DNA of 64,000 nucleotides. Origin: an uncultured Saprospiraceae bacterium. Its GTDB lineage: Bacteria; Bacteroidota; Bacteroidia; Chitinophagales; Saprospiraceae. The position numbers and the translations under genes were made by a program. The notes beneath the pieces are model-generated. The model was not told where the DNA came from. It did no database searches and saw nothing but the letters and a program-made list of their open reading frames with translations. Below are positions 1 to 64,000 of the stretch, piece after piece (positions within the stretch are counted from its first letter, which is position 1; each line of letters starts with the position of its first letter). Where the stretch lies: positions 1-64,000 of the forward strand of contig CALGNN010000076.1 of NCBI GenBank assembly GCA_937961455.1, read 5' to 3'.

Positions 1-578
1 TCTAATCCTACTTGTATAAATTTTTTAGTTTTTGTTGAACTGTTGATCCAGTATGCATAATCAGCATTGGCAATTTTATCTGATGTATCATAAAAAGCTA
101 ATATGTAACCGTGATAATCCCAATCATAAGAAGCTTCCAGATTTTTAGTATTGGCACCAAGCCACACATATTTTATTGGATTAGTATTTTGATCTGAAAT
201 TTGCATGGCCATCACTCCTCCTTTGGAAGCACCAATAACACAAATATTTTTAGGATCTACATCAGCAGCTATTAGACTATCAATCTGATTAGATATTTTA
301 GTGCAATAATGATCAAAATTCACTAACGAATCTCTTATATCTGCATAGATGATGTGATTAGGTGCAGAAAAAGCCGCAATAATTTCTTCAAACTCATAGG
401 CACCAAATTGTTCGCTATAAGCATTAGGCCCTTGCAATTCTATTATATTACTATGCAAGTAGAAAATGTGCTTTTTAATTTTTTGAGGACTACACGTAAA
501 TAAAAATAGACATGCCACTAAAATTAAGAAAAGCAAGATTTTACTTACAAATTGGCTAAAGTATACATTGTTAAGCAT
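1..578 (-). CDS. Alpha/beta-hydrolase-like lipoprotein (partial, C-terminus off the window)
   Basis: The reverse strand is open from an ATG at 578 to the left edge (192 codons seen). The N-terminus is a lipoprotein signal: charged start, hydrophobic stretch, then a Cys at about residue 29 in LFLFTC followed by SPQK. Around residue 116 is G-A-S-K-G-G, which has the G-x-S-x-G form of an alpha/beta-hydrolase nucleophile elbow, preceded by a predicted beta strand (NICVIG). The upstream part (HIIYADIRD) resembles the strand before the oxyanion region. The catalytic Asp and His would lie outside the window, so activity cannot be judged. It is transcribed divergently from the LRR protein gene. The fold call is moderately firm; the substrate is unknown. 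Confidence 0.6.
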   Translation of the reverse strand, partial: MLNNVYFSQFVSKILLFLILVACLFLFTCSPQKIKKHIFYLHSNIIELQGPNAYSEQFGAYEFEEIIAAFSAPNHIIYADIRDSLVNFDHYCTKISNQIDSLIAADVDPKNICVIGASKGGVMAMQISDQNTNPIKYVWLGANTKNLEASYDWDYHGYILAFYDTSDKIANADYAYWINSSTKTKKFIQVGL

Positions 579-779
579 CCACTAATTTAAACATCGTAAG
601 CTTAAATGAAGACTTAGAAAATATTTAAGCTATTAATGCAAGTCTGACTTTCCGTAATCACTTATCCTATATTCGATTCCTAGAACTTATTCAAGCTTAT
701 TTTTTTGAAAACAATGACATCGAAAATCTTGGCATTGGAATTCTTCCATTTTCTTACTAACTTAAATGAAACCAACATT

Positions 780-2561
780 ATGAAAAGAATTATTACTCTG
801 AGTCTCGTCCTTGCTAGTGTTTTCGCAAATGCACAATGTGATAGAAGTTCTGATTCTCTTGCTTTAGTAGACTTTTTTCAAAAAGCCAATGGTGCTTCTT
901 GGGACACCACTTGGGTTTTAGAAGAACCCATGGATAACTGGTATGGAATTTTCCTTAATGATGATGGATGTGTTGAATGCATAGATATGGATGGCTTTGC
1001 AGATTGCAATAGAAGCTGGGGTGCACTTCCCGCCTTTGGAAACAACATTACCGGAAAGATATCTTCATCTTTAACACAACTACCTTATCTGAAAACCCTT
1101 TATTTCAATTTTGACCCTTTACCTGAGGAAAACTTTTCTGAGTGGGTAAGTGACTTAAGCCCAACTATTGAAAATTTGGCATTCCGATATATGGATATGC
1201 CTGGTACCATTCCGGCAGACATCAACAAATTGCAAAATCTAAAGTACCTTCATTTTGGAGGTAATCGATTGGTTGGAAATATTCCAAATCAAATTGGAGA
1301 TTTATCAAAATTGGAAATATTAATGCTCTTTAGCAATCAACTGACAGGCGAATTACCTAACAGTCTTGGAAACTTAAATAATTTATTTTGGTTGTTTATT
1401 TCTAATAATTTTTTTGAAGGCTCCTTCCCTTTGACCATGGGAGCACAAATGCAATCACTTCAATCCATCAACGCAGATAATGTTGAATTTTCTGGTGAGC
1501 TTCCGACAGAGATATTAAACGTACCGAATTTGGATAGACTCCACATTGCAGACAATTTTTATGAAGGATGCATTCCGGAAGTTTATAGAAATTATTGCGG
1601 CATCATAGATATTGATATTGCCAACCCAGAATTTGCCTTTTTAGGAGATTATGAAGATTTCTGTAATTCCACCGTTCAAATTGGGGCTCCTTGTGACGAT
1701 GGATTTGAAGGCACAAGTCCTGATTTGATAACAGAAGATTGTGAATGCATTGGCCCTGCTAATCCAATTGCTTGTTATTGTAATTTAGAAGGAAGCTATT
1801 TCGCCAACTCTGCTGGATTAGGTGGAGTCTGGGGATGTAATTCTACTTGGAGTGGAGAGGTTAGATTTGAATCAAGTGGTGAAAACGAATACATCATTCA
1901 TTCCACCAATTCTTCAGGAGTTGAAAATATCGACTTTTCATTCGGTGCCTATTATTCGTGCTATGGTGAAGATACGGCGACTCCTGTTGGAACTTTAAGG
2001 TTCAATGAAGACTGCGGAAACTTATTTTTTACGGGTTTAAGTCAATGGGGAGAAAATACATTTGTTGACGCCCAAAATTTTGAAGATGGAACCCTTATTA
2101 TGGAAATTTCGAATGACTACGGCGAAGTATATGTAACTCAGTTAACGAAGATTGGCGGCGATACTTTGACACTATGTCCCATTTATTTAGATGAAGACTT
2201 GGATGGATTTACTTCTGAATATGATTGTGACGATACTGATGAAAATATCAATCCAGAAGCAGTAGAAATTCCTAATAATAATATAGATGAAGATTGTGAT
2301 GGATCAGACCTAGTCACATCAACTGAAGATTATGTTGATATAAAAATCAGCATGGCTCCTAATCCATTTACTAATTTCATTCGAATTGATCTAGAAGAAA
2401 GCTTTGTTAAAAGTATGAAGCTCTTAACAGCATCAGGTAGCTTTGTCAAAGAGATGCAAAAAGGAAGCAATTACATGGATCATATGAGTGCAGGCATATA
2501 TTTTCTTAGAATAGAAATGATAGATGATTCTATAATGGTAAAAAAACTTGTGCGGCAATAG
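780..2561 (+). CDS. Secreted leucine-rich repeat protein with MopE-type motif and T9SS type A sorting domain
   Basis: The 593-residue product starts at the ATG that opens a good Sec signal peptide ([19 protein letters not shown]). An in-frame TTG upstream (705) would bury the signal and is less likely. Order of parts: a cap region ([16 protein letters not shown]), LRRs of the bacterial GxIPxxIGxLxxLxxLxLxxN kind at about residues 125-280, a Cys-containing beta region, and a [20 protein letters not shown] motif near residues 470-490 that matches the putative metal-binding MopE repeat. About 70 C-terminal residues (from MAPNPF to VKKLVRQ) form the type IX secretion sorting domain. It is therefore likely exported and anchored or released at the cell surface as a binding or adhesion protein. 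Ligand unknown. Confidence 0.85.
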
Positions 2562-2563
2562 CA

Positions 2564-3223
2564 CTACGTTTTGTGGCCATTTTCAATTATGAGATTTCCT
2601 AAAACATATTGATAAATCGAGATCATCGCGCCTCTACGCTCTTCATATATTGGACTTTGATTTAGGGTATAATAATCAGCTAATATATCCCCTTGTTGTT
2701 CGTAATTGAAATCAGTAAATTTCTTTCCATTTTTTTGTGCATCAATTAAGCCATTAAGCCCACCATATTGGTATCCACCCCCAAATAATTGTGCATGAAG
2801 GGCACGTGGAATATAAACAGGACCTTCCTGTTGATATTGGTATAAATGAATTAATTCATGCACAAAGGTTTTCTCTGTGATGGTATTCCAAACATTGATG
2901 GTATGAAAACTTACATAGGCAAATGCGTTCCATGAAGGACCCATGAAAGCTCTATGGTCTATTCGAATAATTTTACTAATGCTTAACAAAGAAGGACAGT
3001 ACCGCTTTACTAATTGTAATTCCTCACTATTCAGATCTCTTATATTCCACTTGACCCATTCCGATAAAATTTCATAAATCACAAAGATTCCAAAAGCGTC
3101 TATTATTAATAATAATAACTCAAAAACCCAATAAAAAACCCTTGCAGGCAGAGTAGCTCCTTCATAGGCTTTAATGCTTTTGTGGTAAAATGAGAATACA
3201 TTAAAATGCCAGAAGATGCGCAT
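2564..3223 (-). CDS. Membrane-associated zincin-like protein with HELIH motif
   Basis: This protein of about 219 residues has one strong hydrophobic segment near residues 28-50 and then a soluble domain with F-V-H-E-L-I-H-L-Y-Q-Y-Q, the HExxH signature of zinc metalloproteases. About 45 residues later N-Y-E-Q-Q-G-D-I-L-A-D-Y-Y recalls the second conserved block of DUF4157/'vgr-related' zincins, whose Glu could be the third zinc ligand (inference). I chose the ATG at 3223. An in-frame TTG at 3295, only 8 bases from the upstream permease gene, would add 24 residues including another hydrophobic stretch. It lies downstream of a LolC/E-type permease gene on the same strand and may be co-transcribed. 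Its stop is 2 bases from the convergent LRR gene. Protease activity is not established. Confidence 0.6.
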   Translation of the reverse strand: MRIFWHFNVFSFYHKSIKAYEGATLPARVFYWVFELLLLIIDAFGIFVIYEILSEWVKWNIRDLNSEELQLVKRYCPSLLSISKIIRIDHRAFMGPSWNAFAYVSFHTINVWNTITEKTFVHELIHLYQYQQEGPVYIPRALHAQLFGGGYQYGGLNGLIDAQKNGKKFTDFNYEQQGDILADYYTLNQSPIYEERRGAMISIYQYVLGNLIIENGHKT

Positions 3224-3303
3224 AAATCGAAGCGGAATATTTTTAATAAAAAATATCAGCTGTTGTAAATTGACAATTAATTTATGGGTGATCAAGATTG
3301 CTA

Positions 3304-4605
3304 TTAATTAAATCTCAAAGCCTTTACAGGTTGAATTCTACTGACTAAATATGATGGAATGATGAGTACCAACATGATAAGTAAAAGTGCACCTAAGTTT
3401 AATGCAAGAATGGTAGTAAGGTCAATTTTAATGGGCGCATAAGAAAGATAATAGTCAGCTTCCTTTAGCTTCACCAACTTAAATTTCTTTTGAAGTAAAC
3501 TTATTGAAATCCCAATAAGATTCCCCCAAAACAATCCAAGACCTACAATATATGCAGCATAGTATAAAAAGATTTTTCTAATACTCCAATTACTTGAACC
3601 CATAGCTTTGAGCACACCTATAACATTGGTATGCTCCAATATCAGAATTAATAAAGCGGTTGCCATATTAATGATGGAAACCAAAAGCATTAATAATAGG
3701 ATCACATATAAATTAATATCCTGTAGATCTAGCCAATCAAAAATATTTGGGAATTTTTGCCGTATGGATTCAGAATAAAGATTTCCAGGTAGATGCTCAA
3801 CATAAATATAATCACTCAAAATAGTAGCGTCATCAAGGTCATCTACATAAACTTCAAAGCCTCCAATTAAATCATCAGACCAGTTCAATAATTGTCGAAT
3901 TACATTCACATCTATCAGTGCAAATTTTTGATCATATTCTTCTAATCCTGTGCGATACATTCCCACTACTTTGAACTTCTTTCGCGTATCTTTCCCATCA
4001 ATTACAAAGTGTACAATAAACTCATCACCAACATCAAGATTAAGTCGATTAGCCGATTGAGAAGAAATAACGATCTGCCTTTCTCCAGATGAAAAGGCTT
4101 CTGGATCAATCACCTCACCTTTGGTCAAGTAATTAGCGATAAAATCCCAGTCATAATTTTCATCGATACCTTTTAGTACGATCCCTTCAAATTGCGACTT
4201 CGTGCTTATAATTCCAGGCAGGTAAGTAAAGCTTTGAATTTTCGAAACACCTCCTTTTGTAAATTCAGTGGTAGTCAGAAGATTCCCTTCATCATCAAAA
4301 TATTCATCAGTTATATATTCGACTTTTCCGATAGTATCTAATGAGGGATAGAATTTTTGATTTTTAGAAATTGGAATAGACTCATACGATCTTGACATTT
4401 GGGTATCCGTAATATGAATATGCCCCCAAAAACCAAAAATATTATCGCTGATCTCGTGTTTGAAACCTGAAATTAAAGCACTTGAGATAATCATCACAGA
4501 TAGACTGATTGCAACAGCAGCAATAGCAATCTTTATGATCAGATTTGCAAAGGCTTTTTTATTGCCAATAGCAAGCTTTTTGGCTATGTCAAATTCAAAA
4601 TTCAA
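3304..4605 (-). CDS. ABC transporter permease of the LolC/LolE (FtsX-like) family
   Basis: The 433-residue protein has the plan of lipoprotein-releasing permeases. It has a short cytoplasmic N-terminus (NFEFDIAKKLAIGNKKA), TM1 at about residues 20-45, a large periplasmic MacB-type domain, and a C-terminal FtsX block of three TM helices (about 298-425) ending IQPVKALRFN. LolC/E proteins move outer-membrane lipoproteins off the inner membrane together with the LolD ATPase, which is not in this window. The start is a TTG. The N-terminal FEF-IAK-L block matches the usual family start, so the TTG seems genuine. The TTG lies about 65 bases from the divergent tyrS -7 box. Confidence 0.8.
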   Translation of the reverse strand: MNFEFDIAKKLAIGNKKAFANLIIKIAIAAVAISLSVMIISSALISGFKHEISDNIFGFWGHIHITDTQMSRSYESIPISKNQKFYPSLDTIGKVEYITDEYFDDEGNLLTTTEFTKGGVSKIQSFTYLPGIISTKSQFEGIVLKGIDENYDWDFIANYLTKGEVIDPEAFSSGERQIVISSQSANRLNLDVGDEFIVHFVIDGKDTRKKFKVVGMYRTGLEEYDQKFALIDVNVIRQLLNWSDDLIGGFEVYVDDLDDATILSDYIYVEHLPGNLYSESIRQKFPNIFDWLDLQDINLYVILLLMLLVSIINMATALLILILEHTNVIGVLKAMGSSNWSIRKIFLYYAAYIVGLGLFWGNLIGISISLLQKKFKLVKLKEADYYLSYAPIKIDLTTILALNLGALLLIMLVLIIPSYLVSRIQPVKALRFN

Positions 4606-4668
4606 TAGGATCCTTATAATTTACAATATTTAAGACGTTAAGATAAGCCTTAGTATTTTGCAATATTA

Positions 4669-4676
4669 TACATTTG
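4669..4676 (+). promoter_or_regulatory. Bacteroidota -7 box upstream of tyrS
   Basis: TACATTTG is an exact match to the TAnnTTTG consensus. It lies 22-29 bases before the tyrS ATG, implying a very short untranslated leader and excluding the upstream in-frame TTG at 4674 as the start. No clear TTTG box is seen at the expected -33 spacing. Confidence 0.45.
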
Positions 4677-4697
4677 TGGGTTCAAAGACACATGCAA

Positions 4698-5975
4698 ATG
4701 GATTTTTTATCTGAAATGAAATGGAGAAATATGCTCCACGATCAAACACCAGGAGTAGAAGAGCATCTTAATGATGGAATGAAAATCGCTTATATCGGTT
4801 TTGATCCAACAGCTCCATCTCTACAATTGGGAAATTTTGTACAAATTATGGTGCTTAAATTTTTCCAAATGGCAGGGCATCAACCCATCATACTGATGGG
4901 CGGTGCTACAGGCAGAATCGGTGACCCAAGTGGAAAATCGGAAGAGCGCAAATTAAAAAGTTACGAAGAACTAGATTCTAACTTATCTTTTCAAATGAAG
5001 CAATTTGAAAAATTCCTTGACTTTGAAGGACCCAACAAAGCCATCATTGTCAATAATTTAGACTTCTATAAAGACATGGATGTGTTGTCTTTCCTTAGAA
5101 ATGTCGGAAAGACTCTAACGGTCAATTACATGATGTCTAAGGATAGTGTTAAAAATCGGCTAGAGACAGGATTATCTTTTACGGAGTTTAGTTATCAATT
5201 ACTGCAAGCATATGATTTTCAGTGCCTGTACAATGAAATGAATTGCACGCTACAGATGGGTGGTTCTGATCAATGGGGAAATATCACTTCTGGTACTGAG
5301 TTTATTAGAAGAAATGTTGAAAATGGGAAGGCTTTCGCCGTCACCTCGAAGCTTTTGACAAAAGCAGACGGTAAGAAATTTGGAAAATCTGAAGGAGGAA
5401 ATATTTGGCTTGACGCAAATTTGACGAGTCCCTACAAATTTTATCAATTTTGGATCAATGGGGATGACAGAGATATCAGTACTTATTTAAGAACATTTAG
5501 TCTAAAGTCTCATGATGAAATTGTAAAATTAGAAGAATTGGCATTGTCTGATGCAAGACAAGTCAAACAAATTCTAGCTGAAGAATTAACAGAACGTGTG
5601 CATGGAAAAGATGATCTAGCTTCTGTCCAAAAGGTTTCTCAATTGTTATTTAACCCTAAATCTTCTAATGAATATTTAAAATCATTAAATGAAGAAGAAC
5701 TAGAAATGGTGGCTGGAGAGATCCCCAGTTTCGAAATAAACATGGCTGATCTTTCTAACGGATTGAATATCATCGAATTACTTACTGAGCAAACCCACAT
5801 ACTTCAATCAAAGGGTGAGGCAAGAAGATCTATTAAAGGAAATGCAGTTTCTTTGAACAAAGTGAAGATTCAAGATGTTGAACATATCATCAACGAAAAC
5901 GATTTGTTGAAGGCTCGTTATTTAATGATTGACAACGGAAAGAAGAATAAATACTTAATCAGGATAAAAAAATAA
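4698..5975 (+). CDS. tyrS: Tyrosyl-tRNA synthetase
   Basis: It charges tRNA-Tyr with tyrosine in the cytoplasm. The 425-residue length from the ATG at 4698 is normal; an in-frame ATG at 4692 is an alternative. Visible blocks: YIGFDPTAPSLQLGN at residues 32-46 (HIGH region), GGATGRIGDPSGKSEER, the tyrosine-pocket region YQLLQAYDF and MGGSDQWGNI, the KMSKS loop as KFGKS at 227-231, and a C-terminal S4 RNA-binding domain (about 355-425). Oddity: the first His of HIGH is Gln, giving QLGN at 43-46, while the remaining signatures are intact. It has its own -7 box and stands alone in orientation between divergent and distal neighbours. Confidence 0.96.
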   Translation: MDFLSEMKWRNMLHDQTPGVEEHLNDGMKIAYIGFDPTAPSLQLGNFVQIMVLKFFQMAGHQPIILMGGATGRIGDPSGKSEERKLKSYEELDSNLSFQMKQFEKFLDFEGPNKAIIVNNLDFYKDMDVLSFLRNVGKTLTVNYMMSKDSVKNRLETGLSFTEFSYQLLQAYDFQCLYNEMNCTLQMGGSDQWGNITSGTEFIRRNVENGKAFAVTSKLLTKADGKKFGKSEGGNIWLDANLTSPYKFYQFWINGDDRDISTYLRTFSLKSHDEIVKLEELALSDARQVKQILAEELTERVHGKDDLASVQKVSQLLFNPKSSNEYLKSLNEEELEMVAGEIPSFEINMADLSNGLNIIELLTEQTHILQSKGEARRSIKGNAVSLNKVKIQDVEHIINENDLLKARYLMIDNGKKNKYLIRIKK

Positions 5976-6040
5976 ATATTTCTCATAAAAGAATGCTTTT
6001 CTCTTTAAATATTGAAATGTATTTGTTTAATTTGTGGCAC

Positions 6041-6059
6041 GATCATTATTTTAATGATC
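6041..6059 (+). promoter_or_regulatory. Leader hairpin upstream of PLP enzyme gene
   Basis: GATCATTA, loop TTT, TAATGATC: a perfect 8-bp inverted repeat just after a near-consensus -7 sequence (TTAATTTG). It would sit at the very 5' end of the transcript of the PLP enzyme gene. It could be an operator or an RNA hairpin; its function is unknown. Confidence 0.4.
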
Positions 6060-6100
6060 AGTAAGAAATTTAAGAAAGTAGTTTTAGTTCTTGGTTTTTT

Positions 6101-6137
6101 GGCCGGTCAGGATCCTTCTTGTCCGGCCTTCTTATTT
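6101..6137 (+). terminator. GC-rich hairpin, possible terminator/attenuator
   Basis: GGCCGG (6101-6106) pairs with CCGGCC (6123-6128), and further C-G and A-T pairs form inside after a T-T mismatch. It is followed by a T-rich tract (TTCTTATTTTA) that runs into the ATG of the next gene at 6139. This stem is unusually GC-rich for the region. Either it terminates leakage from tyrS or it is an attenuator in the leader of the PLP enzyme gene. A 31-codon reading frame starting at ATG 6054 runs through it. Confidence 0.45.
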
Positions 6138-6138
6138 T

Positions 6139-7302
6139 ATGGAAGATAAAGATCATATAATAAACCATCTGGGAGAAGATCGCCATAAGTATTATAATGC
6201 GGTTTCACCTCCTATCATTCAAACCAGCAATTTTGCAGCCGCGAGTGTAGAAGACATGCGTAAGATGTTTTCAGATGAAGCTGGTTCCCATTTGTACACA
6301 CGTGGAAACAACCCTACCGTTGAAATTTTAAGAAAGAAAATTGCTGCTTTAGAACATACAGAAGATGCGCTTATTTTTAGTAGTGGCAGTGCAGCCATAG
6401 CTAATGCTGTAATTTCTCAAGTAAGCCAAGGTGATCATATAGTTTGTGTTAAAAACCCTTATAGCTGGACTGTAAAACTACTGGAGAACTTTTTAAGCAG
6501 ATTTGGTGTCACACATAGCTACGTTGATGGAGCTAATCTAGAGGAAATTAAGGCTGCTTTTCAAGAGAACACCAAGGTTTTATTCTTAGAAAGTCCTAAT
6601 ACATTTTACTATGGGATTCAAGATTTATCTGAGTGCGCAGCCATTGCTAAAGAACATGGTGCAATCAGCATGATAGATAATTCTTATTGCTCTCCAATTT
6701 TTCAAAATCCAGCAGATCATGGTATCGATGTCACTATCCATTCAGGCACAAAGTATATCAATGGACATAGCGATGTAGTAGTAGGGATTGTTTGTGCTTC
6801 TAAAAAAATAATCAATCAAATATTTCACAATGAGTATATGACCTTAGGCGCTATAATCTCACCATTTGACGCTGCTTTGGTCATTCGTGGTTTAAGGACC
6901 TTACCACTAAGAATGGAGCGAATTAATAACTCCACTATTGAAGTTTTTGAAGCTATTAAACATCATAAGTCAATACGAGAAATTTACTTTCCGTTTGATC
7001 CAGACTTCCCTCAATATGAATTAGCTAAAAAACAAATGTCAGGGACAGGAGGATTATTTACAATTATTTTTGAAACTGATGATAAATCAGCCTTAGAAAA
7101 GATGATCCAGCGATTGGATCTATTTCTAATTGCTGTTTCTTGGGGTGGACATGAGTCTTTAATGTTTCCAAGCATTTGCCTTCATGATATTCCGGGGAAA
7201 GAAACACCCCCATTTGATTGGAGAGTCATTAGATTTTCTATTGGCTTAGAATCCCCCAAAATATTAATTAACAATTTGTTAGCTGCATTTGATGTTTTAT
7301 AA
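6139..7302 (+). CDS. Trans-sulfuration family PLP-dependent enzyme (Cys/Met metabolism)
   Basis: The 387-residue protein belongs to the cystathionine gamma-synthase / beta-lyase / methionine gamma-lyase family. Seen: the PPIIQTSNFA start region, SSGSAAIANAV phosphate loop, MIDNSYCSP with the PLP-contacting Asp, and HSGTKYINGHSD, where Lys205 would form the Schiff base. These enzymes are cytoplasmic and cleave or exchange substituents at the beta or gamma carbon of sulfur amino acids; which reaction this one performs cannot be read from the sequence. The chosen ATG gives MEDKDHIINHLGEDR. An in-frame TTG at 6091 would add 16 residues encoded across the leader hairpin and is unlikely. Confidence 0.85.
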   Translation: MEDKDHIINHLGEDRHKYYNAVSPPIIQTSNFAAASVEDMRKMFSDEAGSHLYTRGNNPTVEILRKKIAALEHTEDALIFSSGSAAIANAVISQVSQGDHIVCVKNPYSWTVKLLENFLSRFGVTHSYVDGANLEEIKAAFQENTKVLFLESPNTFYYGIQDLSECAAIAKEHGAISMIDNSYCSPIFQNPADHGIDVTIHSGTKYINGHSDVVVGIVCASKKIINQIFHNEYMTLGAIISPFDAALVIRGLRTLPLRMERINNSTIEVFEAIKHHKSIREIYFPFDPDFPQYELAKKQMSGTGGLFTIIFETDDKSALEKMIQRLDLFLIAVSWGGHESLMFPSICLHDIPGKETPPFDWRVIRFSIGLESPKILINNLLAAFDVL

Positions 7303-7422
7303 ACGTTAATAGCCTGAATGAAATACTAATATTGAATACAGCTTAAAATTTTCTCCCCTCTGCCCGTTGAAATAATTCTAAATAATAGAAAATGCTTCTT
7401 GGCTAATTAATATCTTCACACT

Positions 7423-10400
7423 ATGGTGAAATTGTACAAATTCTTATTGGCTTTTTTTACCCCACTTGCCTTATTCGGACAAGACTGTATCAGCTTTAAC
7501 GATCAGGATACACTTATCTGTGGATATGAAACTTTAATTACGGCTTCCCCAAATGGAGGCACATGGGAATTTCTTTGTGATTTAAGCGATGGCCCAGTTG
7601 AAACGAATTTAATTGGCTTAAATATAATTAAAGCCAATGTTGGAGCTTGTGGTTCTTACTTTTTCAGTTATTCTGTATCAGGCGGAAATTGTAATGATAC
7701 TGATACCATTCAAATTGATTTCTATTCCCAAGATAAGCGAGACATTTTAAACGAGGTATCTTATAATTTGAATTACAATCCCATTAGTTATTACCAAGAT
7801 GAAACACTTTGTGGACCTTCAGTTTTACTAAATGGGTTGAATGCACCTAGTGAGAAATGGACCTTGGATTGGGCGATAACTTGTCAATCACAAATTTTCA
7901 CCTCAAATTTTGGCAATTTTGTTGTCGATGGATGTGAAGTAGACCAATATAATTATGATAGCACTTCTTATTCAGGGAGTCTAAGTGACAGTCAAATTTT
8001 TAATCAAGATAGCTTTAATTATAATGGCAATTTTGATCTAATTAGTTACACAGATTCTATTTTCCAAAGCAATAACCAAAATTTAAATGGGCAATGTCCA
8101 AGTCCGGAAACTTGTTTTCCTCAGCCAGCAGAATGCCTCGAATTAATATTTGACACCATTTATTATGATCTACCTATACGAGAAGGTGGATGTTGGAATG
8201 TAGTAGACAATGGTGTAGACATCCCTCTATCTGATACAAGTGTAATTTCATATAATGGTGATTCTCTTTGGATTCATTTTCTTACAGGGAGCAATTATTT
8301 CGGACCTAATAATGTGCAAATAGAATTTTATGAAATAGATAATGGCACTTTAATAAATCCTCTTGATACACTCCAGATTACACTTGTTTGGAAAGAAAAA
8401 TGGTCGACAGAAACCTATACAGAAATAAGGAGGAAAAGGCTAATTGACCCAGACTGTTTTCAGTGTGGATATAATAAGTCGGTTCCTTACAACATCGAGC
8501 CACCTAACATTCCATTTTATCAAGAAAGTCCATTTACACTCACCATCCTTCCAGCACCAAGTTTCAATTTTGTTGGCGACACACTAATTTGTGATAATGC
8601 TTCTGCCTCACTGTGCATCGAACCGGAATTTGACTCTTATGAATGGTCCAACTCAGCGACAACTCAATGTATTGCATTGTCGGATGGTGGGATTTATGGT
8701 GTGACTGTTACGAGTGAAAATGGTTGTGAACAAGAAGCTTTTCAATTGGTAAGTATTGTGGATTTAGAAAACGTAAATATTGTAGCAGAGTCATTTTCTT
8801 TATGTGATGGTGATTGTGTTGATTTAGAAGTAAACACTTCAGGTTCTTATCAATGGAGCACGGGAGACACTACACAAATTATTAATGTGTGCCCACCACT
8901 TGGATCAACGAATTATAATGTCACCGTAACAAAGGATGGTTGCTCAAAAGTATTACAAGCAAATGTAAATGTTGCAGCTTCACCTTTTGTATCTGCAGGT
9001 AGTGACCTTGTATTAAATTGCGACAGCACACAATTTACTGTTGAAGGAAACTATGGTCCAAACAATCCTAATTATGAAATATTTTGGCAAACCCCCACTG
9101 GAAATGTTCCTGGTCAAACTCTTTTAATTACAGATCCAGGCTTGTACTTTTTCGTTGTTAGAGACAATGAATTTAATTGTTCTGTCTCAGACCCACTAGC
9201 CGTTACAGAAGATTTAGATGCGCCCTTAATAGATGCAGGCCCAGCACAAATTATAACTTGTCAAATTCAAAATGTAGTACTAGACGGTAGTATAGATTTT
9301 TCATCAGGCTCAATTGAATTCATGTGGTCTGGCCCTGGGATCAATGCTTCGAATGCCACTAGCACAGACCCAGTTGTCAATATAGCTGGAAGCTATTACC
9401 TCGAAGCAAAAAATCTAATGAATGGCTGTATTAGCATCGACTCCGTTATTGTGAGTTCGGATAATGAAGTTCCTATTGCTGATGCTGGTGAAGATCTTGT
9501 ATTAGATTGTGGTCAGAGTTTTGTTTTGATTAATGGTTCTGGTTCCCAGAGTGGTCCAAATATTATATACACTTGGACTGGGCCAGGTATTGACAGCAGC
9601 AATGTAAATGACATAACTCCTTTAGTAAACCAAGCAGGAAACTATACACTCCAAGTTTTAGATACAGTAAATTTATGCTCTTCCAATAGCAACATGACCG
9701 TTACGATTAATAATGACATTCCAAATGTAAATGCGGGCGATGATTTATATATCAATTGCACCACCTTTAATGTTAATCTTCAACCTGAGATTGACGGTGA
9801 CATCTCAGTATTCAGCTTTATGTGGACAGGTCCATTTGGATTTTCAAGTTCACAAGTAAATCCATTGGTAGCTGATCCAGGGGTATACTATTTAACTGTA
9901 GAAAATATTAACAATGCTTGCTCCAAAATGGACTCTGTTGTTGTAAATGACTTTGAAGAAATATCATTTGATTTTGAAACAGCACCAAGTTGTGAATCTG
10001 CCAATAGTGGTGAAATAAGGATTACACAGGTATTCGGAGGCGCCGCTCCTATTCAATACATTTTAGAAAATGAGCCTCCAACATTAATACCTTTATTTGA
10101 AAATCTTGCACCAGGAATTTATGAATTAAGAATCGTTGATGCTGTGGGATGCTCAAAAATTGAAACCATCCTAATTGAAGAACTTGACCCTATTATTTTT
10201 GAAATAGAAGATGAATATACCCTATGCGGTGAGAGTGAGATTATCTCAATTGACGCGAGTATTGTTTATGATGGTCCTCTAGAATATTTGTGGAGTAATT
10301 TTGAAAATGACCCGATTGCACAATACTCACTATCCGACACACAATCTGGAGAAGAATGGGTGGAAATTTCAAATGGCTGCGAAACCGTTCGAGAAGAATT

Positions 10401-10716
10401 TACCATAATAGACCTTTCATCTGGATCTGCAACTATTGATATACCCAATATGTTTGCACCTGACAGCGATTCAGATCCAACACTAAAGATTTTAACAGGA
10501 GGCGAAATAAACTCCTTCGAATTTTACATTTATGATCGTTGGGGTAATAAGGTTTTTGAAACAACCGATGAAAATGCAGAATGGGATGGTACTTTCAATG
10601 GGCAAGAGATGCCTGTCGACACATACGTTTGGTTCTATCAAGCTGATATCATTGACTGTAAAGGCAATGTAGTCCCAAATTTGTTCAAGAAAGGTGATGT
10701 GCTACTTTTGCGTTAA
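7423..10716 (+). CDS. Very large secreted protein with PKD-like repeats and gliding-motility-associated (T9SS type B) C-terminal domain
   Basis: This 1097-residue protein has a clean signal peptide (MVKLYKFLLAFFTPLALFGQ). The middle contains at least four beta-sandwich repeats of about 83 residues. Each opens with an AG-DL-L-C-like block: VSAGSDLVLNC (about 522), IDAGPAQIITC (602), ADAGEDLVLDC (685) and VNAGDDLYINC (768). The last about 85 residues (NMFAPDSDSD, FYIYDRWGNKVFE, WDGTFNGQEMPVDTYVW) are the typical gliding-motility-associated C-terminal domain used as a type B T9SS signal. It is probably exposed on the cell surface, in adhesion or motility. Many conserved Cys pairs suggest extracellular disulfides. 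No enzyme domain is apparent. Confidence 0.9.
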   Translation: MVKLYKFLLAFFTPLALFGQDCISFNDQDTLICGYETLITASPNGGTWEFLCDLSDGPVETNLIGLNIIKANVGACGSYFFSYSVSGGNCNDTDTIQIDFYSQDKRDILNEVSYNLNYNPISYYQDETLCGPSVLLNGLNAPSEKWTLDWAITCQSQIFTSNFGNFVVDGCEVDQYNYDSTSYSGSLSDSQIFNQDSFNYNGNFDLISYTDSIFQSNNQNLNGQCPSPETCFPQPAECLELIFDTIYYDLPIREGGCWNVVDNGVDIPLSDTSVISYNGDSLWIHFLTGSNYFGPNNVQIEFYEIDNGTLINPLDTLQITLVWKEKWSTETYTEIRRKRLIDPDCFQCGYNKSVPYNIEPPNIPFYQESPFTLTILPAPSFNFVGDTLICDNASASLCIEPEFDSYEWSNSATTQCIALSDGGIYGVTVTSENGCEQEAFQLVSIVDLENVNIVAESFSLCDGDCVDLEVNTSGSYQWSTGDTTQIINVCPPLGSTNYNVTVTKDGCSKVLQANVNVAASPFVSAGSDLVLNCDSTQFTVEGNYGPNNPNYEIFWQTPTGNVPGQTLLITDPGLYFFVVRDNEFNCSVSDPLAVTEDLDAPLIDAGPAQIITCQIQNVVLDGSIDFSSGSIEFMWSGPGINASNATSTDPVVNIAGSYYLEAKNLMNGCISIDSVIVSSDNEVPIADAGEDLVLDCGQSFVLINGSGSQSGPNIIYTWTGPGIDSSNVNDITPLVNQAGNYTLQVLDTVNLCSSNSNMTVTINNDIPNVNAGDDLYINCTTFNVNLQPEIDGDISVFSFMWTGPFGFSSSQVNPLVADPGVYYLTVENINNACSKMDSVVVNDFEEISFDFETAPSCESANSGEIRITQVFGGAAPIQYILENEPPTLIPLFENLAPGIYELRIVDAVGCSKIETILIEELDPIIFEIEDEYTLCGESEIISIDASIVYDGPLEYLWSNFENDPIAQYSLSDTQSGEEWVEISNGCETVREEFTIIDLSSGSATIDIPNMFAPDSDSDPTLKILTGGEINSFEFYIYDRWGNKVFETTDENAEWDGTFNGQEMPVDTYVWFYQADIIDCKGNVVPNLFKKGDVLLLR

Positions 10717-10742
10717 GCTCAGTTAGAAAATTATATTCTTAA

Positions 10743-11273
10743 TTAAGGATCTGTCTTTTCAAAATCTAAAGAAACTGAATTAATACAATAACGAAGACCA
10801 GTTGGCTTAGGTCCATCATCAAATACGTGGCCTAAATGTCCATCGCATCTTCCACAGACGACTTCTACCCTGCTCATACCATAAGTGTTATCCTCATGCT
10901 CAATGACTACGTCTTTATCTATCGCATCATAAAAACTTGGCCAGCCAGTTCCAGACTCAAACTTAGTTCCTGAATTGAACAAAGGCAATTGACAAGCAGC
11001 ACAGGTATAGATACCACGTTCTTTGTTTTTTAACAAATCACCTGTCCAAGGACGTTCTGTACCTTTTTCTCTCAAAACATAAAATTCCTGTTCATTCAGC
11101 TGCTGACTCCACTCTTCTTTTGTTTTCGAAATTTTGGTGATGGGTTTTTGAACAACCACAGGTGCCGCTTTTTGATCCTGGTGGCTCAGTTTTGAATTTT
11201 GACTGGTACAAGAATTGAGTGTGACTAAACTGATAAATAGGGTAAGTGTGTTGATTACAATTTTATTCTTCAT
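10743..11273 (-). CDS. msrB: Peptide-methionine (R)-S-oxide reductase, lipoprotein form
   Basis: It reduces the R epimer of methionine sulfoxide in proteins. The 176-residue product carries a lipoprotein signal (lipobox LNSC near residue 22), then a full MsrB domain: the EEWSQQLNEQEFYVLREKGTERP start, two zinc CxxC pairs (CAAC and CGRC), SGTGWPSF, the GHLGHVFDDGP block, and RYCINSVSL with the catalytic Cys. A lipidated copy should act in the periplasm, protecting envelope proteins from oxidation. Its start overlaps the end of the upstream membrane-protein gene by 11 bases, so the three genes rimO-membrane protein-msrB look like one operon. No msrA is adjacent. Confidence 0.93.
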   Translation of the reverse strand: MKNKIVINTLTLFISLVTLNSCTSQNSKLSHQDQKAAPVVVQKPITKISKTKEEWSQQLNEQEFYVLREKGTERPWTGDLLKNKERGIYTCAACQLPLFNSGTKFESGTGWPSFYDAIDKDVVIEHEDNTYGMSRVEVVCGRCDGHLGHVFDDGPKPTGLRYCINSVSLDFEKTDP

Positions 11274-11706
11274 TCCTTAATTTTTTATCCTGATCAATAG
11301 CAATTTCAATTATGGTTCTCATCAAATTTGTAATTGCAAGAAAAACTAAATAAACAATTGCTATTACTATAAATATCCAACGATAAGATCCAGCATCATG
11401 TATACTCACACCTGAAAATAATTCAGCTGCTATTGCAGAAAGTAATACAATACCAAGAAATGCTGGAATGGAAAAAATCTGATATTTACCCTTAGCTTTT
11501 GTAGCCAAACCAATGATCGCATTAAAAAAAGCAAAGAACAAAACAAAACTTCCAGCGATCCACCAAGCAGTTAAAGGATCTCGCTCTGCACCACCAAAAA
11601 GGCGATGTCCAATTAAAAATAGCATCATCAAAGTGAAGACTACACCTAATTGAACAAAAGGGCTATAGGGACTTTTAAGTAAGGATAATTTTTCGTTATT
11701 AATCAT
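11263..11706 (-). CDS. Small integral membrane protein, four predicted helices
   Basis: I do not recognise the family with confidence. The 147 residues contain four hydrophobic segments (about 18-37, 49-70, 80-99 and 108-130), with short loops and a charged tail (IDQDKKLRNEE). The N-terminal PYSPFVQLGVVFTLMMLF recalls small Bacteroidota proteins located next to CPBP-type membrane proteases, but no protease motif is present. Its ATG overlaps the rimO stop by 4 bases and its 3' end overlaps msrB, so it is translationally coupled in both directions. Confidence 0.7.
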   Translation of the reverse strand: MINNEKLSLLKSPYSPFVQLGVVFTLMMLFLIGHRLFGGAERDPLTAWWIAGSFVLFFAFFNAIIGLATKAKGKYQIFSIPAFLGIVLLSAIAAELFSGVSIHDAGSYRWIFIVIAIVYLVFLAITNLMRTIIEIAIDQDKKLRNEE

Positions 11707-13004
11707 ATTGGTGATGCAAAAAGATCGTAAGCTTCTGCATCTTCTATTTTTACTTTGACAAAATCTCCAACTCTTAAAAAATGCTCTTTGGCATTAATTA
11801 AGACTTCATTATCAACTTCTGGTGAATCATATTCTGTGCGTCCATAAAAGTAATCACCTTCCTTCCGATCTATTAAAACTTTAAATGTTTGATCTATCTT
11901 TTTTTGATTTTTTCTGAGCGAAATTTCATTTTGAATATTCATTAAACGCGCTTTACGCTCGATTTTCACTTCTTGTGGTACATCATCAACCAATTCATGT
12001 GCACTGGTATTTTCTTCATGTGAATATTCAAAAACACCAAGTCTTTCAAATTCCATTTTTCTTACAAACGCACAAAGAGATTCAAACTCAGCTTCTGTTT
12101 CTCCAGGAAAACCCACCATAAAAGTGGTCCTAATGGCGATATCTTTAACGGTATTTCTAGCATGCTGAATAAGCTCCATGGTTTCTTCCATAGTAATTTG
12201 GCGCTTCATTCTCTTTAGAATATCATTATTAGCGTGCTGAAGTGGCATGTCTAGATAATTACAAATTTTATCATTAGCTGCCATCACATCAAAAAGATCT
12301 GTAGGAAACTTTGAAGGGTAAGCATAATGTAACCTTATCCATTCTATGCCATCCACCTCTGAAAGTTTCTCAAGCAATTCAGCTAAAGATCTCTTTTTAT
12401 AGATGTCCAAACCGTAATAAGTTAACTCCTGAGCAATAAGCATTAACTCTCTAACACCTTTAGCCGCAAGAAGTTTTGCTTCTTCCACTAATGATTCAAT
12501 GGTTCTTGATATGTGTTTACCACGCATTAGAGGAATTGCACAAAATGAGCAGGTTCTATTACAACCTTCAGAAATCTTTAAATAAGCATAATGCTCAGGT
12601 GTAATTAAACTTCTTTGCCCTATCAATTCATGTTTATAGTCCGCCTCAAACTTCTGTAGTAAGGAGGGTAATTCCATGGTTCCAAAAAATGCATCTACCT
12701 CTGGTATTTCTTCCTCAAGATTATCCTTATAGCGCTGAGAAAGGCAGCCTGTAACATAGAGCTTCTCTATATTCCCTTGCCTTTTTTCATCTGCATAATC
12801 CAAGATCGTATTAATCGATTCTTCTTTTGCTTTATCAATAAACCCACAAGTATTAATAATGACAACTTCTGGTTCCATCGCAGAATGCTCGTGTTCTGCA
12901 TCGATCTTATTCGCTTGCAATTGCGCTACAATATTCTCAGAATCAACAATATTTTTTGCGCATCCCAAGGTTATTACATTAACTTTATGTTGTTTCGTCT
13001 TCAA
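11703..13004 (-). CDS. rimO: Ribosomal protein S12 methylthiotransferase RimO
   Basis: A radical-SAM enzyme that methylthiolates an Asp of ribosomal protein S12. The 433 residues show the N-terminal UPF0004 domain (VITLGCAKNIVDSE, NTCGFIDKAKEES, VTGCLSQRY) with Cys ligands for the auxiliary cluster. The radical-SAM motif is C-N-R-T-C-S-F-C in the SEGC region, and a C-terminal TRAM domain follows. GCAKN-VDSE and the SCxFC variant separate it from MiaB. The start is a TTG. No ATG lies between it and the first conserved block, and upstream an in-frame stop closes the frame, so TTG is the only plausible start. A -7 box ends 7 bases upstream. Confidence 0.95.
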   Translation of the reverse strand: MKTKQHKVNVITLGCAKNIVDSENIVAQLQANKIDAEHEHSAMEPEVVIINTCGFIDKAKEESINTILDYADEKRQGNIEKLYVTGCLSQRYKDNLEEEIPEVDAFFGTMELPSLLQKFEADYKHELIGQRSLITPEHYAYLKISEGCNRTCSFCAIPLMRGKHISRTIESLVEEAKLLAAKGVRELMLIAQELTYYGLDIYKKRSLAELLEKLSEVDGIEWIRLHYAYPSKFPTDLFDVMAANDKICNYLDMPLQHANNDILKRMKRQITMEETMELIQHARNTVKDIAIRTTFMVGFPGETEAEFESLCAFVRKMEFERLGVFEYSHEENTSAHELVDDVPQEVKIERKARLMNIQNEISLRKNQKKIDQTFKVLIDRKEGDYFYGRTEYDSPEVDNEVLINAKEHFLRVGDFVKVKIEDAEAYDLFASPI

Positions 13005-13011
13005 AGTGGAA

Positions 13012-13019
13012 CAAAGATA
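13012..13019 (-). promoter_or_regulatory. Bacteroidota -7 box for the rimO operon
   Basis: On the minus strand this reads TATCTTTG, an exact TAnnTTTG match. It ends 7 bases before the TTG start of rimO, so transcription could begin at or next to the first codon, giving a leaderless or nearly leaderless message (inference). Confidence 0.45.
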
Positions 13020-13072
13020 ATTCTTTAATAATGCTTAGATAATAGATTGACTAATAATATCGTTTTGGAATT

Positions 13073-13747
13073 ATGAAAAATAGTAAAACCCTTCTTGCAC
13101 TGACGATAATTGCAATTTTCACTTTTCAATTGTCTGGCCAGGTAGCCATTAATACAAGTTTTCATACAAATAGAATATCAGATAAGGATCCTCAGTTAAG
13201 TCAAGACAATCTTTATGATGCCTTTACTATGGGTGCTGGTGTAGGAGTTGATTATTGGTTTAGACTAAAAAACCATAGATTAGAATTCACTCCTGAACTC
13301 AGTTATCAAAGAGAGTTGGATACGAGATCAGAAAAGCTTCCTGCATTACAAGCATCAAGTTTCCAATTTAAATTTAATACCAATATTTATCCTTTGGATT
13401 TTTTAAATGATTGCGAATGCCCCACATTTGATAAAGATGGAGAATTTCTAAAGAAAGGTTTTTTCATCAGTTTACACCCTGGTATTGATTATGGAAATTT
13501 AAGAACCAGAGGAGAAGACATCACAACTCCAATAAATGATGAACATTTTTGGTTTATTGCAGGAGCTGGAGTAGGCTTTGATTTTGGTGTTTCAAAATTA
13601 TTAACCATTACTCCCTATTTTAGATGGCTTAGATATTTGAATGCAGATTTTCAAGATCAAGCGTTTAATTTTAATCAAAACAATTTTGGAGTTAGATTGA
13701 GTTTGAGAGCAGATTATGTTCGCAATCAAAGAAGAAGAGGATGGTAA
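13073..13747 (+). CDS. Outer-membrane beta-barrel protein, function unknown
   Basis: The 224-residue product has a Sec signal peptide (MKNSKTLLALTIIAIFTFQLSGQ) and then alternating amphipathic beta strands (FRLKNHRLEFTPELSY, FQFKFNTNIYPLDFL, FWFIAGAGVGFDFGV, LTITPYFRWLRY). It ends NFGVRLSLRADYV, like other OMP_b-brl porin-like proteins, although a few basic residues (RNQRRRGW) follow the last strand. A loop containing NDCECPTFDKDG has a close Cys pair. It is probably an 8-stranded outer-membrane barrel. The function cannot be read. It is transcribed away from rimO. Confidence 0.75.
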   Translation: MKNSKTLLALTIIAIFTFQLSGQVAINTSFHTNRISDKDPQLSQDNLYDAFTMGAGVGVDYWFRLKNHRLEFTPELSYQRELDTRSEKLPALQASSFQFKFNTNIYPLDFLNDCECPTFDKDGEFLKKGFFISLHPGIDYGNLRTRGEDITTPINDEHFWFIAGAGVGFDFGVSKLLTITPYFRWLRYLNADFQDQAFNFNQNNFGVRLSLRADYVRNQRRRGW

Positions 13748-13757
13748 TTCAACTATC

Positions 13758-13788
13758 TTGGTGTAGCGCATAATTCACCCAACTTTTG
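13758..13788 (+). promoter_or_regulatory. Likely ilv operon promoter
   Basis: TTG at 13758-13760 and AACTTTTG at 13781-13788 (7 of 8 to TAnnTTTG) are separated by 20 bases, close to the -33/-7 arrangement of Bacteroidota promoters. A transcript from here would contain the leader hairpin, the leader peptide and the attenuator before ilvD. Confidence 0.35.
13761..13778 (+). repeat. Short element GTGTAGCGC-AATTCAC, copy 1
   Basis: GTGTAGCGCATAATTCAC lies 14 bases after the stop codon of the barrel gene. A near-identical copy occurs at 57172-57190, directly after another stop codon. This copy sits between a TTG (13758) and AACTTTTG (13781), i.e. in the spacer of the likely ilv promoter. Confidence 0.45.
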
Positions 13789-13800
13789 AAAAAATTCATC

Positions 13801-13830
13801 GAATGCTTTGTTTTAAACATAAAAGCATTC
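13801..13830 (+). other. 5' leader hairpin before the ilv leader peptide
   Basis: GAATGCTTT (13801-13809) and AAAGCATTC (13822-13830) form a perfect 9-bp stem with a 12-base loop in the ilv leader RNA, 24 bases before the leader-peptide ATG. It has no T run, so it is not a terminator. It may stabilise the leader or pace the polymerase. Confidence 0.45.
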
Positions 13831-13854
13831 ATATTAGCAATTCAATTTTTACAA

Positions 13855-13908
13855 ATGTTAAATATTATTTCTCTAGTAGTCATTATTATTATCGTGGTAC
13901 ACACTTGA
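13855..13908 (+). CDS. ilv operon leader peptide (attenuator control peptide)
   Basis: This 17-codon frame reads MLNIISLVVIIIIVVHT and stops with TGA. Twelve of seventeen residues are Leu, Ile or Val, including an uninterrupted run of eight (VVIIIIVV) at codons 8-15. It lies 70 bases before ilvD and is followed by a strong hairpin with a T run, the classical arrangement for ribosome-mediated attenuation. When charged Ile, Val or Leu tRNA is scarce, a ribosome would stall in this run and block formation of the terminator. The composition and place make this a confident call, although no database comparison was possible. Confidence 0.85.
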   Translation: MLNIISLVVIIIIVVHT

Positions 13909-13937
13909 CCAAAGGAGACTTTATTATAAAATAATTT

Positions 13938-13973
13938 AAAAGCTTTTCTCCATGAGAAAAGCTTTTTTTTTTT
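13938..13973 (+). terminator. Attenuator terminator hairpin of the ilv operon
   Basis: A perfect 13-bp stem (13938-13950 with 13954-13966, loop CAT) is followed by an unbroken T run to 13973, only 5 bases before the ilvD ATG. Alternative pairing is visible: GGAGA (13914-13918) can pair with TCTCC (13947-13951) inside the 5' arm, giving an antiterminator. It can also pair with TCTCT (13870-13874) inside the leader-peptide coding sequence, which would free the terminator. This matches the 1:2, 2:3, 3:4 logic of amino-acid attenuators (inference from pairing by eye). Confidence 0.85.
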
Positions 13974-13978
13974 GAACT

Positions 13979-15661
13979 ATGGACAAAGATTTAAACAAAT
14001 ACAGCAAGACGATTACTCAGGATGACACACAACCGGGTGCTCAAGCGATGCTTCATGCTATTGGACTAGATACTGAGGACCTAAAGAAAGCTCAAGTTGG
14101 AATTGCGAGCACTGGATGGCAAGGAAATCCTTGTAATATGCATCTTAATTTTCTTGCAAGTCAAATTAAAAGAGAAGTAGATAATCAATCACTCATAGGT
14201 TTGATTTTCCATACAATTGGAGTTAGTGATGGAATGTCAATGGGTACAAAGGGCATGCGTTTTTCCCTACCTTCTAGAGATATTATTGCCGATTCTATTG
14301 AAACTGTGATGAATGCGCAATGGTACGATGGATTATTAACGGTAGTTGGATGTGATAAAAATATGCCTGGAGCCATGATGGCAATTGGAAGATTAAACAG
14401 ACCTTCGATATTAGTCTATGGAGGAACTATTGCACCAGGAAACTACAAAGGCCAAGATTTAGATATTGTTTCAGCCTTTGAAGCACTTGGCAAAAAAACC
14501 GCAGGAGAAATTGCCCAAGAAGAATTTAAAGCAATCGTAAAAAATGCATGTCCAGGAGCTGGCGCTTGTGGAGGAATGTATACGGCTAATACTATGGCTT
14601 CTGCTATTGAAGCTCTAGGAATGAGCCTTCCCTTTAATTCTTCTTTACCTGCAGCAAGTATTGAAAAAGCTGATGAAGCTGAAAGAGCTGCAAGCGCAAT
14701 TCGACACTTGATGGAACAAAATATACTTCCATCTGATATTTTATCAAAAGCCTCATTTGAAAATGCTTTAAGAATCATCATGGTCTTAGGAGGCTCAACA
14801 AATGCGGTCTTACATATGATTGCTATGGCAAAAGCTGCTAATGTAAAATTGAACCTTGATGACTTCCAAAGAATTAGTGATGAAACGCCATTTCTTTCTG
14901 ATTTAAAGCCTAGTGGAAAATACGTAATGGAAGATTTACATAAGATAGGTGGTGTTCCAGCGGTCATGAAGTATATGTTAAAACAAGATTTATTAGATGG
15001 CAGTTGTTTAACTGTAACTGGCAAAACTGTTGAAGAAAATTTAGCAGATGTTCCTGACTTAAAAGAAGCTCAGCAGATTATTCATCCTACTAGCGCACCC
15101 TTAAAAGCAAGTGGCCATTTACAAATCTTATATGGAAATTTAGCTAAGGAAGGATGTGTAGCAAAAATTACAGGAAAAGAAGGATTGGTGTTTTCTGGCC
15201 CTGCCAAAGTCTTTAACGGTGAAGCTGCTACAAATGAAGCCATTCTAAATAATGAAATCAAAGAAGGGGAAGTTATTGTCATTAGGTACTCTGGACCTAA
15301 AGGTGCACCCGGTATGCCAGAAATGTTAAAACCGACTTCCCTCATCATGGGTGCAGGACTTGGCAAGAAAGTGGCATTGATAACTGACGGAAGGTTTTCT
15401 GGAGGAACGCATGGATTTGTGGTAGGGCATATTTGCCCTGAAGCTGAAACAGGAGGAATGTTGGCTTTTATTGAAGATGGTGACATTATAACCATCGATG
15501 CAGACAACAATACATTGAGTGTAGATCTTACTGAAGAAGAATTACAGAAAAGAAAAACAGCCTGGCTAAAACCTGAAAAGAGTTTTACTAATGGAATATT
15601 AAAAAAATACTATCATACTGTTTCATCCGCAAGTGAAGGATGTGTTACTGATGAGTTTTAA
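13979..15661 (+). CDS. ilvD: Dihydroxy-acid dehydratase
   Basis: It dehydrates 2,3-dihydroxy-isovalerate and -methylvalerate to the 2-keto acids of valine and isoleucine synthesis. The 560-residue length is normal. Iron-sulfur and active-site blocks are visible: GNPCNMHL near residue 45, [12 protein letters not shown] near 122, and the highly conserved [16 protein letters not shown] near 193. Later come [16 protein letters not shown] and the C-terminal [23 protein letters not shown]. It is the first gene of ilvD-ilvB-ilvN-ilvC-ilvA and starts immediately after the attenuator T run, so it is the gene most directly controlled by it. Confidence 0.97.
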
Positions 15662-15670
15662 AATTGAATT

Positions 15671-17416
15671 ATGCCGCAAGCAAAAGCAAAATCGAAGTCT
15701 AAGAACAGAAGTAAAATAGCTATGCCAAAGCAAATAAGTGGTGCCGAAGCCATACTTAAATGCCTAATCAAAGAGCAAACAGAGGTCATCTTTGGATATC
15801 CAGGTGGTGCCATCATGCCTGTATATGATGCTTTGTATGATTACAGAAAAAAACTAAAACATATACTTCCTCGTCATGAGCAAGGTGCCATTCATGCTGC
15901 TGAAGGATATGCTAGGGTTACAAGAAAAACGGGTGTTTGCATGGCTACTTCTGGTCCAGGAGCTACCAATCTTATGACCGGGCTTTGTGACGCACTCATG
16001 GATTCAGTTCCACTAGTGTGCATCACTGGGCAAGTATTCGCCCATGTGCTTGGAACGGATGCATTTCAAGAAACAGATGTAATTGGATGCACCATGCCGA
16101 TCACTAAATGGAATTATCAAATCACTCATGCATCTGAAATTCCAGAAGTTTTCAAAAAAGCCTTCCACATAGCTAATTCAGGAAGACCAGGACCCGTTGT
16201 CATTGATATTACTAAGAATGCTCAAATTGAAAAATTTACATTCAAATACGACAAGCAAGCTACCATACGATCTTATCATCCTGTACCAAAAATTAATAAT
16301 CAAAAATTAAAGGATGCAGCTGCGTTGATCAATAATTGTAAAAAGCCATTAATCTTAGCAGGCCATGGAATTCAAATTGCTCATGCACAAGAAGCCTTTA
16401 AAAAATTTGTAGAAAAATCAGGCATTCCACTTGCATGCACCATCCATGGATTGTCATCCATTCCATCAACTCACCCATTACACAAAGGAATGCTAGGCAT
16501 GCATGGAAATTATGGTCCAAATATTTTAACTAATGAGTGCGATGTTTTGATTGCCATAGGTATGCGCTTTGATGATAGAGTGACAGGCGACCTATCTCGT
16601 TATGCTAAACAAGCTAAGGTGATCCATATTGAAATTGATCAATCAGAAATAGATAAGAATGTAAAAACTGATGTAGCCATTCATGCTGATGCAAAAGAAG
16701 CCTTGCAAAAACTGCTACCCCTTGTAAAAAAGAAAACCTACCCCACTTGGCTTAAAAAGTTTGCCAAATGTGAAAAAATAGAATTACAGAAAGTAATCAA
16801 GAAAGACTTCGCCAAAGAAAAATCTGGAGAAATAAAAATGGCTCAAGTCATTAAAATGCTCTCAGACAAAACCAAAGGAAAAGCAATTATCGCAACAGAT
16901 GTAGGTCAGCATCAAATGATTGCAGCTAGATATTATAGCTATGAAGACACCAACCAATGGGTAAGTTCTGGTGGTGCTGGCACAATGGGCTATGGATTAC
17001 CTGCTGCTTTTGGTGCAAAGTTAGCCAAGCCAGAAAAAGAAGTATTTGCCATAATTGGAGATGGTGGATTTCAGATGACCATTCAAGAGTTGGGCATGTT
17101 AAGCCAATGGAATGTTGCTGTCAAAATTATTCTTTTAGACAATGAATATTTGGGTATGGTTAGACAATGGCAACAGTTGTTTTTTGATAAGCGCTATTCG
17201 GAAGTAGCTTTACAAAATCCAAATTTTATAAAAATTGCAGAAGGGTTTGGCGTGGATGGAGAGGAAGTATCCGAATATAAAGATCTGTCAAAAGCACTTG
17301 ATCGGACGATTGCTTATGAAGGCCCTTACTTATTGCATGTTCGAGTAAAGAAAGAGGACAATGTCTTTCCTATGATTGCAAGTGGTAAATCCGTTTCAGA
17401 AATAACTTTAGAATAA
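15671..17416 (+). CDS. ilvB: Acetolactate synthase, large catalytic subunit
   Basis: A thiamine-diphosphate enzyme that condenses two pyruvates, or pyruvate and 2-ketobutyrate, in the first common step to Val, Leu and Ile. The 581 residues contain the N-terminal TPP domain with the catalytic Glu region ([15 protein letters not shown]), SGPGATNL, the middle FAD/nucleotide domain, the C-terminal TPP-binding [13 protein letters not shown]...LDN motif, and MVRQWQ, typical of anabolic AHAS. The first 17 residues are Lys/Ser-rich; an in-frame ATG at 15722 right before PKQISGAE is an alternative start. The stop overlaps the ilvN start by one base (TAATG). Confidence 0.96.
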
Positions 17417-17958
17417 TGAAAACACAACAATACACACTCTCTGTATTTACAGAAAACCAAACAGGTCTTTTATCAAGAGTTGTTGCGGTATTCACTAGAA
17501 GACATCAAAACATCGATAGTCTAACGGTCTCCCCATCATCTATGGAAGGCATTCATCGATTTACCATTGTGATTGAATCGACAGAAGATCAAGCAAAAAA
17601 AATTGTTGCTCAGTTAGACAAGCAAGTTGATGTGCTAAAAGCATTTTATTATACAAGCGATGAATTGGTTTATCAAGAGATTGCATTATACAAGGTACCA
17701 ACTGAAGTATTTGCTGATGGCGATTCCGTAGAACGTTTAATAAGAAAACATAATGCAAGAATTCTATGCATTGAAAAAAAATATACAGTTATCGAAAAGA
17801 CTGGATTTGAGCTTGAGACAGAGGCGCTTTTCAATGAATTAAAGAAAATAGGTATATACGAATTTGTGAGATCAGGAAGAGTAGCAGTAACAAAACCTAT
17901 GGAACAACTCAACGCGTATTTACAAACATTAGGTATACATAGTTCAAAATCAAATTAA
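17416..17958 (+). CDS. ilvN: Acetolactate synthase, small regulatory subunit
   Basis: This 180-residue regulatory partner of IlvB has an N-terminal ACT domain (YTLSVFTENQTGLLSRVVAVFTRRHQNIDSL, residues about 6-78) that binds valine for feedback inhibition, and a C-terminal small-subunit domain (about 80-165) ending FVRSGRVAVTKP. It starts one base inside the ilvB stop codon, so translation is probably coupled, matching the fixed stoichiometry of the two subunits. Confidence 0.95.
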   Translation: MKTQQYTLSVFTENQTGLLSRVVAVFTRRHQNIDSLTVSPSSMEGIHRFTIVIESTEDQAKKIVAQLDKQVDVLKAFYYTSDELVYQEIALYKVPTEVFADGDSVERLIRKHNARILCIEKKYTVIEKTGFELETEALFNELKKIGIYEFVRSGRVAVTKPMEQLNAYLQTLGIHSSKSN

Positions 17959-17976
17959 TTTAATAGAAAATAGAAT

Positions 17977-19023
17977 ATGGCAAAGTTAGTTTTTGGTGGC
18001 GTCGAAGAAGACGTTGTAACCCGTGAAGAATTTCCATTGAGCAAAGCTCAAGATGTTTTAAAAGAAGAAACCATAGCTGTAATTGGCTATGGCGTACAAG
18101 GTCCTGGCCAAGCTTTAAATTTAAAAGACAATGGCATCAATGTAATCGTTGGGCAGCGCAGTCCTTCCAAATCTTATGATAAAGCTATCGCAGATGGTTT
18201 TGTTCCAGGTGAGAGCTTATTTAGCATTGAGGAAGCTGCAGAGAAAGCTTCTATCATTTGTTACTTACTTTCTGACGCAGCACAAATTGCGATGTGGCCA
18301 ACGATAAAAGAAAGACTTAAACCAGGGGATGCTTTATATTTCTCTCATGGATTCGGCATTACTTACAAAGAAAGAACGGGCATCATTCCTCCAGAAGGTG
18401 TTGATGTTTTTTTAGTAGCTCCTAAAGGCTCTGGAACCAGTCTAAGAAGAATGTTTCTTGCTGGGAGAGGACTCAATTCATCATTTGCCATATTCCAAGA
18501 TGCAACTGGCAAAGCCAAAGAACGTGTTTCTGCTTTAGGTATAGGTGTGGGTTCTGGATATCTATTTGAAACCTCTTTCAAAAAAGAAGTTTACAGTGAT
18601 TTGACTGGAGAGCGCGGAACACTTATGGGAGCCATCCAAGGATTATTTGCAGCTCAATATCAAGTATTAAGAGCTAAGGGTCACTCCCCTTCTGAAGCAT
18701 TCAATGAAACTGTAGAAGAAGCTACACAAAGTTTATATCCATTGGTAGCTGAAAATGGAATGGATTGGATGTATGCCAATTGTTCTACAACTGCACAGAG
18801 AGGTGCCTTAGATTGGTGGAAAAAATTTAGAGATGCTACCCTTCCCGTTTTTGAAGAATTATATGATAGCGTAGCTGAAGGTCACGAGGCACAGTTGTCT
18901 ATAGACAGTAATAGCAAAGAAGACTATCGTGAAAAATTAGAAGAGGAATTAAAAGAATTGAGAGATTCCGAAATGTGGAGAGCAGGAAAAACAGTTAGAA
19001 GTTTGAGACCTGAAAATAAGTAA
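17977..19023 (+). CDS. ilvC: Ketol-acid reductoisomerase (NADP+)
   Basis: It isomerises and reduces acetolactate or acetohydroxybutyrate to the dihydroxy acids used by IlvD. The 348-residue size is that of a class I enzyme. The Rossmann loop is GYGVQGPGQA starting at Gly37, followed by VGQRSPSKS, which contacts the NADP phosphate. PKGSGTSLRR is the KARI-typical PKG motif. The C-terminal knotted domain shows DLTGERGTLMGAI and VEEATQSLYPLVAENGMDWMY with metal-binding acidic residues. The GVQGPGQA loop resembles the variety also seen in eukaryotic enzymes rather than the E. coli form. The stop overlaps the ilvA start (TAATG). Confidence 0.96.
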   Translation: MAKLVFGGVEEDVVTREEFPLSKAQDVLKEETIAVIGYGVQGPGQALNLKDNGINVIVGQRSPSKSYDKAIADGFVPGESLFSIEEAAEKASIICYLLSDAAQIAMWPTIKERLKPGDALYFSHGFGITYKERTGIIPPEGVDVFLVAPKGSGTSLRRMFLAGRGLNSSFAIFQDATGKAKERVSALGIGVGSGYLFETSFKKEVYSDLTGERGTLMGAIQGLFAAQYQVLRAKGHSPSEAFNETVEEATQSLYPLVAENGMDWMYANCSTTAQRGALDWWKKFRDATLPVFEELYDSVAEGHEAQLSIDSNSKEDYREKLEEELKELRDSEMWRAGKTVRSLRPENK

Positions 19024-20285
19024 TGCAACCTTCTACAGCACGCATACTTCAACCTGAACACATTGAACAGGCTTCCAAAGTTTTAAAAAACATTGCAGTC
19101 AGAACTCCTTTAATCCTGAGTCCTGGACTAAGTGATAAGTATGACTGCAATGTTTACTTAAAAAGAGAAGACCTCCAAGTGGTGCGCTCCTATAAAATAA
19201 GAGGTGCCTATTACAAAATGCAAGGTCTAAGTGCAGATGTTCTACAAAACGGAGTTATTTGTGCTAGTGCAGGCAATCATGCTCAAGGTGTCGCAATGGC
19301 AAGTAAACTTTTAGAAATACCCGCTAAAATTTATATGCCAAGTACGACACCCAAACAGAAAATTGAGAAGGTCAAATTGTTTGGAAAGCGTTTTGTTGAA
19401 CTGGTGATCATAGGAGATAATTTTGATCAATGCTATAAACACGCTATTGATTATTCTGTAAAACATCAAATCCAATTTGTTCACCCTTTCGATGACATAG
19501 ATGTCATCACAGGACAGGGTACAGTTGGATTAGAAATTTTTGAAGATGCCAACTTCCCTATTGACTATTTATTCTTAGGAATTGGTGGTGGTGGACTAGC
19601 ATCTGGTGTTGGATCTTACTTTAATGAAAAGAGTCCAAACACCAAAGTCATTGGTGTTGAACCAGCTGGTGCACCAGCCATGAAGTATTCTATTCAAAAA
19701 AATCAGTTAATAAATCTTGACAAGATTGATGCTTTCGTAGATGGTGCAGCTGTCAAACAAGTTGGGGCAAAGTGTTTAAGTATCTGTAAAGAGGTTTTAA
19801 CTGAGGTGACTACCGTGCCTGAGGGCAAAATTTGCAGCCAAATACTTTCACTTTACAATGAAGAAGGTATTGTCGTCGAACCAGCAGGCGCACTGACGAT
19901 TGCTTCTTTAGATAGTTACAAGTCTGAAATTAAAGGAAAAAATATTGTATGTCTGGTAAGTGGTGGTAATAATGATATCACTAGAACAGAAGAGATCATG
20001 GAGCGATCACTCCTATTTGAAGGACTAAAACATTACTTCCTCATCCGCTTTCCACAAAGAGCAGGCGCATTAAAGGAATTTCTGAATAATGTTCTAGGAC
20101 CTGAAGATGACATCACCCAGTTTCGGTATACTAAAAAAACTTCTCGTGAATCAGGCCCCGCGCTTGTAGGGATACAATTAAAGCATAAAGATAAATACGA
20201 AGAACTCATTGAACGTATGAATGCTTTTAGTATTGACTATACCACACTAAATGACAAAGAGACCCTTTTTCAGATGCTTGTTTGA
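19023..20285 (+). CDS. ilvA: Threonine ammonia-lyase (biosynthetic)
   Basis: A PLP enzyme that deaminates threonine to 2-ketobutyrate, the committed step to isoleucine. The 420 residues include the PLP lysine in RSYKIRGA (Lys58), the ASAGNHAQGVA phosphate region, GIGGGGLASG and the VSGGNND end of the catalytic domain near 325. A single ACT-like regulatory domain follows (HYFLIRFPQRAGALKEFLNN onward), so this is the short, one-regulatory-domain form. Being last in the ilvDBNCA operon ties isoleucine supply to the same attenuator. No leu genes are present here. Confidence 0.95.
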   Translation: MQPSTARILQPEHIEQASKVLKNIAVRTPLILSPGLSDKYDCNVYLKREDLQVVRSYKIRGAYYKMQGLSADVLQNGVICASAGNHAQGVAMASKLLEIPAKIYMPSTTPKQKIEKVKLFGKRFVELVIIGDNFDQCYKHAIDYSVKHQIQFVHPFDDIDVITGQGTVGLEIFEDANFPIDYLFLGIGGGGLASGVGSYFNEKSPNTKVIGVEPAGAPAMKYSIQKNQLINLDKIDAFVDGAAVKQVGAKCLSICKEVLTEVTTVPEGKICSQILSLYNEEGIVVEPAGALTIASLDSYKSEIKGKNIVCLVSGGNNDITRTEEIMERSLLFEGLKHYFLIRFPQRAGALKEFLNNVLGPEDDITQFRYTKKTSRESGPALVGIQLKHKDKYEELIERMNAFSIDYTTLNDKETLFQMLV

Positions 20286-20313
20286 TTTTTGGCTTTTTGG
20301 TTTTTTGGCTTTA
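20286..20313 (+). repeat. TTTTTGGC-type low-complexity repeat
   Basis: Three units of T4-6 followed by GG(C) lie immediately after the ilvA stop codon. The reverse complement (AAAAAGCC, AAAAAACC) is the same unit that is repeated at 57297-57376 in the opposite orientation. Confidence 0.55.
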
Positions 20314-20335
20314 CATTTAGTAAAACTTTCGGCCT

Positions 20336-21610
20336 TTGGAGACTTATGCAATTGTACTCGGATATGCAATCCCATTCTTTTTTGGATTGATTGCTATTGA
20401 AGCCCTTGCAGCAAAATGGAAAGCTGTCGAAGTCTATCATGACATGGATACCATTTCAAGTTTAAGTAGTGGTATGACCAATACTTTAAAAAGTATATTG
20501 GGATTGACAGTTGTCATCGTAAGCTACTCCTTCTTGCATAAACATCTAGCCATCTTTGATATTCAATCAAATCTGTTTCTGTACATTTCGGCTTTCATTG
20601 GGATTGATTTTGCGAGTTATTGGTCACATAGATTTAATCATGCGATCAATTTATTTTGGAATAGGCACATTGTCCATCATAGCAGTGAAGAATTTAATCT
20701 AGCTTGCGCATTAAGGCAACCGATTGGAGATATCATTGGAATATATTTCTTCTTATACATCCCTTTAGCCTTGATTGGAGTGCCTGGAGAGGTAATTGCG
20801 GTTATTGCACCGCTTCATCTATTTGCGCAATTTTGGTACCATACGAAACTTATAAAAAACTTAGGATTTTTAGAAAACATATTAGTTACTCCTTCGCATC
20901 ACAGAGTCCATCATGCGATCAATGACATATATTTAGATAAAAACCTAGCCGCTATTTTTATTGTTTGGGACAAAATCTTTGGCACCTTTCAAGAAGAATT
21001 AACATCGGAGCCTCCAGTCTATGGCGTTAAGAAAGCTGTATCAACATATAATCCCGTATTGATAAATTTTCAACACCTCTGGCAGTTAACAAAAGATGCA
21101 TGGCGTGCACAAAGTTGGTGGGATAAATTGAGGATCTGGTATATGCCCACTGGTTGGAGACCAGTAGATGTGAATGAAAAATATCCAATCACGATTACAA
21201 ATGATCCTACCAAGCAAATTAAATATCGACCACAATTATCTATGAATTTGAAGATTTGGACATGGATTCAATTCATTATCTTTAATGGTTTTGTATTGCT
21301 ATTACTTTTTCAAATTGCAAATTATAGCTACCTCGAATTGATCAATTTTAGTCTTTTTATTTTTGTTGGAATATTCGCTTACACAAGTTTAATGGATAAA
21401 AATATTTTAGCTGTTGTTTTCGAATTCATTAAATGTGGACTAGGATTATTTTTCTTGTACAACAGTACTAATTGGTTTTTTATAGAAAGCTATATACCAG
21501 CAGGGAATATGGTTGTGGGCATATATTTAATCGTCTCGCTAATTTTGACACTCTATTTTTATTTCAATTTGGAAAAAGAGCAAGCAAGTGAACCAGCATT
21601 TTCAAAATAA
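20336..21610 (+). CDS. Sterol desaturase / fatty-acid hydroxylase family membrane enzyme
   Basis: This 424-residue integral membrane protein has the di-iron histidine boxes HRFNH, HIVHH (in RHIVHHSSEEFN) and SHHRVHH. These define the superfamily of fatty-acid hydroxylases, sterol desaturases and alkylglycerol monooxygenases, which use O2 and di-iron to oxidise lipids. Hydrophobic segments precede and flank the boxes, and the C-terminal about 130 residues add four more helices. The start is a TTG giving METYAIVLGYAIPFFF, a usual family opening; no better ATG exists. It follows ilvA across a repeat spacer and is likely a separate unit. The lipid substrate is unknown. Confidence 0.85.
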   Translation: METYAIVLGYAIPFFFGLIAIEALAAKWKAVEVYHDMDTISSLSSGMTNTLKSILGLTVVIVSYSFLHKHLAIFDIQSNLFLYISAFIGIDFASYWSHRFNHAINLFWNRHIVHHSSEEFNLACALRQPIGDIIGIYFFLYIPLALIGVPGEVIAVIAPLHLFAQFWYHTKLIKNLGFLENILVTPSHHRVHHAINDIYLDKNLAAIFIVWDKIFGTFQEELTSEPPVYGVKKAVSTYNPVLINFQHLWQLTKDAWRAQSWWDKLRIWYMPTGWRPVDVNEKYPITITNDPTKQIKYRPQLSMNLKIWTWIQFIIFNGFVLLLLFQIANYSYLELINFSLFIFVGIFAYTSLMDKNILAVVFEFIKCGLGLFFLYNSTNWFFIESYIPAGNMVVGIYLIVSLILTLYFYFNLEKEQASEPAFSK

Positions 21611-21878
21611 ATTCGATGGAGTACGCGATAATTTAAATAGCAGAAAAACCAATTATAAAATGGTAAGTAAAAGGCTCCTAAGACACGGAATAGCAAATAC
21701 CTAGTATTACTTATCTATTTTTTTAATAAATATCAATCGTAAGTAAGCTGATCTTTTATAAAACTTAGTTCATCAAATATGGGGATCAAGCCAATTTAAA
21801 ACGTCATAATTCCGACATTAATTTTTATAAGTACTTAAATCTTAATAGTTTAGCGCAATTGTTTTAATATCCACAAAT

Positions 21879-24005
21879 ATGAAAAACTTATTTACAACTA
21901 TTTTTATAGTGTGTATAAGTATCGCTCCCAGCATGCTCAATGCCCAACATTCTGTAGCAAGAGAATGGAACGAACTTTTACTTACATCCATTAGAAATGA
22001 TTTTGCAAGACCCACTGTACATGCAAGAAATTTATTTCATTGTTCGGCAGCCATGTATGATGCTTGGGCTATTGCTGATCCAGTAGCAGTCCCTTATTTT
22101 TTAGGTCAAAGTCGAAATGGATATTTTATTGATTGGAAAGGAATAACAATTCCTCCTGGAGGAACTGAAGCTTTTCAGGAAGAAGCCATGAGTTTCGCAG
22201 TATATCGTCTATTAAAATTAAGATTTACAGGTCTAAATGCAGCCATTAATTTGTATCCTTTGTATGATGCATACATGGCACAATTAGGCTATGATATTAC
22301 AGACACTAGTACTGACTATCACATTACAAATAAAGCCTCATCGCTAGGAAATTATTTAGCCCAAGAGATATACAACTTTGGCTTATTGGATGGAAGTAAT
22401 GAAGCAAATGATTACGGGAACACTTCATACACACCAGTAAATGATCCTTTAGTAATGGATTTACCAGGCAATCCTGATATTGATGATCTGAATAGATGGC
22501 AGCCACTTACACTTGATGTTTTTATTGATCAAAGTGGCAATGTGATTCCTGGTGCGACACCAGACTTTTTAAGTCCTGAATGGGGTCAAGTATATCCTTT
22601 CTGCTTAAGCGACGCAGACAAAACAACTTATACAAGGGATGGCTTTGATTATCACGTTTATCATGACCCAGGTCTTCCACCTGAAATTGATACACTAAAT
22701 GGTGGTACTGCCTCAGATGATTACAAATGGGCTCATAAGCTTGTCACAAAATGGGGTTCCCATCTGGATACTGCTGATCAAGTAGTTTGGGATATATCAC
22801 CTGCAAGTATTGGTAATATAAGTTCCTATCCTACTACAGTAGCTGGAATGAAAAACTTTTACGATGAGGACAATGGAGGGGATAATAGTCCAGGCCATAG
22901 CATGAATCCTATCACTAGTGCCCCTTATCCTGCACAGAATTGCCTTAGAGGTGACTATGCAAGAGTTCTTGCAGAATTTTGGGCAGATGGTCCAGATTCA
23001 GAGACACCTCCAGGACATTGGTTTACCATCCTCAATTATGTGAATGACCACCCTCAATTTGTAAAGAAATTTGAAGGAACTGGCAATGTTATAAACGATT
23101 TAGAGTGGGATGTAAAATCTTATTTCATGATGGGTGGAGCAATGCATGATGCAGCCATTACTGCATGGGGTTGCAAAGGTTGGTATGATTATATTAGACC
23201 TGTTTCTTCCCTTAGAGCCATGGCAGAATTAGGACAAAGTTCTGATCCTACAGCAAACTCTTATCACATTGGAGGTATCCCTCTTGATACAGGCTATGTA
23301 GAATTAATAGAAACTGGCGATCCACTTGCAGGCTTTCAAGACTTCTTCGTAGGCAAAATAAAATTTAAGACTTGGAGAGGTCCAGGTTATATTACTGATC
23401 CAGCTGTAGATATGGCTGGTGTTGATTGGATCATTTCAGATTATTGGTTCCCTTATCAAAGACCCACATTTGTTACCCCTCCATTTGCTGGTTATGTTTC
23501 TGGACATTCAACCTTTTCAAGAGCGGCAGCTGAAGTAATGACCTTACTTACTGGTGATGCTTTTTTCCCAGGTGGAATGGGTGAATTTGTTTGTCCAAAA
23601 AATGAATTCCTTGTATTTGAAGAAGGACCTAGTGATACCGTGAGATTACAATGGGCAACTTATTACGATGCATCTGACCAATGTAGCTTATCTCGAATTT
23701 GGGGAGGCATTCACCCTCCTGTAGATGATATTCCTGGTCGACTGATGGGAATCGAAGTTGGTATCGACGCTTTTAATTGCGCTAAGGATTATTTCACTGG
23801 TGCCATATGCGAAGGCACACTTCATGTTGACGAAAATCCTATTCCAAATACCTTGTATGAAGCTGATCAAGCAGTCTATTCTACAGGCACTGTTATTAGT
23901 GGTAATAGCACCATCTTCCAGGCAGGAAACTTTATTCAATTAGACCCAGGTTTTACTGTAGATCAAGGAGGTGTATTTACTACACAATTGATAGGTTGCA
24001 ATTAA
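21879..24005 (+). CDS. Secreted vanadium-dependent haloperoxidase / PAP2-type protein with C-terminal coat-hanger-type beta domain
   Basis: The 708-residue protein has a signal peptide (MKNLFTTIFIVCISIAPSMLNAQ) and an N-terminal block AREWNELLLTSIRNDFARPTVHARNLFH typical of bacterial haloperoxidase-like proteins. The oxyanion-binding residues of the PAP2/haloperoxidase fold are visible: RP in YDYIRPVSS, SGH in GYVSGHSTFSRAAAEV near residue 545, and R-I-W-G-G-I-H near 607. The last about 60 residues (ISGNSTIFQAGNFIQLDPGF) match the repeated strand pattern of the '3-coathanger stack' domain of surface proteins in this phylum. It may oxidise halides or dephosphorylate outside the cell; which one is not decided. 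Confidence 0.8.
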   Translation: MKNLFTTIFIVCISIAPSMLNAQHSVAREWNELLLTSIRNDFARPTVHARNLFHCSAAMYDAWAIADPVAVPYFLGQSRNGYFIDWKGITIPPGGTEAFQEEAMSFAVYRLLKLRFTGLNAAINLYPLYDAYMAQLGYDITDTSTDYHITNKASSLGNYLAQEIYNFGLLDGSNEANDYGNTSYTPVNDPLVMDLPGNPDIDDLNRWQPLTLDVFIDQSGNVIPGATPDFLSPEWGQVYPFCLSDADKTTYTRDGFDYHVYHDPGLPPEIDTLNGGTASDDYKWAHKLVTKWGSHLDTADQVVWDISPASIGNISSYPTTVAGMKNFYDEDNGGDNSPGHSMNPITSAPYPAQNCLRGDYARVLAEFWADGPDSETPPGHWFTILNYVNDHPQFVKKFEGTGNVINDLEWDVKSYFMMGGAMHDAAITAWGCKGWYDYIRPVSSLRAMAELGQSSDPTANSYHIGGIPLDTGYVELIETGDPLAGFQDFFVGKIKFKTWRGPGYITDPAVDMAGVDWIISDYWFPYQRPTFVTPPFAGYVSGHSTFSRAAAEVMTLLTGDAFFPGGMGEFVCPKNEFLVFEEGPSDTVRLQWATYYDASDQCSLSRIWGGIHPPVDDIPGRLMGIEVGIDAFNCAKDYFTGAICEGTLHVDENPIPNTLYEADQAVYSTGTVISGNSTIFQAGNFIQLDPGFTVDQGGVFTTQLIGCN

Positions 24006-24027
24006 TAATTATTAGACATCTTTGTAA

Positions 24028-24486
24028 ATGAATAACAATGATGTATTGAGAAAAATCAGATATACATTTGATTATACCGATGATCAAATGATTGAAATTT
24101 TTGCTCAAGCTGATCAAAGCGTATCAAGAGAACAAGTTTGCAATTGGTTAAAGTCTGATGACGATGAAAATTTCAATTCCCTACATGATAAGATGTTAGC
24201 AACATTTCTTAATGGCTTTATTAATTTGAAAAGAGGAAAACGAGAAGGTGCACAACCCAAGCCAGAAAAGACACTCAATAACAATCTGATTCTTAGAAAG
24301 ATAAAAATTGCCCTTGCACTTAAAGATGAGGATATGGTAAACATCCTCCAACTTGCAGATCTCAAAGTAAGCAAGCATGAAATCAATGCATTTTTTAGAA
24401 AGCCTGGTCAAAGTCAATATAGATTGTGCTTAGATCAATTCCTTAGAAACTTTCTCTATGGTATGCAATTGAAATATAGAGGATAG
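24028..24486 (+). CDS. DUF1456 (YehS-like) family protein
   Basis: This 152-residue cytoplasmic protein is built of two related halves. NNDVLRKIRYTFDYTDDQMIEIFAQAD at residues 2-28 and NNLILRKIKIALALKDEDMVNILQLAD at about 84-110 are each followed by a short helix ending in a hydrophobic-Arg segment. This duplicated pattern is DUF1456. The function is unknown in the family; small helical DNA-associated roles have been suggested only by fold. It starts 22 bases after the haloperoxidase gene and may be read through from it. Confidence 0.85.
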   Translation: MNNNDVLRKIRYTFDYTDDQMIEIFAQADQSVSREQVCNWLKSDDDENFNSLHDKMLATFLNGFINLKRGKREGAQPKPEKTLNNNLILRKIKIALALKDEDMVNILQLADLKVSKHEINAFFRKPGQSQYRLCLDQFLRNFLYGMQLKYRG

Positions 24487-24500
24487 CAAACCCCTTGCTT

Positions 24501-24548
24501 TAGCTTATATACTTACATTCAATAAACTCAAAGCTATACCATAAGCTA
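24501..24548 (+). repeat. Inverted repeat between convergent genes
   Basis: TAGCTTAT (24501-24508) and ATAAGCTA (24541-24548) are an 8-bp inverted repeat with a 32-base spacer, followed by TTTTAG. It lies between the convergent DUF1456 and macroglobulin genes and could act as a weak bidirectional terminator. Confidence 0.3.
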
Positions 24549-24571
24549 TATTTTAGTAAACTTCTAATCAA

Positions 24572-27500
24572 CTATTGAATCTCAATCTTTATTCCCTCAG
24601 AGTGAGAACTAAATTCTGGAGCATACATACATTGAATACTACTGATACCATTTGAATATGTCCCTGCATGTGTTGCTCTTAAAGGATACTCAAAAACATA
24701 GGTCCCTTTTGGCAATCTGTCAAAAAAGAAATGTGTTGCCAAATCTTTAGCGCTCTCATAATACCCTAAGCCTCCTTGCCACTTATAGCTACTAAGAGGA
24801 TTCATGGGCTCAAGACCCGCAGCTCTCATATCCTTCATATGGACAAACTCCATATCTCTATCAACCTTCAATATGATTTTCACTTTGACCTTATCACCTT
24901 GTTTCAATTGAGCTCCATCATTGAGATTTACCAATTCTTTACCTTGATCCGTATCAACCTCTTTGGTCAATTCTCTAGTCATGGTCAAAGGAGTTTCTTC
25001 GAAAGTTTTGATCTTATCAAGATCTTCAAAATATTGCCAATAAGCAGCTCCCCAAGCGATATGATCATTAGGATTTTTGACGGTAATTTTTGCAAAGTTT
25101 TCTTTTACTTCATCCTTCATCCACGTTTCCTTAAAATACCCAGTTCCCACTTCAACTTGTGAAGCATCTATAGCAATCTTTTTATTGGCCAAAGAAACTT
25201 CAACTAAGCCATTATCATCAAACCAATTGGAGCCATTTACTAATAGACCATAAACTGCAGCTGAAGTAGCTTTGGTAGTTTTCCAGCGATTGGTTTGTTT
25301 GTTTTTCAACAACCAAATTCTCATTTCATCTACCTCTTCACCTCTCCCCATTTCAGAAAACAACTCAATCATTAAGGCTTGAGTTTCGATAGGATGCTGA
25401 TACCAAAACCATCCTCTTTGATAATTCCAATACATTCCCAGCTCTTCGTTCTTCATGGAGTTCTCATCCAATGACTTTACAATTTTTTGAGCAAGGTCTC
25501 TATTCCCATCACGCAGCGCACTAAGTGCAATCATACCTTGCAGATAGGTACCTTTATTGATCCAGTACTTTTCAGCTTGATTGATAAAATAATCCATGAC
25601 GGGCTCCAATCCGTTTTGCTTTCGCACTTGTGGATAAAATGATCTTGCATACAAATAATGAACCGCCATTCTAGAAAGATGATCCTCATCCATCTTCACA
25701 CCTCTGCGTCTTTTCAATTCATTATAATACCTGATGATCTCACCATCGATATACTTCACTGCATCATGCAGCACCTGAGTTTCTATCGAGCCTGATTGAG
25801 TCACACCCATTTTTTCTAAATGTCCAAATCCTTCCACTAGATATTGTGTAATATACCAGCTGTCTCTTCCACCTGGAAACCATGAAAAGCCACCATTGGA
25901 CAATTGTCTTTCTTTCAAGCTAGCTATTGCCTTTGCTTTTTCATTCCCCATCTTATTCAAATCAAATAGTAAGGCAATATTTCTCTTTTGCTCTTCTTCA
26001 GATTGTGCATCCAAGACCCAAGGTGTCTCTTCCAATAAAACGGATTTCAATTCTTGATTCTTTGATAAATTAGAAAGCATGGCATCGGTACCTTTCCATT
26101 GATCAAACACTCTTTGAATCTTTGGATTTGAATTAGCCACATGAGAAGCCAATGCATTTGCATAGAAACGATTAAATATTTGCTCTGTACATTTATATGG
26201 ATATTCCATCATGTAAGGAATGGCTTGAACGGCATACCAGACGGGATTTGACGAAAACTCTAGGGTGAATTTGTGATGATCTAATGTTTTAGAATTTTGA
26301 GAAGCCAAAGCTTCAAATGTAAAGTCCTTCGTTTCATTAGACCTAACTGCTAAAGGGAGCGATTCTGTCACCATCATTCTATTACTTAAGACTGGAATCA
26401 CATTTTCCTCACCATCACTATGTTTTCCTGCTTTGGCAATCATTTGAAAACGCAAGGCATTCATATTCTCTGGGACATCTATTTCCCAGGCAATTTCTTT
26501 TGACTGACTTGTTAATATATTAAATGGAATAGAAGCATTTTTCAATTGATAGTTGGCAGATAAATCCTCATCTGTGATTGCATCCAACAATTTCAATTCT
26601 GCCGTACCATTAATGGCTTTATCAGCAAGATTAGAAATTTTCCCTGATAAAATCATCCTGTCACCTTCCCTCAAAAATCTTGGAGGATTAGGAAACACCA
26701 TTACGTCTTTTTGTGTAATGATCTCCTCTGACTGAAAGGCATATTGAAGTGATTTTGTATGAGTCAAGGTTTGTAGTTTCCATTTAGTCAAAGCCTCATT
26801 CATGGTAAACCGCAATTCCAAATTGCCATCCTGATCTGTATGAATTTCTGGATAAAAGAAAACCGTTTCATTCAGATTGGTTCTTATTGATACTGACTGA
26901 TCTGCTTCGTTTATTTCTTCCACAGCTTCTACGCTTTCTTCTTCAGCCATTTCATCCATGGCACCACCGCTGGCATTATTTTCAAAGCTTGCATCAGCAT
27001 CCATCATTACTTCACTTTCCATAGCTTGAGGTGGTGGAGCACTTGATTTAAACACCTTTGTTCTAGAGCCTCTGACCGTAACTCCTGAAGTTTTCCCATA
27101 TAAAGCTTGGGTATTTCCACTCATGTAAAATCCAAACCAATTGAGTTGATCAAAGTAGGCTTCGTTTACATCTTTGTAATTATTAAACTGCTCATAGAGC
27201 GAACGCTGAGCTTGATCAAAACCTAAACCCATCCAATTTGCACTGTGATTAAATGTGCTAAATAAATTCCAGGACCAATTATGCGGAACAATAGCGTCAA
27301 GCGAAGCATCATACATAGAAGCCAACATTTCCGCCCCTACTTTCTCTCCTACTGGACCTGCTATTTTCAATCGCCATTCTTCCTGTTGCCCTGGGAGTAA
27401 TTTATCTCTAAATGTTGTCCATGTTGTTTGTAGTTTCTTATTCGACCAAGGTACTGCAATCAAAATCGATTGGTGATAATATCTATTGTGTCTAACATAG

Positions 27501-30500
27501 TTTAGTTGAACACCGAGACCTCCCCTATCTGCCTCTGTAATGGATATAGATTGTAGGCTACTTTTATTCAAGTTCAACCACGAATCTTCTTGATTAATTG
27601 TTTGTTTGTATACACTATATAAAACATGTGCATTAGATTCAGATGCAGCGAGTAAGATGGACGCTGCTTCTCCGGGCTCATAAGATTTATCTAAGACAAT
27701 ATCACTTAACATCTGAACTCCAGGAATGGTCATTTTCACAGGATCATACATCTTCACAAATTGTATCGATTCTATATCATTACCACCTTTGTCTTTTGCC
27801 TTCAAAGTGACTTTATAAACAGCCGCATCTAGTTTTCTATTCAAACCCACTTTCTTCTCTTTTCCCGTATTGAAGCTTTGCTTCAATACCTCTTGATCAA
27901 CTTCCCAGTTTTCAAAACGATCTTCTCCTTTGTACACATCATATGGAAAATATCTATCATGCTCTTCACGAGTCATGACGAATTGATCAGGAATCCCTCC
28001 AATTCTTGGCCTAATGCTTTTGTCAGGGGATTTCAATTTTTCAATCGTAATGTTTCCTGATGCAGCTAAGAAATCTCCATCCAAATTTGTGCTTTGAATA
28101 AGGATGGAATCTAATGCTTCATTAGAGACTTGCTCTGGTAAATCAGATGACAATAGTAAAGACTTATAGCCAAGGCGAATGGTCTTTGATTTCTCGTGTG
28201 TCTCACCAGTAATATCAGTTACAGTAATTTCAACTGTATACATAAAAGAAGGATCTCTTTCTTTGTCAATTGAAAGGTCGGGTACTGCTTCAAATGCTAG
28301 GTCAAATTTTCCATTTTTGTCCAATACCCCTGATCCATTATCAATGATAGCAGCGTTACTATTATATGGATACCATGAACTCGATCTATACCAATGATAT
28401 CGATAAGGATAATATGCTTTCCTAGTAATGGTATAAGTATAAGTGGCTCCATCTAAAGCAGCACCAGCATACATCTTAGCTTCTCCACTAAGTTTCACCA
28501 TTTTATTTAAGCTCGCCTCTTCTTTTTGATCATCAAAATTTACTTCAAATTTTGGTCTTTTATATTCTTCTACTTTTATCTGTTTGTTTCCATTAATCAC
28601 TTGAGATTGTAGGCTCCAATTTCCTAACAATCTTCCATCAGGAATTTCAAATGATCCATTGCAAGTACCATACGCATTGGTCTTCAAAGTTTGCTTTGAG
28701 ATCAGTTGCATATTTGCATCTAATAAGCTTACTTCTATGGATGTATTTGGAAGAATGTTTGCTCCATAACTCTGAAACTTTTTTTCAATAGCATAGGCTT
28801 TAAAGTGAAGTGTTTGATTTGGACGATATATAGCTCGATCTGTAAAAAAATGAACCCTTCTATCAACCCCTTGATTGCCATAATGATTCCTAGAATAAAT
28901 ACCACGTTCAAATTGCAAAAGATCATCAGCTTTTGAAAGCTCAATGGTGAAATTTCCTCTGTCATTTTTAGGAATTTTAACCTTTCCATCCTGATCACTC
29001 TGCTCAGTTGAATCAAGGATCAATTCATTGACTCGTTTACGACTATTATACTCATTTCTATAAAACTTTACTGAGGCACTAGAGACCGGCCTTCCTGATT
29101 CACGATGAACAACAAATAATTGATTACTTGCTTTGTAATTATTTTCATGAATTATGGCCAGATCAGAAACAGAAACAATTAAATAATTTCTTTCATTTTC
29201 AGATAAACGAATGTTTTCATTCCAATCAAATGCTAAGGCATAAACGCCCTTAGATAAAGGCTCAGATTTTATATCAACTACGTGCTGATTATAATCTTGT
29301 GGATTGGGAACAGCTTGAGACCATGAAGCTAGGTCTACACCCTTTTTTATATATTTAATTTGATCTTTAGATCGCAAATTCCTCAGTGCAAAAACTGCAT
29401 CATCTGGCAGTTTAATCCACTTCAAAAATACCTTATCGATATTTTTGTATCGGACATTTAACTTGATATTTGTTTCCGGCACATGTACCTTTTCAGTAAC
29501 AATATTTAGCATTTTATTTTCAATCGAAAGCAATTGATTATGTGCTTTATTTGCCGCCGTAGTATTGGGATACTTTTTTAGAATATCATTTAATAAATTT
29601 CTAGCAAGAATGAGATCTGGATTTTTTTGATCATTCCCTTCATTCCAATTTTCTAAATATTGTGATGCCTTTAAAAATTGAATGTCAGATTTTGCATTAT
29701 TTGATTCAGCCTTTTTAAAGAGTTGATCTAATGCATTTATGTATAATTCTTTTTTATCTCCTAAAACATAATGACTGTTTACGAATTGCAATCTTTTCAG
29801 ATCGGCGTGGATCAAAGCGTCTAAATGAGTTCCTTGCTCGCTCAGGCGAACTTCCAACAAATTCTTAAAAACTTTTAGTGCTTGTAACTTTAGAGATAAA
29901 TTATCTGGATGCTCAAAGTTCATATTAACGAATGCTTCAGCTTCATCAAAATAAGCCTTATCATTCATCACAAAAGCATTAACTGGCTCATCTAGAAAAC
30001 TCCTCGTCACTTGAAAATGATCAATTGCTCGATGAGCTAAAAAATCATATAAACCAGGTCTTAGATTTTCTTTATCACTTCCTTGTCTAATAATCGCTTG
30101 ATAGGCTTCTTTAGGATAATCCTTCAGTCTTTGATCGGCAATGGAAGTCAAATAATTTTCATTTGCATGAGCCATAAAATCTCTGGCAGACCACGTGTTG
30201 ATATCAGGAGAACTTGAAGCTGTCGAATAGCTTCGATCTCTTAATTTGTAATAATTATTCTGGAGATATTGTGTATAAATTTCACCAAGTAGCGAATGCA
30301 ATATCTGCTTTTTAGGAAAATCTGATTTTGCAATTTCCGACTCAAAAAATTTGATCACTTTTGCCTGACTATCTTCCTCCAAACGTAAGGTGTATTTATT
30401 AATATAAATAATAGCCTTTATCTGCTGAGCTTCATTATTATCCTTGATGGCCTTATCATAAATCTTCTCCACTTCAGCCAAAGCTGATTTAGGAAGACCT

Positions 30501-30649
30501 TCTTTATTTTCTAAAGAATCAACGGTTTTCCATTCATTTGGATAAGTATCATTATTGATAGAATAATTCAAATCGTCAGTAGATTTTTTGGATTGTGAAC
30601 ATGATGCTATAGCTGTCAAGCACAACAACAAAAGGATTAAATTCTTCAT
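24572..30649 (-). CDS. Alpha-2-macroglobulin family lipoprotein (MG2-A2M-thioester)
   Basis: At 2025 residues this is the largest gene. It begins with a lipobox (TAIASC, Cys17), so it is tethered to a membrane. An N-terminal helical, TPR-like region of about 370 residues is followed by MG domains including MG2 (FTDRAIYRPNQTLHFKAYA, about 595-615). A Pro/Ala/Glu-rich linker (about 1190-1240, SAPPPQAMES) precedes the A2M domain (FYPEIHTDQDGNLELRF, about 1260). The thioester site is C-T-E-Q at Cys1487-Gln1490, within an alpha/alpha-barrel domain. The intact CxEQ suggests a working protease trap, as proposed for bacterial A2M in envelope defence. No penicillin-binding protein 1C gene is adjacent, unlike in many proteobacteria. 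Confidence 0.92.
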   Translation of the reverse strand: MKNLILLLLCLTAIASCSQSKKSTDDLNYSINNDTYPNEWKTVDSLENKEGLPKSALAEVEKIYDKAIKDNNEAQQIKAIIYINKYTLRLEEDSQAKVIKFFESEIAKSDFPKKQILHSLLGEIYTQYLQNNYYKLRDRSYSTASSSPDINTWSARDFMAHANENYLTSIADQRLKDYPKEAYQAIIRQGSDKENLRPGLYDFLAHRAIDHFQVTRSFLDEPVNAFVMNDKAYFDEAEAFVNMNFEHPDNLSLKLQALKVFKNLLEVRLSEQGTHLDALIHADLKRLQFVNSHYVLGDKKELYINALDQLFKKAESNNAKSDIQFLKASQYLENWNEGNDQKNPDLILARNLLNDILKKYPNTTAANKAHNQLLSIENKMLNIVTEKVHVPETNIKLNVRYKNIDKVFLKWIKLPDDAVFALRNLRSKDQIKYIKKGVDLASWSQAVPNPQDYNQHVVDIKSEPLSKGVYALAFDWNENIRLSENERNYLIVSVSDLAIIHENNYKASNQLFVVHRESGRPVSSASVKFYRNEYNSRKRVNELILDSTEQSDQDGKVKIPKNDRGNFTIELSKADDLLQFERGIYSRNHYGNQGVDRRVHFFTDRAIYRPNQTLHFKAYAIEKKFQSYGANILPNTSIEVSLLDANMQLISKQTLKTNAYGTCNGSFEIPDGRLLGNWSLQSQVINGNKQIKVEEYKRPKFEVNFDDQKEEASLNKMVKLSGEAKMYAGAALDGATYTYTITRKAYYPYRYHWYRSSSWYPYNSNAAIIDNGSGVLDKNGKFDLAFEAVPDLSIDKERDPSFMYTVEITVTDITGETHEKSKTIRLGYKSLLLSSDLPEQVSNEALDSILIQSTNLDGDFLAASGNITIEKLKSPDKSIRPRIGGIPDQFVMTREEHDRYFPYDVYKGEDRFENWEVDQEVLKQSFNTGKEKKVGLNRKLDAAVYKVTLKAKDKGGNDIESIQFVKMYDPVKMTIPGVQMLSDIVLDKSYEPGEAASILLAASESNAHVLYSVYKQTINQEDSWLNLNKSSLQSISITEADRGGLGVQLNYVRHNRYYHQSILIAVPWSNKKLQTTWTTFRDKLLPGQQEEWRLKIAGPVGEKVGAEMLASMYDASLDAIVPHNWSWNLFSTFNHSANWMGLGFDQAQRSLYEQFNNYKDVNEAYFDQLNWFGFYMSGNTQALYGKTSGVTVRGSRTKVFKSSAPPPQAMESEVMMDADASFENNASGGAMDEMAEEESVEAVEEINEADQSVSIRTNLNETVFFYPEIHTDQDGNLELRFTMNEALTKWKLQTLTHTKSLQYAFQSEEIITQKDVMVFPNPPRFLREGDRMILSGKISNLADKAINGTAELKLLDAITDEDLSANYQLKNASIPFNILTSQSKEIAWEIDVPENMNALRFQMIAKAGKHSDGEENVIPVLSNRMMVTESLPLAVRSNETKDFTFEALASQNSKTLDHHKFTLEFSSNPVWYAVQAIPYMMEYPYKCTEQIFNRFYANALASHVANSNPKIQRVFDQWKGTDAMLSNLSKNQELKSVLLEETPWVLDAQSEEEQKRNIALLFDLNKMGNEKAKAIASLKERQLSNGGFSWFPGGRDSWYITQYLVEGFGHLEKMGVTQSGSIETQVLHDAVKYIDGEIIRYYNELKRRRGVKMDEDHLSRMAVHYLYARSFYPQVRKQNGLEPVMDYFINQAEKYWINKGTYLQGMIALSALRDGNRDLAQKIVKSLDENSMKNEELGMYWNYQRGWFWYQHPIETQALMIELFSEMGRGEEVDEMRIWLLKNKQTNRWKTTKATSAAVYGLLVNGSNWFDDNGLVEVSLANKKIAIDASQVEVGTGYFKETWMKDEVKENFAKITVKNPNDHIAWGAAYWQYFEDLDKIKTFEETPLTMTRELTKEVDTDQGKELVNLNDGAQLKQGDKVKVKIILKVDRDMEFVHMKDMRAAGLEPMNPLSSYKWQGGLGYYESAKDLATHFFFDRLPKGTYVFEYPLRATHAGTYSNGISSIQCMYAPEFSSHSEGIKIEIQ

Positions 30650-30696
30650 AATTAAAACTGCTTATGACATTTCGCTTCTTATGATGCATGTAAAAC

Positions 30697-30704
30697 CAAA
30701 ATTA
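30697..30704 (-). promoter_or_regulatory. Bacteroidota -7 box for the macroglobulin gene
   Basis: The minus strand reads TAATTTTG, an exact TAnnTTTG match 48-55 bases before the ATG. The palindrome TTACAT-A-ATGTAA (30702-30714) overlaps its upstream edge and could be an operator. Confidence 0.4.
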
Positions 30705-30830
30705 CATAATGTAAATTCCTGTAATTTAAATTTATTTGACTTGAGATGAGAATTAGGAATGGAATACTTTCTGTTACTTCTGGACTTCATTTCAATTATA
30801 TGTAATAAACTGCCTTCTTTACAAAGGCTG

Positions 30831-31877
30831 CTACTTAGCTATCGTGCGCTGAGCATCAACTTCGGGCATTAAAGCTGTATGGCCCTCTAAGTGTTCTAAA
30901 AGATGATTAGAAAAAAAGGGAGCTAATGAAGAACCTTTAGTTCCTAAACCATTGAAGAAGTATATACTGCTATGTTTTTTTGAACTACCAATAATTGGGC
31001 GACGATCCCTTGTCGTAGGCCTGATGCCAGAAAGATGTTTAATGACCTTATAAGGCACCTTCAAAATTTTCTGTAATTCTGTTTCTAGGTTTACTCGCTT
31101 CTTTTCAGATGGATCAGGATTGAGGGTATCCCACTCGTAAGTACTTCCAATCCAATAATGCCCATTAGATAGCGGACTAAAAAACAAATGATGTTTTGTG
31201 GGATATTCCATTTTCAACTCTGGAGCATGTATTATCAATGCTTCTCCTTTAGCAAGCTCAAAGACTTCCTTTGGAAAATAAGGGTTATTAATAGCTTGGT
31301 AACCCTCACAAAAAATAACCTTATCATATTTCACGGATTGATAAATTATACCATCATCTACACATGCCAACTCTTGATAGTCAAACTCCTTCTCTTTGAT
31401 CAGCCCCTTTTCTTGATAGAATTTTCTTGAGACTTGTAAAAAAGTAGGAATATCTAAAAGCATACAATTATCTGTAAGTCCTATTGACTGGACCCCTTTC
31501 ATATCTATATGGTATTTTTCAGGATGTCGTTCCCATTTCATGATCTTACCCGAATAGGAATCTTTGCTACTCACCATCCAATTATTCTCAGAGGCAGTAT
31601 CTGTTAACACTCGTATGATGATGGTTTCTTTTAAAAAACTAGCGGCGTAAGCTTCCTCTAATTCACGATAACGCTCATTTGCAAAAGGAAATATTTTTTC
31701 CGCCAACCAAGTCTTATTAAATTTTCTTCCTGTTATGGGATTCATTAAACCAGCAGCAGCAGATGAAGCTGCATACTTTTGATAGTTATCTACTATTGTA
31801 ACATCAAATTGTCTTTTATGACATTCCCAAGCAATGTTTGCTCCAGCCAATCCATGACCCACGACTAATACCTTCAT
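30831..31877 (-). CDS. FAD-dependent oxidoreductase (DAO family)
   Basis: The 348-residue protein has an N-terminal dinucleotide-binding fold (VLVVGHGLAGANIAWECHKR with the GxGxxG-like spacing, then VTIVDN) and the AASSAAAGLMNPITGR segment seen in D-amino-acid-oxidase-like flavoproteins. A C-terminal FNGLGTKGSSLAPFFSNHLLEHL block would contact FAD. GIRPTTRDRRPIIG matches the usual G-x-RP-x(4)-D-x-x-P-x-IG flavin motif. It probably oxidises an amine or amino acid in the cytoplasm; substrate unknown. It follows the MmcQ-type gene by one base, so the two form an operon. Confidence 0.85.
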   Translation of the reverse strand: MKVLVVGHGLAGANIAWECHKRQFDVTIVDNYQKYAASSAAAGLMNPITGRKFNKTWLAEKIFPFANERYRELEEAYAASFLKETIIIRVLTDTASENNWMVSSKDSYSGKIMKWERHPEKYHIDMKGVQSIGLTDNCMLLDIPTFLQVSRKFYQEKGLIKEKEFDYQELACVDDGIIYQSVKYDKVIFCEGYQAINNPYFPKEVFELAKGEALIIHAPELKMEYPTKHHLFFSPLSNGHYWIGSTYEWDTLNPDPSEKKRVNLETELQKILKVPYKVIKHLSGIRPTTRDRRPIIGSSKKHSSIYFFNGLGTKGSSLAPFFSNHLLEHLEGHTALMPEVDAQRTIAK

Positions 31878-31878
31878 T

Positions 31879-32238
31879 TTATAAACTGGCTAAGACTTCT
31901 TTTTCTGACTTTTTTAATTTTTTAACCACTAAATCATAGGAATGATCTACAAGTTCTTTTAATTCCTTATTTGAAAGATTGCCTTCAAATAAAACCGTAT
32001 TCCAGTGTTTTTTATTCATATGGAACCCCGCTCGAATATCATCTGGATTTTCTTCTCTCAGCATGATGGCTTTCTCAGGATCACATTTTAAGTTCACTTC
32101 AAAAACTTCATTATCCAGTCCAGTTATAGCGAATACCTTGGACATCACTTTAAAAACTAAAGTTACCTCATCGAAAGGAAAACTTTCTGTTACCCCTTTC
32201 TTAGAAAGACAATATGTATGGAAATCTTCGAGGTTCAT
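31879..32238 (-). CDS. MmcQ/YjbR family protein
   Basis: The 119-residue protein has the family's conserved points: the N-terminal FHTYCLSKKGVTESFPFDE, VFKVMSKVFA, NLKCDPEKAIMLRE, and the C-terminal HMNKKHWNTVLFEGNLSNKELKELVDHSYDLVVKKL. The family adopts a CyaY-like fold and is annotated as DNA-binding only by structural analogy. It is first in a two-gene operon with the FAD oxidoreductase and has a consensus -7 box close upstream. Confidence 0.88.
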   Translation of the reverse strand: MNLEDFHTYCLSKKGVTESFPFDEVTLVFKVMSKVFAITGLDNEVFEVNLKCDPEKAIMLREENPDDIRAGFHMNKKHWNTVLFEGNLSNKELKELVDHSYDLVVKKLKKSEKEVLASL

Positions 32239-32255
32239 ATAAAGTTATCTATAAG

Positions 32256-32263
32256 CAAATATA
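32256..32263 (-). promoter_or_regulatory. Bacteroidota -7 box for the mmcQ-like operon
   Basis: The minus strand reads TATATTTG, an exact TAnnTTTG match, 18-25 bases before the ATG of the MmcQ/YjbR-type gene. Confidence 0.45.
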
Positions 32264-32302
32264 AACTTCTTTAGTTTCGTTTATCTTCTATAAAGACAAT
32301 AA

Positions 32303-32908
32303 ATGAGAGTCACGTTTGTACTTTTTCTTTGCCTTTCCATGTTTAGCAATCCATTGCATGGACAGTATGAAGAAAATTCACTAAGATATGGTCTTGGCTA
32401 TTGGCAAAACCATTTTGCAAATCCCGGAGCTACGGCTAATGCCAAGTATGTACTAAAAACTTACAACAGAAAAAAAATCCTGCATTTAAAGAAAGGAACG
32501 CCAGCTGTTGTTCCTATCAACAGGATGCTTACAGGCCAAATCGCTTTTCACTATGATCCATTTAGCCATGTCTTTTTGCACAATAGTTATGGAATTCAAA
32601 ATCGTAGACTCGGCAAAAAAAATAGATTCCGAGGATTAGGAGGATTGCTTGGTTTTAGTAAAAGCTTCCTACCTGAAGTTTATAAAGTTGATAACGCGCT
32701 AAATGTTTCAGATCCCGGCATCTCTGGCAATTGGTATTTACATGCAGGCTATGCATTGGAGTTAGGCAAATCATTTAAACGAAATACAAACAATGCATTC
32801 GTTGTAGGATTTCAAAATTTATTCTTGATTGGTTATAATTCAGGAGTCACTCCATTTTTGAATTTGAGTTTTACCTACGAATTTTCCCCTAATAAAAAAG
32901 AGCCTTAA
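32303..32908 (+). CDS. Exported protein of unknown function
   Basis: I do not recognise this 201-residue protein. It has a signal peptide (FVLFLCLSMFSNPLHGQ). The body is rich in aromatic and basic residues with alternating beta-like strands (VVPINRMLTGQIAFHYDPF, HAGYALELGKSF, FLIGYNSGVTPFLNLSFTYEF), consistent with an outer-membrane or periplasmic beta structure. Its stop overlaps the start of the next gene by one base (TAATG), so it is coupled to the hydrolase gene. Confidence 0.7.
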   Translation: MRVTFVLFLCLSMFSNPLHGQYEENSLRYGLGYWQNHFANPGATANAKYVLKTYNRKKILHLKKGTPAVVPINRMLTGQIAFHYDPFSHVFLHNSYGIQNRRLGKKNRFRGLGGLLGFSKSFLPEVYKVDNALNVSDPGISGNWYLHAGYALELGKSFKRNTNNAFVVGFQNLFLIGYNSGVTPFLNLSFTYEFSPNKKEP

Positions 32909-33963
32909 TGAAATTGATTATAAATTTTCCTTGTGTCTTATTCTTAGCTGTTGTCATTTGCTTTAGTTCTTGCGAACAAGATGACCCTTTGAATACAGAA
33001 GATATCTTGTACGTAGAAAGAAATGGAGCTCAAACTGCTGCTCAAATTTTCGGTAATGTATCATCCAAAAACTTCTTATTAATACTTCATGGAGGACCTG
33101 GAGGCTCAGGTATTACCTATAGAACAGGAGCCATGATAAACAGAATAGAGAGAGATTATGCTGTAGTCTATTATGATCAAAGAGGACAAGGAATGTCCCA
33201 AGGCCATCTCAATAAAGAAAATCTTACCACGGAAGAAATTGCAAAAGATATAGATGCATTAATTGCGGTAATTAGGCATAAATATGGTTCAACATCCCAA
33301 ATATTTTTATTAGGACATTCTTGGGGAGGATACTTGGGTAGCTATTACTTGCTTGATGAAGCACGACAAGAAAATATTAAGGCATGGATTGAAGTGGATG
33401 GCGCTCATGATTTTCCGCTGATGTTTGCCGAACAAAAAACACTCTATGATTCTATTGCCAACCAGCAAATTAGCAGAGGGAACAATACGGCTTATTGGGA
33501 AGAAATTTTAGACAAGATTGCGGAAATAGATACGGAAGATTTATCCGAAGAAGATATCCAATATCTAAACGGAGAAGCATATATAGCTGAAGGAATCTTA
33601 TTGCGAGATGATGTCTTAGACATCCCTAGCATAGATTTAAATTTGCTTAAATATCAATACATAGATTATAATATTCTCACAGCCTTTAGCACTGGGCAAT
33701 ATGCTAATGATATTTTAACGGACCAAGGCTTACTCGAAAGTAGTTTGACAGAAGAACTGCACAAAATTAAAATCCCTACACTCTTACTATGGGGATCTTA
33801 TGATTTAGTAGTGCCCCCAGCTTTAGGAGAAAGTGCTTTGGAAAACTTAGGTTCAGAGATAAAGTCCCTAGTATTTTTTGAACGCTCAGGTCACTCCCCC
33901 ATGTACTATGAGGAGCTCGAATATGTAAATACCTTAAAGGACTTCCTTGAAACTCACAAATAA
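32908..33963 (+). CDS. Alpha/beta-hydrolase lipoprotein, proline-iminopeptidase-like
   Basis: The 351 residues begin with a lipobox (VICFSSC, Cys at about 23). The hydrolase fold is clear: oxyanion region LILHGGPGGSG, YYDQRGQGMS, nucleophile elbow LLGHSWGGYLG, the acid in LLWGSYDLVVPP and the catalytic His in FERSGHSPMYYEE. HGGPGG plus DQRG plus GHSWGG is the pattern of S33 prolyl aminopeptidases. A periplasmic or surface-attached peptidase or esterase is likely. It is the middle gene of a three-gene operon with the unknown exported protein and the DinB-family protein. Confidence 0.85.
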   Translation: MKLIINFPCVLFLAVVICFSSCEQDDPLNTEDILYVERNGAQTAAQIFGNVSSKNFLLILHGGPGGSGITYRTGAMINRIERDYAVVYYDQRGQGMSQGHLNKENLTTEEIAKDIDALIAVIRHKYGSTSQIFLLGHSWGGYLGSYYLLDEARQENIKAWIEVDGAHDFPLMFAEQKTLYDSIANQQISRGNNTAYWEEILDKIAEIDTEDLSEEDIQYLNGEAYIAEGILLRDDVLDIPSIDLNLLKYQYIDYNILTAFSTGQYANDILTDQGLLESSLTEELHKIKIPTLLLWGSYDLVVPPALGESALENLGSEIKSLVFFERSGHSPMYYEELEYVNTLKDFLETHK

Positions 33964-33966
33964 AAA

Positions 33967-34611
33967 ATGGATACAATGAAAGAATCAAAAAACACAAACA
34001 GTCGCAGGAAATTCATTAAACAATCTTCTCTATTGCCTTTAGGTGGGCTTGGCATAATACATATGAAAGGCAACAATAACGTTGCAATCAATGATCAGAT
34101 GATTGGCCCCATCAATGGCTATACACCCCATATCGGAACTTTGGTAACAATGCTTAATTATATGCGGAAGACAATTGTAAGTCGGCTTACAAATCTCAGT
34201 GTGAAAGAGCTAGACTTTTTATTAGATGATGAAGCAAATTCTATAGGCGCAATCCTATTGCATATGGTAGCGATAGATACGTATTACCAAGAGAATACTT
34301 TCGACGGGAAGTCATGGTCATTTGAAAACGAAAAAGATAAAAAAGCTTTGGTAGCTGCCATGGATTTAGGAGATCATGGCAGAGAGCTTATAAAGGGATA
34401 TCCAATTGAATTTTATTTAGACGCATTAGCAGACTCAAGAAAATTCACACTAAAAGAATTAAAAAATAGAGATGATGAATGGCTACTAAAAGAAGATCGT
34501 ACATGGGGACGAAGAAATCCAGTCAATAATTATTGGAAATGGTTTCATGTATGTGAGCACGAATCCAACCACAACGGTCAAATAAGAATTATTCGAAAAA
34601 GGATAACGTAA
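33967..34611 (+). CDS. DinB-family protein with a Tat-type signal
   Basis: The 214-residue product opens with S-R-R-K-F-I-K-Q-S-S followed by a short hydrophobic stretch, the form of a twin-arginine signal. This suggests export after folding. The rest is a four-helix DinB/YfiT-like bundle: LVTMLNYMRKTIVSRL, IGAILLHMVAIDTYYQ with one His, and the C-terminal FHVCEHESNHNGQIRIIRKRI supplying further His ligands. These bundles bind a divalent metal and often act as thiol-dependent transferases, but an exported one has no obvious role. The start is the ATG three bases after the hydrolase stop; ATG 33976 also fits. Confidence 0.75.
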   Translation: MDTMKESKNTNSRRKFIKQSSLLPLGGLGIIHMKGNNNVAINDQMIGPINGYTPHIGTLVTMLNYMRKTIVSRLTNLSVKELDFLLDDEANSIGAILLHMVAIDTYYQENTFDGKSWSFENEKDKKALVAAMDLGDHGRELIKGYPIEFYLDALADSRKFTLKELKNRDDEWLLKEDRTWGRRNPVNNYWKWFHVCEHESNHNGQIRIIRKRIT

Positions 34612-34618
34612 TGAAAGC

Positions 34619-36256
34619 TTAGTTTTTCACTTTACGACTAAATTCACTACCCTCTTTCCATTCAGGCCAGTCTTTTGAATTGGCAATGTTAAGACCTACA
34701 TCATAATACAATTGTGCGTCTTCTAGCATTCCATCTATGTCCCACTCTGACTCAATGTATTCATCAGATGGACGATGGTAGTTATTTTTATTGTAAATTT
34801 CTTTTTGCTTAAGCGCATAAGATTTTCCTTTAGCTCTATGGTCATAGGCACCTTCGGCGTACAAAGGAGGTATACCTACTTTTGCAAAATTAAAATGATC
34901 TGATCTAAAGAAATACCCTTTCTCTGGTTCTTGATCTGCAAGTATGTATCGATCTTGAGTCTTGGCAACAGCCTCTGCATAATCATCCATTTCAGATTGA
35001 CCATAACCAACAATAGTGACATCCTTCATCCGTCCATGAGGATTTACCCCATCCATATTTAAATTACAAACCGTAGATGCTATTGGGAATATTGGATTTT
35101 CAACATAATACTCAGATCCCAATAGTCCCTGTTCCTCTGCTGTTACCATAAGAAAAACCACTGAACGATCTGGTAATTGTGGAGCTTCAACCATCGCCTT
35201 CGCAATAGCCATTACTGTAGCAGTACCTGAAGCATTATCTAAAGCACCATTATAAATAGAGTCCCCATTTTCAGCTTGACTGATTCCGATGTGATCCCAA
35301 TGGGCCGTATAAATAACGTATTCTTCAGGTTGATTTGCTCCTTTAATCATCCCTACAACATTTTTTGATACATCCTCTCGATAAACTGCATTTACTCCCG
35401 CCGTAATACTTGCGTTCATTGCCACAGGTTTAAAGCCCTTCTTTCTAGAGGCTCTGATTTGCTCGCCTAGGTCAAGGCCTGCAAATTCGAAAAGCTCTTT
35501 CGCCGCATCTAAATGAATCCAGCCTTTTATGCCACAATCTAATTTATTAGGATCTCGTTTTAATCCAAGTTGCTCACCTGACCAAGAACTTTGCACAACA
35601 TACCATGGATATCCCGCTGAAGCAGTTTCGTGAATGATTATTAGTCCTGCTAAACCCATTCGATCAGCCTCTTCATACTTATATGTCCAACGCCCAAAAT
35701 AGGTCATGGTATTACCTTTAAAAAAGCTTTCATCTTCTCCCCCAAAACCAGGATCATTAACAAGCACAACGGCCGTTTTACCTTTCAGGTCCATGCCTTC
35801 ATAATCATTCCAGTCAAATTCTTTTGAATTAATGCCAAAACCACAGAAAACCAATTCCGAGTCTTTAAGATCTACTCGGTTGGCTTGCCGTTCAGTATGA
35901 ATCATGAAATCCGTATTTAAATCAAATTCCAAATTCTTATTCCCTTTGCGAATGAGCATTTTTTCATCTGGGGTTGAATTGATCTCAACTAATGGAACGC
36001 TTTGAATGTAACTACCTTCATTAGCAGGTTCCAATCCCATTTTTTTAAATTCAGATTCTATGTAGGCAACCGTCCTTTCTTCACCTGTAGAGAATGGCAT
36101 TCGGCCTTCGTAATAGTCTTTTGAAAGCTCAGAGAGATGTGTTTGTATGACCTTACCGTCCACATTAATATCAAAACTCGTGCGTTCACTTCCTTCTTCT
36201 GTACATGAACTAATTAAAAAAAATAAAACAAACGCATACAGATAATTAATCTTCAT
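34619..36256 (-). CDS. M28 family metallopeptidase, lipoprotein
   Basis: The 545-residue product from the ATG at 36256 begins with a lipobox (LFFLISSC). A protease-associated (PA) domain spans about residues 130-270 (GLAGLIIIHETASAG). The catalytic domain shows the two-zinc set: HWDHIG, GALDNASGT with the bridging Asp, VTAEEQGLLGSEYY with catalytic Glu and Glu ligand, NLNMDG, and YNKNNYHRPSDE with the last His. It probably removes N-terminal residues from peptides in the periplasm or at the surface. Its start lies inside the 3' end of the Nudix gene (11-base overlap), so the two are coupled. An in-frame ATG further up (36313) would spoil the signal. Confidence 0.92.
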   Translation of the reverse strand: MKINYLYAFVLFFLISSCTEEGSERTSFDINVDGKVIQTHLSELSKDYYEGRMPFSTGEERTVAYIESEFKKMGLEPANEGSYIQSVPLVEINSTPDEKMLIRKGNKNLEFDLNTDFMIHTERQANRVDLKDSELVFCGFGINSKEFDWNDYEGMDLKGKTAVVLVNDPGFGGEDESFFKGNTMTYFGRWTYKYEEADRMGLAGLIIIHETASAGYPWYVVQSSWSGEQLGLKRDPNKLDCGIKGWIHLDAAKELFEFAGLDLGEQIRASRKKGFKPVAMNASITAGVNAVYREDVSKNVVGMIKGANQPEEYVIYTAHWDHIGISQAENGDSIYNGALDNASGTATVMAIAKAMVEAPQLPDRSVVFLMVTAEEQGLLGSEYYVENPIFPIASTVCNLNMDGVNPHGRMKDVTIVGYGQSEMDDYAEAVAKTQDRYILADQEPEKGYFFRSDHFNFAKVGIPPLYAEGAYDHRAKGKSYALKQKEIYNKNNYHRPSDEYIESEWDIDGMLEDAQLYYDVGLNIANSKDWPEWKEGSEFSRKVKN

Positions 36257-36836
36257 GTTCTTTTTTCGATTCAAGATGATATAAATGCTGAAGAGCAACA
36301 ATTGACTTTGCATCTCTTATTTTTCCAGAGCTAATCAATTGTGGAACATCAGACAAAGGAAAACTTACCGTCCTGATGTCTTCATCCTCTTCATGAATTC
36401 CTCCGCCATCTGAAATTTTGTTAGCTTCAGAAATCCAAGCAATAAAGATATGCAAACGTTCATTCAAAAAGCCTGGTGAAGGATAGATAAGCATAATTTT
36501 TTTGAGCCTACTTACATCATAGCCCGCTTCTTCAATAATTTCTCTTTTAATAGCTTCTTCAGCTGATTCACCTTCATCGATCGCTCCTGCTACTACCTCA
36601 ATCAACCATGGCTCCCCATGAAGTGCTGTACTGTATCGAAATTGTTCTATAAGTTTGATCTGCCCGTTAACTTCATCATAAAGCAACGCTGCTACACCAT
36701 CACGTTTTTCAATAGAATGGCGGATGAGCATACCAGAATCTTGTTTGTTGTATTTTTCAAAACTAAGTTTAGCTTCTACGATGTCATAAATTGGGCAATC
36801 ATAAACTTTTTGCCTGTCAAATACTTTATATTGCAT
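36246..36836 (-). CDS. Nudix hydrolase, ADP-ribose/GDP-mannose pyrophosphatase type
   Basis: The 196 residues hold a complete Nudix box, G-x5-E-x7-RE-x2-EE-x-G, in GAIDEGESAEEAIKREIIEE. This box binds the metals that drive cleavage of a nucleoside diphosphate linked to another group. The preceding EQFRYS and WLIEVVAGAID and the following YPSPGFLNERLHIFIA are typical of ADP-ribose or NDP-sugar pyrophosphatases. Cytoplasmic. First gene of an operon with the M28 peptidase. Confidence 0.9.
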   Translation of the reverse strand: MQYKVFDRQKVYDCPIYDIVEAKLSFEKYNKQDSGMLIRHSIEKRDGVAALLYDEVNGQIKLIEQFRYSTALHGEPWLIEVVAGAIDEGESAEEAIKREIIEEAGYDVSRLKKIMLIYPSPGFLNERLHIFIAWISEANKISDGGGIHEEDEDIRTVSFPLSDVPQLISSGKIRDAKSIVALQHLYHLESKKEHED

Positions 36837-36891
36837 GTTTGTAATAATATGTGTTAGTAAAGCTAATTGAATTTCTTTTACTAATTTTCCG

Positions 36892-36899
36892 CAAATTTA
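36892..36899 (-). promoter_or_regulatory. Bacteroidota -7 box for the Nudix-peptidase operon
   Basis: The minus strand reads TAAATTTG, an exact TAnnTTTG match, 56-63 bases before the Nudix ATG. The divergent antiporter start is 5 bases away, so the two promoters must overlap. Confidence 0.4.
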
Positions 36900-36903
36900 G
36901 AGT

Positions 36904-38154
36904 ATGAGTTTTTTTCTTGCTTCTGGTTTAGATATTTCTAATGCTTATGTGCAATTGATTGTTGCATCTTTGATCTTGGTCTTATCCCATTTTTTTAATA
37001 TCATCTCAAAAAAGACCAATATCCCCTCTGTATTACTATTGATTGGTACAGGTATATTACTAAAATTAGCTGCAGATGCTATGGGTTTCGATGATTTGGA
37101 TCTTTATGGTGTATTAGAGCTGTTAGGTATTGTCGGTTTGATAATGATCGTTCTTGAGGCAGCTTTGGATCTTGAAATAACCCAAGAGAAATTACCCGTT
37201 ATATATCAATCACTTGCGATTGCCTTTATTTGCTTAATGGCTTCATCATTTGGAATAGGTTATATCATCTATTATTTCATTGGAGGAATAGGCTTTGGTA
37301 CAAGCTTATTATATGCTATTCCTTTGTCCATTATGTCCAGTGCGATTATCATTCCTTCAGTTAGTAGCCTTTTGCAATCAAAAAAGGAATTTATGATATA
37401 CGAGTCTGCCTTCTCTGACATTCTTGGTATCATGTTTTTCTATTTTATCATTAGCTTTTTAGAATCTGGAGGAAGATCAGCATTCATGGAATTTATAGCT
37501 AGTCTTTTCCTAACTGTAATCATTTCAGTTTTAGCGAGTTATGCACTAATGTATGTCTTTAAAGATATGAAAGGTCATACCAGACTATTTTTATTGATAG
37601 CCATCCTTTTGATCCTTTATGGTGTAGGTAAACTCTTGCATTTATCGCCTCTTTTGATCATACTTATTTTTGGTCTTGCCTTAGCTAATCACGAATTTGT
37701 ATTTAAAGTATTCCGGACAGACGCCGTCAAACGAAAGGATGACCCCATTAATAATATTGTAAAGGATTTCCATTTAATAACATTGGAGACGGCCTTTGTG
37801 GTTAGAACTTACTTTTTTGTAATTTTTGGAATGACCATTGCGCTCGCTTCTTTAGTAAATTTACAAGTTGCCTTTGTCAGTGCAGCCATTCTTATTGCCA
37901 TGTATTTAATTCGCTTTTTCAGTTTATTTCCATTCTTAAAGAATAATATTCTACCTGAGTTATGGATTGCTCCGAGAGGCTTAATCACTATCTTGTTATT
38001 TTTCGCTATTCCTACCCAATTTGTAACAGAGAGATTTGATAATGGAATTCTCTTATACGTTATTTTAGTGAGTAGTTTAATTATGACTTTCGCCTTGATT
38101 GCAAATAAATCTGTAGCTGGGAATGAGGAAAGTACTAATAGCTCCGGCCATTAA
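36904..38154 (+). CDS. Monovalent cation:proton antiporter (CPA family)
   Basis: This 416-residue polytopic membrane protein has about 11-12 hydrophobic helices from residue 13 to 405. KTNIPSVLLLIGTGILLK matches the TM2 region of NhaP/Kef-type exchangers, and SAIIIPSVSSLLQ plus ESAFSDILGIM resemble the paired unwound helices and the Asp-containing ion site of this fold. It ends without a TrkA-N or TrkA-C regulatory domain, so it is a core-only exchanger. It would trade Na+ or K+ for H+ across the inner membrane. Cation selectivity is not readable. Confidence 0.85.
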   Translation: MSFFLASGLDISNAYVQLIVASLILVLSHFFNIISKKTNIPSVLLLIGTGILLKLAADAMGFDDLDLYGVLELLGIVGLIMIVLEAALDLEITQEKLPVIYQSLAIAFICLMASSFGIGYIIYYFIGGIGFGTSLLYAIPLSIMSSAIIIPSVSSLLQSKKEFMIYESAFSDILGIMFFYFIISFLESGGRSAFMEFIASLFLTVIISVLASYALMYVFKDMKGHTRLFLLIAILLILYGVGKLLHLSPLLIILIFGLALANHEFVFKVFRTDAVKRKDDPINNIVKDFHLITLETAFVVRTYFFVIFGMTIALASLVNLQVAFVSAAILIAMYLIRFFSLFPFLKNNILPELWIAPRGLITILLFFAIPTQFVTERFDNGILLYVILVSSLIMTFALIANKSVAGNEESTNSSGH

Positions 38155-38206
38155 GAAAAATACTAGTGAAAGATAAACAAGTACGTTTTCTTCTTGTTTT
38201 CTTTTT

Positions 38207-38668
38207 ATGTATCAACTGAAAAAAGTACAAAAACTTCCAATAACGCTTGAAAAAGCTTGGGAATTTTTCTCTTCGCCTAGAAATTTGGCGACCATTACTC
38301 CTCCTGAGCTAGGATTTGATATCACATCGGAGTTGCCTGAAAAAATGTATGAAGGTGTAATGATCAGCTATATCGTGAGACCCTTATTGGGAATACCAAC
38401 TACTTGGGTTACAGAAATAACACATGTTAGAGACAAAGAATACTTTGTTGACGAACAAAGGATTGGCCCTTATAAAATATGGCATCATCAGCATTGGTTT
38501 AAAGAAATTCCAAATGGAGTTGAAATGCTTGATATTATTGACTATGAGCTGCCTTTCCCTATGATTAGTGGCTTATTTCACAAAATACTTGTTCGCAATA
38601 AGTTAGAACACATCTTTGATTATCGCCAAAAGAAAATGATCGAGATCTTTGGTGAATATCAAGATTGA
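38207..38668 (+). CDS. SRPBCC (START/Bet v1-like) family protein
   Basis: The 153-residue cytoplasmic protein has the helix-grip pattern LPITLEKAWEFFSSPRNLATITPPELGFDI, then beta strands with conserved aromatic and basic residues (GIPTTWVTEITHV, YKIWHHQHWFKEI) and a long C-terminal helix (ILVRNKLEHIFDYRQKKMIEIF). This matches the ligand-binding SRPBCC proteins, some of which are labelled cell-division inhibitors without strong basis. The ligand is unknown. A strong hairpin terminator follows. Confidence 0.82.
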   Translation: MYQLKKVQKLPITLEKAWEFFSSPRNLATITPPELGFDITSELPEKMYEGVMISYIVRPLLGIPTTWVTEITHVRDKEYFVDEQRIGPYKIWHHQHWFKEIPNGVEMLDIIDYELPFPMISGLFHKILVRNKLEHIFDYRQKKMIEIFGEYQD

Positions 38669-38670
38669 AT

Positions 38671-38718
38671 GAAAAAAATAAAAAAGGAGCAAGTTCTAAC
38701 TTGCTCCTTTAATTTTTT
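38671..38718. terminator. Bidirectional rho-independent terminator
   Basis: AAAGGAGCAAG (38683-38693) pairs perfectly with CTTGCTCCTTT (38700-38710) around a 6-base loop. A run of T follows on the plus strand and a run of A precedes it, so it can end transcription of the SRPBCC gene and of the small minus-strand gene that converges on it. Confidence 0.85.
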
Positions 38719-38733
38719 TGTTAAAAATTGATT

Positions 38734-38823
38734 TTAGTCTTTAATGATATTTAGGGCTCTCAATACCAAGGTAATCAAAGCCACACTACCAAATAAAACT
38801 GCGATAAGAAGTAATTCTGGCAT
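38734..38823 (-). CDS. 29-residue single-helix membrane protein
   Basis: An ATG-started frame encodes 29 residues: MPELLLIAVLFGSV, then ALITLVLRALNIIKD. One hydrophobic helix fills most of it, with an acidic N-terminal face and a positively charged C-terminal end. It is followed directly by the good terminator hairpin at 38683-38710 in its own orientation. It sits in a stretch of nearly 400 bases otherwise without genes. It looks like a genuine small membrane subunit or regulator; the family is not recognised. Confidence 0.6.
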   Translation of the reverse strand: MPELLLIAVLFGSVALITLVLRALNIIKD

Positions 38824-38872
38824 AATATACTGATTTTATATAGTTAAAAATAAATAAATTCTTTCAAAATAG

Positions 38873-38894
38873 CAATAGTCAATCATAACTATTG
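38873..38894 (-). repeat. Inverted repeat upstream of the small membrane protein gene
   Basis: CAATAGT (38873-38879) and ACTATTG (38888-38894) surround an 8-base spacer about 50 bases before the small gene's ATG. An exact -7 box (TATCTTTG on the minus strand, 38926-38933) lies just beyond. The repeat could be an operator or a leader hairpin. The rest of the region up to 39060 shows nothing else. Confidence 0.35.
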
Positions 38895-39060
38895 ACACAT
38901 AAGCATAGTGCAAACTTTCCTTCTACAAAGATATTTGTTCGCCCTTTTATATATTGACGACTTTAAATCCAAAAACGTCTAATCAAAATTCATTTTTTTT
39001 TAATTTATTTTATTCACCTATTCATCATCTTATAATATCTTATGGGTCAAAACAAGGTTT

Positions 39061-39477
39061 ATGAAGAAAGTAACTGGTATTGGTGGCATCTTTTTCAAAT
39101 GTCAAGACCCTGATAAAATGAAGCAGTGGTACGCAAAACATCTTGGCTTAATTACGGATCAATATGGTGCGCTATTTGAATTTCGTAAGACCGATAAGCC
39201 AGATGAAAAGGCTTATTTACAGTGGTCTCCATTTAATAAAGACACAACTTATTTCCAACCCTCAGAAAAGGATTTCATGATCAATTATAGGGTCGAAAAT
39301 TTAGAAGCACTAAAAGAGCAGCTAGAGGCAGAAGGTGTTGAAATTTGTGATAAGATTGAAAGTTTTGAATATGGAAAATTCTTACATATTATGGATGCAG
39401 AAGGCAACAAGATAGAATTGTGGGAACCAATAGACCATATATTTACAAAATCTAGTGAAGGAAAAATAACTTATTAA
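39061..39477 (+). CDS. VOC (glyoxalase/dioxygenase superfamily) protein
   Basis: The 138 residues form the two beta-alpha-beta-beta-beta modules of the VOC fold. The first is ITGIGGIFFKCQDPDKMKQWYAKHLGL. The second begins MINYRVENLEALKEQLEAEGVEI and ends with DAEGNKIELWEP, whose Glu is a usual metal ligand position. Such proteins are metal-dependent lyases or dioxygenases or bind antibiotics. It stands alone between convergent neighbours; the substrate is unknown. Confidence 0.88.
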   Translation: MKKVTGIGGIFFKCQDPDKMKQWYAKHLGLITDQYGALFEFRKTDKPDEKAYLQWSPFNKDTTYFQPSEKDFMINYRVENLEALKEQLEAEGVEICDKIESFEYGKFLHIMDAEGNKIELWEPIDHIFTKSSEGKITY

Positions 39478-39502
39478 TTGAACCTAAGGAAGAGGCTTAT
39501 CA

Positions 39503-40585
39503 CTAATTAAGTGTGGCATTTTTGATAACGATATTTTTACCATCTCGCTCAATTTTTAAGTTGATTTTGTTGTTCAAAATCATAAGAATTGATTCTAATG
39601 GTAAAACAGTATGCTTGTAGTCTATACTGTCGTTAGAAATAATCGCATCAGGAGCAATGGATACCTTATGCCCGTATCCTTTGACTATGTTGTTGATAAT
39701 ATAATCGATAGGTTGCCTAAAGTCTTGTTCTGGTGTAAGCGGTTCAATTTTTGTAAACGCAGAACCATTATAGGTAGCTATTTCTCCTTTGGCCAGAATA
39801 ATATTAACCTCAGGCTTGTCTACTTTAAATCCTTTGACTCTGCCCTCTTTATTTCTAATCTCTGCTTGACCATCGGGATATACTTCAACTGTAAAAGCTG
39901 TACCCAAAACCTCCACGCCTAAACTAGCGTAATCTTTAATAATAAACTTCCTTTTTTTATCAGTTTCCACATCGAAGAAAGCCACTCCTTCAAGATATAC
40001 GACTCTTTCAGGTGCAGTTTCAAAATCCCTTGCATAGGTAATTTTAGCATTGGGATTTAACTTAACTAAGGTACCATCAGGTAGTTCTGTTTCAACAACT
40101 TCATATTCTGAACTTGCAGCTATGTTAACCATAATGTCATCTTCAACAACAGTCTTTACTGGCTCTTCAATAGGAGCTGTAAGTGGTGCTACTGCAACTT
40201 GATTAGTTTGTAATCGATCCAAAAAGAAGCTAACAGATACAAGAAGTAATAAAGATGCCGCGATAGCTAATGCAGAAATCCAATTTCTAGATTTTCTTTT
40301 CTTAGTTCTTACAGAATTTAAGGGGATGAGTTTAGCTTCTGAATTAGTCTCAGTTGTAGCATCAACAGAAGGAAAACTTTTAGTGAATTGAGTCCATTCA
40401 GTATCAAGGTCAAAGACTTTGAAATCTTTTAGATTTGAGGACTCTGAAAATATTGACTTCATCAAATCCAAATCAGCTTTAAAAGCAGCATCATTGCTTG
40501 CTTTCCGCTTAATACGTTTAGCCACGCCTTTAGAAGCACGTCGCTGAACATATTTTAATATGTCGACTTGGTCAAACATTTTCAT
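39503..40585 (-). CDS. FecR-family anti-sigma factor
   Basis: The 360-residue single-pass membrane protein has a basic cytoplasmic N-terminal part (VQRRASKGVAKRIKRKAS) that would hold the sigma factor, and one TM helix near residues 100-122 (ISALAIAASLLLLVSVSFFL). A periplasmic FecR domain follows (TELPDGTLVKLNPNAKITYA, VYLEGVAFFDVETDKKRKFII, VLGTAFTVEVYPDG), then a C-terminal DUF4974-like domain. It lies downstream of an ECF sigma gene. These pairs usually sit next to a SusC/TonB receptor that senses a nutrient; none is present here. Confidence 0.92.
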   Translation of the reverse strand: MKMFDQVDILKYVQRRASKGVAKRIKRKASNDAAFKADLDLMKSIFSESSNLKDFKVFDLDTEWTQFTKSFPSVDATTETNSEAKLIPLNSVRTKKRKSRNWISALAIAASLLLLVSVSFFLDRLQTNQVAVAPLTAPIEEPVKTVVEDDIMVNIAASSEYEVVETELPDGTLVKLNPNAKITYARDFETAPERVVYLEGVAFFDVETDKKRKFIIKDYASLGVEVLGTAFTVEVYPDGQAEIRNKEGRVKGFKVDKPEVNIILAKGEIATYNGSAFTKIEPLTPEQDFRQPIDYIINNIVKGYGHKVSIAPDAIISNDSIDYKHTVLPLESILMILNNKINLKIERDGKNIVIKNATLN

Positions 40586-40603
40586 TTCATTAGTATAATC
40601 TAC

Positions 40604-40638
40604 ACTGTTAAGACGTACTACATAACATACGTCACAGT
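40604..40638 (-). repeat. Nested inverted repeat between sigma and anti-sigma genes
   Basis: GACGTA (40612-40617) pairs with TACGTC (40628-40633), and ACTGT (40604-40608) with ACAGT (40634-40638), giving an 11-bp stem with a 3-base bulge and 10-base loop. There is no T run, so it is not a simple terminator. It may set the ratio of anti-sigma to sigma or be a protein-binding site. Confidence 0.45.
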
Positions 40639-40648
40639 TTAATTCGCT

Positions 40649-41188
40649 TTATGAATAATATTGTTTCAATTCATCTTTAAGGATCAAAAGCGCCCTAGCA
40701 ACATTATCTTCAACAGACCTTTTGGATATATTCAAATGGTCTGAAATTTCTTGGTAGGTTAAGCCTTCAAACTTATGTAATCTAAAAATTTCTTCACATT
40801 TTGGCTTCAATGATTTCATGGCATTAAGTATCCTTTGTCTTAATATCAATGCGTCGTCATCAAGATCGACTTCATTTTCTGCAATTTTAAGTTGTTGTGA
40901 AGTAGTTTCCTTTAGCTTACGAATGTTCTTTTCCTTTCGGATGTAATCAATAGTATTATTTTTAGCTGATTGAAACAGATAGCTTTTTACAGAGGTTTTG
41001 ATGTTAATTTTATCATGATTTTCCCAATATTTCATGAATGTGAACTGGACGATTTCTCTGCTCATCTCCCAGTTATTGATGTAGCGGTTTACAAAATTAA
41101 CCAAAGGGTTAAAGTATTCTTTGAACACGTTCTTGAACTCTGCGTTCTTATCAACATACCCGTCTTTATTTTTCAACAATAGAGACAC
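40649..41188 (-). CDS. ECF-type RNA polymerase sigma factor
   Basis: The 179-residue protein has region 2 (FKEYFNPLVNFVNRYINNWEMSREIVQFTFMKYW, then SYLFQSAKNNTIDYIRKEK) and region 4 (SLKPKCEEIFRLHKFEGLTYQEISDHLNISKRSVEDNVARAL), the layout of a sigma-70 family ECF factor as found before FecR genes in this phylum. The start is a GTG. The gene order sigma-FecR supports regulation by the downstream anti-sigma. Target genes are not evident in the window. Confidence 0.93.
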   Translation of the reverse strand: MSLLLKNKDGYVDKNAEFKNVFKEYFNPLVNFVNRYINNWEMSREIVQFTFMKYWENHDKINIKTSVKSYLFQSAKNNTIDYIRKEKNIRKLKETTSQQLKIAENEVDLDDDALILRQRILNAMKSLKPKCEEIFRLHKFEGLTYQEISDHLNISKRSVEDNVARALLILKDELKQYYS

Positions 41189-41372
41189 CTCAGATTATTA
41201 TTTGAAATTATTGCTTAAAAGTACTACAATCTTATTAATTAAGACATAAAATAATGCTTTGGTTCGCAAGGTTTACCAAATCTTATTGATTTTTACCAAA
41301 TTATATATTGAATTATTTCTAATTTTAGACTTTAAAAATTTGAATTTTAGCTCTTTTTTCAATTTTACACCC

Positions 41373-41936
41373 ATGAAGCAGTTTAATTTTTCTTTATTAT
41401 TTTTCGCAACCCTTTCACTCATTCTCATGAGTTCCTGTAAATCAGAGAGTTCTGAGCTTCGACAAAAAGCTTCAATTGAGGTAAATTCAAAAGGTGCTAA
41501 AAATGCATCAATATCAACTTCAAACATTCAAAAAAATAATGATCCTACACAAACGAACGATCATTATGGAGCCGATGTGAAAACTTTGACCTTATTCACT
41601 GTCAATTGGATTATGAGAATCAAGGAAGATGGCTCAGGGTCATTTGGCCAAGGTCAAAATGGCAACCTTTATGCGAAATTCCCCAAGGAAACATTTGATT
41701 TTAGTGAGGTAGTTACAACTCTCAATGAGGCTGTTGAAGAATCAGGTTCATTTGGACAAAGCGTGGCCTTCACCATTTCAGGAGGTCCAAAGGTTCAGAA
41801 GCCAAATTATGTCGAAAATTTTGACTTTTGTGAATCGATATTCTCCACAGCCTATCAGGCGCTTGCCAAAGATGAAAAAGCCAAAATCGAGGATACTTAT
41901 AAAAAGTCTCCTCCTGTAAGCGCATATAGTCGTTAA
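41373..41936 (+). CDS. Lipoprotein of unknown function
   Basis: The 187-residue product from the ATG at 41373 begins with a clear lipobox signal (FATLSLILMSSC). The reading frame is open further upstream, but those residues would precede the signal. The mature part is Ser/Asn-rich at first (SIEVNSKGAKNASISTSN), then a mixed region with FTVNWIMRIKEDGSGSFGQGQNG and two SFGQ segments. I recognise no family. Its 3' end overlaps the convergent LEA-type gene by 4 bases. Confidence 0.7.
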   Translation: MKQFNFSLLFFATLSLILMSSCKSESSELRQKASIEVNSKGAKNASISTSNIQKNNDPTQTNDHYGADVKTLTLFTVNWIMRIKEDGSGSFGQGQNGNLYAKFPKETFDFSEVVTTLNEAVEESGSFGQSVAFTISGGPKVQKPNYVENFDFCESIFSTAYQALAKDEKAKIEDTYKKSPPVSAYSR

Positions 41937-42397
41937 GATTCTTTCAACAGAATTTTTTCCTCATAATTGACTGGAACTTTAATTTTCACTCCAGCAAAAT
42001 CTAAGGTGATGAATCCATCATATTTTACATCAACCTTTTTGTCAAGGACGGCTGTAATAACAGAACTCAGTAAACCCCCGTTCCCTTCAAGTAATTTTTT
42101 GGGTGGGAATGATATTTTGACTGGAATGTCAAAATCACTATTAGAAGCAATAGACACCGCATTGGTTTCTTGTATCCTTCCAATTTCTTTATCATCTACA
42201 AACACACCAATATCTGTACCTATTAGTTTGCATTTTACAGGATTGGGATTGTAGTAATTTGCTACAGCTGTAAGCGTAATCAAATTGACACTCATTTCCT
42301 CCACTCTTAGATCTTTCATTTTTTTAAATACAGGTTCTTGGACCGCCGAACATGATAAAACACCAATCAGACAAAAAAACAGACAAGTTTTTCTCAT
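41933..42397 (-). CDS. LEA type 2 / WHy-domain lipoprotein
   Basis: The 154-residue protein begins with a lipobox (LIGVLSC). It continues with the beta-sandwich pattern of LEA14-like proteins: VNLITLTAVANYYNPNPVKCKLIGTDIGVFVDDKEIG, where the NPNP motif is typical, then DFDIPVKISFPPKKLL and DGFITLDFAGVKIKVPVNYEE. Related proteins protect against desiccation or act in the envelope; here it is presumably a periplasmic lipoprotein of unknown role. Confidence 0.85.
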   Translation of the reverse strand: MRKTCLFFCLIGVLSCSAVQEPVFKKMKDLRVEEMSVNLITLTAVANYYNPNPVKCKLIGTDIGVFVDDKEIGRIQETNAVSIASNSDFDIPVKISFPPKKLLEGNGGLLSSVITAVLDKKVDVKYDGFITLDFAGVKIKVPVNYEEKILLKES

Positions 42398-42422
42398 TTT
42401 ATATATTATAATTTTTTTTAAT

Positions 42423-42448
42423 ATGTAAATTTGCTTTTAAATTTACAT
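42423..42448. promoter_or_regulatory. Perfect 10-bp inverted repeat overlapping a -7 box
   Basis: ATGTAAATTT (42423-42432) and AAATTTACAT (42439-42448) flank GCTTTT. The left arm contains TAAATTTG (42426-42433), an exact -7 box for the plus-strand HhH-muramidase gene that starts 2 bases after the repeat. It lies between divergent genes. It could be an operator that blocks the promoter, or a hairpin at the 5' end of the message. Confidence 0.5.
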
Positions 42449-42450
42449 AA

Positions 42451-43389
42451 ATGCCAAACAAATTAAATATCAATCGTGCTACTAAAGAAGAACTTTGTCA
42501 ATTAGACGGAGTTGCAGCAACTACTGCTAAACGAATTTTAGCCTACCGAAAGCACCATGGTCACTTTAAATCGATCAATGACTTGGCACATGTAAAAGGC
42601 ATAAGCCATCATAAGCTACAAAAAATGAAACCATACATCTTTTGTAGTTTTAAAGGTGAAGCCAGTCTTTTAGATAAATTTATTGAGGAATTCAAAACTA
42701 ATACTTCAACTACAACTAAAAGATCAAAAAAAACTTACAAGACAAAACCCGTAACTTTTTCAAGAAAAAAAGAAGCAAGAAAAATACTATTTGAAGGAGG
42801 AAAAAAATTAAAAGAATCAGATCTACAAGAAGCTGCCGCAGATTTAAGAATTGACCTTGCATGCATCAAAGCAGTCATAGAAGTTGAATCTAGTGGCGGT
42901 GGATTTTTAAGTAATGGTAAAGCAAAGATTTTATTTGAAGGACATGTCTTTTGGAGACAATTACTGAAAAGAGGGATTGCTCCTGAAAAATTTGCCTCAC
43001 AAAATCGAAACATCCTTTATAACAAATGGACTCGCTCTCATTACTTATCTGGATGGGCAGAATATAGAAGACTCCAAAAAGCAAAATTGATTCACAAAGA
43101 AGCTGCCCTTGAATCTGCATCCTGGGGTATGTTTCAGATAATGGGCTTTAACTATAGACTAGCAGGTTTTAAATCTGTTGAACAGTTTGTTCAAAGCATG
43201 GAGCAATCTGAAAAAGGCCAACTACAAGCCTTCATCAACTTTATAAAAAATAAAGGCTTAGTTACAAAGCTACAAAGAAGAGATTGGGCAGGATTCGCAA
43301 AAGCATATAATGGCCCTGCTTATAAAAAGAATAAATATGACACAAAATTGGCCAATGCGTACCGTAGATATAAATCCTTGGTGCGATAG
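42451..43389 (+). CDS. Fusion of ComEA-type helix-hairpin-helix domain and N-acetylmuramidase (DUF3380) domain
   Basis: The 312-residue protein has no signal peptide. Residues 1-70 are a ComEA-like double helix-hairpin-helix DNA-binding domain (LNINRATKEELCQLDGVAATTAKRIL, then FKSINDLAHVKGISHHKLQKM). After a Lys/Thr-rich linker, residues about 125-312 match the phage-type N-acetylmuramidase family: IEVESSGGGFLSNGK with Glu144 the likely catalytic acid, ILFEGHVFWRQL, SASWGMFQIMGFNY, and FAKAYNGPAYKKNKYDTKLA at the end. The second domain should cut the glycan strand of peptidoglycan. How it reaches the wall without a signal, holin or neighbouring phage gene is unclear. A strong inverted repeat sits at its promoter. 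Confidence 0.85.
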   Translation: MPNKLNINRATKEELCQLDGVAATTAKRILAYRKHHGHFKSINDLAHVKGISHHKLQKMKPYIFCSFKGEASLLDKFIEEFKTNTSTTTKRSKKTYKTKPVTFSRKKEARKILFEGGKKLKESDLQEAAADLRIDLACIKAVIEVESSGGGFLSNGKAKILFEGHVFWRQLLKRGIAPEKFASQNRNILYNKWTRSHYLSGWAEYRRLQKAKLIHKEAALESASWGMFQIMGFNYRLAGFKSVEQFVQSMEQSEKGQLQAFINFIKNKGLVTKLQRRDWAGFAKAYNGPAYKKNKYDTKLANAYRRYKSLVR

Positions 43390-43399
43390 TAATGTACCT

Positions 43400-44497
43400 T
43401 TATATTTTATTGATTAAGCTTTTGAGCTTTTCAGCCTCTTTATCCCATGTCCAAACCCTTCTAGCTTGTTCACAAGCAGCCAACATTTCTTTGTAAAGAA
43501 TTGCATCATCTAATATTTCCTCAATAGCAGATTTAATGGTTTGAACCTGTAAATCTTTTATACACACACCCACTTTTAAATCCTCAATATGTGTTGCATA
43601 CTCTGGAAAATCCATATTTATAGAAGGAACACCTGCCTGTGCATAATCAAAAAATTTATTAGCCAAACTCAGTCGATAATTTAAACTTTCTGCGTGTAAC
43701 ACATTAATTCCTACACTTGCTTTTTTAGTTAATTCCTTGAGATCATGAGGTTTTAATTTGCCTAACAACTCAACTGTGCCATCTAGGTAAGCTGTTTGCT
43801 CTAATGAAGATTTTATCCTAGTGAATTCATCTCCATCACCGGCGATAATAAACTTAATATTGGGTATGTCTTTACATGCTTCAATAGTTTCTGCAATCCC
43901 CCTTCCTCTATTTACTGCACCTTGATAAAGTATAATCCGATTAGCTTGTCGGTTTGTGAATTCTTCAAATTCTACATCTTGAATGACAGGACGATTCATG
44001 ATAACATGAAATTCAGTTTGGTACTTTTCTGCTAGTACTTTTTGAATTGAGCCATTTACTGTTAAGCATAAGGTAGCTGAAGGGACAGCCCAATTACCGA
44101 TGCTTGACCATACTTTTTTCGCAGTCGATCGACCCACCAATTCAGGAACCTCAGTAAATATTTCATGACCATCAAAAACAAACTTTTTACCCTTTATAAT
44201 ACTCACTAATTTTACCGCTAATAAAGTATCCAGATCATTTGCAATTAAAAAATCAAATGAACGCCAAAGAAGGAAAAAGAAAACACGAATATTAAATTCC
44301 AAATAAAACCATTTGGACTTTTGAAAAAAACAAGAAAGTAAATGCCATCGTGCATTAGCGCTTTTTCTTTGTAATTTCTTCCTTCCAACAAGATGCACTT
44401 CGAATCCATCATCAATTAATGAATCAGAAATTCTCCTTACCCTTTGATCATACAAAATGTCATTGGTGACAATGCTATATATCTTTCCTTTCGTCAT
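43400..44497 (-). CDS. Glycosyltransferase family 4-type protein
   Basis: The 365-residue protein has the GT-B plan. The N-terminal domain has YDQRVRRISDSLIDDGFEVHLVGRK and FDFLIANDLDTLLA. The C-terminal domain has IILYQGAVNRGRGIAETIEA, FIIAGDGDE, LLGKLKPHDLKELTKKASVGINVLHAESLNYRLSLANKFFDYAQAGVP. The NKFFDYAQAGVP part is the nucleotide-sugar E-x7-E-like region. It would transfer a sugar to a lipid- or polysaccharide-bound acceptor on the cytoplasmic side. It overlaps the recQ stop by 4 bases and so is coupled to recQ, an odd functional partner. No other polysaccharide genes are nearby. Confidence 0.88.
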   Translation of the reverse strand: MTKGKIYSIVTNDILYDQRVRRISDSLIDDGFEVHLVGRKKLQRKSANARWHLLSCFFQKSKWFYLEFNIRVFFFLLWRSFDFLIANDLDTLLAVKLVSIIKGKKFVFDGHEIFTEVPELVGRSTAKKVWSSIGNWAVPSATLCLTVNGSIQKVLAEKYQTEFHVIMNRPVIQDVEFEEFTNRQANRIILYQGAVNRGRGIAETIEACKDIPNIKFIIAGDGDEFTRIKSSLEQTAYLDGTVELLGKLKPHDLKELTKKASVGINVLHAESLNYRLSLANKFFDYAQAGVPSINMDFPEYATHIEDLKVGVCIKDLQVQTIKSAIEEILDDAILYKEMLAACEQARRVWTWDKEAEKLKSLINKI

Positions 44498-46392
44498 TTC
44501 AATAAGTACAACTTACCTTCTTTAGTTTCTATTTTGTTCTCATCAATCAAATGCTGGATCAGCTTGATCAATTTCTTTTTTTTGTTCATTGGAAAATGTT
44601 CCGTCAAACCATTGACTGACAAAGCTCTCATATCAAGCAAGTCCATCACTTGATTTTTTATTAGGTCAAATTCAGAGGCAGTACCTTCATCAGAATGCGA
44701 ACCTTTGCAGCTGTCACATTTCCCACATGGTCCATCCAAATCTTCTCCTAAGTACTCAAGCAATTTCATTTGTCTACAATCTGTGCTATTGATGTAGTCT
44801 TTGATGGCATTTTTCTTTTCCAGATACATCCGTTTTCGAAATTGATACATTCGTTGATTGATACTAAGATCATTTGTCCGCACACGTTCTTTTAAAAAAT
44901 GTATGTATGGAAGTTCTTGAGTGGGCACATATCTCAATATTCCATCTTTAGCCATTTTATTAAGTAATTTCAAAAGATAGGCTTCATCTAATCCACTTTT
45001 TGCACAAATATCTTTTTCATGAATCACGACCTCAGACAAGAATAAGCCTTCGTACATTCTCAAAATAACTTTCAATAAAGTGTTATAATCCCTATGTATT
45101 TTTTGATACTCCTCTACCCCTATTCTATCCTCGAGAATCATAATTCTTGAAGGATTGTAAATTGATTCTGATAAGTACAACCACTCATCCTGTTCCAAAA
45201 TTTTTAATGAACTAAAAACTTTAAACACATCCATCTCATACTTCTTTGCAAACGCATTAATATCAAATGCAAATTGCTCTTCAAATCCTGATCCAACCGC
45301 TATATTTAAATAGACTCCTAATCTCTTATATATCGTTTTTATCTCATCTAATTCTGGAAACGATCTTTGATAATATTCTTCAATTTTTTCATAGTCACTT
45401 TCATTATACAATAGCACAGCATAAGACTTAATCCCATCTCGCCCAGCTCTTCCTGATTCTTGAATATACTCTTCAAGACTCGAGGGTGGAGCCCAATGGA
45501 TTACTGATCGAACATCGGGCTTATCGATTCCCATACCAAAGGCATTCGTAGCTACCATAACTCTTATGCCATTTTGGGTCCAACGCCTTTGCACTTGTGC
45601 TCTTTGTTCCATGTTTAAGCCTGCATGATAGTAAGCAGCTTTGATACCAGACTGAACGAGAAACTCAGCGATATCCTTAGTCCCCAACCTACTCCTTAGA
45701 TATACAATTGATGATCCTTCAACGCCCTTTAATACCCTAAGCAGCATCTTGTATTTATCCTGTGACGGGATTACAGAAAAAATCAAATTCTTTCTGAAAA
45801 ATGAGCTTTGTATTTTTATTGGATCCTTGAGTTCTAATTTCTCAATAATATCTGTCTTAACTTTTTCAGTAGCAGTAGCAGTAAGCGCCAACATTTTGAG
45901 ATCTGGTTTTATGGCTCTCAACTCACTAATCTCTAAATAGGCCGGACGAAAATCATAGCCCCATTGAGATATGCAATGCGCCTCATCAACTGCCACTAAG
46001 CTAATTTTCATTCTTTTGAATCGACTTAGAAAAATTTCTGTCTTCAGTCGCTCTGGTGAAACGTATAAAAATTTGATATCTCCGTGGACACAATTATCAA
46101 GTAATCTATCAATTTCATCTTTATACATCCCAGAATGTATGGAAATAGCTTTAATACCTCTCCTATTCAATCCACTTACTTGATCCTTCATCAGAGCAAT
46201 CAAAGGCGAAATAACAATACAAATACCATCTAAATAAATACCCGGAATCTGATAGCATAAAGATTTCCCTCCTCCTGTAGGAAGCAATGCAAGAACATTT
46301 TGATTTTCAATGATGCCTTGAATGATATCTTCTTGAACGCTTCGAAAGTTTTCGTAGCCCCAATATTGTTTTAATATATCTAATGGTTTCAC
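44494..46392 (-). CDS. recQ: RecQ-family ATP-dependent DNA helicase
   Basis: A 3'-5' DNA helicase for recombination and repair. The 632 residues show motif 0 (YWGYENFRSVQEDII), Walker A LLPTGGGKS (Lys43), DEAHCISQWGYDFRP (motif II plus the RecQ aromatic loop), ALTATAT, and motif VI QESGRAGRDG. The zinc-binding Cys set is DCRQMKLLEYLGEDLDGPCGKCDSC. A winged-helix region follows, but no HRDC domain is seen. This is the shorter RecQ type seen in Bacteroidota. It shares a 4-base overlap with the glycosyltransferase gene. Confidence 0.95.
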   Translation of the reverse strand: MKPLDILKQYWGYENFRSVQEDIIQGIIENQNVLALLPTGGGKSLCYQIPGIYLDGICIVISPLIALMKDQVSGLNRRGIKAISIHSGMYKDEIDRLLDNCVHGDIKFLYVSPERLKTEIFLSRFKRMKISLVAVDEAHCISQWGYDFRPAYLEISELRAIKPDLKMLALTATATEKVKTDIIEKLELKDPIKIQSSFFRKNLIFSVIPSQDKYKMLLRVLKGVEGSSIVYLRSRLGTKDIAEFLVQSGIKAAYYHAGLNMEQRAQVQRRWTQNGIRVMVATNAFGMGIDKPDVRSVIHWAPPSSLEEYIQESGRAGRDGIKSYAVLLYNESDYEKIEEYYQRSFPELDEIKTIYKRLGVYLNIAVGSGFEEQFAFDINAFAKKYEMDVFKVFSSLKILEQDEWLYLSESIYNPSRIMILEDRIGVEEYQKIHRDYNTLLKVILRMYEGLFLSEVVIHEKDICAKSGLDEAYLLKLLNKMAKDGILRYVPTQELPYIHFLKERVRTNDLSINQRMYQFRKRMYLEKKNAIKDYINSTDCRQMKLLEYLGEDLDGPCGKCDSCKGSHSDEGTASEFDLIKNQVMDLLDMRALSVNGLTEHFPMNKKKKLIKLIQHLIDENKIETKEGKLYLLK

Positions 46393-46536
46393 TAGGGATG
46401 CAAATTACACAAACGAAGGCTTTTATATCTAGTTGTAGGGATCAAAGTGTAGACTTAAATATTTATTAAAAAACACTTATTCGTCACTTTGGACGTTTGG
46501 ATATTGGTAAATTGCATTAAAATAATTTAATAAATA

Positions 46537-48204
46537 ATGAAAATGAATATGGTAAAGACTTTGTTGTTCTTGTTTACTGTAGCTCTATGCAGCTCATTAC
46601 AAGCTCAATCAAATGTACCCAAAGACTGGTTTCACCACAATGCTGCTGAAGGATCACATCATGGAGTTGCAACTGAAAAAGCTTACAGCGAAATATTGAA
46701 AGGAAGAACCAGCAGGACTGTTGTAGTTGCAGTAATTGACTCTGGAGTAGACGCAGAACACGAAGATTTAGCCAATGTAATGTGGGTAAATCCAGGTGAA
46801 ATCGCCAATAATGGAATAGATGATGATGGCAATGGATATGTTGATGATATCCACGGCTGGAATTTCATTGGAGGAAAAGATGGCTCTAATGTTGGAAAAG
46901 ATACTTACGAAGCCACACGTATTTACGGTAAGCTAAAGGGTAAATATGCTTCTGCGGATGTTTCAAAATTGAATAAAAAAGAGAAAGTAGAATATGCGCT
47001 TTATGAAAAAGTAAAGGAAGAGGTTGAAAGAAAATCTGGTTCTGCTCAAACGCAGCTTGACAATTTCAACCAACAAAAAACAATGGTTTTTGGAGCCATT
47101 GATGCACTAGATGCTGCACTTGGAGATTCACCAGTCACACCTGAGGTCATTGAAGAATTAGAACCTGGAGACAATCAAATGTTGGCTGTAGGTAAAATGA
47201 TCTTGCAAAGAATGTTTCAAGAAGGTGGTGAAATCGAAAGTATTCCAAAGTTTAGAGAAGAAATTGAAATGGAGTTTACTGGTGCTGTCGAGCATTTTTC
47301 AAACCAAACGAAGTATGCCTACAATCCAGACTTTAATCCTAGAACCATTGTTAAAGACAACCCTAATGACTTAACAGAAAAGAATTATGGGAATAATGAT
47401 GTTGAAGGACCTGACGCTTTTCATGGCACACATGTCTCAGGAATCATTGCTGCTGTAAGAAACAATGATATTGGAATGGATGGTATTGCTGATAATGTTC
47501 AGATCATGTCAATTAGAACAGTTCCTGATGGTGACGAACGCGATAAAGATGTAGCTAATGCGATTAGATATGCTGTTGACAACGGCGCTTCAATCATTAA
47601 TATGAGTTTTGGAAAAGGCTATTCTCCAAATAAAAAACTAGTAGATAAAGCAGTAAAATATGCAGCTAAGAAAGATGTTTTATTAGTTCATGCTTCTGGA
47701 AATGCTGGAATGAACATCGATGAGAATGATAATTTCCCTTCTGACACTTATGTCAAGAAAGGCTTATTTACTAAGCTTCCTCAAAATTATGTATCCGTTG
47801 GTGCGCTTTCATTTAAAACTGGTGAAGATATGGTTGCTGGGTTTAGCAATTATGGAAAAAAAGATGTTGATATTTTTGCTCCTGGTGTAGCGATTTATTC
47901 AACGAATCCAGATGATGTTTACACGAGCTCTCAAGGAACCAGCTTTGCTGCTCCAGTAGTTGCAGGTGTAGCTGCATTATTGAGATCGTATTTCCCAAGT
48001 TTAACGGCGGCTCAAGTAAAACAAATATTACTAAACTCAAGTAATAAGGTTTCTCAATCAGTTGTTAAACCAGGTTCTGATGAGCGAGTTGACTTTTCAG
48101 AATTATCTGTTTCTGGTGGTACCGTTGATGCGTACAATGCTGTGAAAATGGCTACAGGTATACAAGGAAAGAAAAAAATTAAAGCCGTTAAGCCAAGAGC
48201 TTAA
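46537..48204 (+). CDS. Secreted subtilisin-family (S8) serine protease with long insertion
   Basis: The 555-residue product has a signal peptide (VKTLLFLFTVALCSSLQAQ) and the catalytic triad D68 (VAVIDSGVD), H296 (FHGTHVSGI) and S469 (QGTSFAAPVVAG). The oxyanion Asn lies in HASGNAG. Between Asp and His about 225 residues are present, far more than in a classical subtilisin. The extra part has a Lys/Glu-rich helical region (KLNKKEKVEYALYEKVKEEVERK) and could be an inserted domain or a folding element. There is no T9SS C-terminal domain, so it is probably periplasmic. It stands alone, divergent from recQ. ATG 46543 is an alternative start. Confidence 0.92.
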   Translation: MKMNMVKTLLFLFTVALCSSLQAQSNVPKDWFHHNAAEGSHHGVATEKAYSEILKGRTSRTVVVAVIDSGVDAEHEDLANVMWVNPGEIANNGIDDDGNGYVDDIHGWNFIGGKDGSNVGKDTYEATRIYGKLKGKYASADVSKLNKKEKVEYALYEKVKEEVERKSGSAQTQLDNFNQQKTMVFGAIDALDAALGDSPVTPEVIEELEPGDNQMLAVGKMILQRMFQEGGEIESIPKFREEIEMEFTGAVEHFSNQTKYAYNPDFNPRTIVKDNPNDLTEKNYGNNDVEGPDAFHGTHVSGIIAAVRNNDIGMDGIADNVQIMSIRTVPDGDERDKDVANAIRYAVDNGASIINMSFGKGYSPNKKLVDKAVKYAAKKDVLLVHASGNAGMNIDENDNFPSDTYVKKGLFTKLPQNYVSVGALSFKTGEDMVAGFSNYGKKDVDIFAPGVAIYSTNPDDVYTSSQGTSFAAPVVAGVAALLRSYFPSLTAAQVKQILLNSSNKVSQSVVKPGSDERVDFSELSVSGGTVDAYNAVKMATGIQGKKKIKAVKPRA

Positions 48205-48207
48205 TAC

Positions 48208-48513
48208 TTACCTTAAGATAACTTCAATAAGGTATTCAAATCCTAAAAATTCATTTAGGTTTTTGAGTACCTTATTTTTTTGCTGAAACAGTTCTTGACG
48301 CAAAGTAGCAGAGTCAAAAGTGATGTAGATTTTACGCTTTCGAACCACTATTGAATGTGTATATGAATGAATGGCCTTTCCCATAATCTCTGCCCAATGA
48401 TTTCTAATGCGTAACTCGATAAATTTTTCCCTGTATTTAGGATGTCCAAATACGGAACTTATAATGTTGTCTATACTTTCTGCCTTTTTACCGTAATTCA
48501 TATCAGCCTTCAT
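48208..48513 (-). CDS. DUF721 (DciA-like) protein
   Basis: The 101-residue protein has the DUF721 pattern: a helix (AESIDNIISSVF), HWAEIMGKAIHSYTHSIVVRKRKIYITFDSATLRQELFQQKNKVLKNLNEF, and a final strand. Members related to DciA load the replicative helicase in many bacteria that lack DnaC. It overlaps the recF gene by 11 bases, and a recF-DUF721 neighbourhood is common near dnaA or gyrB in other bacteria; neither is seen here. Confidence 0.85.
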   Translation of the reverse strand: MKADMNYGKKAESIDNIISSVFGHPKYREKFIELRIRNHWAEIMGKAIHSYTHSIVVRKRKIYITFDSATLRQELFQQKNKVLKNLNEFLGFEYLIEVILR

Positions 48514-49633
48514 TTATTACGTTAACAGCACCATCATGTACTTGATAAACTTTGCATTCAGCATCAAAGTCTGCAATAATCTTTAAGGACCTTTCAGTTT
48601 CAGTATCGGTAATAAATATTTGACCAAAAGCATCGTCTCTTAAGCAGTCTAAAACTTTAGCTACACGTTCAGCATCTAACTTATCAAACAAGTCATCTAG
48701 TATGATTAAGGGTTTAGTCTGATTTTGATGATTTATAATATCGTATTGAGATAATTTCAATGCTAAAACAATGGACTTGATTTGCCCCTGAGAACCAAAG
48801 GCTTTAGCTTTCACACCATCAAGTTCAATAACCAAATCATCCTTGTGTATTCCTTCATTGGTTCGCTTTGTGATTACATCCTTTTCAAAACTCTGATCCA
48901 TTAAGTCTTGCCAATTATTCGACAACAATTTACTTTGATAGGAACAAGCCACTTTTTCTTTGTTGTTACTAATAGCATTTTGATATGAATGAAGCTTTGA
49001 GGACAAACTTTCGATCATCGATACTCGTTCTTTGAAAATGAGTTCTGCATGCACTTGCATCTCATTATCATATACTTTGATCATATCTTTGATTTGGCTC
49101 CCTTGCCTTCCAGCTTTGAGCAGTGCATTCCTTTGTTTTAAAATTCTATTATAATTAATTAATGCTTTGAGATAATCTGGATTCAATTGACTTAGGGTGG
49201 CATTTATAAAACTGCGTCTAACTGCACTGACATCATTAATAAGTCTAATATCTCTTGGAGCTATAAAAACAATAGGATATGAGCCAATATGCTCTGACAA
49301 AAGTTTATAGGGTACCTGATCTTTCTCAATGACTTTTGATTTTCCTGGCTGTACTTTCGTTACAATCGTCTCATTTTCTTCATGCTTTTGAAACTGTGTT
49401 TCTATCCTAAAGAAGTCTTCATTTGACCTAACAACATATTGATCTCTGCTTGTAAAATTACTTTTCGTCATACAAGCATAATAAATCGCATCTACCAAAT
49501 TCGTTTTCCCTTCCCCATTAAATCCGGTGATCAAATTAAAATGTGGAGAAAATGAAACCATGACATTTTCATAATTTCGATAATTAACCAACTTAATACG
49601 ATTTATATAAAACAAATTGAGCTTATTTAACAT
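48503..49633 (-). CDS. recF: DNA replication and repair protein RecF
   Basis: An SMC-like ATPase that helps load RecA at single-strand gaps. The 376 residues show IKLVNYRNYENV at the N-terminus, Walker A GFNGEGKT (residues 37-44, Lys43), and the middle FIAPRDIRLINDVSAVRRSFINATLSQLNPDYL. The signature FGSQGQIKSIVLALKLSQ corresponds to the ABC signature loop, followed by Walker B PLIILDDLFDKLD. It is the first gene of a two-gene operon with the DUF721 gene and divergent from the pyruvate dehydrogenase gene. Confidence 0.95.
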   Translation of the reverse strand: MLNKLNLFYINRIKLVNYRNYENVMVSFSPHFNLITGFNGEGKTNLVDAIYYACMTKSNFTSRDQYVVRSNEDFFRIETQFQKHEENETIVTKVQPGKSKVIEKDQVPYKLLSEHIGSYPIVFIAPRDIRLINDVSAVRRSFINATLSQLNPDYLKALINYNRILKQRNALLKAGRQGSQIKDMIKVYDNEMQVHAELIFKERVSMIESLSSKLHSYQNAISNNKEKVACSYQSKLLSNNWQDLMDQSFEKDVITKRTNEGIHKDDLVIELDGVKAKAFGSQGQIKSIVLALKLSQYDIINHQNQTKPLIILDDLFDKLDAERVAKVLDCLRDDAFGQIFITDTETERSLKIIADFDAECKVYQVHDGAVNVINEG

Positions 49634-49678
49634 TTATGCTAAACCACAATCTATATTTTTCCATTTATAATATATAGC

Positions 49679-49686
49679 TATCTTTG
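49679..49686 (+). promoter_or_regulatory. Bacteroidota -7 box for pdhA
   Basis: TATCTTTG is an exact TAnnTTTG match, 33-40 bases before the ATG of the E1 alpha gene. No clear -33 TTTG is seen. Confidence 0.45.
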
Positions 49687-49718
49687 TGGACTTAACGTTT
49701 AAGTAAAAAATCTTTTCA

Positions 49719-50756
49719 ATGCCAACAATATCAACAAAGAAAAAGAATAGTAACGGAAAAGCGAGTGGTTCAGCTTTCAAAAAAGAAATTTATTTGAGCT
49801 GGTATGAAGAAATGTACCGAATACGAAAATTCGAAGAACGTGCATTAATGTTGTATTCTAAGCAAAAGATCAGAGGCTTTTGCCATGTTTACATAGGCCA
49901 GGAAGCTGTAGCAGCAGGAATAAAGTCTGCATTGCGCCCAAGTGATAATATGGTCACAGCCTATAGACAACATGGATTGGCCTTATCTAAAGGTCTAAGC
50001 TCTAGGTCTTGCATGGCTGAATTATTTGGAAAAGCAACAGGTTGCGTGAAAGGCAAAGGTGGGTCTATGCACTTTTTCAGCAGAGAACATAATTTTTTTG
50101 GAGGCAATGGAATCGTAGGAGCTCAAATTCCAATCGGTACAGGTATTGCATTTGCTGAAAAATATCGTAAAACTGATACGGTAACTGTCACGATGTTTGG
50201 AGATGGTGCTGCAAGACAAGGAGCCCTGCATGAGTCATTCAACATGGCTATGACATGGAAGTTACCCGTTTTATATATCTGTGAAAACAATCAATATGCG
50301 ATGGGTACATCTGTATCTAGAACAAGTAATGTGACTGACCTTTGGAAACTAGGCTTGTCATACGAAATGCCTTCTGAAGCAGTAGATGGCATGGATCCTG
50401 AGAAAGTTCATGCAGCTATTGAGAAAGCAGCAGCACATATTAGATCAGGCAAAGGTCCATATTATCTTGAAATAAAGACTTACAGATATAGAGGACACTC
50501 TGTTTCTGATCCAGCGAAATATCGTACAAAAGATGAGTTGGAGCATTATAAAGATCTTGATCCATTAGAGATCATTGAAGAAAGAATGCTAAAGTCAAAG
50601 TTTGCAAGTAAAGATGAGATAGAAGCGATGCAAGCTAAAATCAAAGAAGAAATTGATGAAGCAGTTCAATTTGCAGAAGATAGTCCATTCCCTGAAGCTC
50701 ATGAACTTTACGAGTATAATTACCTTCAGGAAGATTATCCATTTATCAAGGACTAA
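49719..50756 (+). CDS. pdhA: Pyruvate dehydrogenase E1 component, alpha subunit
   Basis: A thiamine-diphosphate enzyme subunit that decarboxylates pyruvate within the pyruvate dehydrogenase complex. The 345 residues include IRKFEERALMLYSKQKIRGFCHVYIGQEA, KGKGGSMHFFS, the TPP motif FGDGAARQGALHESFNMAMTWKLPVLYICENN, and the phosphorylation-loop region YRYRGHSVSDPAKYRTKDE. An about 25-residue Lys/Ser/Asn-rich N-terminal extension precedes it. Neither the beta subunit nor E2/E3 is adjacent, so the complex is encoded at more than one locus. Confidence 0.95.
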   Translation: MPTISTKKKNSNGKASGSAFKKEIYLSWYEEMYRIRKFEERALMLYSKQKIRGFCHVYIGQEAVAAGIKSALRPSDNMVTAYRQHGLALSKGLSSRSCMAELFGKATGCVKGKGGSMHFFSREHNFFGGNGIVGAQIPIGTGIAFAEKYRKTDTVTVTMFGDGAARQGALHESFNMAMTWKLPVLYICENNQYAMGTSVSRTSNVTDLWKLGLSYEMPSEAVDGMDPEKVHAAIEKAAAHIRSGKGPYYLEIKTYRYRGHSVSDPAKYRTKDELEHYKDLDPLEIIEERMLKSKFASKDEIEAMQAKIKEEIDEAVQFAEDSPFPEAHELYEYNYLQEDYPFIKD

Positions 50757-50828
50757 GCCTTTATTTTCACCCTTAATAATCGCAAAAATAAATAGTCAAT
50801 GAAGTAAGACTTTATTGGATAATAAAGC

Positions 50829-50836
50829 TATTTTTG
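50829..50836 (+). promoter_or_regulatory. Bacteroidota -7 box for the TPR-ribH-MBL operon
   Basis: TATTTTTG matches TAnnTTTG exactly and ends 18 bases before the ATG of the TPR-type protein. Confidence 0.45.
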
Positions 50837-50853
50837 CGCAAATTTTTTAGTAA

Positions 50854-51543
50854 ATGTCTAAGTACAGAAAAAGTAAAAAGAAACAGGAGGAAGAGTTAAT
50901 AAACCTCGTTGAAGCAAGAGATAGTGCCCAGAGTTGGATAGAAAAAAACCAGATTTTATTTCTTGGAATTCTCGCTGGTTTAGTACTCCTAGTTGCAGCA
51001 TATTTTGTTTACACGAGATTTATCCAAGCACCTGCGGAACAAGAAGCAGCGGCACAATTGTCTCAAGCACAGTATCAATTCGAAAGAGACTCTTTTACCC
51101 TAGCCTTAACCAATCCTGGAAATGGCTTTGCGGGTTTTATAGATATCATTGAAGATTATGGCAGCACGAAATCAGGAAACTTAGCCAACTATTATGCTGG
51201 TGTTTCATACTTACACCTAGGCCAATTTGAAGTTGCTGTTGATTATCTAAAGGATTTTAAACCTGCAGGCTTATTCGGACCTGTTTTAAAATATGGAACC
51301 TTAGGTGATGCTTATTCAGAATTGCAAGATTATGATAATGCTATAGCAAATTATTCTAAAGCCGCTAACCAAAATGAAGATGATGATTTGATGAGCCCTT
51401 ACTATCTTTTTAAATTAGGTCTTCTTAAAGAATCTCAAGGTGATAAAGCGGGTGCTAGCGAAGCATTTAAAAAAATTAGAGATGCTTATCCTGATTCTGA
51501 ATATGGAAAAGACATCAATAAATATATCGTAAGAGTAGAATAA
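50854..51543 (+). CDS. Single-pass membrane protein with tetratricopeptide repeats
   Basis: The 229 residues begin with a very basic cytoplasmic segment (SKYRKSKKKQEEE), then one TM helix at about 33-54 (ILFLGILAGLVLLVAAYFVYT) and an extracytoplasmic TPR-like region. That region holds LANYYAGVSYLHLGQFEVAVDYL, LGDAYSELQDYDNAIANYSKAA and PYYLFKLGLLKESQGDKAGASEAFKKI. The shape is like YfgM, a chaperone partner in protein export, but the link is only by layout. It heads an operon with ribH, which starts 5 bases after its stop. Confidence 0.82.
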   Translation: MSKYRKSKKKQEEELINLVEARDSAQSWIEKNQILFLGILAGLVLLVAAYFVYTRFIQAPAEQEAAAQLSQAQYQFERDSFTLALTNPGNGFAGFIDIIEDYGSTKSGNLANYYAGVSYLHLGQFEVAVDYLKDFKPAGLFGPVLKYGTLGDAYSELQDYDNAIANYSKAANQNEDDDLMSPYYLFKLGLLKESQGDKAGASEAFKKIRDAYPDSEYGKDINKYIVRVE

Positions 51544-51548
51544 GTTAT

Positions 51549-52067
51549 TTGGCATCCTCAGAAAAAAATCTTTCCAAATATTCCAATAAAGATCTTCCTG
51601 ATGGTAGTGACCTTGAAATCGCCATCGTTGTTTCTGAGTGGAATGAAGACATTACTTCAAGCTTATTGAACGCTGCTAAAGAAACGCTTCTGAAGCATGG
51701 TGTTAAGGACGAAAATATTGTTATTCACACTGTACCTGGTTCTTTTGAACTACCTCTCGGAGCAAAATTCGTTTTGTCCAAAGATCAAAAAGATGCTGTC
51801 ATCTGCTTAGGAGCAGTCATTAAAGGCGAAACAGACCATGATAAATATATCAATGCTGCAGTAGCTAGTGGCATCATGCAACTGAGTCTTATGTCAAATG
51901 TTCCTATTATTTTTGGAGTACTTACCCCTAATAATAAAGAACAAGCTCTGGACAGAGCTGGAGGCGCTCACGGCAACAAAGGCGTTGAAGCTGCTATTAC
52001 AGCTTTGAAAATGATTGGTTTAAAAAAGCAATCCAAAGAACGAGATAAAAAAATAGGATTTTCTTGA
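51549..52067 (+). CDS. ribH: 6,7-dimethyl-8-ribityllumazine synthase
   Basis: It makes the lumazine precursor of riboflavin from the pyrimidinedione and dihydroxybutanone phosphate. The 172 residues show IAIVVSEWNEDIT (substrate pocket), HTVPGSFELPLGAKF, CLGAVIKGETDHDKYINAAV with the catalytic His, and PIIFGVLTPNNKEQALDRAGG. Homologues assemble into pentamers or 60-mer capsids. The start is a TTG giving MASSEKNLSKY, with no ATG in range. It lies between the TPR and MBL-fold genes in one operon; other rib genes are absent. Confidence 0.95.
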   Translation: MASSEKNLSKYSNKDLPDGSDLEIAIVVSEWNEDITSSLLNAAKETLLKHGVKDENIVIHTVPGSFELPLGAKFVLSKDQKDAVICLGAVIKGETDHDKYINAAVASGIMQLSLMSNVPIIFGVLTPNNKEQALDRAGGAHGNKGVEAAITALKMIGLKKQSKERDKKIGFS

Positions 52068-52900
52068 AAATACATATTGTACATTCTGGATATTTCAAAC
52101 TTGATGGAGGTGCCATGTTTGGTGTCGTACCGTTTACGATGTGGAAAAAACTAAATCCACCTGATGAAAATCACCTCTGCCCTTGGGCAATGAGATCTAT
52201 TTTGATAGATACTGGGGATCGAAAAATTCTTGTTGATACAGGAATGGGCGATAAACAAGATGCAAAATTTCAATCCCATTTTCACCCACATGGCGAAGAA
52301 TCACTGATGAGTTCTTTGAAAAAACTTAATCTAAGTCCCGAGGATATAACAGATGTTTTTCATACCCATTTACATTTTGATCACTGTGGAGGTTCCATCG
52401 TAAAAAATGATGATGGCTCCTATGCACTTGCTTTCCCGAATGCAACTTATTGGTCAAATCAAAAACACTGGGATACTGCAATTAATCCCAATGCAAGAGA
52501 AAGAGCTTCTTTCCTAAAGGAGAATATTTTACCCATGGAAGCTTCTGGCCAATTAAAGATGATTCCAGTTGAAGACAATTATGAATGGCTCCCTGGGATT
52601 AAAATTCGAATCTCTAATGGACACACTGAGGCTATGATGATGTTGCAAATCGAAACAGATCAAGGGACCTTCCTATATGCAGCAGATTTATTTCCTTCAA
52701 AATGGCATATTCCAATGCCATATGTCATGGCCTATGATATAAGACCTTTAGTTACACTTGAAGAGAAAACCAAATTTTTAGAAGAGGCTCTAGCAAATGA
52801 TTATAAAATCATTTTTGAACATGACCCTTTTACCCTTGCTGGTAGCCTTAAAAGAAATGAACGAGGACGAATCATTTTTGATCAAGAAGTTCAAGTTTAA
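52064..52900 (+). CDS. MBL-fold metallohydrolase
   Basis: The 278-residue protein carries H-T-H-L-H-F-D-H-C-G-G, the HxHxDH metal motif of the metallo-beta-lactamase superfamily. It also has the ILIDTGDRKILVDTGMGDK entry strand, a further metal-site ISNGHTEAMM and FLYAADLFPS with the bridging Asp. The overall form resembles N-acyl-homoserine lactonase-like or other hydrolases with about 280 residues; the substrate cannot be told. The TTG start overlaps the ribH stop (TTGA), so the genes are coupled. Confidence 0.86.
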   Translation: MKIHIVHSGYFKLDGGAMFGVVPFTMWKKLNPPDENHLCPWAMRSILIDTGDRKILVDTGMGDKQDAKFQSHFHPHGEESLMSSLKKLNLSPEDITDVFHTHLHFDHCGGSIVKNDDGSYALAFPNATYWSNQKHWDTAINPNARERASFLKENILPMEASGQLKMIPVEDNYEWLPGIKIRISNGHTEAMMMLQIETDQGTFLYAADLFPSKWHIPMPYVMAYDIRPLVTLEEKTKFLEEALANDYKIIFEHDPFTLAGSLKRNERGRIIFDQEVQV

Positions 52901-52946
52901 TTAAGCCCTACTCAATTTCAATAGACACTTTTACTTTACCTTTAAC

Positions 52947-54278
52947 TTAAACTACAAAGGACATTCTTTCTCCTTTCTTATTTTCATTAAAGCCTGCAGC
53001 AGTATATGCGAGATGTCCACTCACAAATGTATGACTGATCTTTGAATCAAAAGTCTTACGTTCCAATGGAGACCATCCGCATCTGTAGTGAATATTTTCT
53101 TTAGAGACCATATATGCATCCTTAGGATCTAATATGACGATATCCGCCTTATACCCTTCTCTCAGGTAACCACGATCTTCTACATTAAAAAGAATAGCTG
53201 GCGCATGACACATCTTTTCAACAATCTTCTCCATGCTAATTTTGCCTTGTTTGTAAAACTGAAACATGATATTCAAACTGTGCTGTACCAGAGGCAAACC
53301 AGATGGTGCTTTGGTATAATGCCTTGCTTTTTCTTCTATAGTATGTGGCGCGTGATCTGTTGCAATCACATCCAATCGATCATCAAGTAAAGCTGCAAAT
53401 AATGCCTCTTTGTTTGAGGCTTCTTTGATGGCAGGATTACACTTTATTTTATTTCCTAAACTTTCGTATTGACTAGCATCAAAATGCAAATGATGCACAC
53501 ATACTTCCGCTGTAATCTTTTTATCTTTTAAAGGAATGTCATTCCTGAATAAGTCTAATTCTTTTGCTGTACTTATGTGTAGAATATGCAATCTACTTCC
53601 ATGCTTTTCAGCTAATGCTTTGGCCATGCTTGAAGAAAGATAACAACCTTCTACAGATCTAATTAAAGGATGATGCGTGGCATTTAAATCTTCTCCAAAT
53701 TTTTCTTCAAAGTCTTTCATATTTTTCCTAATGGTCGCCTCATCTTCGCAATGTGTTGCAATCAACATTGGAGTATTTGAAAATATGCCTTCAAGTGTTG
53801 CTCTATTATCTACAAGCATATTCCCTGTACTCGAACCCATAAAAATTTTAATCCCACATACATCCTTAGCTTGTGTTTTTAGTACTTCTTCTAAATTGTC
53901 ATTCGTAGCACCCATATAAAAGGAATAATTGGCAAGTGACCATTTCTTTGCAATTTCATATTTCTCTTGAAGTCGCTCTTGAGTGGTTGCTGTCGGTTTT
54001 GTATTAGGCATCTCCATAAAAGAAGTTACACCACCAGCAACTGCAGCCCTAGCTTCTGTATATATACTTGCTTTATGCGGCATTCCTGGCTCCCTAAAGT
54101 GGACCTGATCATCGATAATTCCTGGAAGAACAAAGCTTCCTTCCGCAACGATTTCTATTGCTCCAGGCACATCAATATTATCTGCGATTTTGCTTATTCT
54201 ATCATTTTCTATTAAAATATCACCTACAAAGGATTTTCCTTCATTTATAATGGTTCCTTTTTTTATTATCGTCTTCAT
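52947..54278 (-). CDS. pyrC: Dihydroorotase (class I)
   Basis: It closes carbamoyl-aspartate to dihydroorotate in pyrimidine synthesis. The 443 residues show PGIIDDQVHFREPGMPHK near residues 52-69, GVTSFMEMPNT, KIFMGSSTGN with the Lys that is usually carboxylated, and zinc-site ATHCEDE. They also show ILHISTAKELDLF, DVIATDHAPHTIEEK with the catalytic Asp, and an APSGLP loop. The first metal position reads DQVHF rather than DxHVHF, a form I believe is usual in this phylum. It has its own -7 box and is divergent from purK. Confidence 0.93.
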   Translation of the reverse strand: MKTIIKKGTIINEGKSFVGDILIENDRISKIADNIDVPGAIEIVAEGSFVLPGIIDDQVHFREPGMPHKASIYTEARAAVAGGVTSFMEMPNTKPTATTQERLQEKYEIAKKWSLANYSFYMGATNDNLEEVLKTQAKDVCGIKIFMGSSTGNMLVDNRATLEGIFSNTPMLIATHCEDEATIRKNMKDFEEKFGEDLNATHHPLIRSVEGCYLSSSMAKALAEKHGSRLHILHISTAKELDLFRNDIPLKDKKITAEVCVHHLHFDASQYESLGNKIKCNPAIKEASNKEALFAALLDDRLDVIATDHAPHTIEEKARHYTKAPSGLPLVQHSLNIMFQFYKQGKISMEKIVEKMCHAPAILFNVEDRGYLREGYKADIVILDPKDAYMVSKENIHYRCGWSPLERKTFDSKISHTFVSGHLAYTAAGFNENKKGERMSFVV

Positions 54279-54297
54279 AATTCTATTTCAATTGTCT

Positions 54298-54305
54298 CAA
54301 AAGTA
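54298..54305 (-). promoter_or_regulatory. Bacteroidota -7 box for pyrC
   Basis: The minus strand reads TACTTTTG, an exact TAnnTTTG match 20-27 bases before the dihydroorotase ATG. Confidence 0.45.
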
Positions 54306-54378
54306 AATATTTTATAAGCCTATTGTATCCATCTAATTAAGTAATTTCGCCATATATAAATTAAAGTGCTAAGTATAG

Positions 54379-55521
54379 ATGGCAATTCGTAAGAAAATTG
54401 GAGTTTTAGGTGCAGGTCAATTAGGGCGCATGCTTTCTGAAGCTGCTTCTCCACTGGATATCCCGCTTTATTTAATGGATAAATCCAATGAATTTCCTGG
54501 AGCTCGGATTAATCCTAATTTCATTGCTGGTGATTTCAAAGATTTTGATGATGTACTCGCCTTTGGAAGAAAAATGGATATCGTAACTATTGAGATAGAA
54601 AGTGTCAACCTTAAAGGTTTAGAGCATTTAGAATCCGGTGGAAAAGAGGTATACCCAAATGCCAAAGCATTAAAAATAATTAAAGACAAAGGCTTACAAA
54701 GAGCATTCTATGAAGAGAAAGGATTAGCCTCTCCCGCATACAAACTATTTCAAAATGCTGATGCAATTAAAGAAGCCATTTCAATTGGAACACTCCAATA
54801 CCCATTTGTTCAAAAAAGCCGAACCGAAGGATATGACGGAAGAGGTGTTAGCATTATCAAAACAAAAGATGATCTAAGCAAACTTCTTCATACTGAATCG
54901 GTGGTTGAAGATCTAGTAGATATCGACAAAGAGATTGGGGTTGTAGTCGCTAGAAATAAGTCTGGACAAGTCGAAGCTTTCGTTCCTGTGGAAATGGCTT
55001 TTGATCCAGAAGCCAACTTGCTTGATATGCTTATTTGTCCAGCAAGGATTTCGTCAGAAAAATTACAAGAATGCGTTGATATTGCTATTTCAACTATTAA
55101 AGCCTTTGATATAATTGGCTTACTTGCAGTAGAATTATTTATTGATAAAGCAGGAGATATTTCGATAAATGAAGTAGCCCCAAGACCTCATAACAGCGGA
55201 CATCATACCATCGAAAATTGTATTGTCAGCCAATTTCAACAACACTTGAGAGCCATTACGAACACCGAGTTAATAAAGCCTTCCGAATATAGCCCAGCTG
55301 TAATGGTCAACCTTTTAGGTGCTGCCAATCACACAGGTCCAGTAAAATACTTTGGCCTACAAGAAGTGCTCAAGACACCAAAAGTCTATTGTCATTTATA
55401 TGGTAAAAAAGAAACAAGACCTTTCAGAAAAATGGGTCACGTAACAGTATTGGATCAAAATTTGGAGGAAGCCATAAGAAAAGCACAAAAAATTAAAAAG
55501 CTAATAAAAATTACATCATGA
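54379..55521 (+). CDS. purK: 5-(carboxyamino)imidazole ribonucleotide synthase
   Basis: An ATP-grasp enzyme of purine synthesis that carboxylates aminoimidazole ribonucleotide. The 380 residues show the N-terminal [18 protein letters not shown] motif, [15 protein letters not shown] (ATP-binding loop) and [19 protein letters not shown]. The catalytic [29 protein letters not shown] follows, then a C-terminal barrel domain ending with GHVTVLD. Its stop overlaps the purE start by 4 bases, so the two enzymes, which act in sequence, are made together. Confidence 0.96.
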
Positions 55522-56027
55522 GTGAGGTTCAAGTAAGTGTGATTATGGGTTCTGACTCAGACCTTCCTATAATGAAGGATGCTGCAAGCATACTTGAAGA
55601 GCTAGGGGTTTCGATAGAAGTAACAATCGTATCTGCACATAGAACAGCAGAACGGATGTTTGGATTTGCCCGTGAAGCCCACAAAAGAGGAATAAAAGTT
55701 ATCATAGCAGGTGCTGGAGGAGCAGCACATTTGCCAGGTATGGTAGCTTCTTTGACCCCACTCCCTGTTATTGGTGTACCTATCTTATCTTCCAATAGTA
55801 TTGACGGCTGGGATAGTGTGCTTTCAATTCTCCAAATGCCATCAGGTATTCCTGTTGCAACTGTAGCATTAAATGGAGCTAAAAATGCTGGACTTCTTGC
55901 AGCTAGAATATTAGTTGCCTCTGGTGATCTTCCAGTTAAGCGAATGGAAGATTATTTAGAAAGTTTAGGAAAAAAAGTTCTAGATAAAGCCTCAAAATTA
56001 GAGGAGAAAGGCTACAAAAACTATTAA
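55518..56027 (+). CDS. purE: 5-(carboxyamino)imidazole ribonucleotide mutase
   Basis: It moves the carboxyl group of N5-CAIR to give CAIR, the step after PurK. The 169 residues show [18 protein letters not shown] with the substrate-phosphate [18 protein letters not shown] with the catalytic His, and [27 protein letters not shown], which is the class I PurE signature. Pairing with purK confirms the bacterial two-step route. Confidence 0.97.
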
Positions 56028-56139
56028 AGAAGACTTAGCCATTGCACTTTTTCCAAATGTAGTTTATCTGGCAACTAAGCATTTCTTCATTGCAATACTC
56101 AGGGTTTTTCATATTTTCATAGAACCTAAAACACGCACA

Positions 56140-57171
56140 ATGAATCGACTCTTAGGTTTAATTGTAATTCTTTCAATTTTTTCCTCTTGCCAAAAGCAGA
56201 AAGTCATTATTATTTCGAACCCTAACGAAAAAAATGTTTTACATATTCATGTAAGTTATTGCCCTGTGATACATTGTAATACCCAAGTCGATATTTCCGA
56301 TGTAGAAGTAAGTTTATTCAAGTCTAAAGATGATGCAATTACGGAATCAAACCCCATTGTTTCGACCTATACGAACGAAGAGGGTCTTGCAAAAATTGAA
56401 GTGGAAGACCAAGAGCAAGTGTATATTAGGACGGAGTATTTAGATATGGGTATCTACATTTCGGAGCAAGCGCTTGATGTTAATATGGATACTCAGCATG
56501 AAATCATCTATAAAGCAAATCTAATTTTTAACGCCAGTGATAGCTTGGAGTTAAGGCAAAATCATATAAGTTTTGAATATCCAACAGTTGGACAAAAAAG
56601 TTCATATAAGTTCCATCACAATTTTGGTGAAGTAAGTACTGCTTTGCCTGAAAATTATTTATTTGAAGAATTAACTCTTGAGATAACTGAACAATTGGAT
56701 GAGTCTACATTTGTTATAAAAGAACATTTAAATCATGGCCCAAACCAATTAGTCCACTATGATAGCTTGTGTTATAATATCTGGAAATTCAATGACGATG
56801 GAATTGTAATTAAGACATTTGACACTACTTATACACATGACATTTTCTCATTCATCTTAGGAGAACATAGTTATACGGTTGTTAATCCTGAGGATGGACT
56901 TAGCTTCCCTTTTACCGATTGTAGTCCAGAAACAATTGATATAGAAACTGTCGACTTCAATTCTATAAACTGGCACCTCTGCTACCAGTTAGTAAACTAT
57001 ATTTTATTCGATAAACAATTCGATCAACTAAGCCTCCACTTTGATTCTTGGGGATTCCTTGATGGAGATGACCGCATGAGGTTCTTTAATAAATCAGACG
57101 GAATTGTGCGGTACATTGGCATTAATCGAATGGCTTGGCGTACTTATGGATTTGATTTAATCCTTGATTGA
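56140..57171 (+). CDS. Lipoprotein of unknown function
   Basis: The 343-residue product begins with a lipobox (LSIFSSCQKQK). The first third (ISDVEVSLFKSKDDAITESNPIVSTYTNEEGLAKIEVE) looks like a small beta-sandwich of the carboxypeptidase-regulatory or transthyretin-like type. It has a CPVIHC Cys pair just before it that may form a disulfide. The remaining about 230 residues resemble no family I know; they are rich in aromatic and acidic residues and include several Cys. It is a stand-alone gene followed by the GTGTAGCGC element and the telomere-like repeats. Confidence 0.7.
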   Translation: MNRLLGLIVILSIFSSCQKQKVIIISNPNEKNVLHIHVSYCPVIHCNTQVDISDVEVSLFKSKDDAITESNPIVSTYTNEEGLAKIEVEDQEQVYIRTEYLDMGIYISEQALDVNMDTQHEIIYKANLIFNASDSLELRQNHISFEYPTVGQKSSYKFHHNFGEVSTALPENYLFEELTLEITEQLDESTFVIKEHLNHGPNQLVHYDSLCYNIWKFNDDGIVIKTFDTTYTHDIFSFILGEHSYTVVNPEDGLSFPFTDCSPETIDIETVDFNSINWHLCYQLVNYILFDKQFDQLSLHFDSWGFLDGDDRMRFFNKSDGIVRYIGINRMAWRTYGFDLILD

Positions 57172-57190
57172 GTGTAGCGCGCGAATTCAC
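57172..57190 (+). repeat. Short element GTGTAGCGC-AATTCAC, copy 2
   Basis: GTGTAGCGCGCGAATTCAC starts at the base after the TGA of the lipoprotein gene. It matches the copy at 13761-13778 except for the middle two or three bases. Confidence 0.45.
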
Positions 57191-57217
57191 ACTTAAACTA
57201 AGGTCAAAGAGATGAAG

Positions 57218-57279
57218 GGTTAAAGGTTAAAGGTTAAAGGTTAAAGGTTTAGGGTTAAAGGCTTAAGGGCTAAAAGGTT
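57218..57279 (+). repeat. Telomere-like GGTTAAA tandem repeats
   Basis: Four exact GGTTAAA copies (57218-57245) are followed by degenerate units (GGTTTA, GGGTTAAA, GGCTTAA, GGGCTAAAA, GGTTA). It is strand-asymmetric, with G only on the plus strand, like a telomere repeat. It lies between convergent genes. Confidence 0.85.
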
Positions 57280-57296
57280 ACTAAAAACCCAATCCA

Positions 57297-57385
57297 CCAA
57301 AAAGCTAAACACCTAAAAAGCCAAACTTCCAAAAAGCTAAAAAGCTAAACACCTAAAAAGCAAAACAGTTAAAAAGCCAAAACCA
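57297..57385 (+). repeat. AAAAAGCYAAAC degenerate tandem repeat
   Basis: About six imperfect units of AAAAAGCTAAACACC or AAAAAGCCAAAC, some joined directly. The same unit, reverse-complemented, occurs at 20286-20313 after ilvA. With the preceding GGTTAAA block it fills most of the 240-base space between the lipoprotein gene and the OmpA gene. Confidence 0.8.
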
Positions 57386-57411
57386 CAGAGAATAAGAATA
57401 AAACCACCTAC

Positions 57412-58959
57412 TTAATAAGTCAGCCTAAACTCTACCCTTCTATTATTAGCCCTTCCAATTTTCGTATCATTCGAATCAATAGGATTTTCTATTCCATATC
57501 CTTTATAACTCATTCTATGTTCGGGAATACCTTTTTGATTTAAATACAAATAACATGCTTTAGCACGGCTATCAGAAAGACGAAGGTTGTGATCTGCTCT
57601 TCCAGTATTATCGGTATAACCGCTGATTACAAGATTATATGAAGGATTCCTTCTGAGTAAATCAGCAACTTGATCAAGTATATCAAAGGACCCTCTTTGC
57701 AAGGTTGCTCGATTGTGATCAAAGTTTACTTCTTTCATTGCTACATCAAGCAATCTACGGTCTTCAAAACTAATATCCGGACCTGAACTAATGATTCTGC
57801 CTGGAGCAGTTGTTGTGCTTGGTCTGCTTGTGCTTGGTCTAGAAGTAGTAGTTGTTGAAGATGTTCCATAATTGGGGCACCCATAATTATTAATAGATCC
57901 CTTATTGTTTGGGCAACGATCTTCTATATCAGAAACACCATCACCATCTGTGTCAGGACATCCATTCAAAGCAACTACACCTCTAACCAACGGACATTTA
58001 TCAAGATAATCAGCTACGTTATCACCATCACCATCAGGGCATCCATTTGTGTAAACCGTACCCTTTACAGAAGGACATTTATCATCATCATCCATAACAC
58101 CGTCTCCATCTGAATCTCTACCTGGACAGCCTTTGCTGGCTATAGGTCCAGGTAAACTTGGACATTCATCATCATTATCTGAAACTCCATCATTATCAGT
58201 ATCTGGACAACCATTCATTATCTTGCTACCAGGAAAACTTGGACATTCATCTTTTGAATCTTCAATACCATCTTCATCTGTATCTGGACAACCTACAAAC
58301 GCTTCAATACCTGCTATTTGCGGACATAAATCGAGTTCATCTGGAATTCCATCTCCATCACTATCCATTCCTCTTTTACTCGCGATCTTCTTATTTTTCA
58401 TTTTAGGGATTGTGGTTCCTGAACCATCAAAGAAGTATCTGAATCCTACCGCATGATGAAAATTATTTCTATCTAAGCCTGTAGAATATCTGAATTCTGA
58501 TTGCCAGTTAATGGAAGCCTGAGGAGCCAATCTTAAATCAAAGCCTGCACCTATAGGAACTTGAAAATTAGCCGTGTCCATATTTTCACTAACAAATCCA
58601 ACACCACCTAAAATATAGGGCGTCACCAATTTACCTAAAGGAAATGCATATTGGACTTGAGCATCTAAACCTAACAAAACACGATTTATTTCATTGATAT
58701 CTATTTCTTTGTCAATCTTGGTCACCCCTATTTTCAAAGGCACTGCAATTCTTAAGTTTTCACTGACATTTCTTAAATAAGCTACTTCCCAGCCAGGAGA
58801 ATAATCTTTGAATGCTGTAAAGGCTCCACCATTCATGCTTTGATAATCCATGAATAATCTTTTAAAGGAAACACCATTGGGGTTGGTTCCAGTTTGAGCT
58901 GATAGATCAATGCTTAAAAAACAAATGAGACTTAGTAAAACTATAAATGACTTTTTCAT
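57412..58959 (-). CDS. OmpA-family outer-membrane protein with thrombospondin type 3 repeats
   Basis: The 515 residues consist of a signal peptide (LSLICFLSIDLSAQ), an N-terminal beta-barrel domain (about 25-170) and six calcium-binding TSP3 repeats of the form D-x-D-x-D-G-x-x-D...CP...GCP (about 193-365). A Ser/Thr/Pro/Arg linker (TTTTSRPSTSRPSTTTAP) leads to a C-terminal OmpA domain (about 400-515). That domain shows VNFDHNRATL, ISGYTDNTGRADHNLRLSDSRAKACYLYL and GRANNRRVEF, which binds peptidoglycan. It anchors the outer membrane to the wall. Two exact -7 boxes lie upstream. The repeat DNA follows its stop. Confidence 0.95.
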   Translation of the reverse strand: MKKSFIVLLSLICFLSIDLSAQTGTNPNGVSFKRLFMDYQSMNGGAFTAFKDYSPGWEVAYLRNVSENLRIAVPLKIGVTKIDKEIDINEINRVLLGLDAQVQYAFPLGKLVTPYILGGVGFVSENMDTANFQVPIGAGFDLRLAPQASINWQSEFRYSTGLDRNNFHHAVGFRYFFDGSGTTIPKMKNKKIASKRGMDSDGDGIPDELDLCPQIAGIEAFVGCPDTDEDGIEDSKDECPSFPGSKIMNGCPDTDNDGVSDNDDECPSLPGPIASKGCPGRDSDGDGVMDDDDKCPSVKGTVYTNGCPDGDGDNVADYLDKCPLVRGVVALNGCPDTDGDGVSDIEDRCPNNKGSINNYGCPNYGTSSTTTTSRPSTSRPSTTTAPGRIISSGPDISFEDRRLLDVAMKEVNFDHNRATLQRGSFDILDQVADLLRRNPSYNLVISGYTDNTGRADHNLRLSDSRAKACYLYLNQKGIPEHRMSYKGYGIENPIDSNDTKIGRANNRRVEFRLTY

Positions 58960-59042
58960 TGTAAAAATCCCTAAAAGGATGTTTTGAATGTGATATTTAA
59001 AAAAATAAATGATCTACAAGGGAATGACACTTCTTTCTATTT

Positions 59043-59058
59043 CAAAAGTACAAATTTA
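59043..59058 (-). promoter_or_regulatory. Two adjacent -7 boxes for the OmpA gene
   Basis: The minus strand reads TAAATTTG (59051-59058) directly followed by TACTTTTG (59043-59050); both match TAnnTTTG exactly. They lie 84-99 bases before the ATG, so the message would have a leader of about 75 bases and possibly two start sites. Confidence 0.45.
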
Positions 59059-59195
59059 ATACATATAAAAGAATTATATATGTTTTTAACCGAAAAAGAG
59101 TGAGTTTTAAATTAAGTAAATCTTTAATAAAATCTCAATGTCTTAGTTTCGCATTTTGAGTTTTACTAAATTTGATCCAACTTAACATATTTAAA

Positions 59196-59687
59196 TTGAT
59201 TCAATTATTCGTTACTGGAGGGACTTTCGACAAAGAATATAATTATATAACCGGTGAGTTATATTTTAAAGATACCCATTTACCAAAAATGTTCGAAAGA
59301 GGAAGAAGCACCTTAGACATTGATGTAAAAACGCTCATGATGATCGATAGCCTTGACATGACTGAAGCGGACCGAGAATTAATTCATCATCAATGTATTA
59401 AATCTCCTTCTGATAAAATTATCTTAACTCACGGCACAGATAGCATGGTGCAAACTGCTGAGTACCTTTCAAAAAGAAAAATTGCAGATAAGACGATAGT
59501 GATCACAGGAGCTATGGTGCCATATGCATTTGGGGGTTCTTCAGATGGCTTCTTTAATTTGGGAGCCGCTTTGGCATTTGTACAGATTTTACCCCCAGGA
59601 GCTTACATTGCTATGAATGGAAGATACTTCAAGTGGGATCAAGTAGTTAAGAATAAAAAGACAGGATTTTTTGAAGAGTTAGACTAA
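59196..59687 (+). CDS. Single-domain asparaginase-like protein
   Basis: The 163 residues equal only the N-terminal domain of L-asparaginases. IQLFVTGGTFDKEYN carries the first catalytic Thr, ILTHGTDSMVQTAEYLS carries the second Thr and Asp, and ITGAMVPYAFGGSSDGFFNLGAAL follows. The smaller C-terminal domain that normally completes the site from a partner subunit is absent, as in the short 'asparaginase domain' proteins known from other bacteria. No ATG fits. I chose the TTG giving MIQLFVTGG; another TTG at 59172 adds 8 residues. Activity is uncertain. Confidence 0.82.
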   Translation: MIQLFVTGGTFDKEYNYITGELYFKDTHLPKMFERGRSTLDIDVKTLMMIDSLDMTEADRELIHHQCIKSPSDKIILTHGTDSMVQTAEYLSKRKIADKTIVITGAMVPYAFGGSSDGFFNLGAALAFVQILPPGAYIAMNGRYFKWDQVVKNKKTGFFEELD

Positions 59688-59696
59688 AGGAAAGTC

Positions 59697-60167
59697 TTAC
59701 ACCACCTTATCAGCACAACTGGAACTTGCGAATGCATCAGGTTTCGCTTTAAATACAAAACCCATCCCTAATATATATCCCATGGCTTCTCTTAGTGCTT
59801 CATTAGATTTGAAATGAGGATCTGTATTGATATCTGCATGAACTTCTAAGGCAACATCATATTTATCAAAGAGATCACAAAGACTGTAAGCAATTTCAAC
59901 GGACTTAGCTACTTCTAAAATCATTCTTTCCTTGATGCTCATTATTCGCTTTTCAGAGGAATTATTGATATACATAAAGCCACCCTTCTTCTCTCTTAAA
60001 AAAACAATCACAGAAGCAAACTCAACAACATCCCCCCTAACTTGACTATCTGTTCCAATGCAAACTTTTAGCTTGTGTCCTAAATTATGCTCTTTTATTA
60101 TAGTCTTTTCAACTTGCTTTTTAATTGGAAGTTCAATTCTATCACCATTGAGTTTTCTCCATTTCAT
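59697..60167 (-). CDS. DUF458 / YkuK-like RNase H-fold protein
   Basis: The 156-residue protein has the acidic pattern of the DUF458 family: KVCIGTDSQVRGDVVEFASVIVF with the first Asp, ERMILEVAKSVEIAYSL, ALEVHADINTDPHFKSNEALREAMGYILGMGF with further carboxylates. This is an RNase H-like core of unknown action. The C-terminal KPDAFASSSCADKVV is usual for the family. It converges with the asparaginase gene, 9 bases apart. Confidence 0.88.
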   Translation of the reverse strand: MKWRKLNGDRIELPIKKQVEKTIIKEHNLGHKLKVCIGTDSQVRGDVVEFASVIVFLREKKGGFMYINNSSEKRIMSIKERMILEVAKSVEIAYSLCDLFDKYDVALEVHADINTDPHFKSNEALREAMGYILGMGFVFKAKPDAFASSSCADKVV

Positions 60168-60256
60168 ATCTAATAATACGTTTATTTTATCAAAACATAT
60201 GTTAAAAAAATATATTTAATATTTACCTATTCTTAAGTTAATAGCCTTAATGTCGC

Positions 60257-60264
60257 TATCTTTG
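60257..60264 (+). promoter_or_regulatory. Bacteroidota -7 box for the DUF255-TlpA operon
   Basis: TATCTTTG is an exact TAnnTTTG match, 21-28 bases before the ATG of the thioredoxin-domain gene. Confidence 0.45.
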
Positions 60265-60284
60265 ACCTCCATATACCTATTTTA

Positions 60285-62405
60285 ATGAAACTTTATAAAG
60301 TCCGATTTCCTTTACTCCTTTTTATTTTGATGGGCATGGTCTCTTGTCAGTCACATCAAACAAGTAGTAACAGTATTCCAGAAGGGTCAAATCATTTAAT
60401 CAATGAAAGCAGTCCATACTTATTGCAACATGCTAATAATCCAGTGGATTGGTATCCTTGGAATGATGAGGCATTAAAAAAAGCTAAAGAAGAAAATAAA
60501 CTGATTTTAATTAGTATTGGCTATTCAGCATGCCATTGGTGCCACGTCATGGAGCATGAATCATTCGAAGATTCAACAGTTAGCAAAATCATGAATGAAC
60601 ACTTTGTCAATATTAAAGTAGATAGAGAAGAAAGACCTGATGTGGATAATGTATATATGTCTGCCTGTCATTTAGCAAGCGGAAGATCCTGTGGGTGGCC
60701 CTTAAATGCATTTGCACTACCTGATGGAAGACCCATTTGGGCTGGCACTTATTATCCTAAAAATGATTGGATCAAAGTCTTGGAATCTTTTATCGATTTG
60801 AAAACCAACAAACCAGATGAGCTTCTTGAATATGCCAGTCAATTAACCCAAGGCATTAAGCAAACAGATAAAATTGTAAAGACTTCAAATAATGAAAATT
60901 ATTCATTAGGAAATTTGAAGCAAATTGAAAATAAATTGATCGCTAATTTAGATCCTATTAAAGGAGGTCGTATCGGTTCGCCAAAATTCCCTATGCCAAG
61001 CATTTATGAATTTTTATTGCAATCGTATCAGATCACAGATAATCATGAAGCACTCAAAAGCATTACTACTACCTTAGATAATATGGCCAATGGTGGAATT
61101 TATGACCACTTAGGTGGAGGCTTTGCAAGATATTCTACGGATGAAAATTGGTTAGTTCCACACTTTGAAAAAATGTTATACGACAATGGTCAACTAATCA
61201 ACCTATATGCTAAAGCATATAAGATCACTAAAAATCCACTCTATGAAAAAGTAGTCCGAGAAACCATAGATTTCATAAATCGAGAATTGACTTCTGAAGA
61301 GCACGGCTTTTATTCTTCTCTTGATGCAGACACTGAAGGTGAAGAAGGTAAATATTATGTTTGGAATACAGAAGAAATTGAAGCATTGTTGAGTGAAGAC
61401 GACTATGCCCTTTTTAAGGATTACTACAATTTAAAGAATGGAGGAAATTGGGAAGAAGAAAAGAATATACTTCATGTTAAAAAGGATATGCAAGCTGTCG
61501 CTAAGAAAAACAATTTATCTATTAACGATCTACAAGGCAGCCTAAATCAAAGCAAAAAAATCTTACTTGAAAATCGAGAAAACAGAGTCCGACCCGGAAC
61601 CGACGACAAAGTATTGTGCTCTTGGAACGCGCTCGCTTTAAATGGCTACATCGAAGCCTACAAAGCCTTCAAGGATGAAGCCTATCTCGACAAGGCAATC
61701 AAAAACGCAGAATTTCTCAAAAAGACATTTCTTCAAGATGACTTTAGATTGAATAGAAATTATAAAGGCAAAGAATCCGTAATTAATGCATTCTTAGATG
61801 ATTACGCGCTTCTAATTGAAGCCTATATTAATCTATATCAAGTAAGCTTTGATGAATCATGGTTGTACCTATCTAAAGATCTTATGGATTATGCCATAGA
61901 ATATTTTCACGATGAAGAATCAGGAATGTTTTTCTACACTTCAGATAGAGATAAAGCTTTAGTAGCTCGAAAAATGGAACTCGCTGACAATGTGATCCCA
62001 GGATCAAATTCAACTATGGCGACCAACTTATATTATCTCAGTCTATATTTCTATGATCAAAAATATGGGGAGATGTCAAGGCAGATGGTGAATAATATGT
62101 ACGAACAATTTGGCGAAAGCACAGAACCTAACTTTTATTCCAAATGGTGTCAGCTATATGCCATGATGGTTTCACCACCTTATGAGGTTGCGATAGTAGG
62201 AAAAAATCATAAGGATCTTGCAAATCAATTAAGATCATCTTTTTTACCAAATGCAATATTATTGGGCGGAAAAGATGAAGGAAGTCTTGAACTATTAAAA
62301 GGTAAGTTAAGTGATGGGCAAACTTTAATATATGTCTGCCAAAACAAAGTTTGTAAATTACCTGTTTCAGATGCAGATAAAGCAATAGAATTAATAAGAT
62401 CATGA
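60285..62405 (+). CDS. DUF255 / YyaL-type thioredoxin-domain lipoprotein
   Basis: The 706 residues start with a lipobox ([10 protein letters not shown]). They continue with the spermatogenesis-associated-protein-20-like domain [24 protein letters not shown] and its thioredoxin-like [18 protein letters not shown] (CxxC). A long alpha/alpha-barrel like that of N-acylglucosamine epimerases and cellobiose epimerases follows ([32 protein letters not shown], then [15 protein letters not shown]). Family function is unknown. Lipidation places this member in the periplasm. Its stop overlaps the next gene, a TlpA-type reductase, by 4 bases, which suggests a shared redox role. Confidence 0.93.
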
Positions 62406-63256
62406 AATATTTAAATGCGTCTCTTCTCTTTTTTGCAGCCAGTCTATTTTTCTTTATGGCTTGTACGCCTAAGCTGACTGAAACAATTTCTGAAGAAAGC
62501 CCTCAGCCTATTATAGAAGAAGACACAAGAGAAACAGAAGATCTTGCAGATGCTCCAGAATTGGAGATCCTAAAAGGTCTTAGAGCTACAACAGGCAAAG
62601 AATTATCAGAAAATGGAGAACCTGTAATAATGGATCCTGAAACCATTCCTATGTATTCTCCGGAAGGCATAAAATTGACCCCTGAAGAAATGGCAAGCTT
62701 CTTAACTTCTGGTGAGTATGTCCCTGTTCCATATGTTGATGATAACATGGAACTAAAATTATTCCTCCTTAAGGAAGCTACTCCAGATCAAAAGCGAAAA
62801 ATGGCAGAGATGATGAGGCGAATGGATAATCCTAGTCAATTTGTTGGACAAGAAGCAAAAACATTTGAAACCATTGATATGGAAGATCAAATGGTTTCAC
62901 TTGATCAATATGAGGGCAAAGTAGTTGTTTTAAACTTTTGGTTTATCAATTGCAAACCTTGTATTATGGAAATGCCGGACTTAAATAAACTCGTCAATGA
63001 CTACAAAGATAAAGATGTTGTCTTTCTTGCTTTTTCACCAGATAGTAAGGTCGCTCTAGAGAAGTTTAGAAAAAGAAAGGCTTTTGATTATCAAGTAATC
63101 GCTTCTTCAAATGATGTGATTAATGCCTATCAAATTCAAGGTTTTCCCACTCATGTTGTTATCGATAAAAAAGGTCTAATTCAACATTATGAAACAGGCT
63201 TAAGTCAAAATACCATTTACGACCTTAGAGACAAGATTGATCTTTTACTTGAGTAA
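62402..63256 (+). CDS. TlpA-family thioredoxin-like lipoprotein
   Basis: The 284 residues begin with a lipobox (FFFMAC). An acidic linker region of about 130 residues is followed by a TlpA/ResA-type thioredoxin fold with [23 protein letters not shown], where Cys184 and Cys187 form the active CxxC, and the cis-Pro segment [13 protein letters not shown]. It should reduce disulfides in the periplasm, perhaps for cytochrome maturation. Coupled to the DUF255 lipoprotein gene. Confidence 0.93.
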
Positions 63257-63271
63257 TATTATCATTTCGTT

Positions 63272-63814
63272 TTGAAAACAAAGAAGGAATTAATTCAAAC
63301 AGCCCATTGGATTCAAGCTGTAGTATTGGGCTTAAATCTATGTCCTTTTGCACATAGCGTTTTCAAAAATGATACAATTCGTTACACACTTTGCGAAACC
63401 GACAACGAAGCTGAAATTGAAAAAATATTCAAAGAAGAATTACAATGGCTCATTGATCACCCATTGACTTCAACCAGCTTCATCATCTTAGCTCACCAAA
63501 ACGATTTTCTAATTTATCTTGATTTAATAGAAAACCTAAATCACTATTTACAAGAGCATGAAATGGATGAGCATTTCCAAATTGCCAGCTTCCATCCTAA
63601 ATATATATTTGCAGGAAGCACTGAAAGTGACCCCGCTAATTATACCAATAGATCTCCCTACCCTATGATTCATATATTAAGAGAATCCGAACTTAGTAAA
63701 GGAATTGATAGATATCCAAACACAGACGATATACCAAAGAATAATATTCGATTATTGCGAAAAATGGGATTGGAAGAAATTCAAAAAATCCTGAACGAAT
63801 CCAATAATCAATAA
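63272..63814 (+). CDS. DUF1415 family protein
   Basis: The 180 residues match DUF1415: the N-terminal AHWIQAVVLGLNLCPFAHSVF, then SFIILAHQNDFLIYLDLIENLN, the conserved FQIASFHPKYIFAGS and NRSPYPMIHILRESELSKGIDRYPNTDDIPKNNIR. Cytoplasmic; function unknown. The start is a TTG 15 bases after the TlpA gene stop, and no ATG fits, so it is the third gene of that operon. Confidence 0.9.
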   Translation: MKTKKELIQTAHWIQAVVLGLNLCPFAHSVFKNDTIRYTLCETDNEAEIEKIFKEELQWLIDHPLTSTSFIILAHQNDFLIYLDLIENLNHYLQEHEMDEHFQIASFHPKYIFAGSTESDPANYTNRSPYPMIHILRESELSKGIDRYPNTDDIPKNNIRLLRKMGLEEIQKILNESNNQ

Positions 63815-63816
63815 GT

Positions 63817-63824
63817 TATATTTG
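63817..63824 (+). promoter_or_regulatory. Bacteroidota -7 box for yebC
   Basis: TATATTTG is an exact TAnnTTTG match 23-30 bases before the ATG of the yebC-like gene, immediately after the DUF1415 stop, so that gene has its own promoter. Confidence 0.45.
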
Positions 63825-63846
63825 TGAATAAAATTTAAACAAAGAA

Positions 63847-64000
63847 ATGGGAAGAGCATTTGAATTTCGAAAAGAAAGAAAAATGAAACGCTGGGGAAAG
63901 ATGTCAAAAATCTTCAGCAGATTAGGAAAAGACATTGTTGTAGCCATCAAAGAAGGAGGATCCGATCCTGAAACAAATTCAAAGCTGAGAGCTGTGATGC
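63847..64000 (+). CDS. YebC/PmpR family protein (partial, C-terminus off the window)
   Basis: The 51 codons visible encode [20 protein letters not shown], followed by [31 protein letters not shown]. This matches the N-terminal helical domain of the YebC/PmpR family, which acts as a transcription factor in some bacteria and as a translation factor at polyproline stalls in others. The Bacteroidota form MGRAFEFRK (instead of the MAGHSKW start of E. coli) is seen. The gene runs beyond the right edge. Confidence 0.9.

Follow-up and report, generated by a model that had tools for sequence, protein, structure and literature searches.

In Escherichia coli, amino-acid attenuators carry a leader frame rich in the amino acid of the operon that they control. 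Comparative genomics by Vitreschak et al., published in 2004 in FEMS Microbiol Lett, reportedly yielded branched-chain, His and other leader candidates, some of them in Bacteroidetes/Chlorobi. The attenuators of the E. coli ilvGMEDA, ilvBN, leu, his and trp operons share their scheme with that proposed for the locus described here: antiterminator and terminator are mutually exclusive and the position of the ribosome is the switch (PMC1183508). A 2010 survey of terminators listed leader-peptide systems as known only from Proteobacteria and Actinobacteria and added its own cases from Firmicutes (PMC2965389). The ilvBNC attenuators with upstream frames in Actinobacteria and Staphylococcus likewise combine branched-chain leader frames with ilv control outside the Proteobacteria (PMC1262725, PMC10272879, PMC5794164).

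For the Bacteroidota, a literature search for attenuators returned only one study and a passing remark in another (PMC9723704 and PMC7366714, respectively). The former suggests leader-peptide attenuators upstream of amino-acid operons of Flavobacterium psychrophilum (PMC9723704). Ribosomes of this phylum make no use of Shine-Dalgarno sequences (PMC9976891, PMC6847099). Here, the region upstream of ilvD in a 64,000-nt stretch of DNA from an uncultured Saprospiraceae bacterium (the window; draft genome of 4.6 Mb) is analyzed together with ilvD upstream regions of its relatives.

Elements of the ilvD leader region

NCBIfam models confirmed all five gene identities of the ilvDBNCA operon proposed in a preliminary description of the locus (Table 1). 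Neighboring genes overlap or almost touch, and the closest named relative of the ilvD product belongs to a Saprospiraceae bacterium (72% identity). The gene upstream of the leader (13073-13747, same strand as ilvD) has no NCBIfam match.

Table 1. Features of the ilvDBNCA locus and its putative attenuator in the window.
Feature	Position	Strand	Remarks
Possible promoter	13807..13837	+	TTTG at 13807-13810; CATATTAG at 13830-13837, a poor match to TAnnTTTG
Leader frame MLNIISLVVIIIIVVHT	13855..13908	+	ATG at 13855, stop codon TGA at 13906-13908; control codons Ile/Val
Segment 1, TCTCT (within the leader)	13870..13874	+	Complementary to GGAGA; would form a protector hairpin in the absence of a ribosome
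Segment 2, GGAGACTTT, antiterminator 5' strand	13914..13922	+	Predicted by fold and by covariation with the terminator arm; starts 5 nt past the stop codon
Antiterminator hairpin	13914..13951	+	Stem of 14 pairs interrupted by bulges, its upper part AT-rich; cannot coexist with the terminator
Intrinsic terminator	13938..13973	+	13-bp hairpin at 13938-13966, T run at 13963-13973 (11 T)
ilvD, dihydroxy-acid dehydratase	13979..15661	+	TIGR00110, 731.7 bits; heads the controlled operon
ilvB, acetolactate synthase large subunit	15671..17416	+	TIGR00118
ilvN, acetolactate synthase small subunit	17416..17958	+	TIGR00119
ilvC, ketol-acid reductoisomerase	17977..19023	+	TIGR00465
ilvA, threonine ammonia-lyase	19023..20285	+	TIGR02079

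The leader frame reads as first described, with 12 branched-chain residues (Ile, Val or Leu) among its 17 codons and an uninterrupted run of eight Ile/Val residues, or nine if the preceding Leu is counted. Codons for the products of the operon are enriched at this locus: when the 231-bp intergenic region was shuffled, the best of 3000 shuffles reached 10/12 Ile, Leu and Val residues as compared to 11/12 observed, and none of the 3000 yielded a short ORF as rich in these residues as the leader. The perfect 13-bp terminator with a long T run, which follows the frame and precedes ilvD, was borne out as well. Its arms (13938-13950 and 13954-13966) form 13 perfect pairs around a 3-nt loop with a fold energy of -14.5 kcal/mol, and a terminator scan returned the same stem.

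The pairing of GGAGA (13914-13918) with the 5' arm of the terminator, termed the 2:3 pairing, was found to extend into the longer antiterminator hairpin upon folding. Its positions and those of segment 1 had been given correctly, while the complementary TCTCC (13947-13951) does not lie wholly within the 5' arm, as its last C belongs to the loop, which is a trivial deviation. For a transcript ending at 13956, the antiterminator is the MFE structure (P 0.92). With a stalled ribosome masked at the Ile codons and polymerase at 13956, the antiterminator core reaches P ~0.95, and masking a ribosome at the stop codon reduces this value to zero. In the full naked RNA, the TCTCT:GGAGA pairing (1:2) has a P of about 0.7-0.8. 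At full-length equilibrium, the terminator always outcompetes the antiterminator of the window, and the attenuator switch must therefore be kinetic. The 2:3 core of the window itself comprises only five contiguous pairs; it places the own arm within the top 12% of arms, but not at the top.

The possible promoter matches the Bacteroidota TAnnTTTG box at 4/6 positions, which is weak; it would place the start of the transcript near 13841, leaving about 14 nt to the leader ATG. Among relatives, an exact TAnnTTTG box occurs within 60 nt of the leader ATG in 11/60 cases as compared to 2.5 expected, a moderate enrichment. A sigma-70 promoter scan, whose model is unsuited to Bacteroidota, gave matches no more common than in shuffled sequences. 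The rarity of Shine-Dalgarno use noted in the preliminary description holds for these loci, as a Shine-Dalgarno-like tetramer precedes only 4/82 leaders and 2/76 ilvD starts. The nucleotide A is frequent upstream of the ATG; both traits agree with what is expected for Bacteroidota (PMC6847099, PMC9976891).

Occurrence among related ilvD loci

A total of 214 ilvD upstream regions was collected from relatives, 212 of which were scored for a frame of 8-45 codons with at least six Ile, Leu or Val residues in ten, followed 5-70 nt downstream by a terminator. This pair was identified in 66/212 real upstream regions, in varied gene contexts, as compared to 1/212 reverse complements and 0/1060 dinucleotide shuffles. 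An Ile/Val-rich frame followed by a terminator is thus kept in many relatives, as would be expected from the initial proposal. When the terminator rule was slightly relaxed, the number of distinct pairs rose to 85-87, located at about 80 loci throughout the Bacteroidota. A few genomes are present in both collections, and identical sequences were dropped. The relaxed set contains a handful of likely spurious frames (e.g., the first of locus L065), which weaken and do not inflate the tests made on it. Named carriers include Saprospiraceae, Elizabethkingia, Sediminibacterium and Flavobacteriaceae, the latter with Aquimarina, Dokdonia, Lutibacter, Winogradskyella, Flavobacterium and others.

At 134 of the sampled ilvD loci (about 60%), no leader was detectable. 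An ORF ends less than 120 nt upstream at 50 of these, where ilvD is therefore probably not the first gene; 12 have no upstream ORF, and the remaining 72 offer space for a leader, yet none was detected. The preliminary description had named relatives that keep ilvD without an Ile/Val/Leu-rich frame as evidence against an attenuator. Taken to the letter, such relatives exist, but the sense of the objection does not apply, because loss or replacement in some lineages says nothing against an attenuator where it is kept.

Two leader-plus-terminator units were observed in tandem upstream of ilvD at five loci, belonging to genomes of the Saprospiraceae family (L151, L194) and of Flavobacteriaceae (L058, L071, L080).

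Covariation and ribosome geometry

Covariation was assessed by pairing the 33 nt around each stop codon with its own or with permuted terminator arms. Pairing with the own arm averaged -11.0 kcal/mol as compared to -7.36 kcal/mol (sd 0.28) for permuted arms, a value not reached in any of 10,000 permutations. For 41 representatives less than 70% alike, the respective values were -11.5 and -7.5 kcal/mol (z -10.6; 0/20,000). When the segment was slid upstream, the signal dropped to z -5.8 at 15 nt and to -1.2 at 30 nt. The pairing cores are diverse and include GAGAATGG, ACAGAAAG, GAGAAAGG, GGAGGCG, TGATA, GTTAGGA and others, each complementary to its own arm. At the sequence level, this match of diverse cores to their own arms is compensatory change, that is, covariation for the predicted antiterminator. 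Shared descent is an unlikely cause of the pairing signal: the permutation does not consider phylogeny, but the signal is still strong among the 41 dissimilar representatives. In addition, the upper stems of the antiterminators of relatives fold better than with shuffled spacers. The alternate pairing of GGAGA with the terminator arm, first proposed for the window, consequently covaries across the phylum, and compensatory change backs an antiterminator that is exclusive with the terminator. The proposed pairing of GGAGA with TCTCT fared less well. Both segments are present, and the 1:2 pairing outperforms permuted pairings in relatives (z -5.4), but this signal is much weaker than that of 2:3 and lies in coding sequence.

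Counted from the first base of the stop codon, segment 2 starts at a median of 2 nt; counted from the last codon of the Ile/Val core, the median is 14.5 nt (mostly 10-18 nt). The footprint of a ribosome extends about 12 nt past the stop codon (Korolev et al., PMC4833913). As the ribosome covers about 12-15 nt ahead, a stall within the core would leave segment 2 free, while a ribosome at the stop codon would cover it.

Amino-acid specificity, codon choice and a His leader upstream of hisG

In the leaders, Ile accounts for 31%, Val for 16% and Leu for 5% of residues, as compared to 7%, 7% and 9%, respectively, in ilvD of the same loci. This bias toward Ile and Val with little Leu is consistent with an ilv operon, but not with membrane peptides in general. 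The Val codon GTC makes up 46% of Val codons in the leaders, including that of the window, but 14% in ilvD, whereas GTT amounts to 13% and 35%, respectively. The GTC bias is equal for leaders with TGA and TAA stop codons. An origin of this bias in a GTCA:TGAC pairing over the stop codon was considered and rejected, as leaders with TAA stops behave alike and GTCA is equally common without TGAC. The genome encodes tRNA-Val with the anticodons GAC and TAC and tRNA-Ile with the anticodon GAT. Following standard wobble rules, GTC is decoded only by the GAC isoacceptor. The choice of GTC in the leaders would therefore fit the selective-charging theory of control codons (PMC1183508).

In the same genome, a His-rich leader (MKINQLHHHHLLNRLRA; L229, contig C96) lies 108-162 nt upstream of a hisG match and is likewise succeeded by a terminator. 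Poly-His leaders upstream of hisG with the same layout as the ilv leader were also found in relatives (L218, L219, L221, L225, L227, L231). Across six cases, hisG leaders pair with their own arms at -10.7 as compared to -7.2 when crossed. A comparable Leu or Thr leader was not detected upstream of leuA and thrA of the window's genome.

Other elements at related ilv loci

About 28 ilvD loci of relatives (e.g., L008, L041, L058, L144, L160) carry a fixed-spacing element, TcGTAAg-N11-TAA-N5-TG-N5-CA-N5-TTA, roughly 130-275 nt upstream of ilvD; it is absent from the window. The element occurs in Flavobacteriaceae and Saprospiraceae whether an attenuator is present or not. A second TcGTAA follows the first at 67-68 nt, with 27 such spacings as compared to 0.23 expected per spacing. 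The element, which lies between the terminator and ilvD of relatives, has no match in Rfam and gave no consensus RNA fold with alifold; its dyad suggests a putative protein-binding site. A match to the SAM-II riboswitch (64 bits, gathering score 44) is located near the ilv locus of Gaetbulibacter (L080 2339-2398, minus strand), and a match to Flavo-1 RNA above the gathering score lies downstream in the ilv locus of Aquimarina (L071 7036-7151).

Proposed mechanism and alternatives

The region upstream of ilvD very probably represents a ribosome-mediated transcription attenuator of ilvDBNCA that senses charged Ile-tRNA and Val-tRNA and is loaded without a Shine-Dalgarno sequence. In this model, the transcript would begin slightly ahead of the leader, at whose AUG a ribosome would load in the same Shine-Dalgarno-independent manner and then trail RNA polymerase. 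With ample Ile and Val, it would reach the UGA codon and cover GGAGA just past the stop, allowing the terminator at 13938-13966 to fold and transcription to stop in the T run. If Ile or Val is short, the ribosome would stall in the Ile/Val run; its leading edge, some 12-15 nt further on, would not reach GGAGA. The antiterminator at 13914-13951 would then fold first and capture the 5' arm of the terminator, and polymerase would enter ilvD. If no ribosome is loaded, TCTCT of the leader may hold GGAGA, with termination as the result.

Several other explanations were weighed. The hairpin might merely be the terminator of the upstream gene and the Ile/Val frame a chance product of AT-rich DNA. This gene is indeed encoded on the same strand, and no second terminator was found between 13740 and 13860; nevertheless, the explanation appears improbable, given the recurrence of the pair in real upstream regions of varied context and its near absence from shuffles and reverse strands, the arm-specific covariation, and the replacement of Ile/Val by His codons before hisG. 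Even less credence is given to a functional hydrophobic mini-protein (a membrane peptide or type I toxin) whose position before ilvD is coincidental. The peptide is short and strongly hydrophobic, but contains Ile and Val with little Leu, Phe, Ala and Gly, unlike membrane peptides in general. Moreover, nothing but the amino-acid bias is conserved in its sequence, while the frame, its stop codon and its pairing segment hold constant positions with respect to the terminator, and its His counterpart upstream of hisG is not a hydrophobic peptide.

A comparably slight chance is assigned to switching of the hairpins by a T-box, a riboswitch or an RNA-binding protein instead of a ribosome. Pairs of terminator and antiterminator are common to all these classes. 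A search of the window for Rfam amino-acid leaders such as those of Thr and Phe, riboswitches and T-boxes, however, gave no family at its gathering score (best match Phe_leader, 22.3 bits versus 55), with sub-threshold matches at chance level, and the conserved upstream feature is a run of Ile/Val codons at a fixed distance before segment 2. Translational attenuation, in which the hairpin masks the ilvD start until a stalled ribosome exposes it, is considered the least probable of all. It would agree with the window, where 12 nt separate the end of the hairpin from the ilvD ATG, but not with the long T run typical of an intrinsic terminator. As the distance between terminator and ilvD ranges from 6 to >400 nt in relatives, the hairpin is concluded to control transcription rather than access to the ilvD start.

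Comparison with known systems

Although the mechanism is already known, there is strong evidence, derived from comparative sequence data, that the window contains such a device and that related ones recur across the phylum under selection. The chances appear about even that they form a phylum-wide Bacteroidota class (Ile/Val before ilvD, His before hisG) with an origin separate from the proteobacterial leaders and read by ribosomes that ignore Shine-Dalgarno sequences. Such a class would imply close coupling of transcription and translation, as well as control codons, notably GTC for Val, chosen for sensitivity to tRNA charging. As the mechanism requires ribosomes to keep up with RNA polymerase, it offers a sequence-defined test of coupling in Bacteroidota. 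Likewise, the device of the window would allow a test of how ribosomes load on a frame of 17 codons behind a short 5' region, and the strong GTC bias of the control region renders the tRNA-charging theory testable outside the Proteobacteria.

The preliminary description had presented amino-acid attenuators as best known in proteobacteria. The idea already has a precedent within the phylum in the F. psychrophilum study (PMC9723704). That suggestion shares with the window the phylum, the proposed mechanism and the amino-acid biosynthesis operons, while its main text names no operon, does not mention ilv and presents no covariation. The present analysis adds covariation as evidence that amino-acid attenuators occur in a phylum that does not use Shine-Dalgarno sequences. 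The Actinobacteria and Staphylococcus ilvBNC attenuators belong to other phyla and to users of Shine-Dalgarno sequences. Compared to the E. coli leaders, the attenuator of the window lacks a Shine-Dalgarno sequence and does not match the Rfam leader families in sequence or structure. Its segment 2 is located at or just after the stop codon, and its predicted antiterminator is a single compact hairpin with an AT-rich top.
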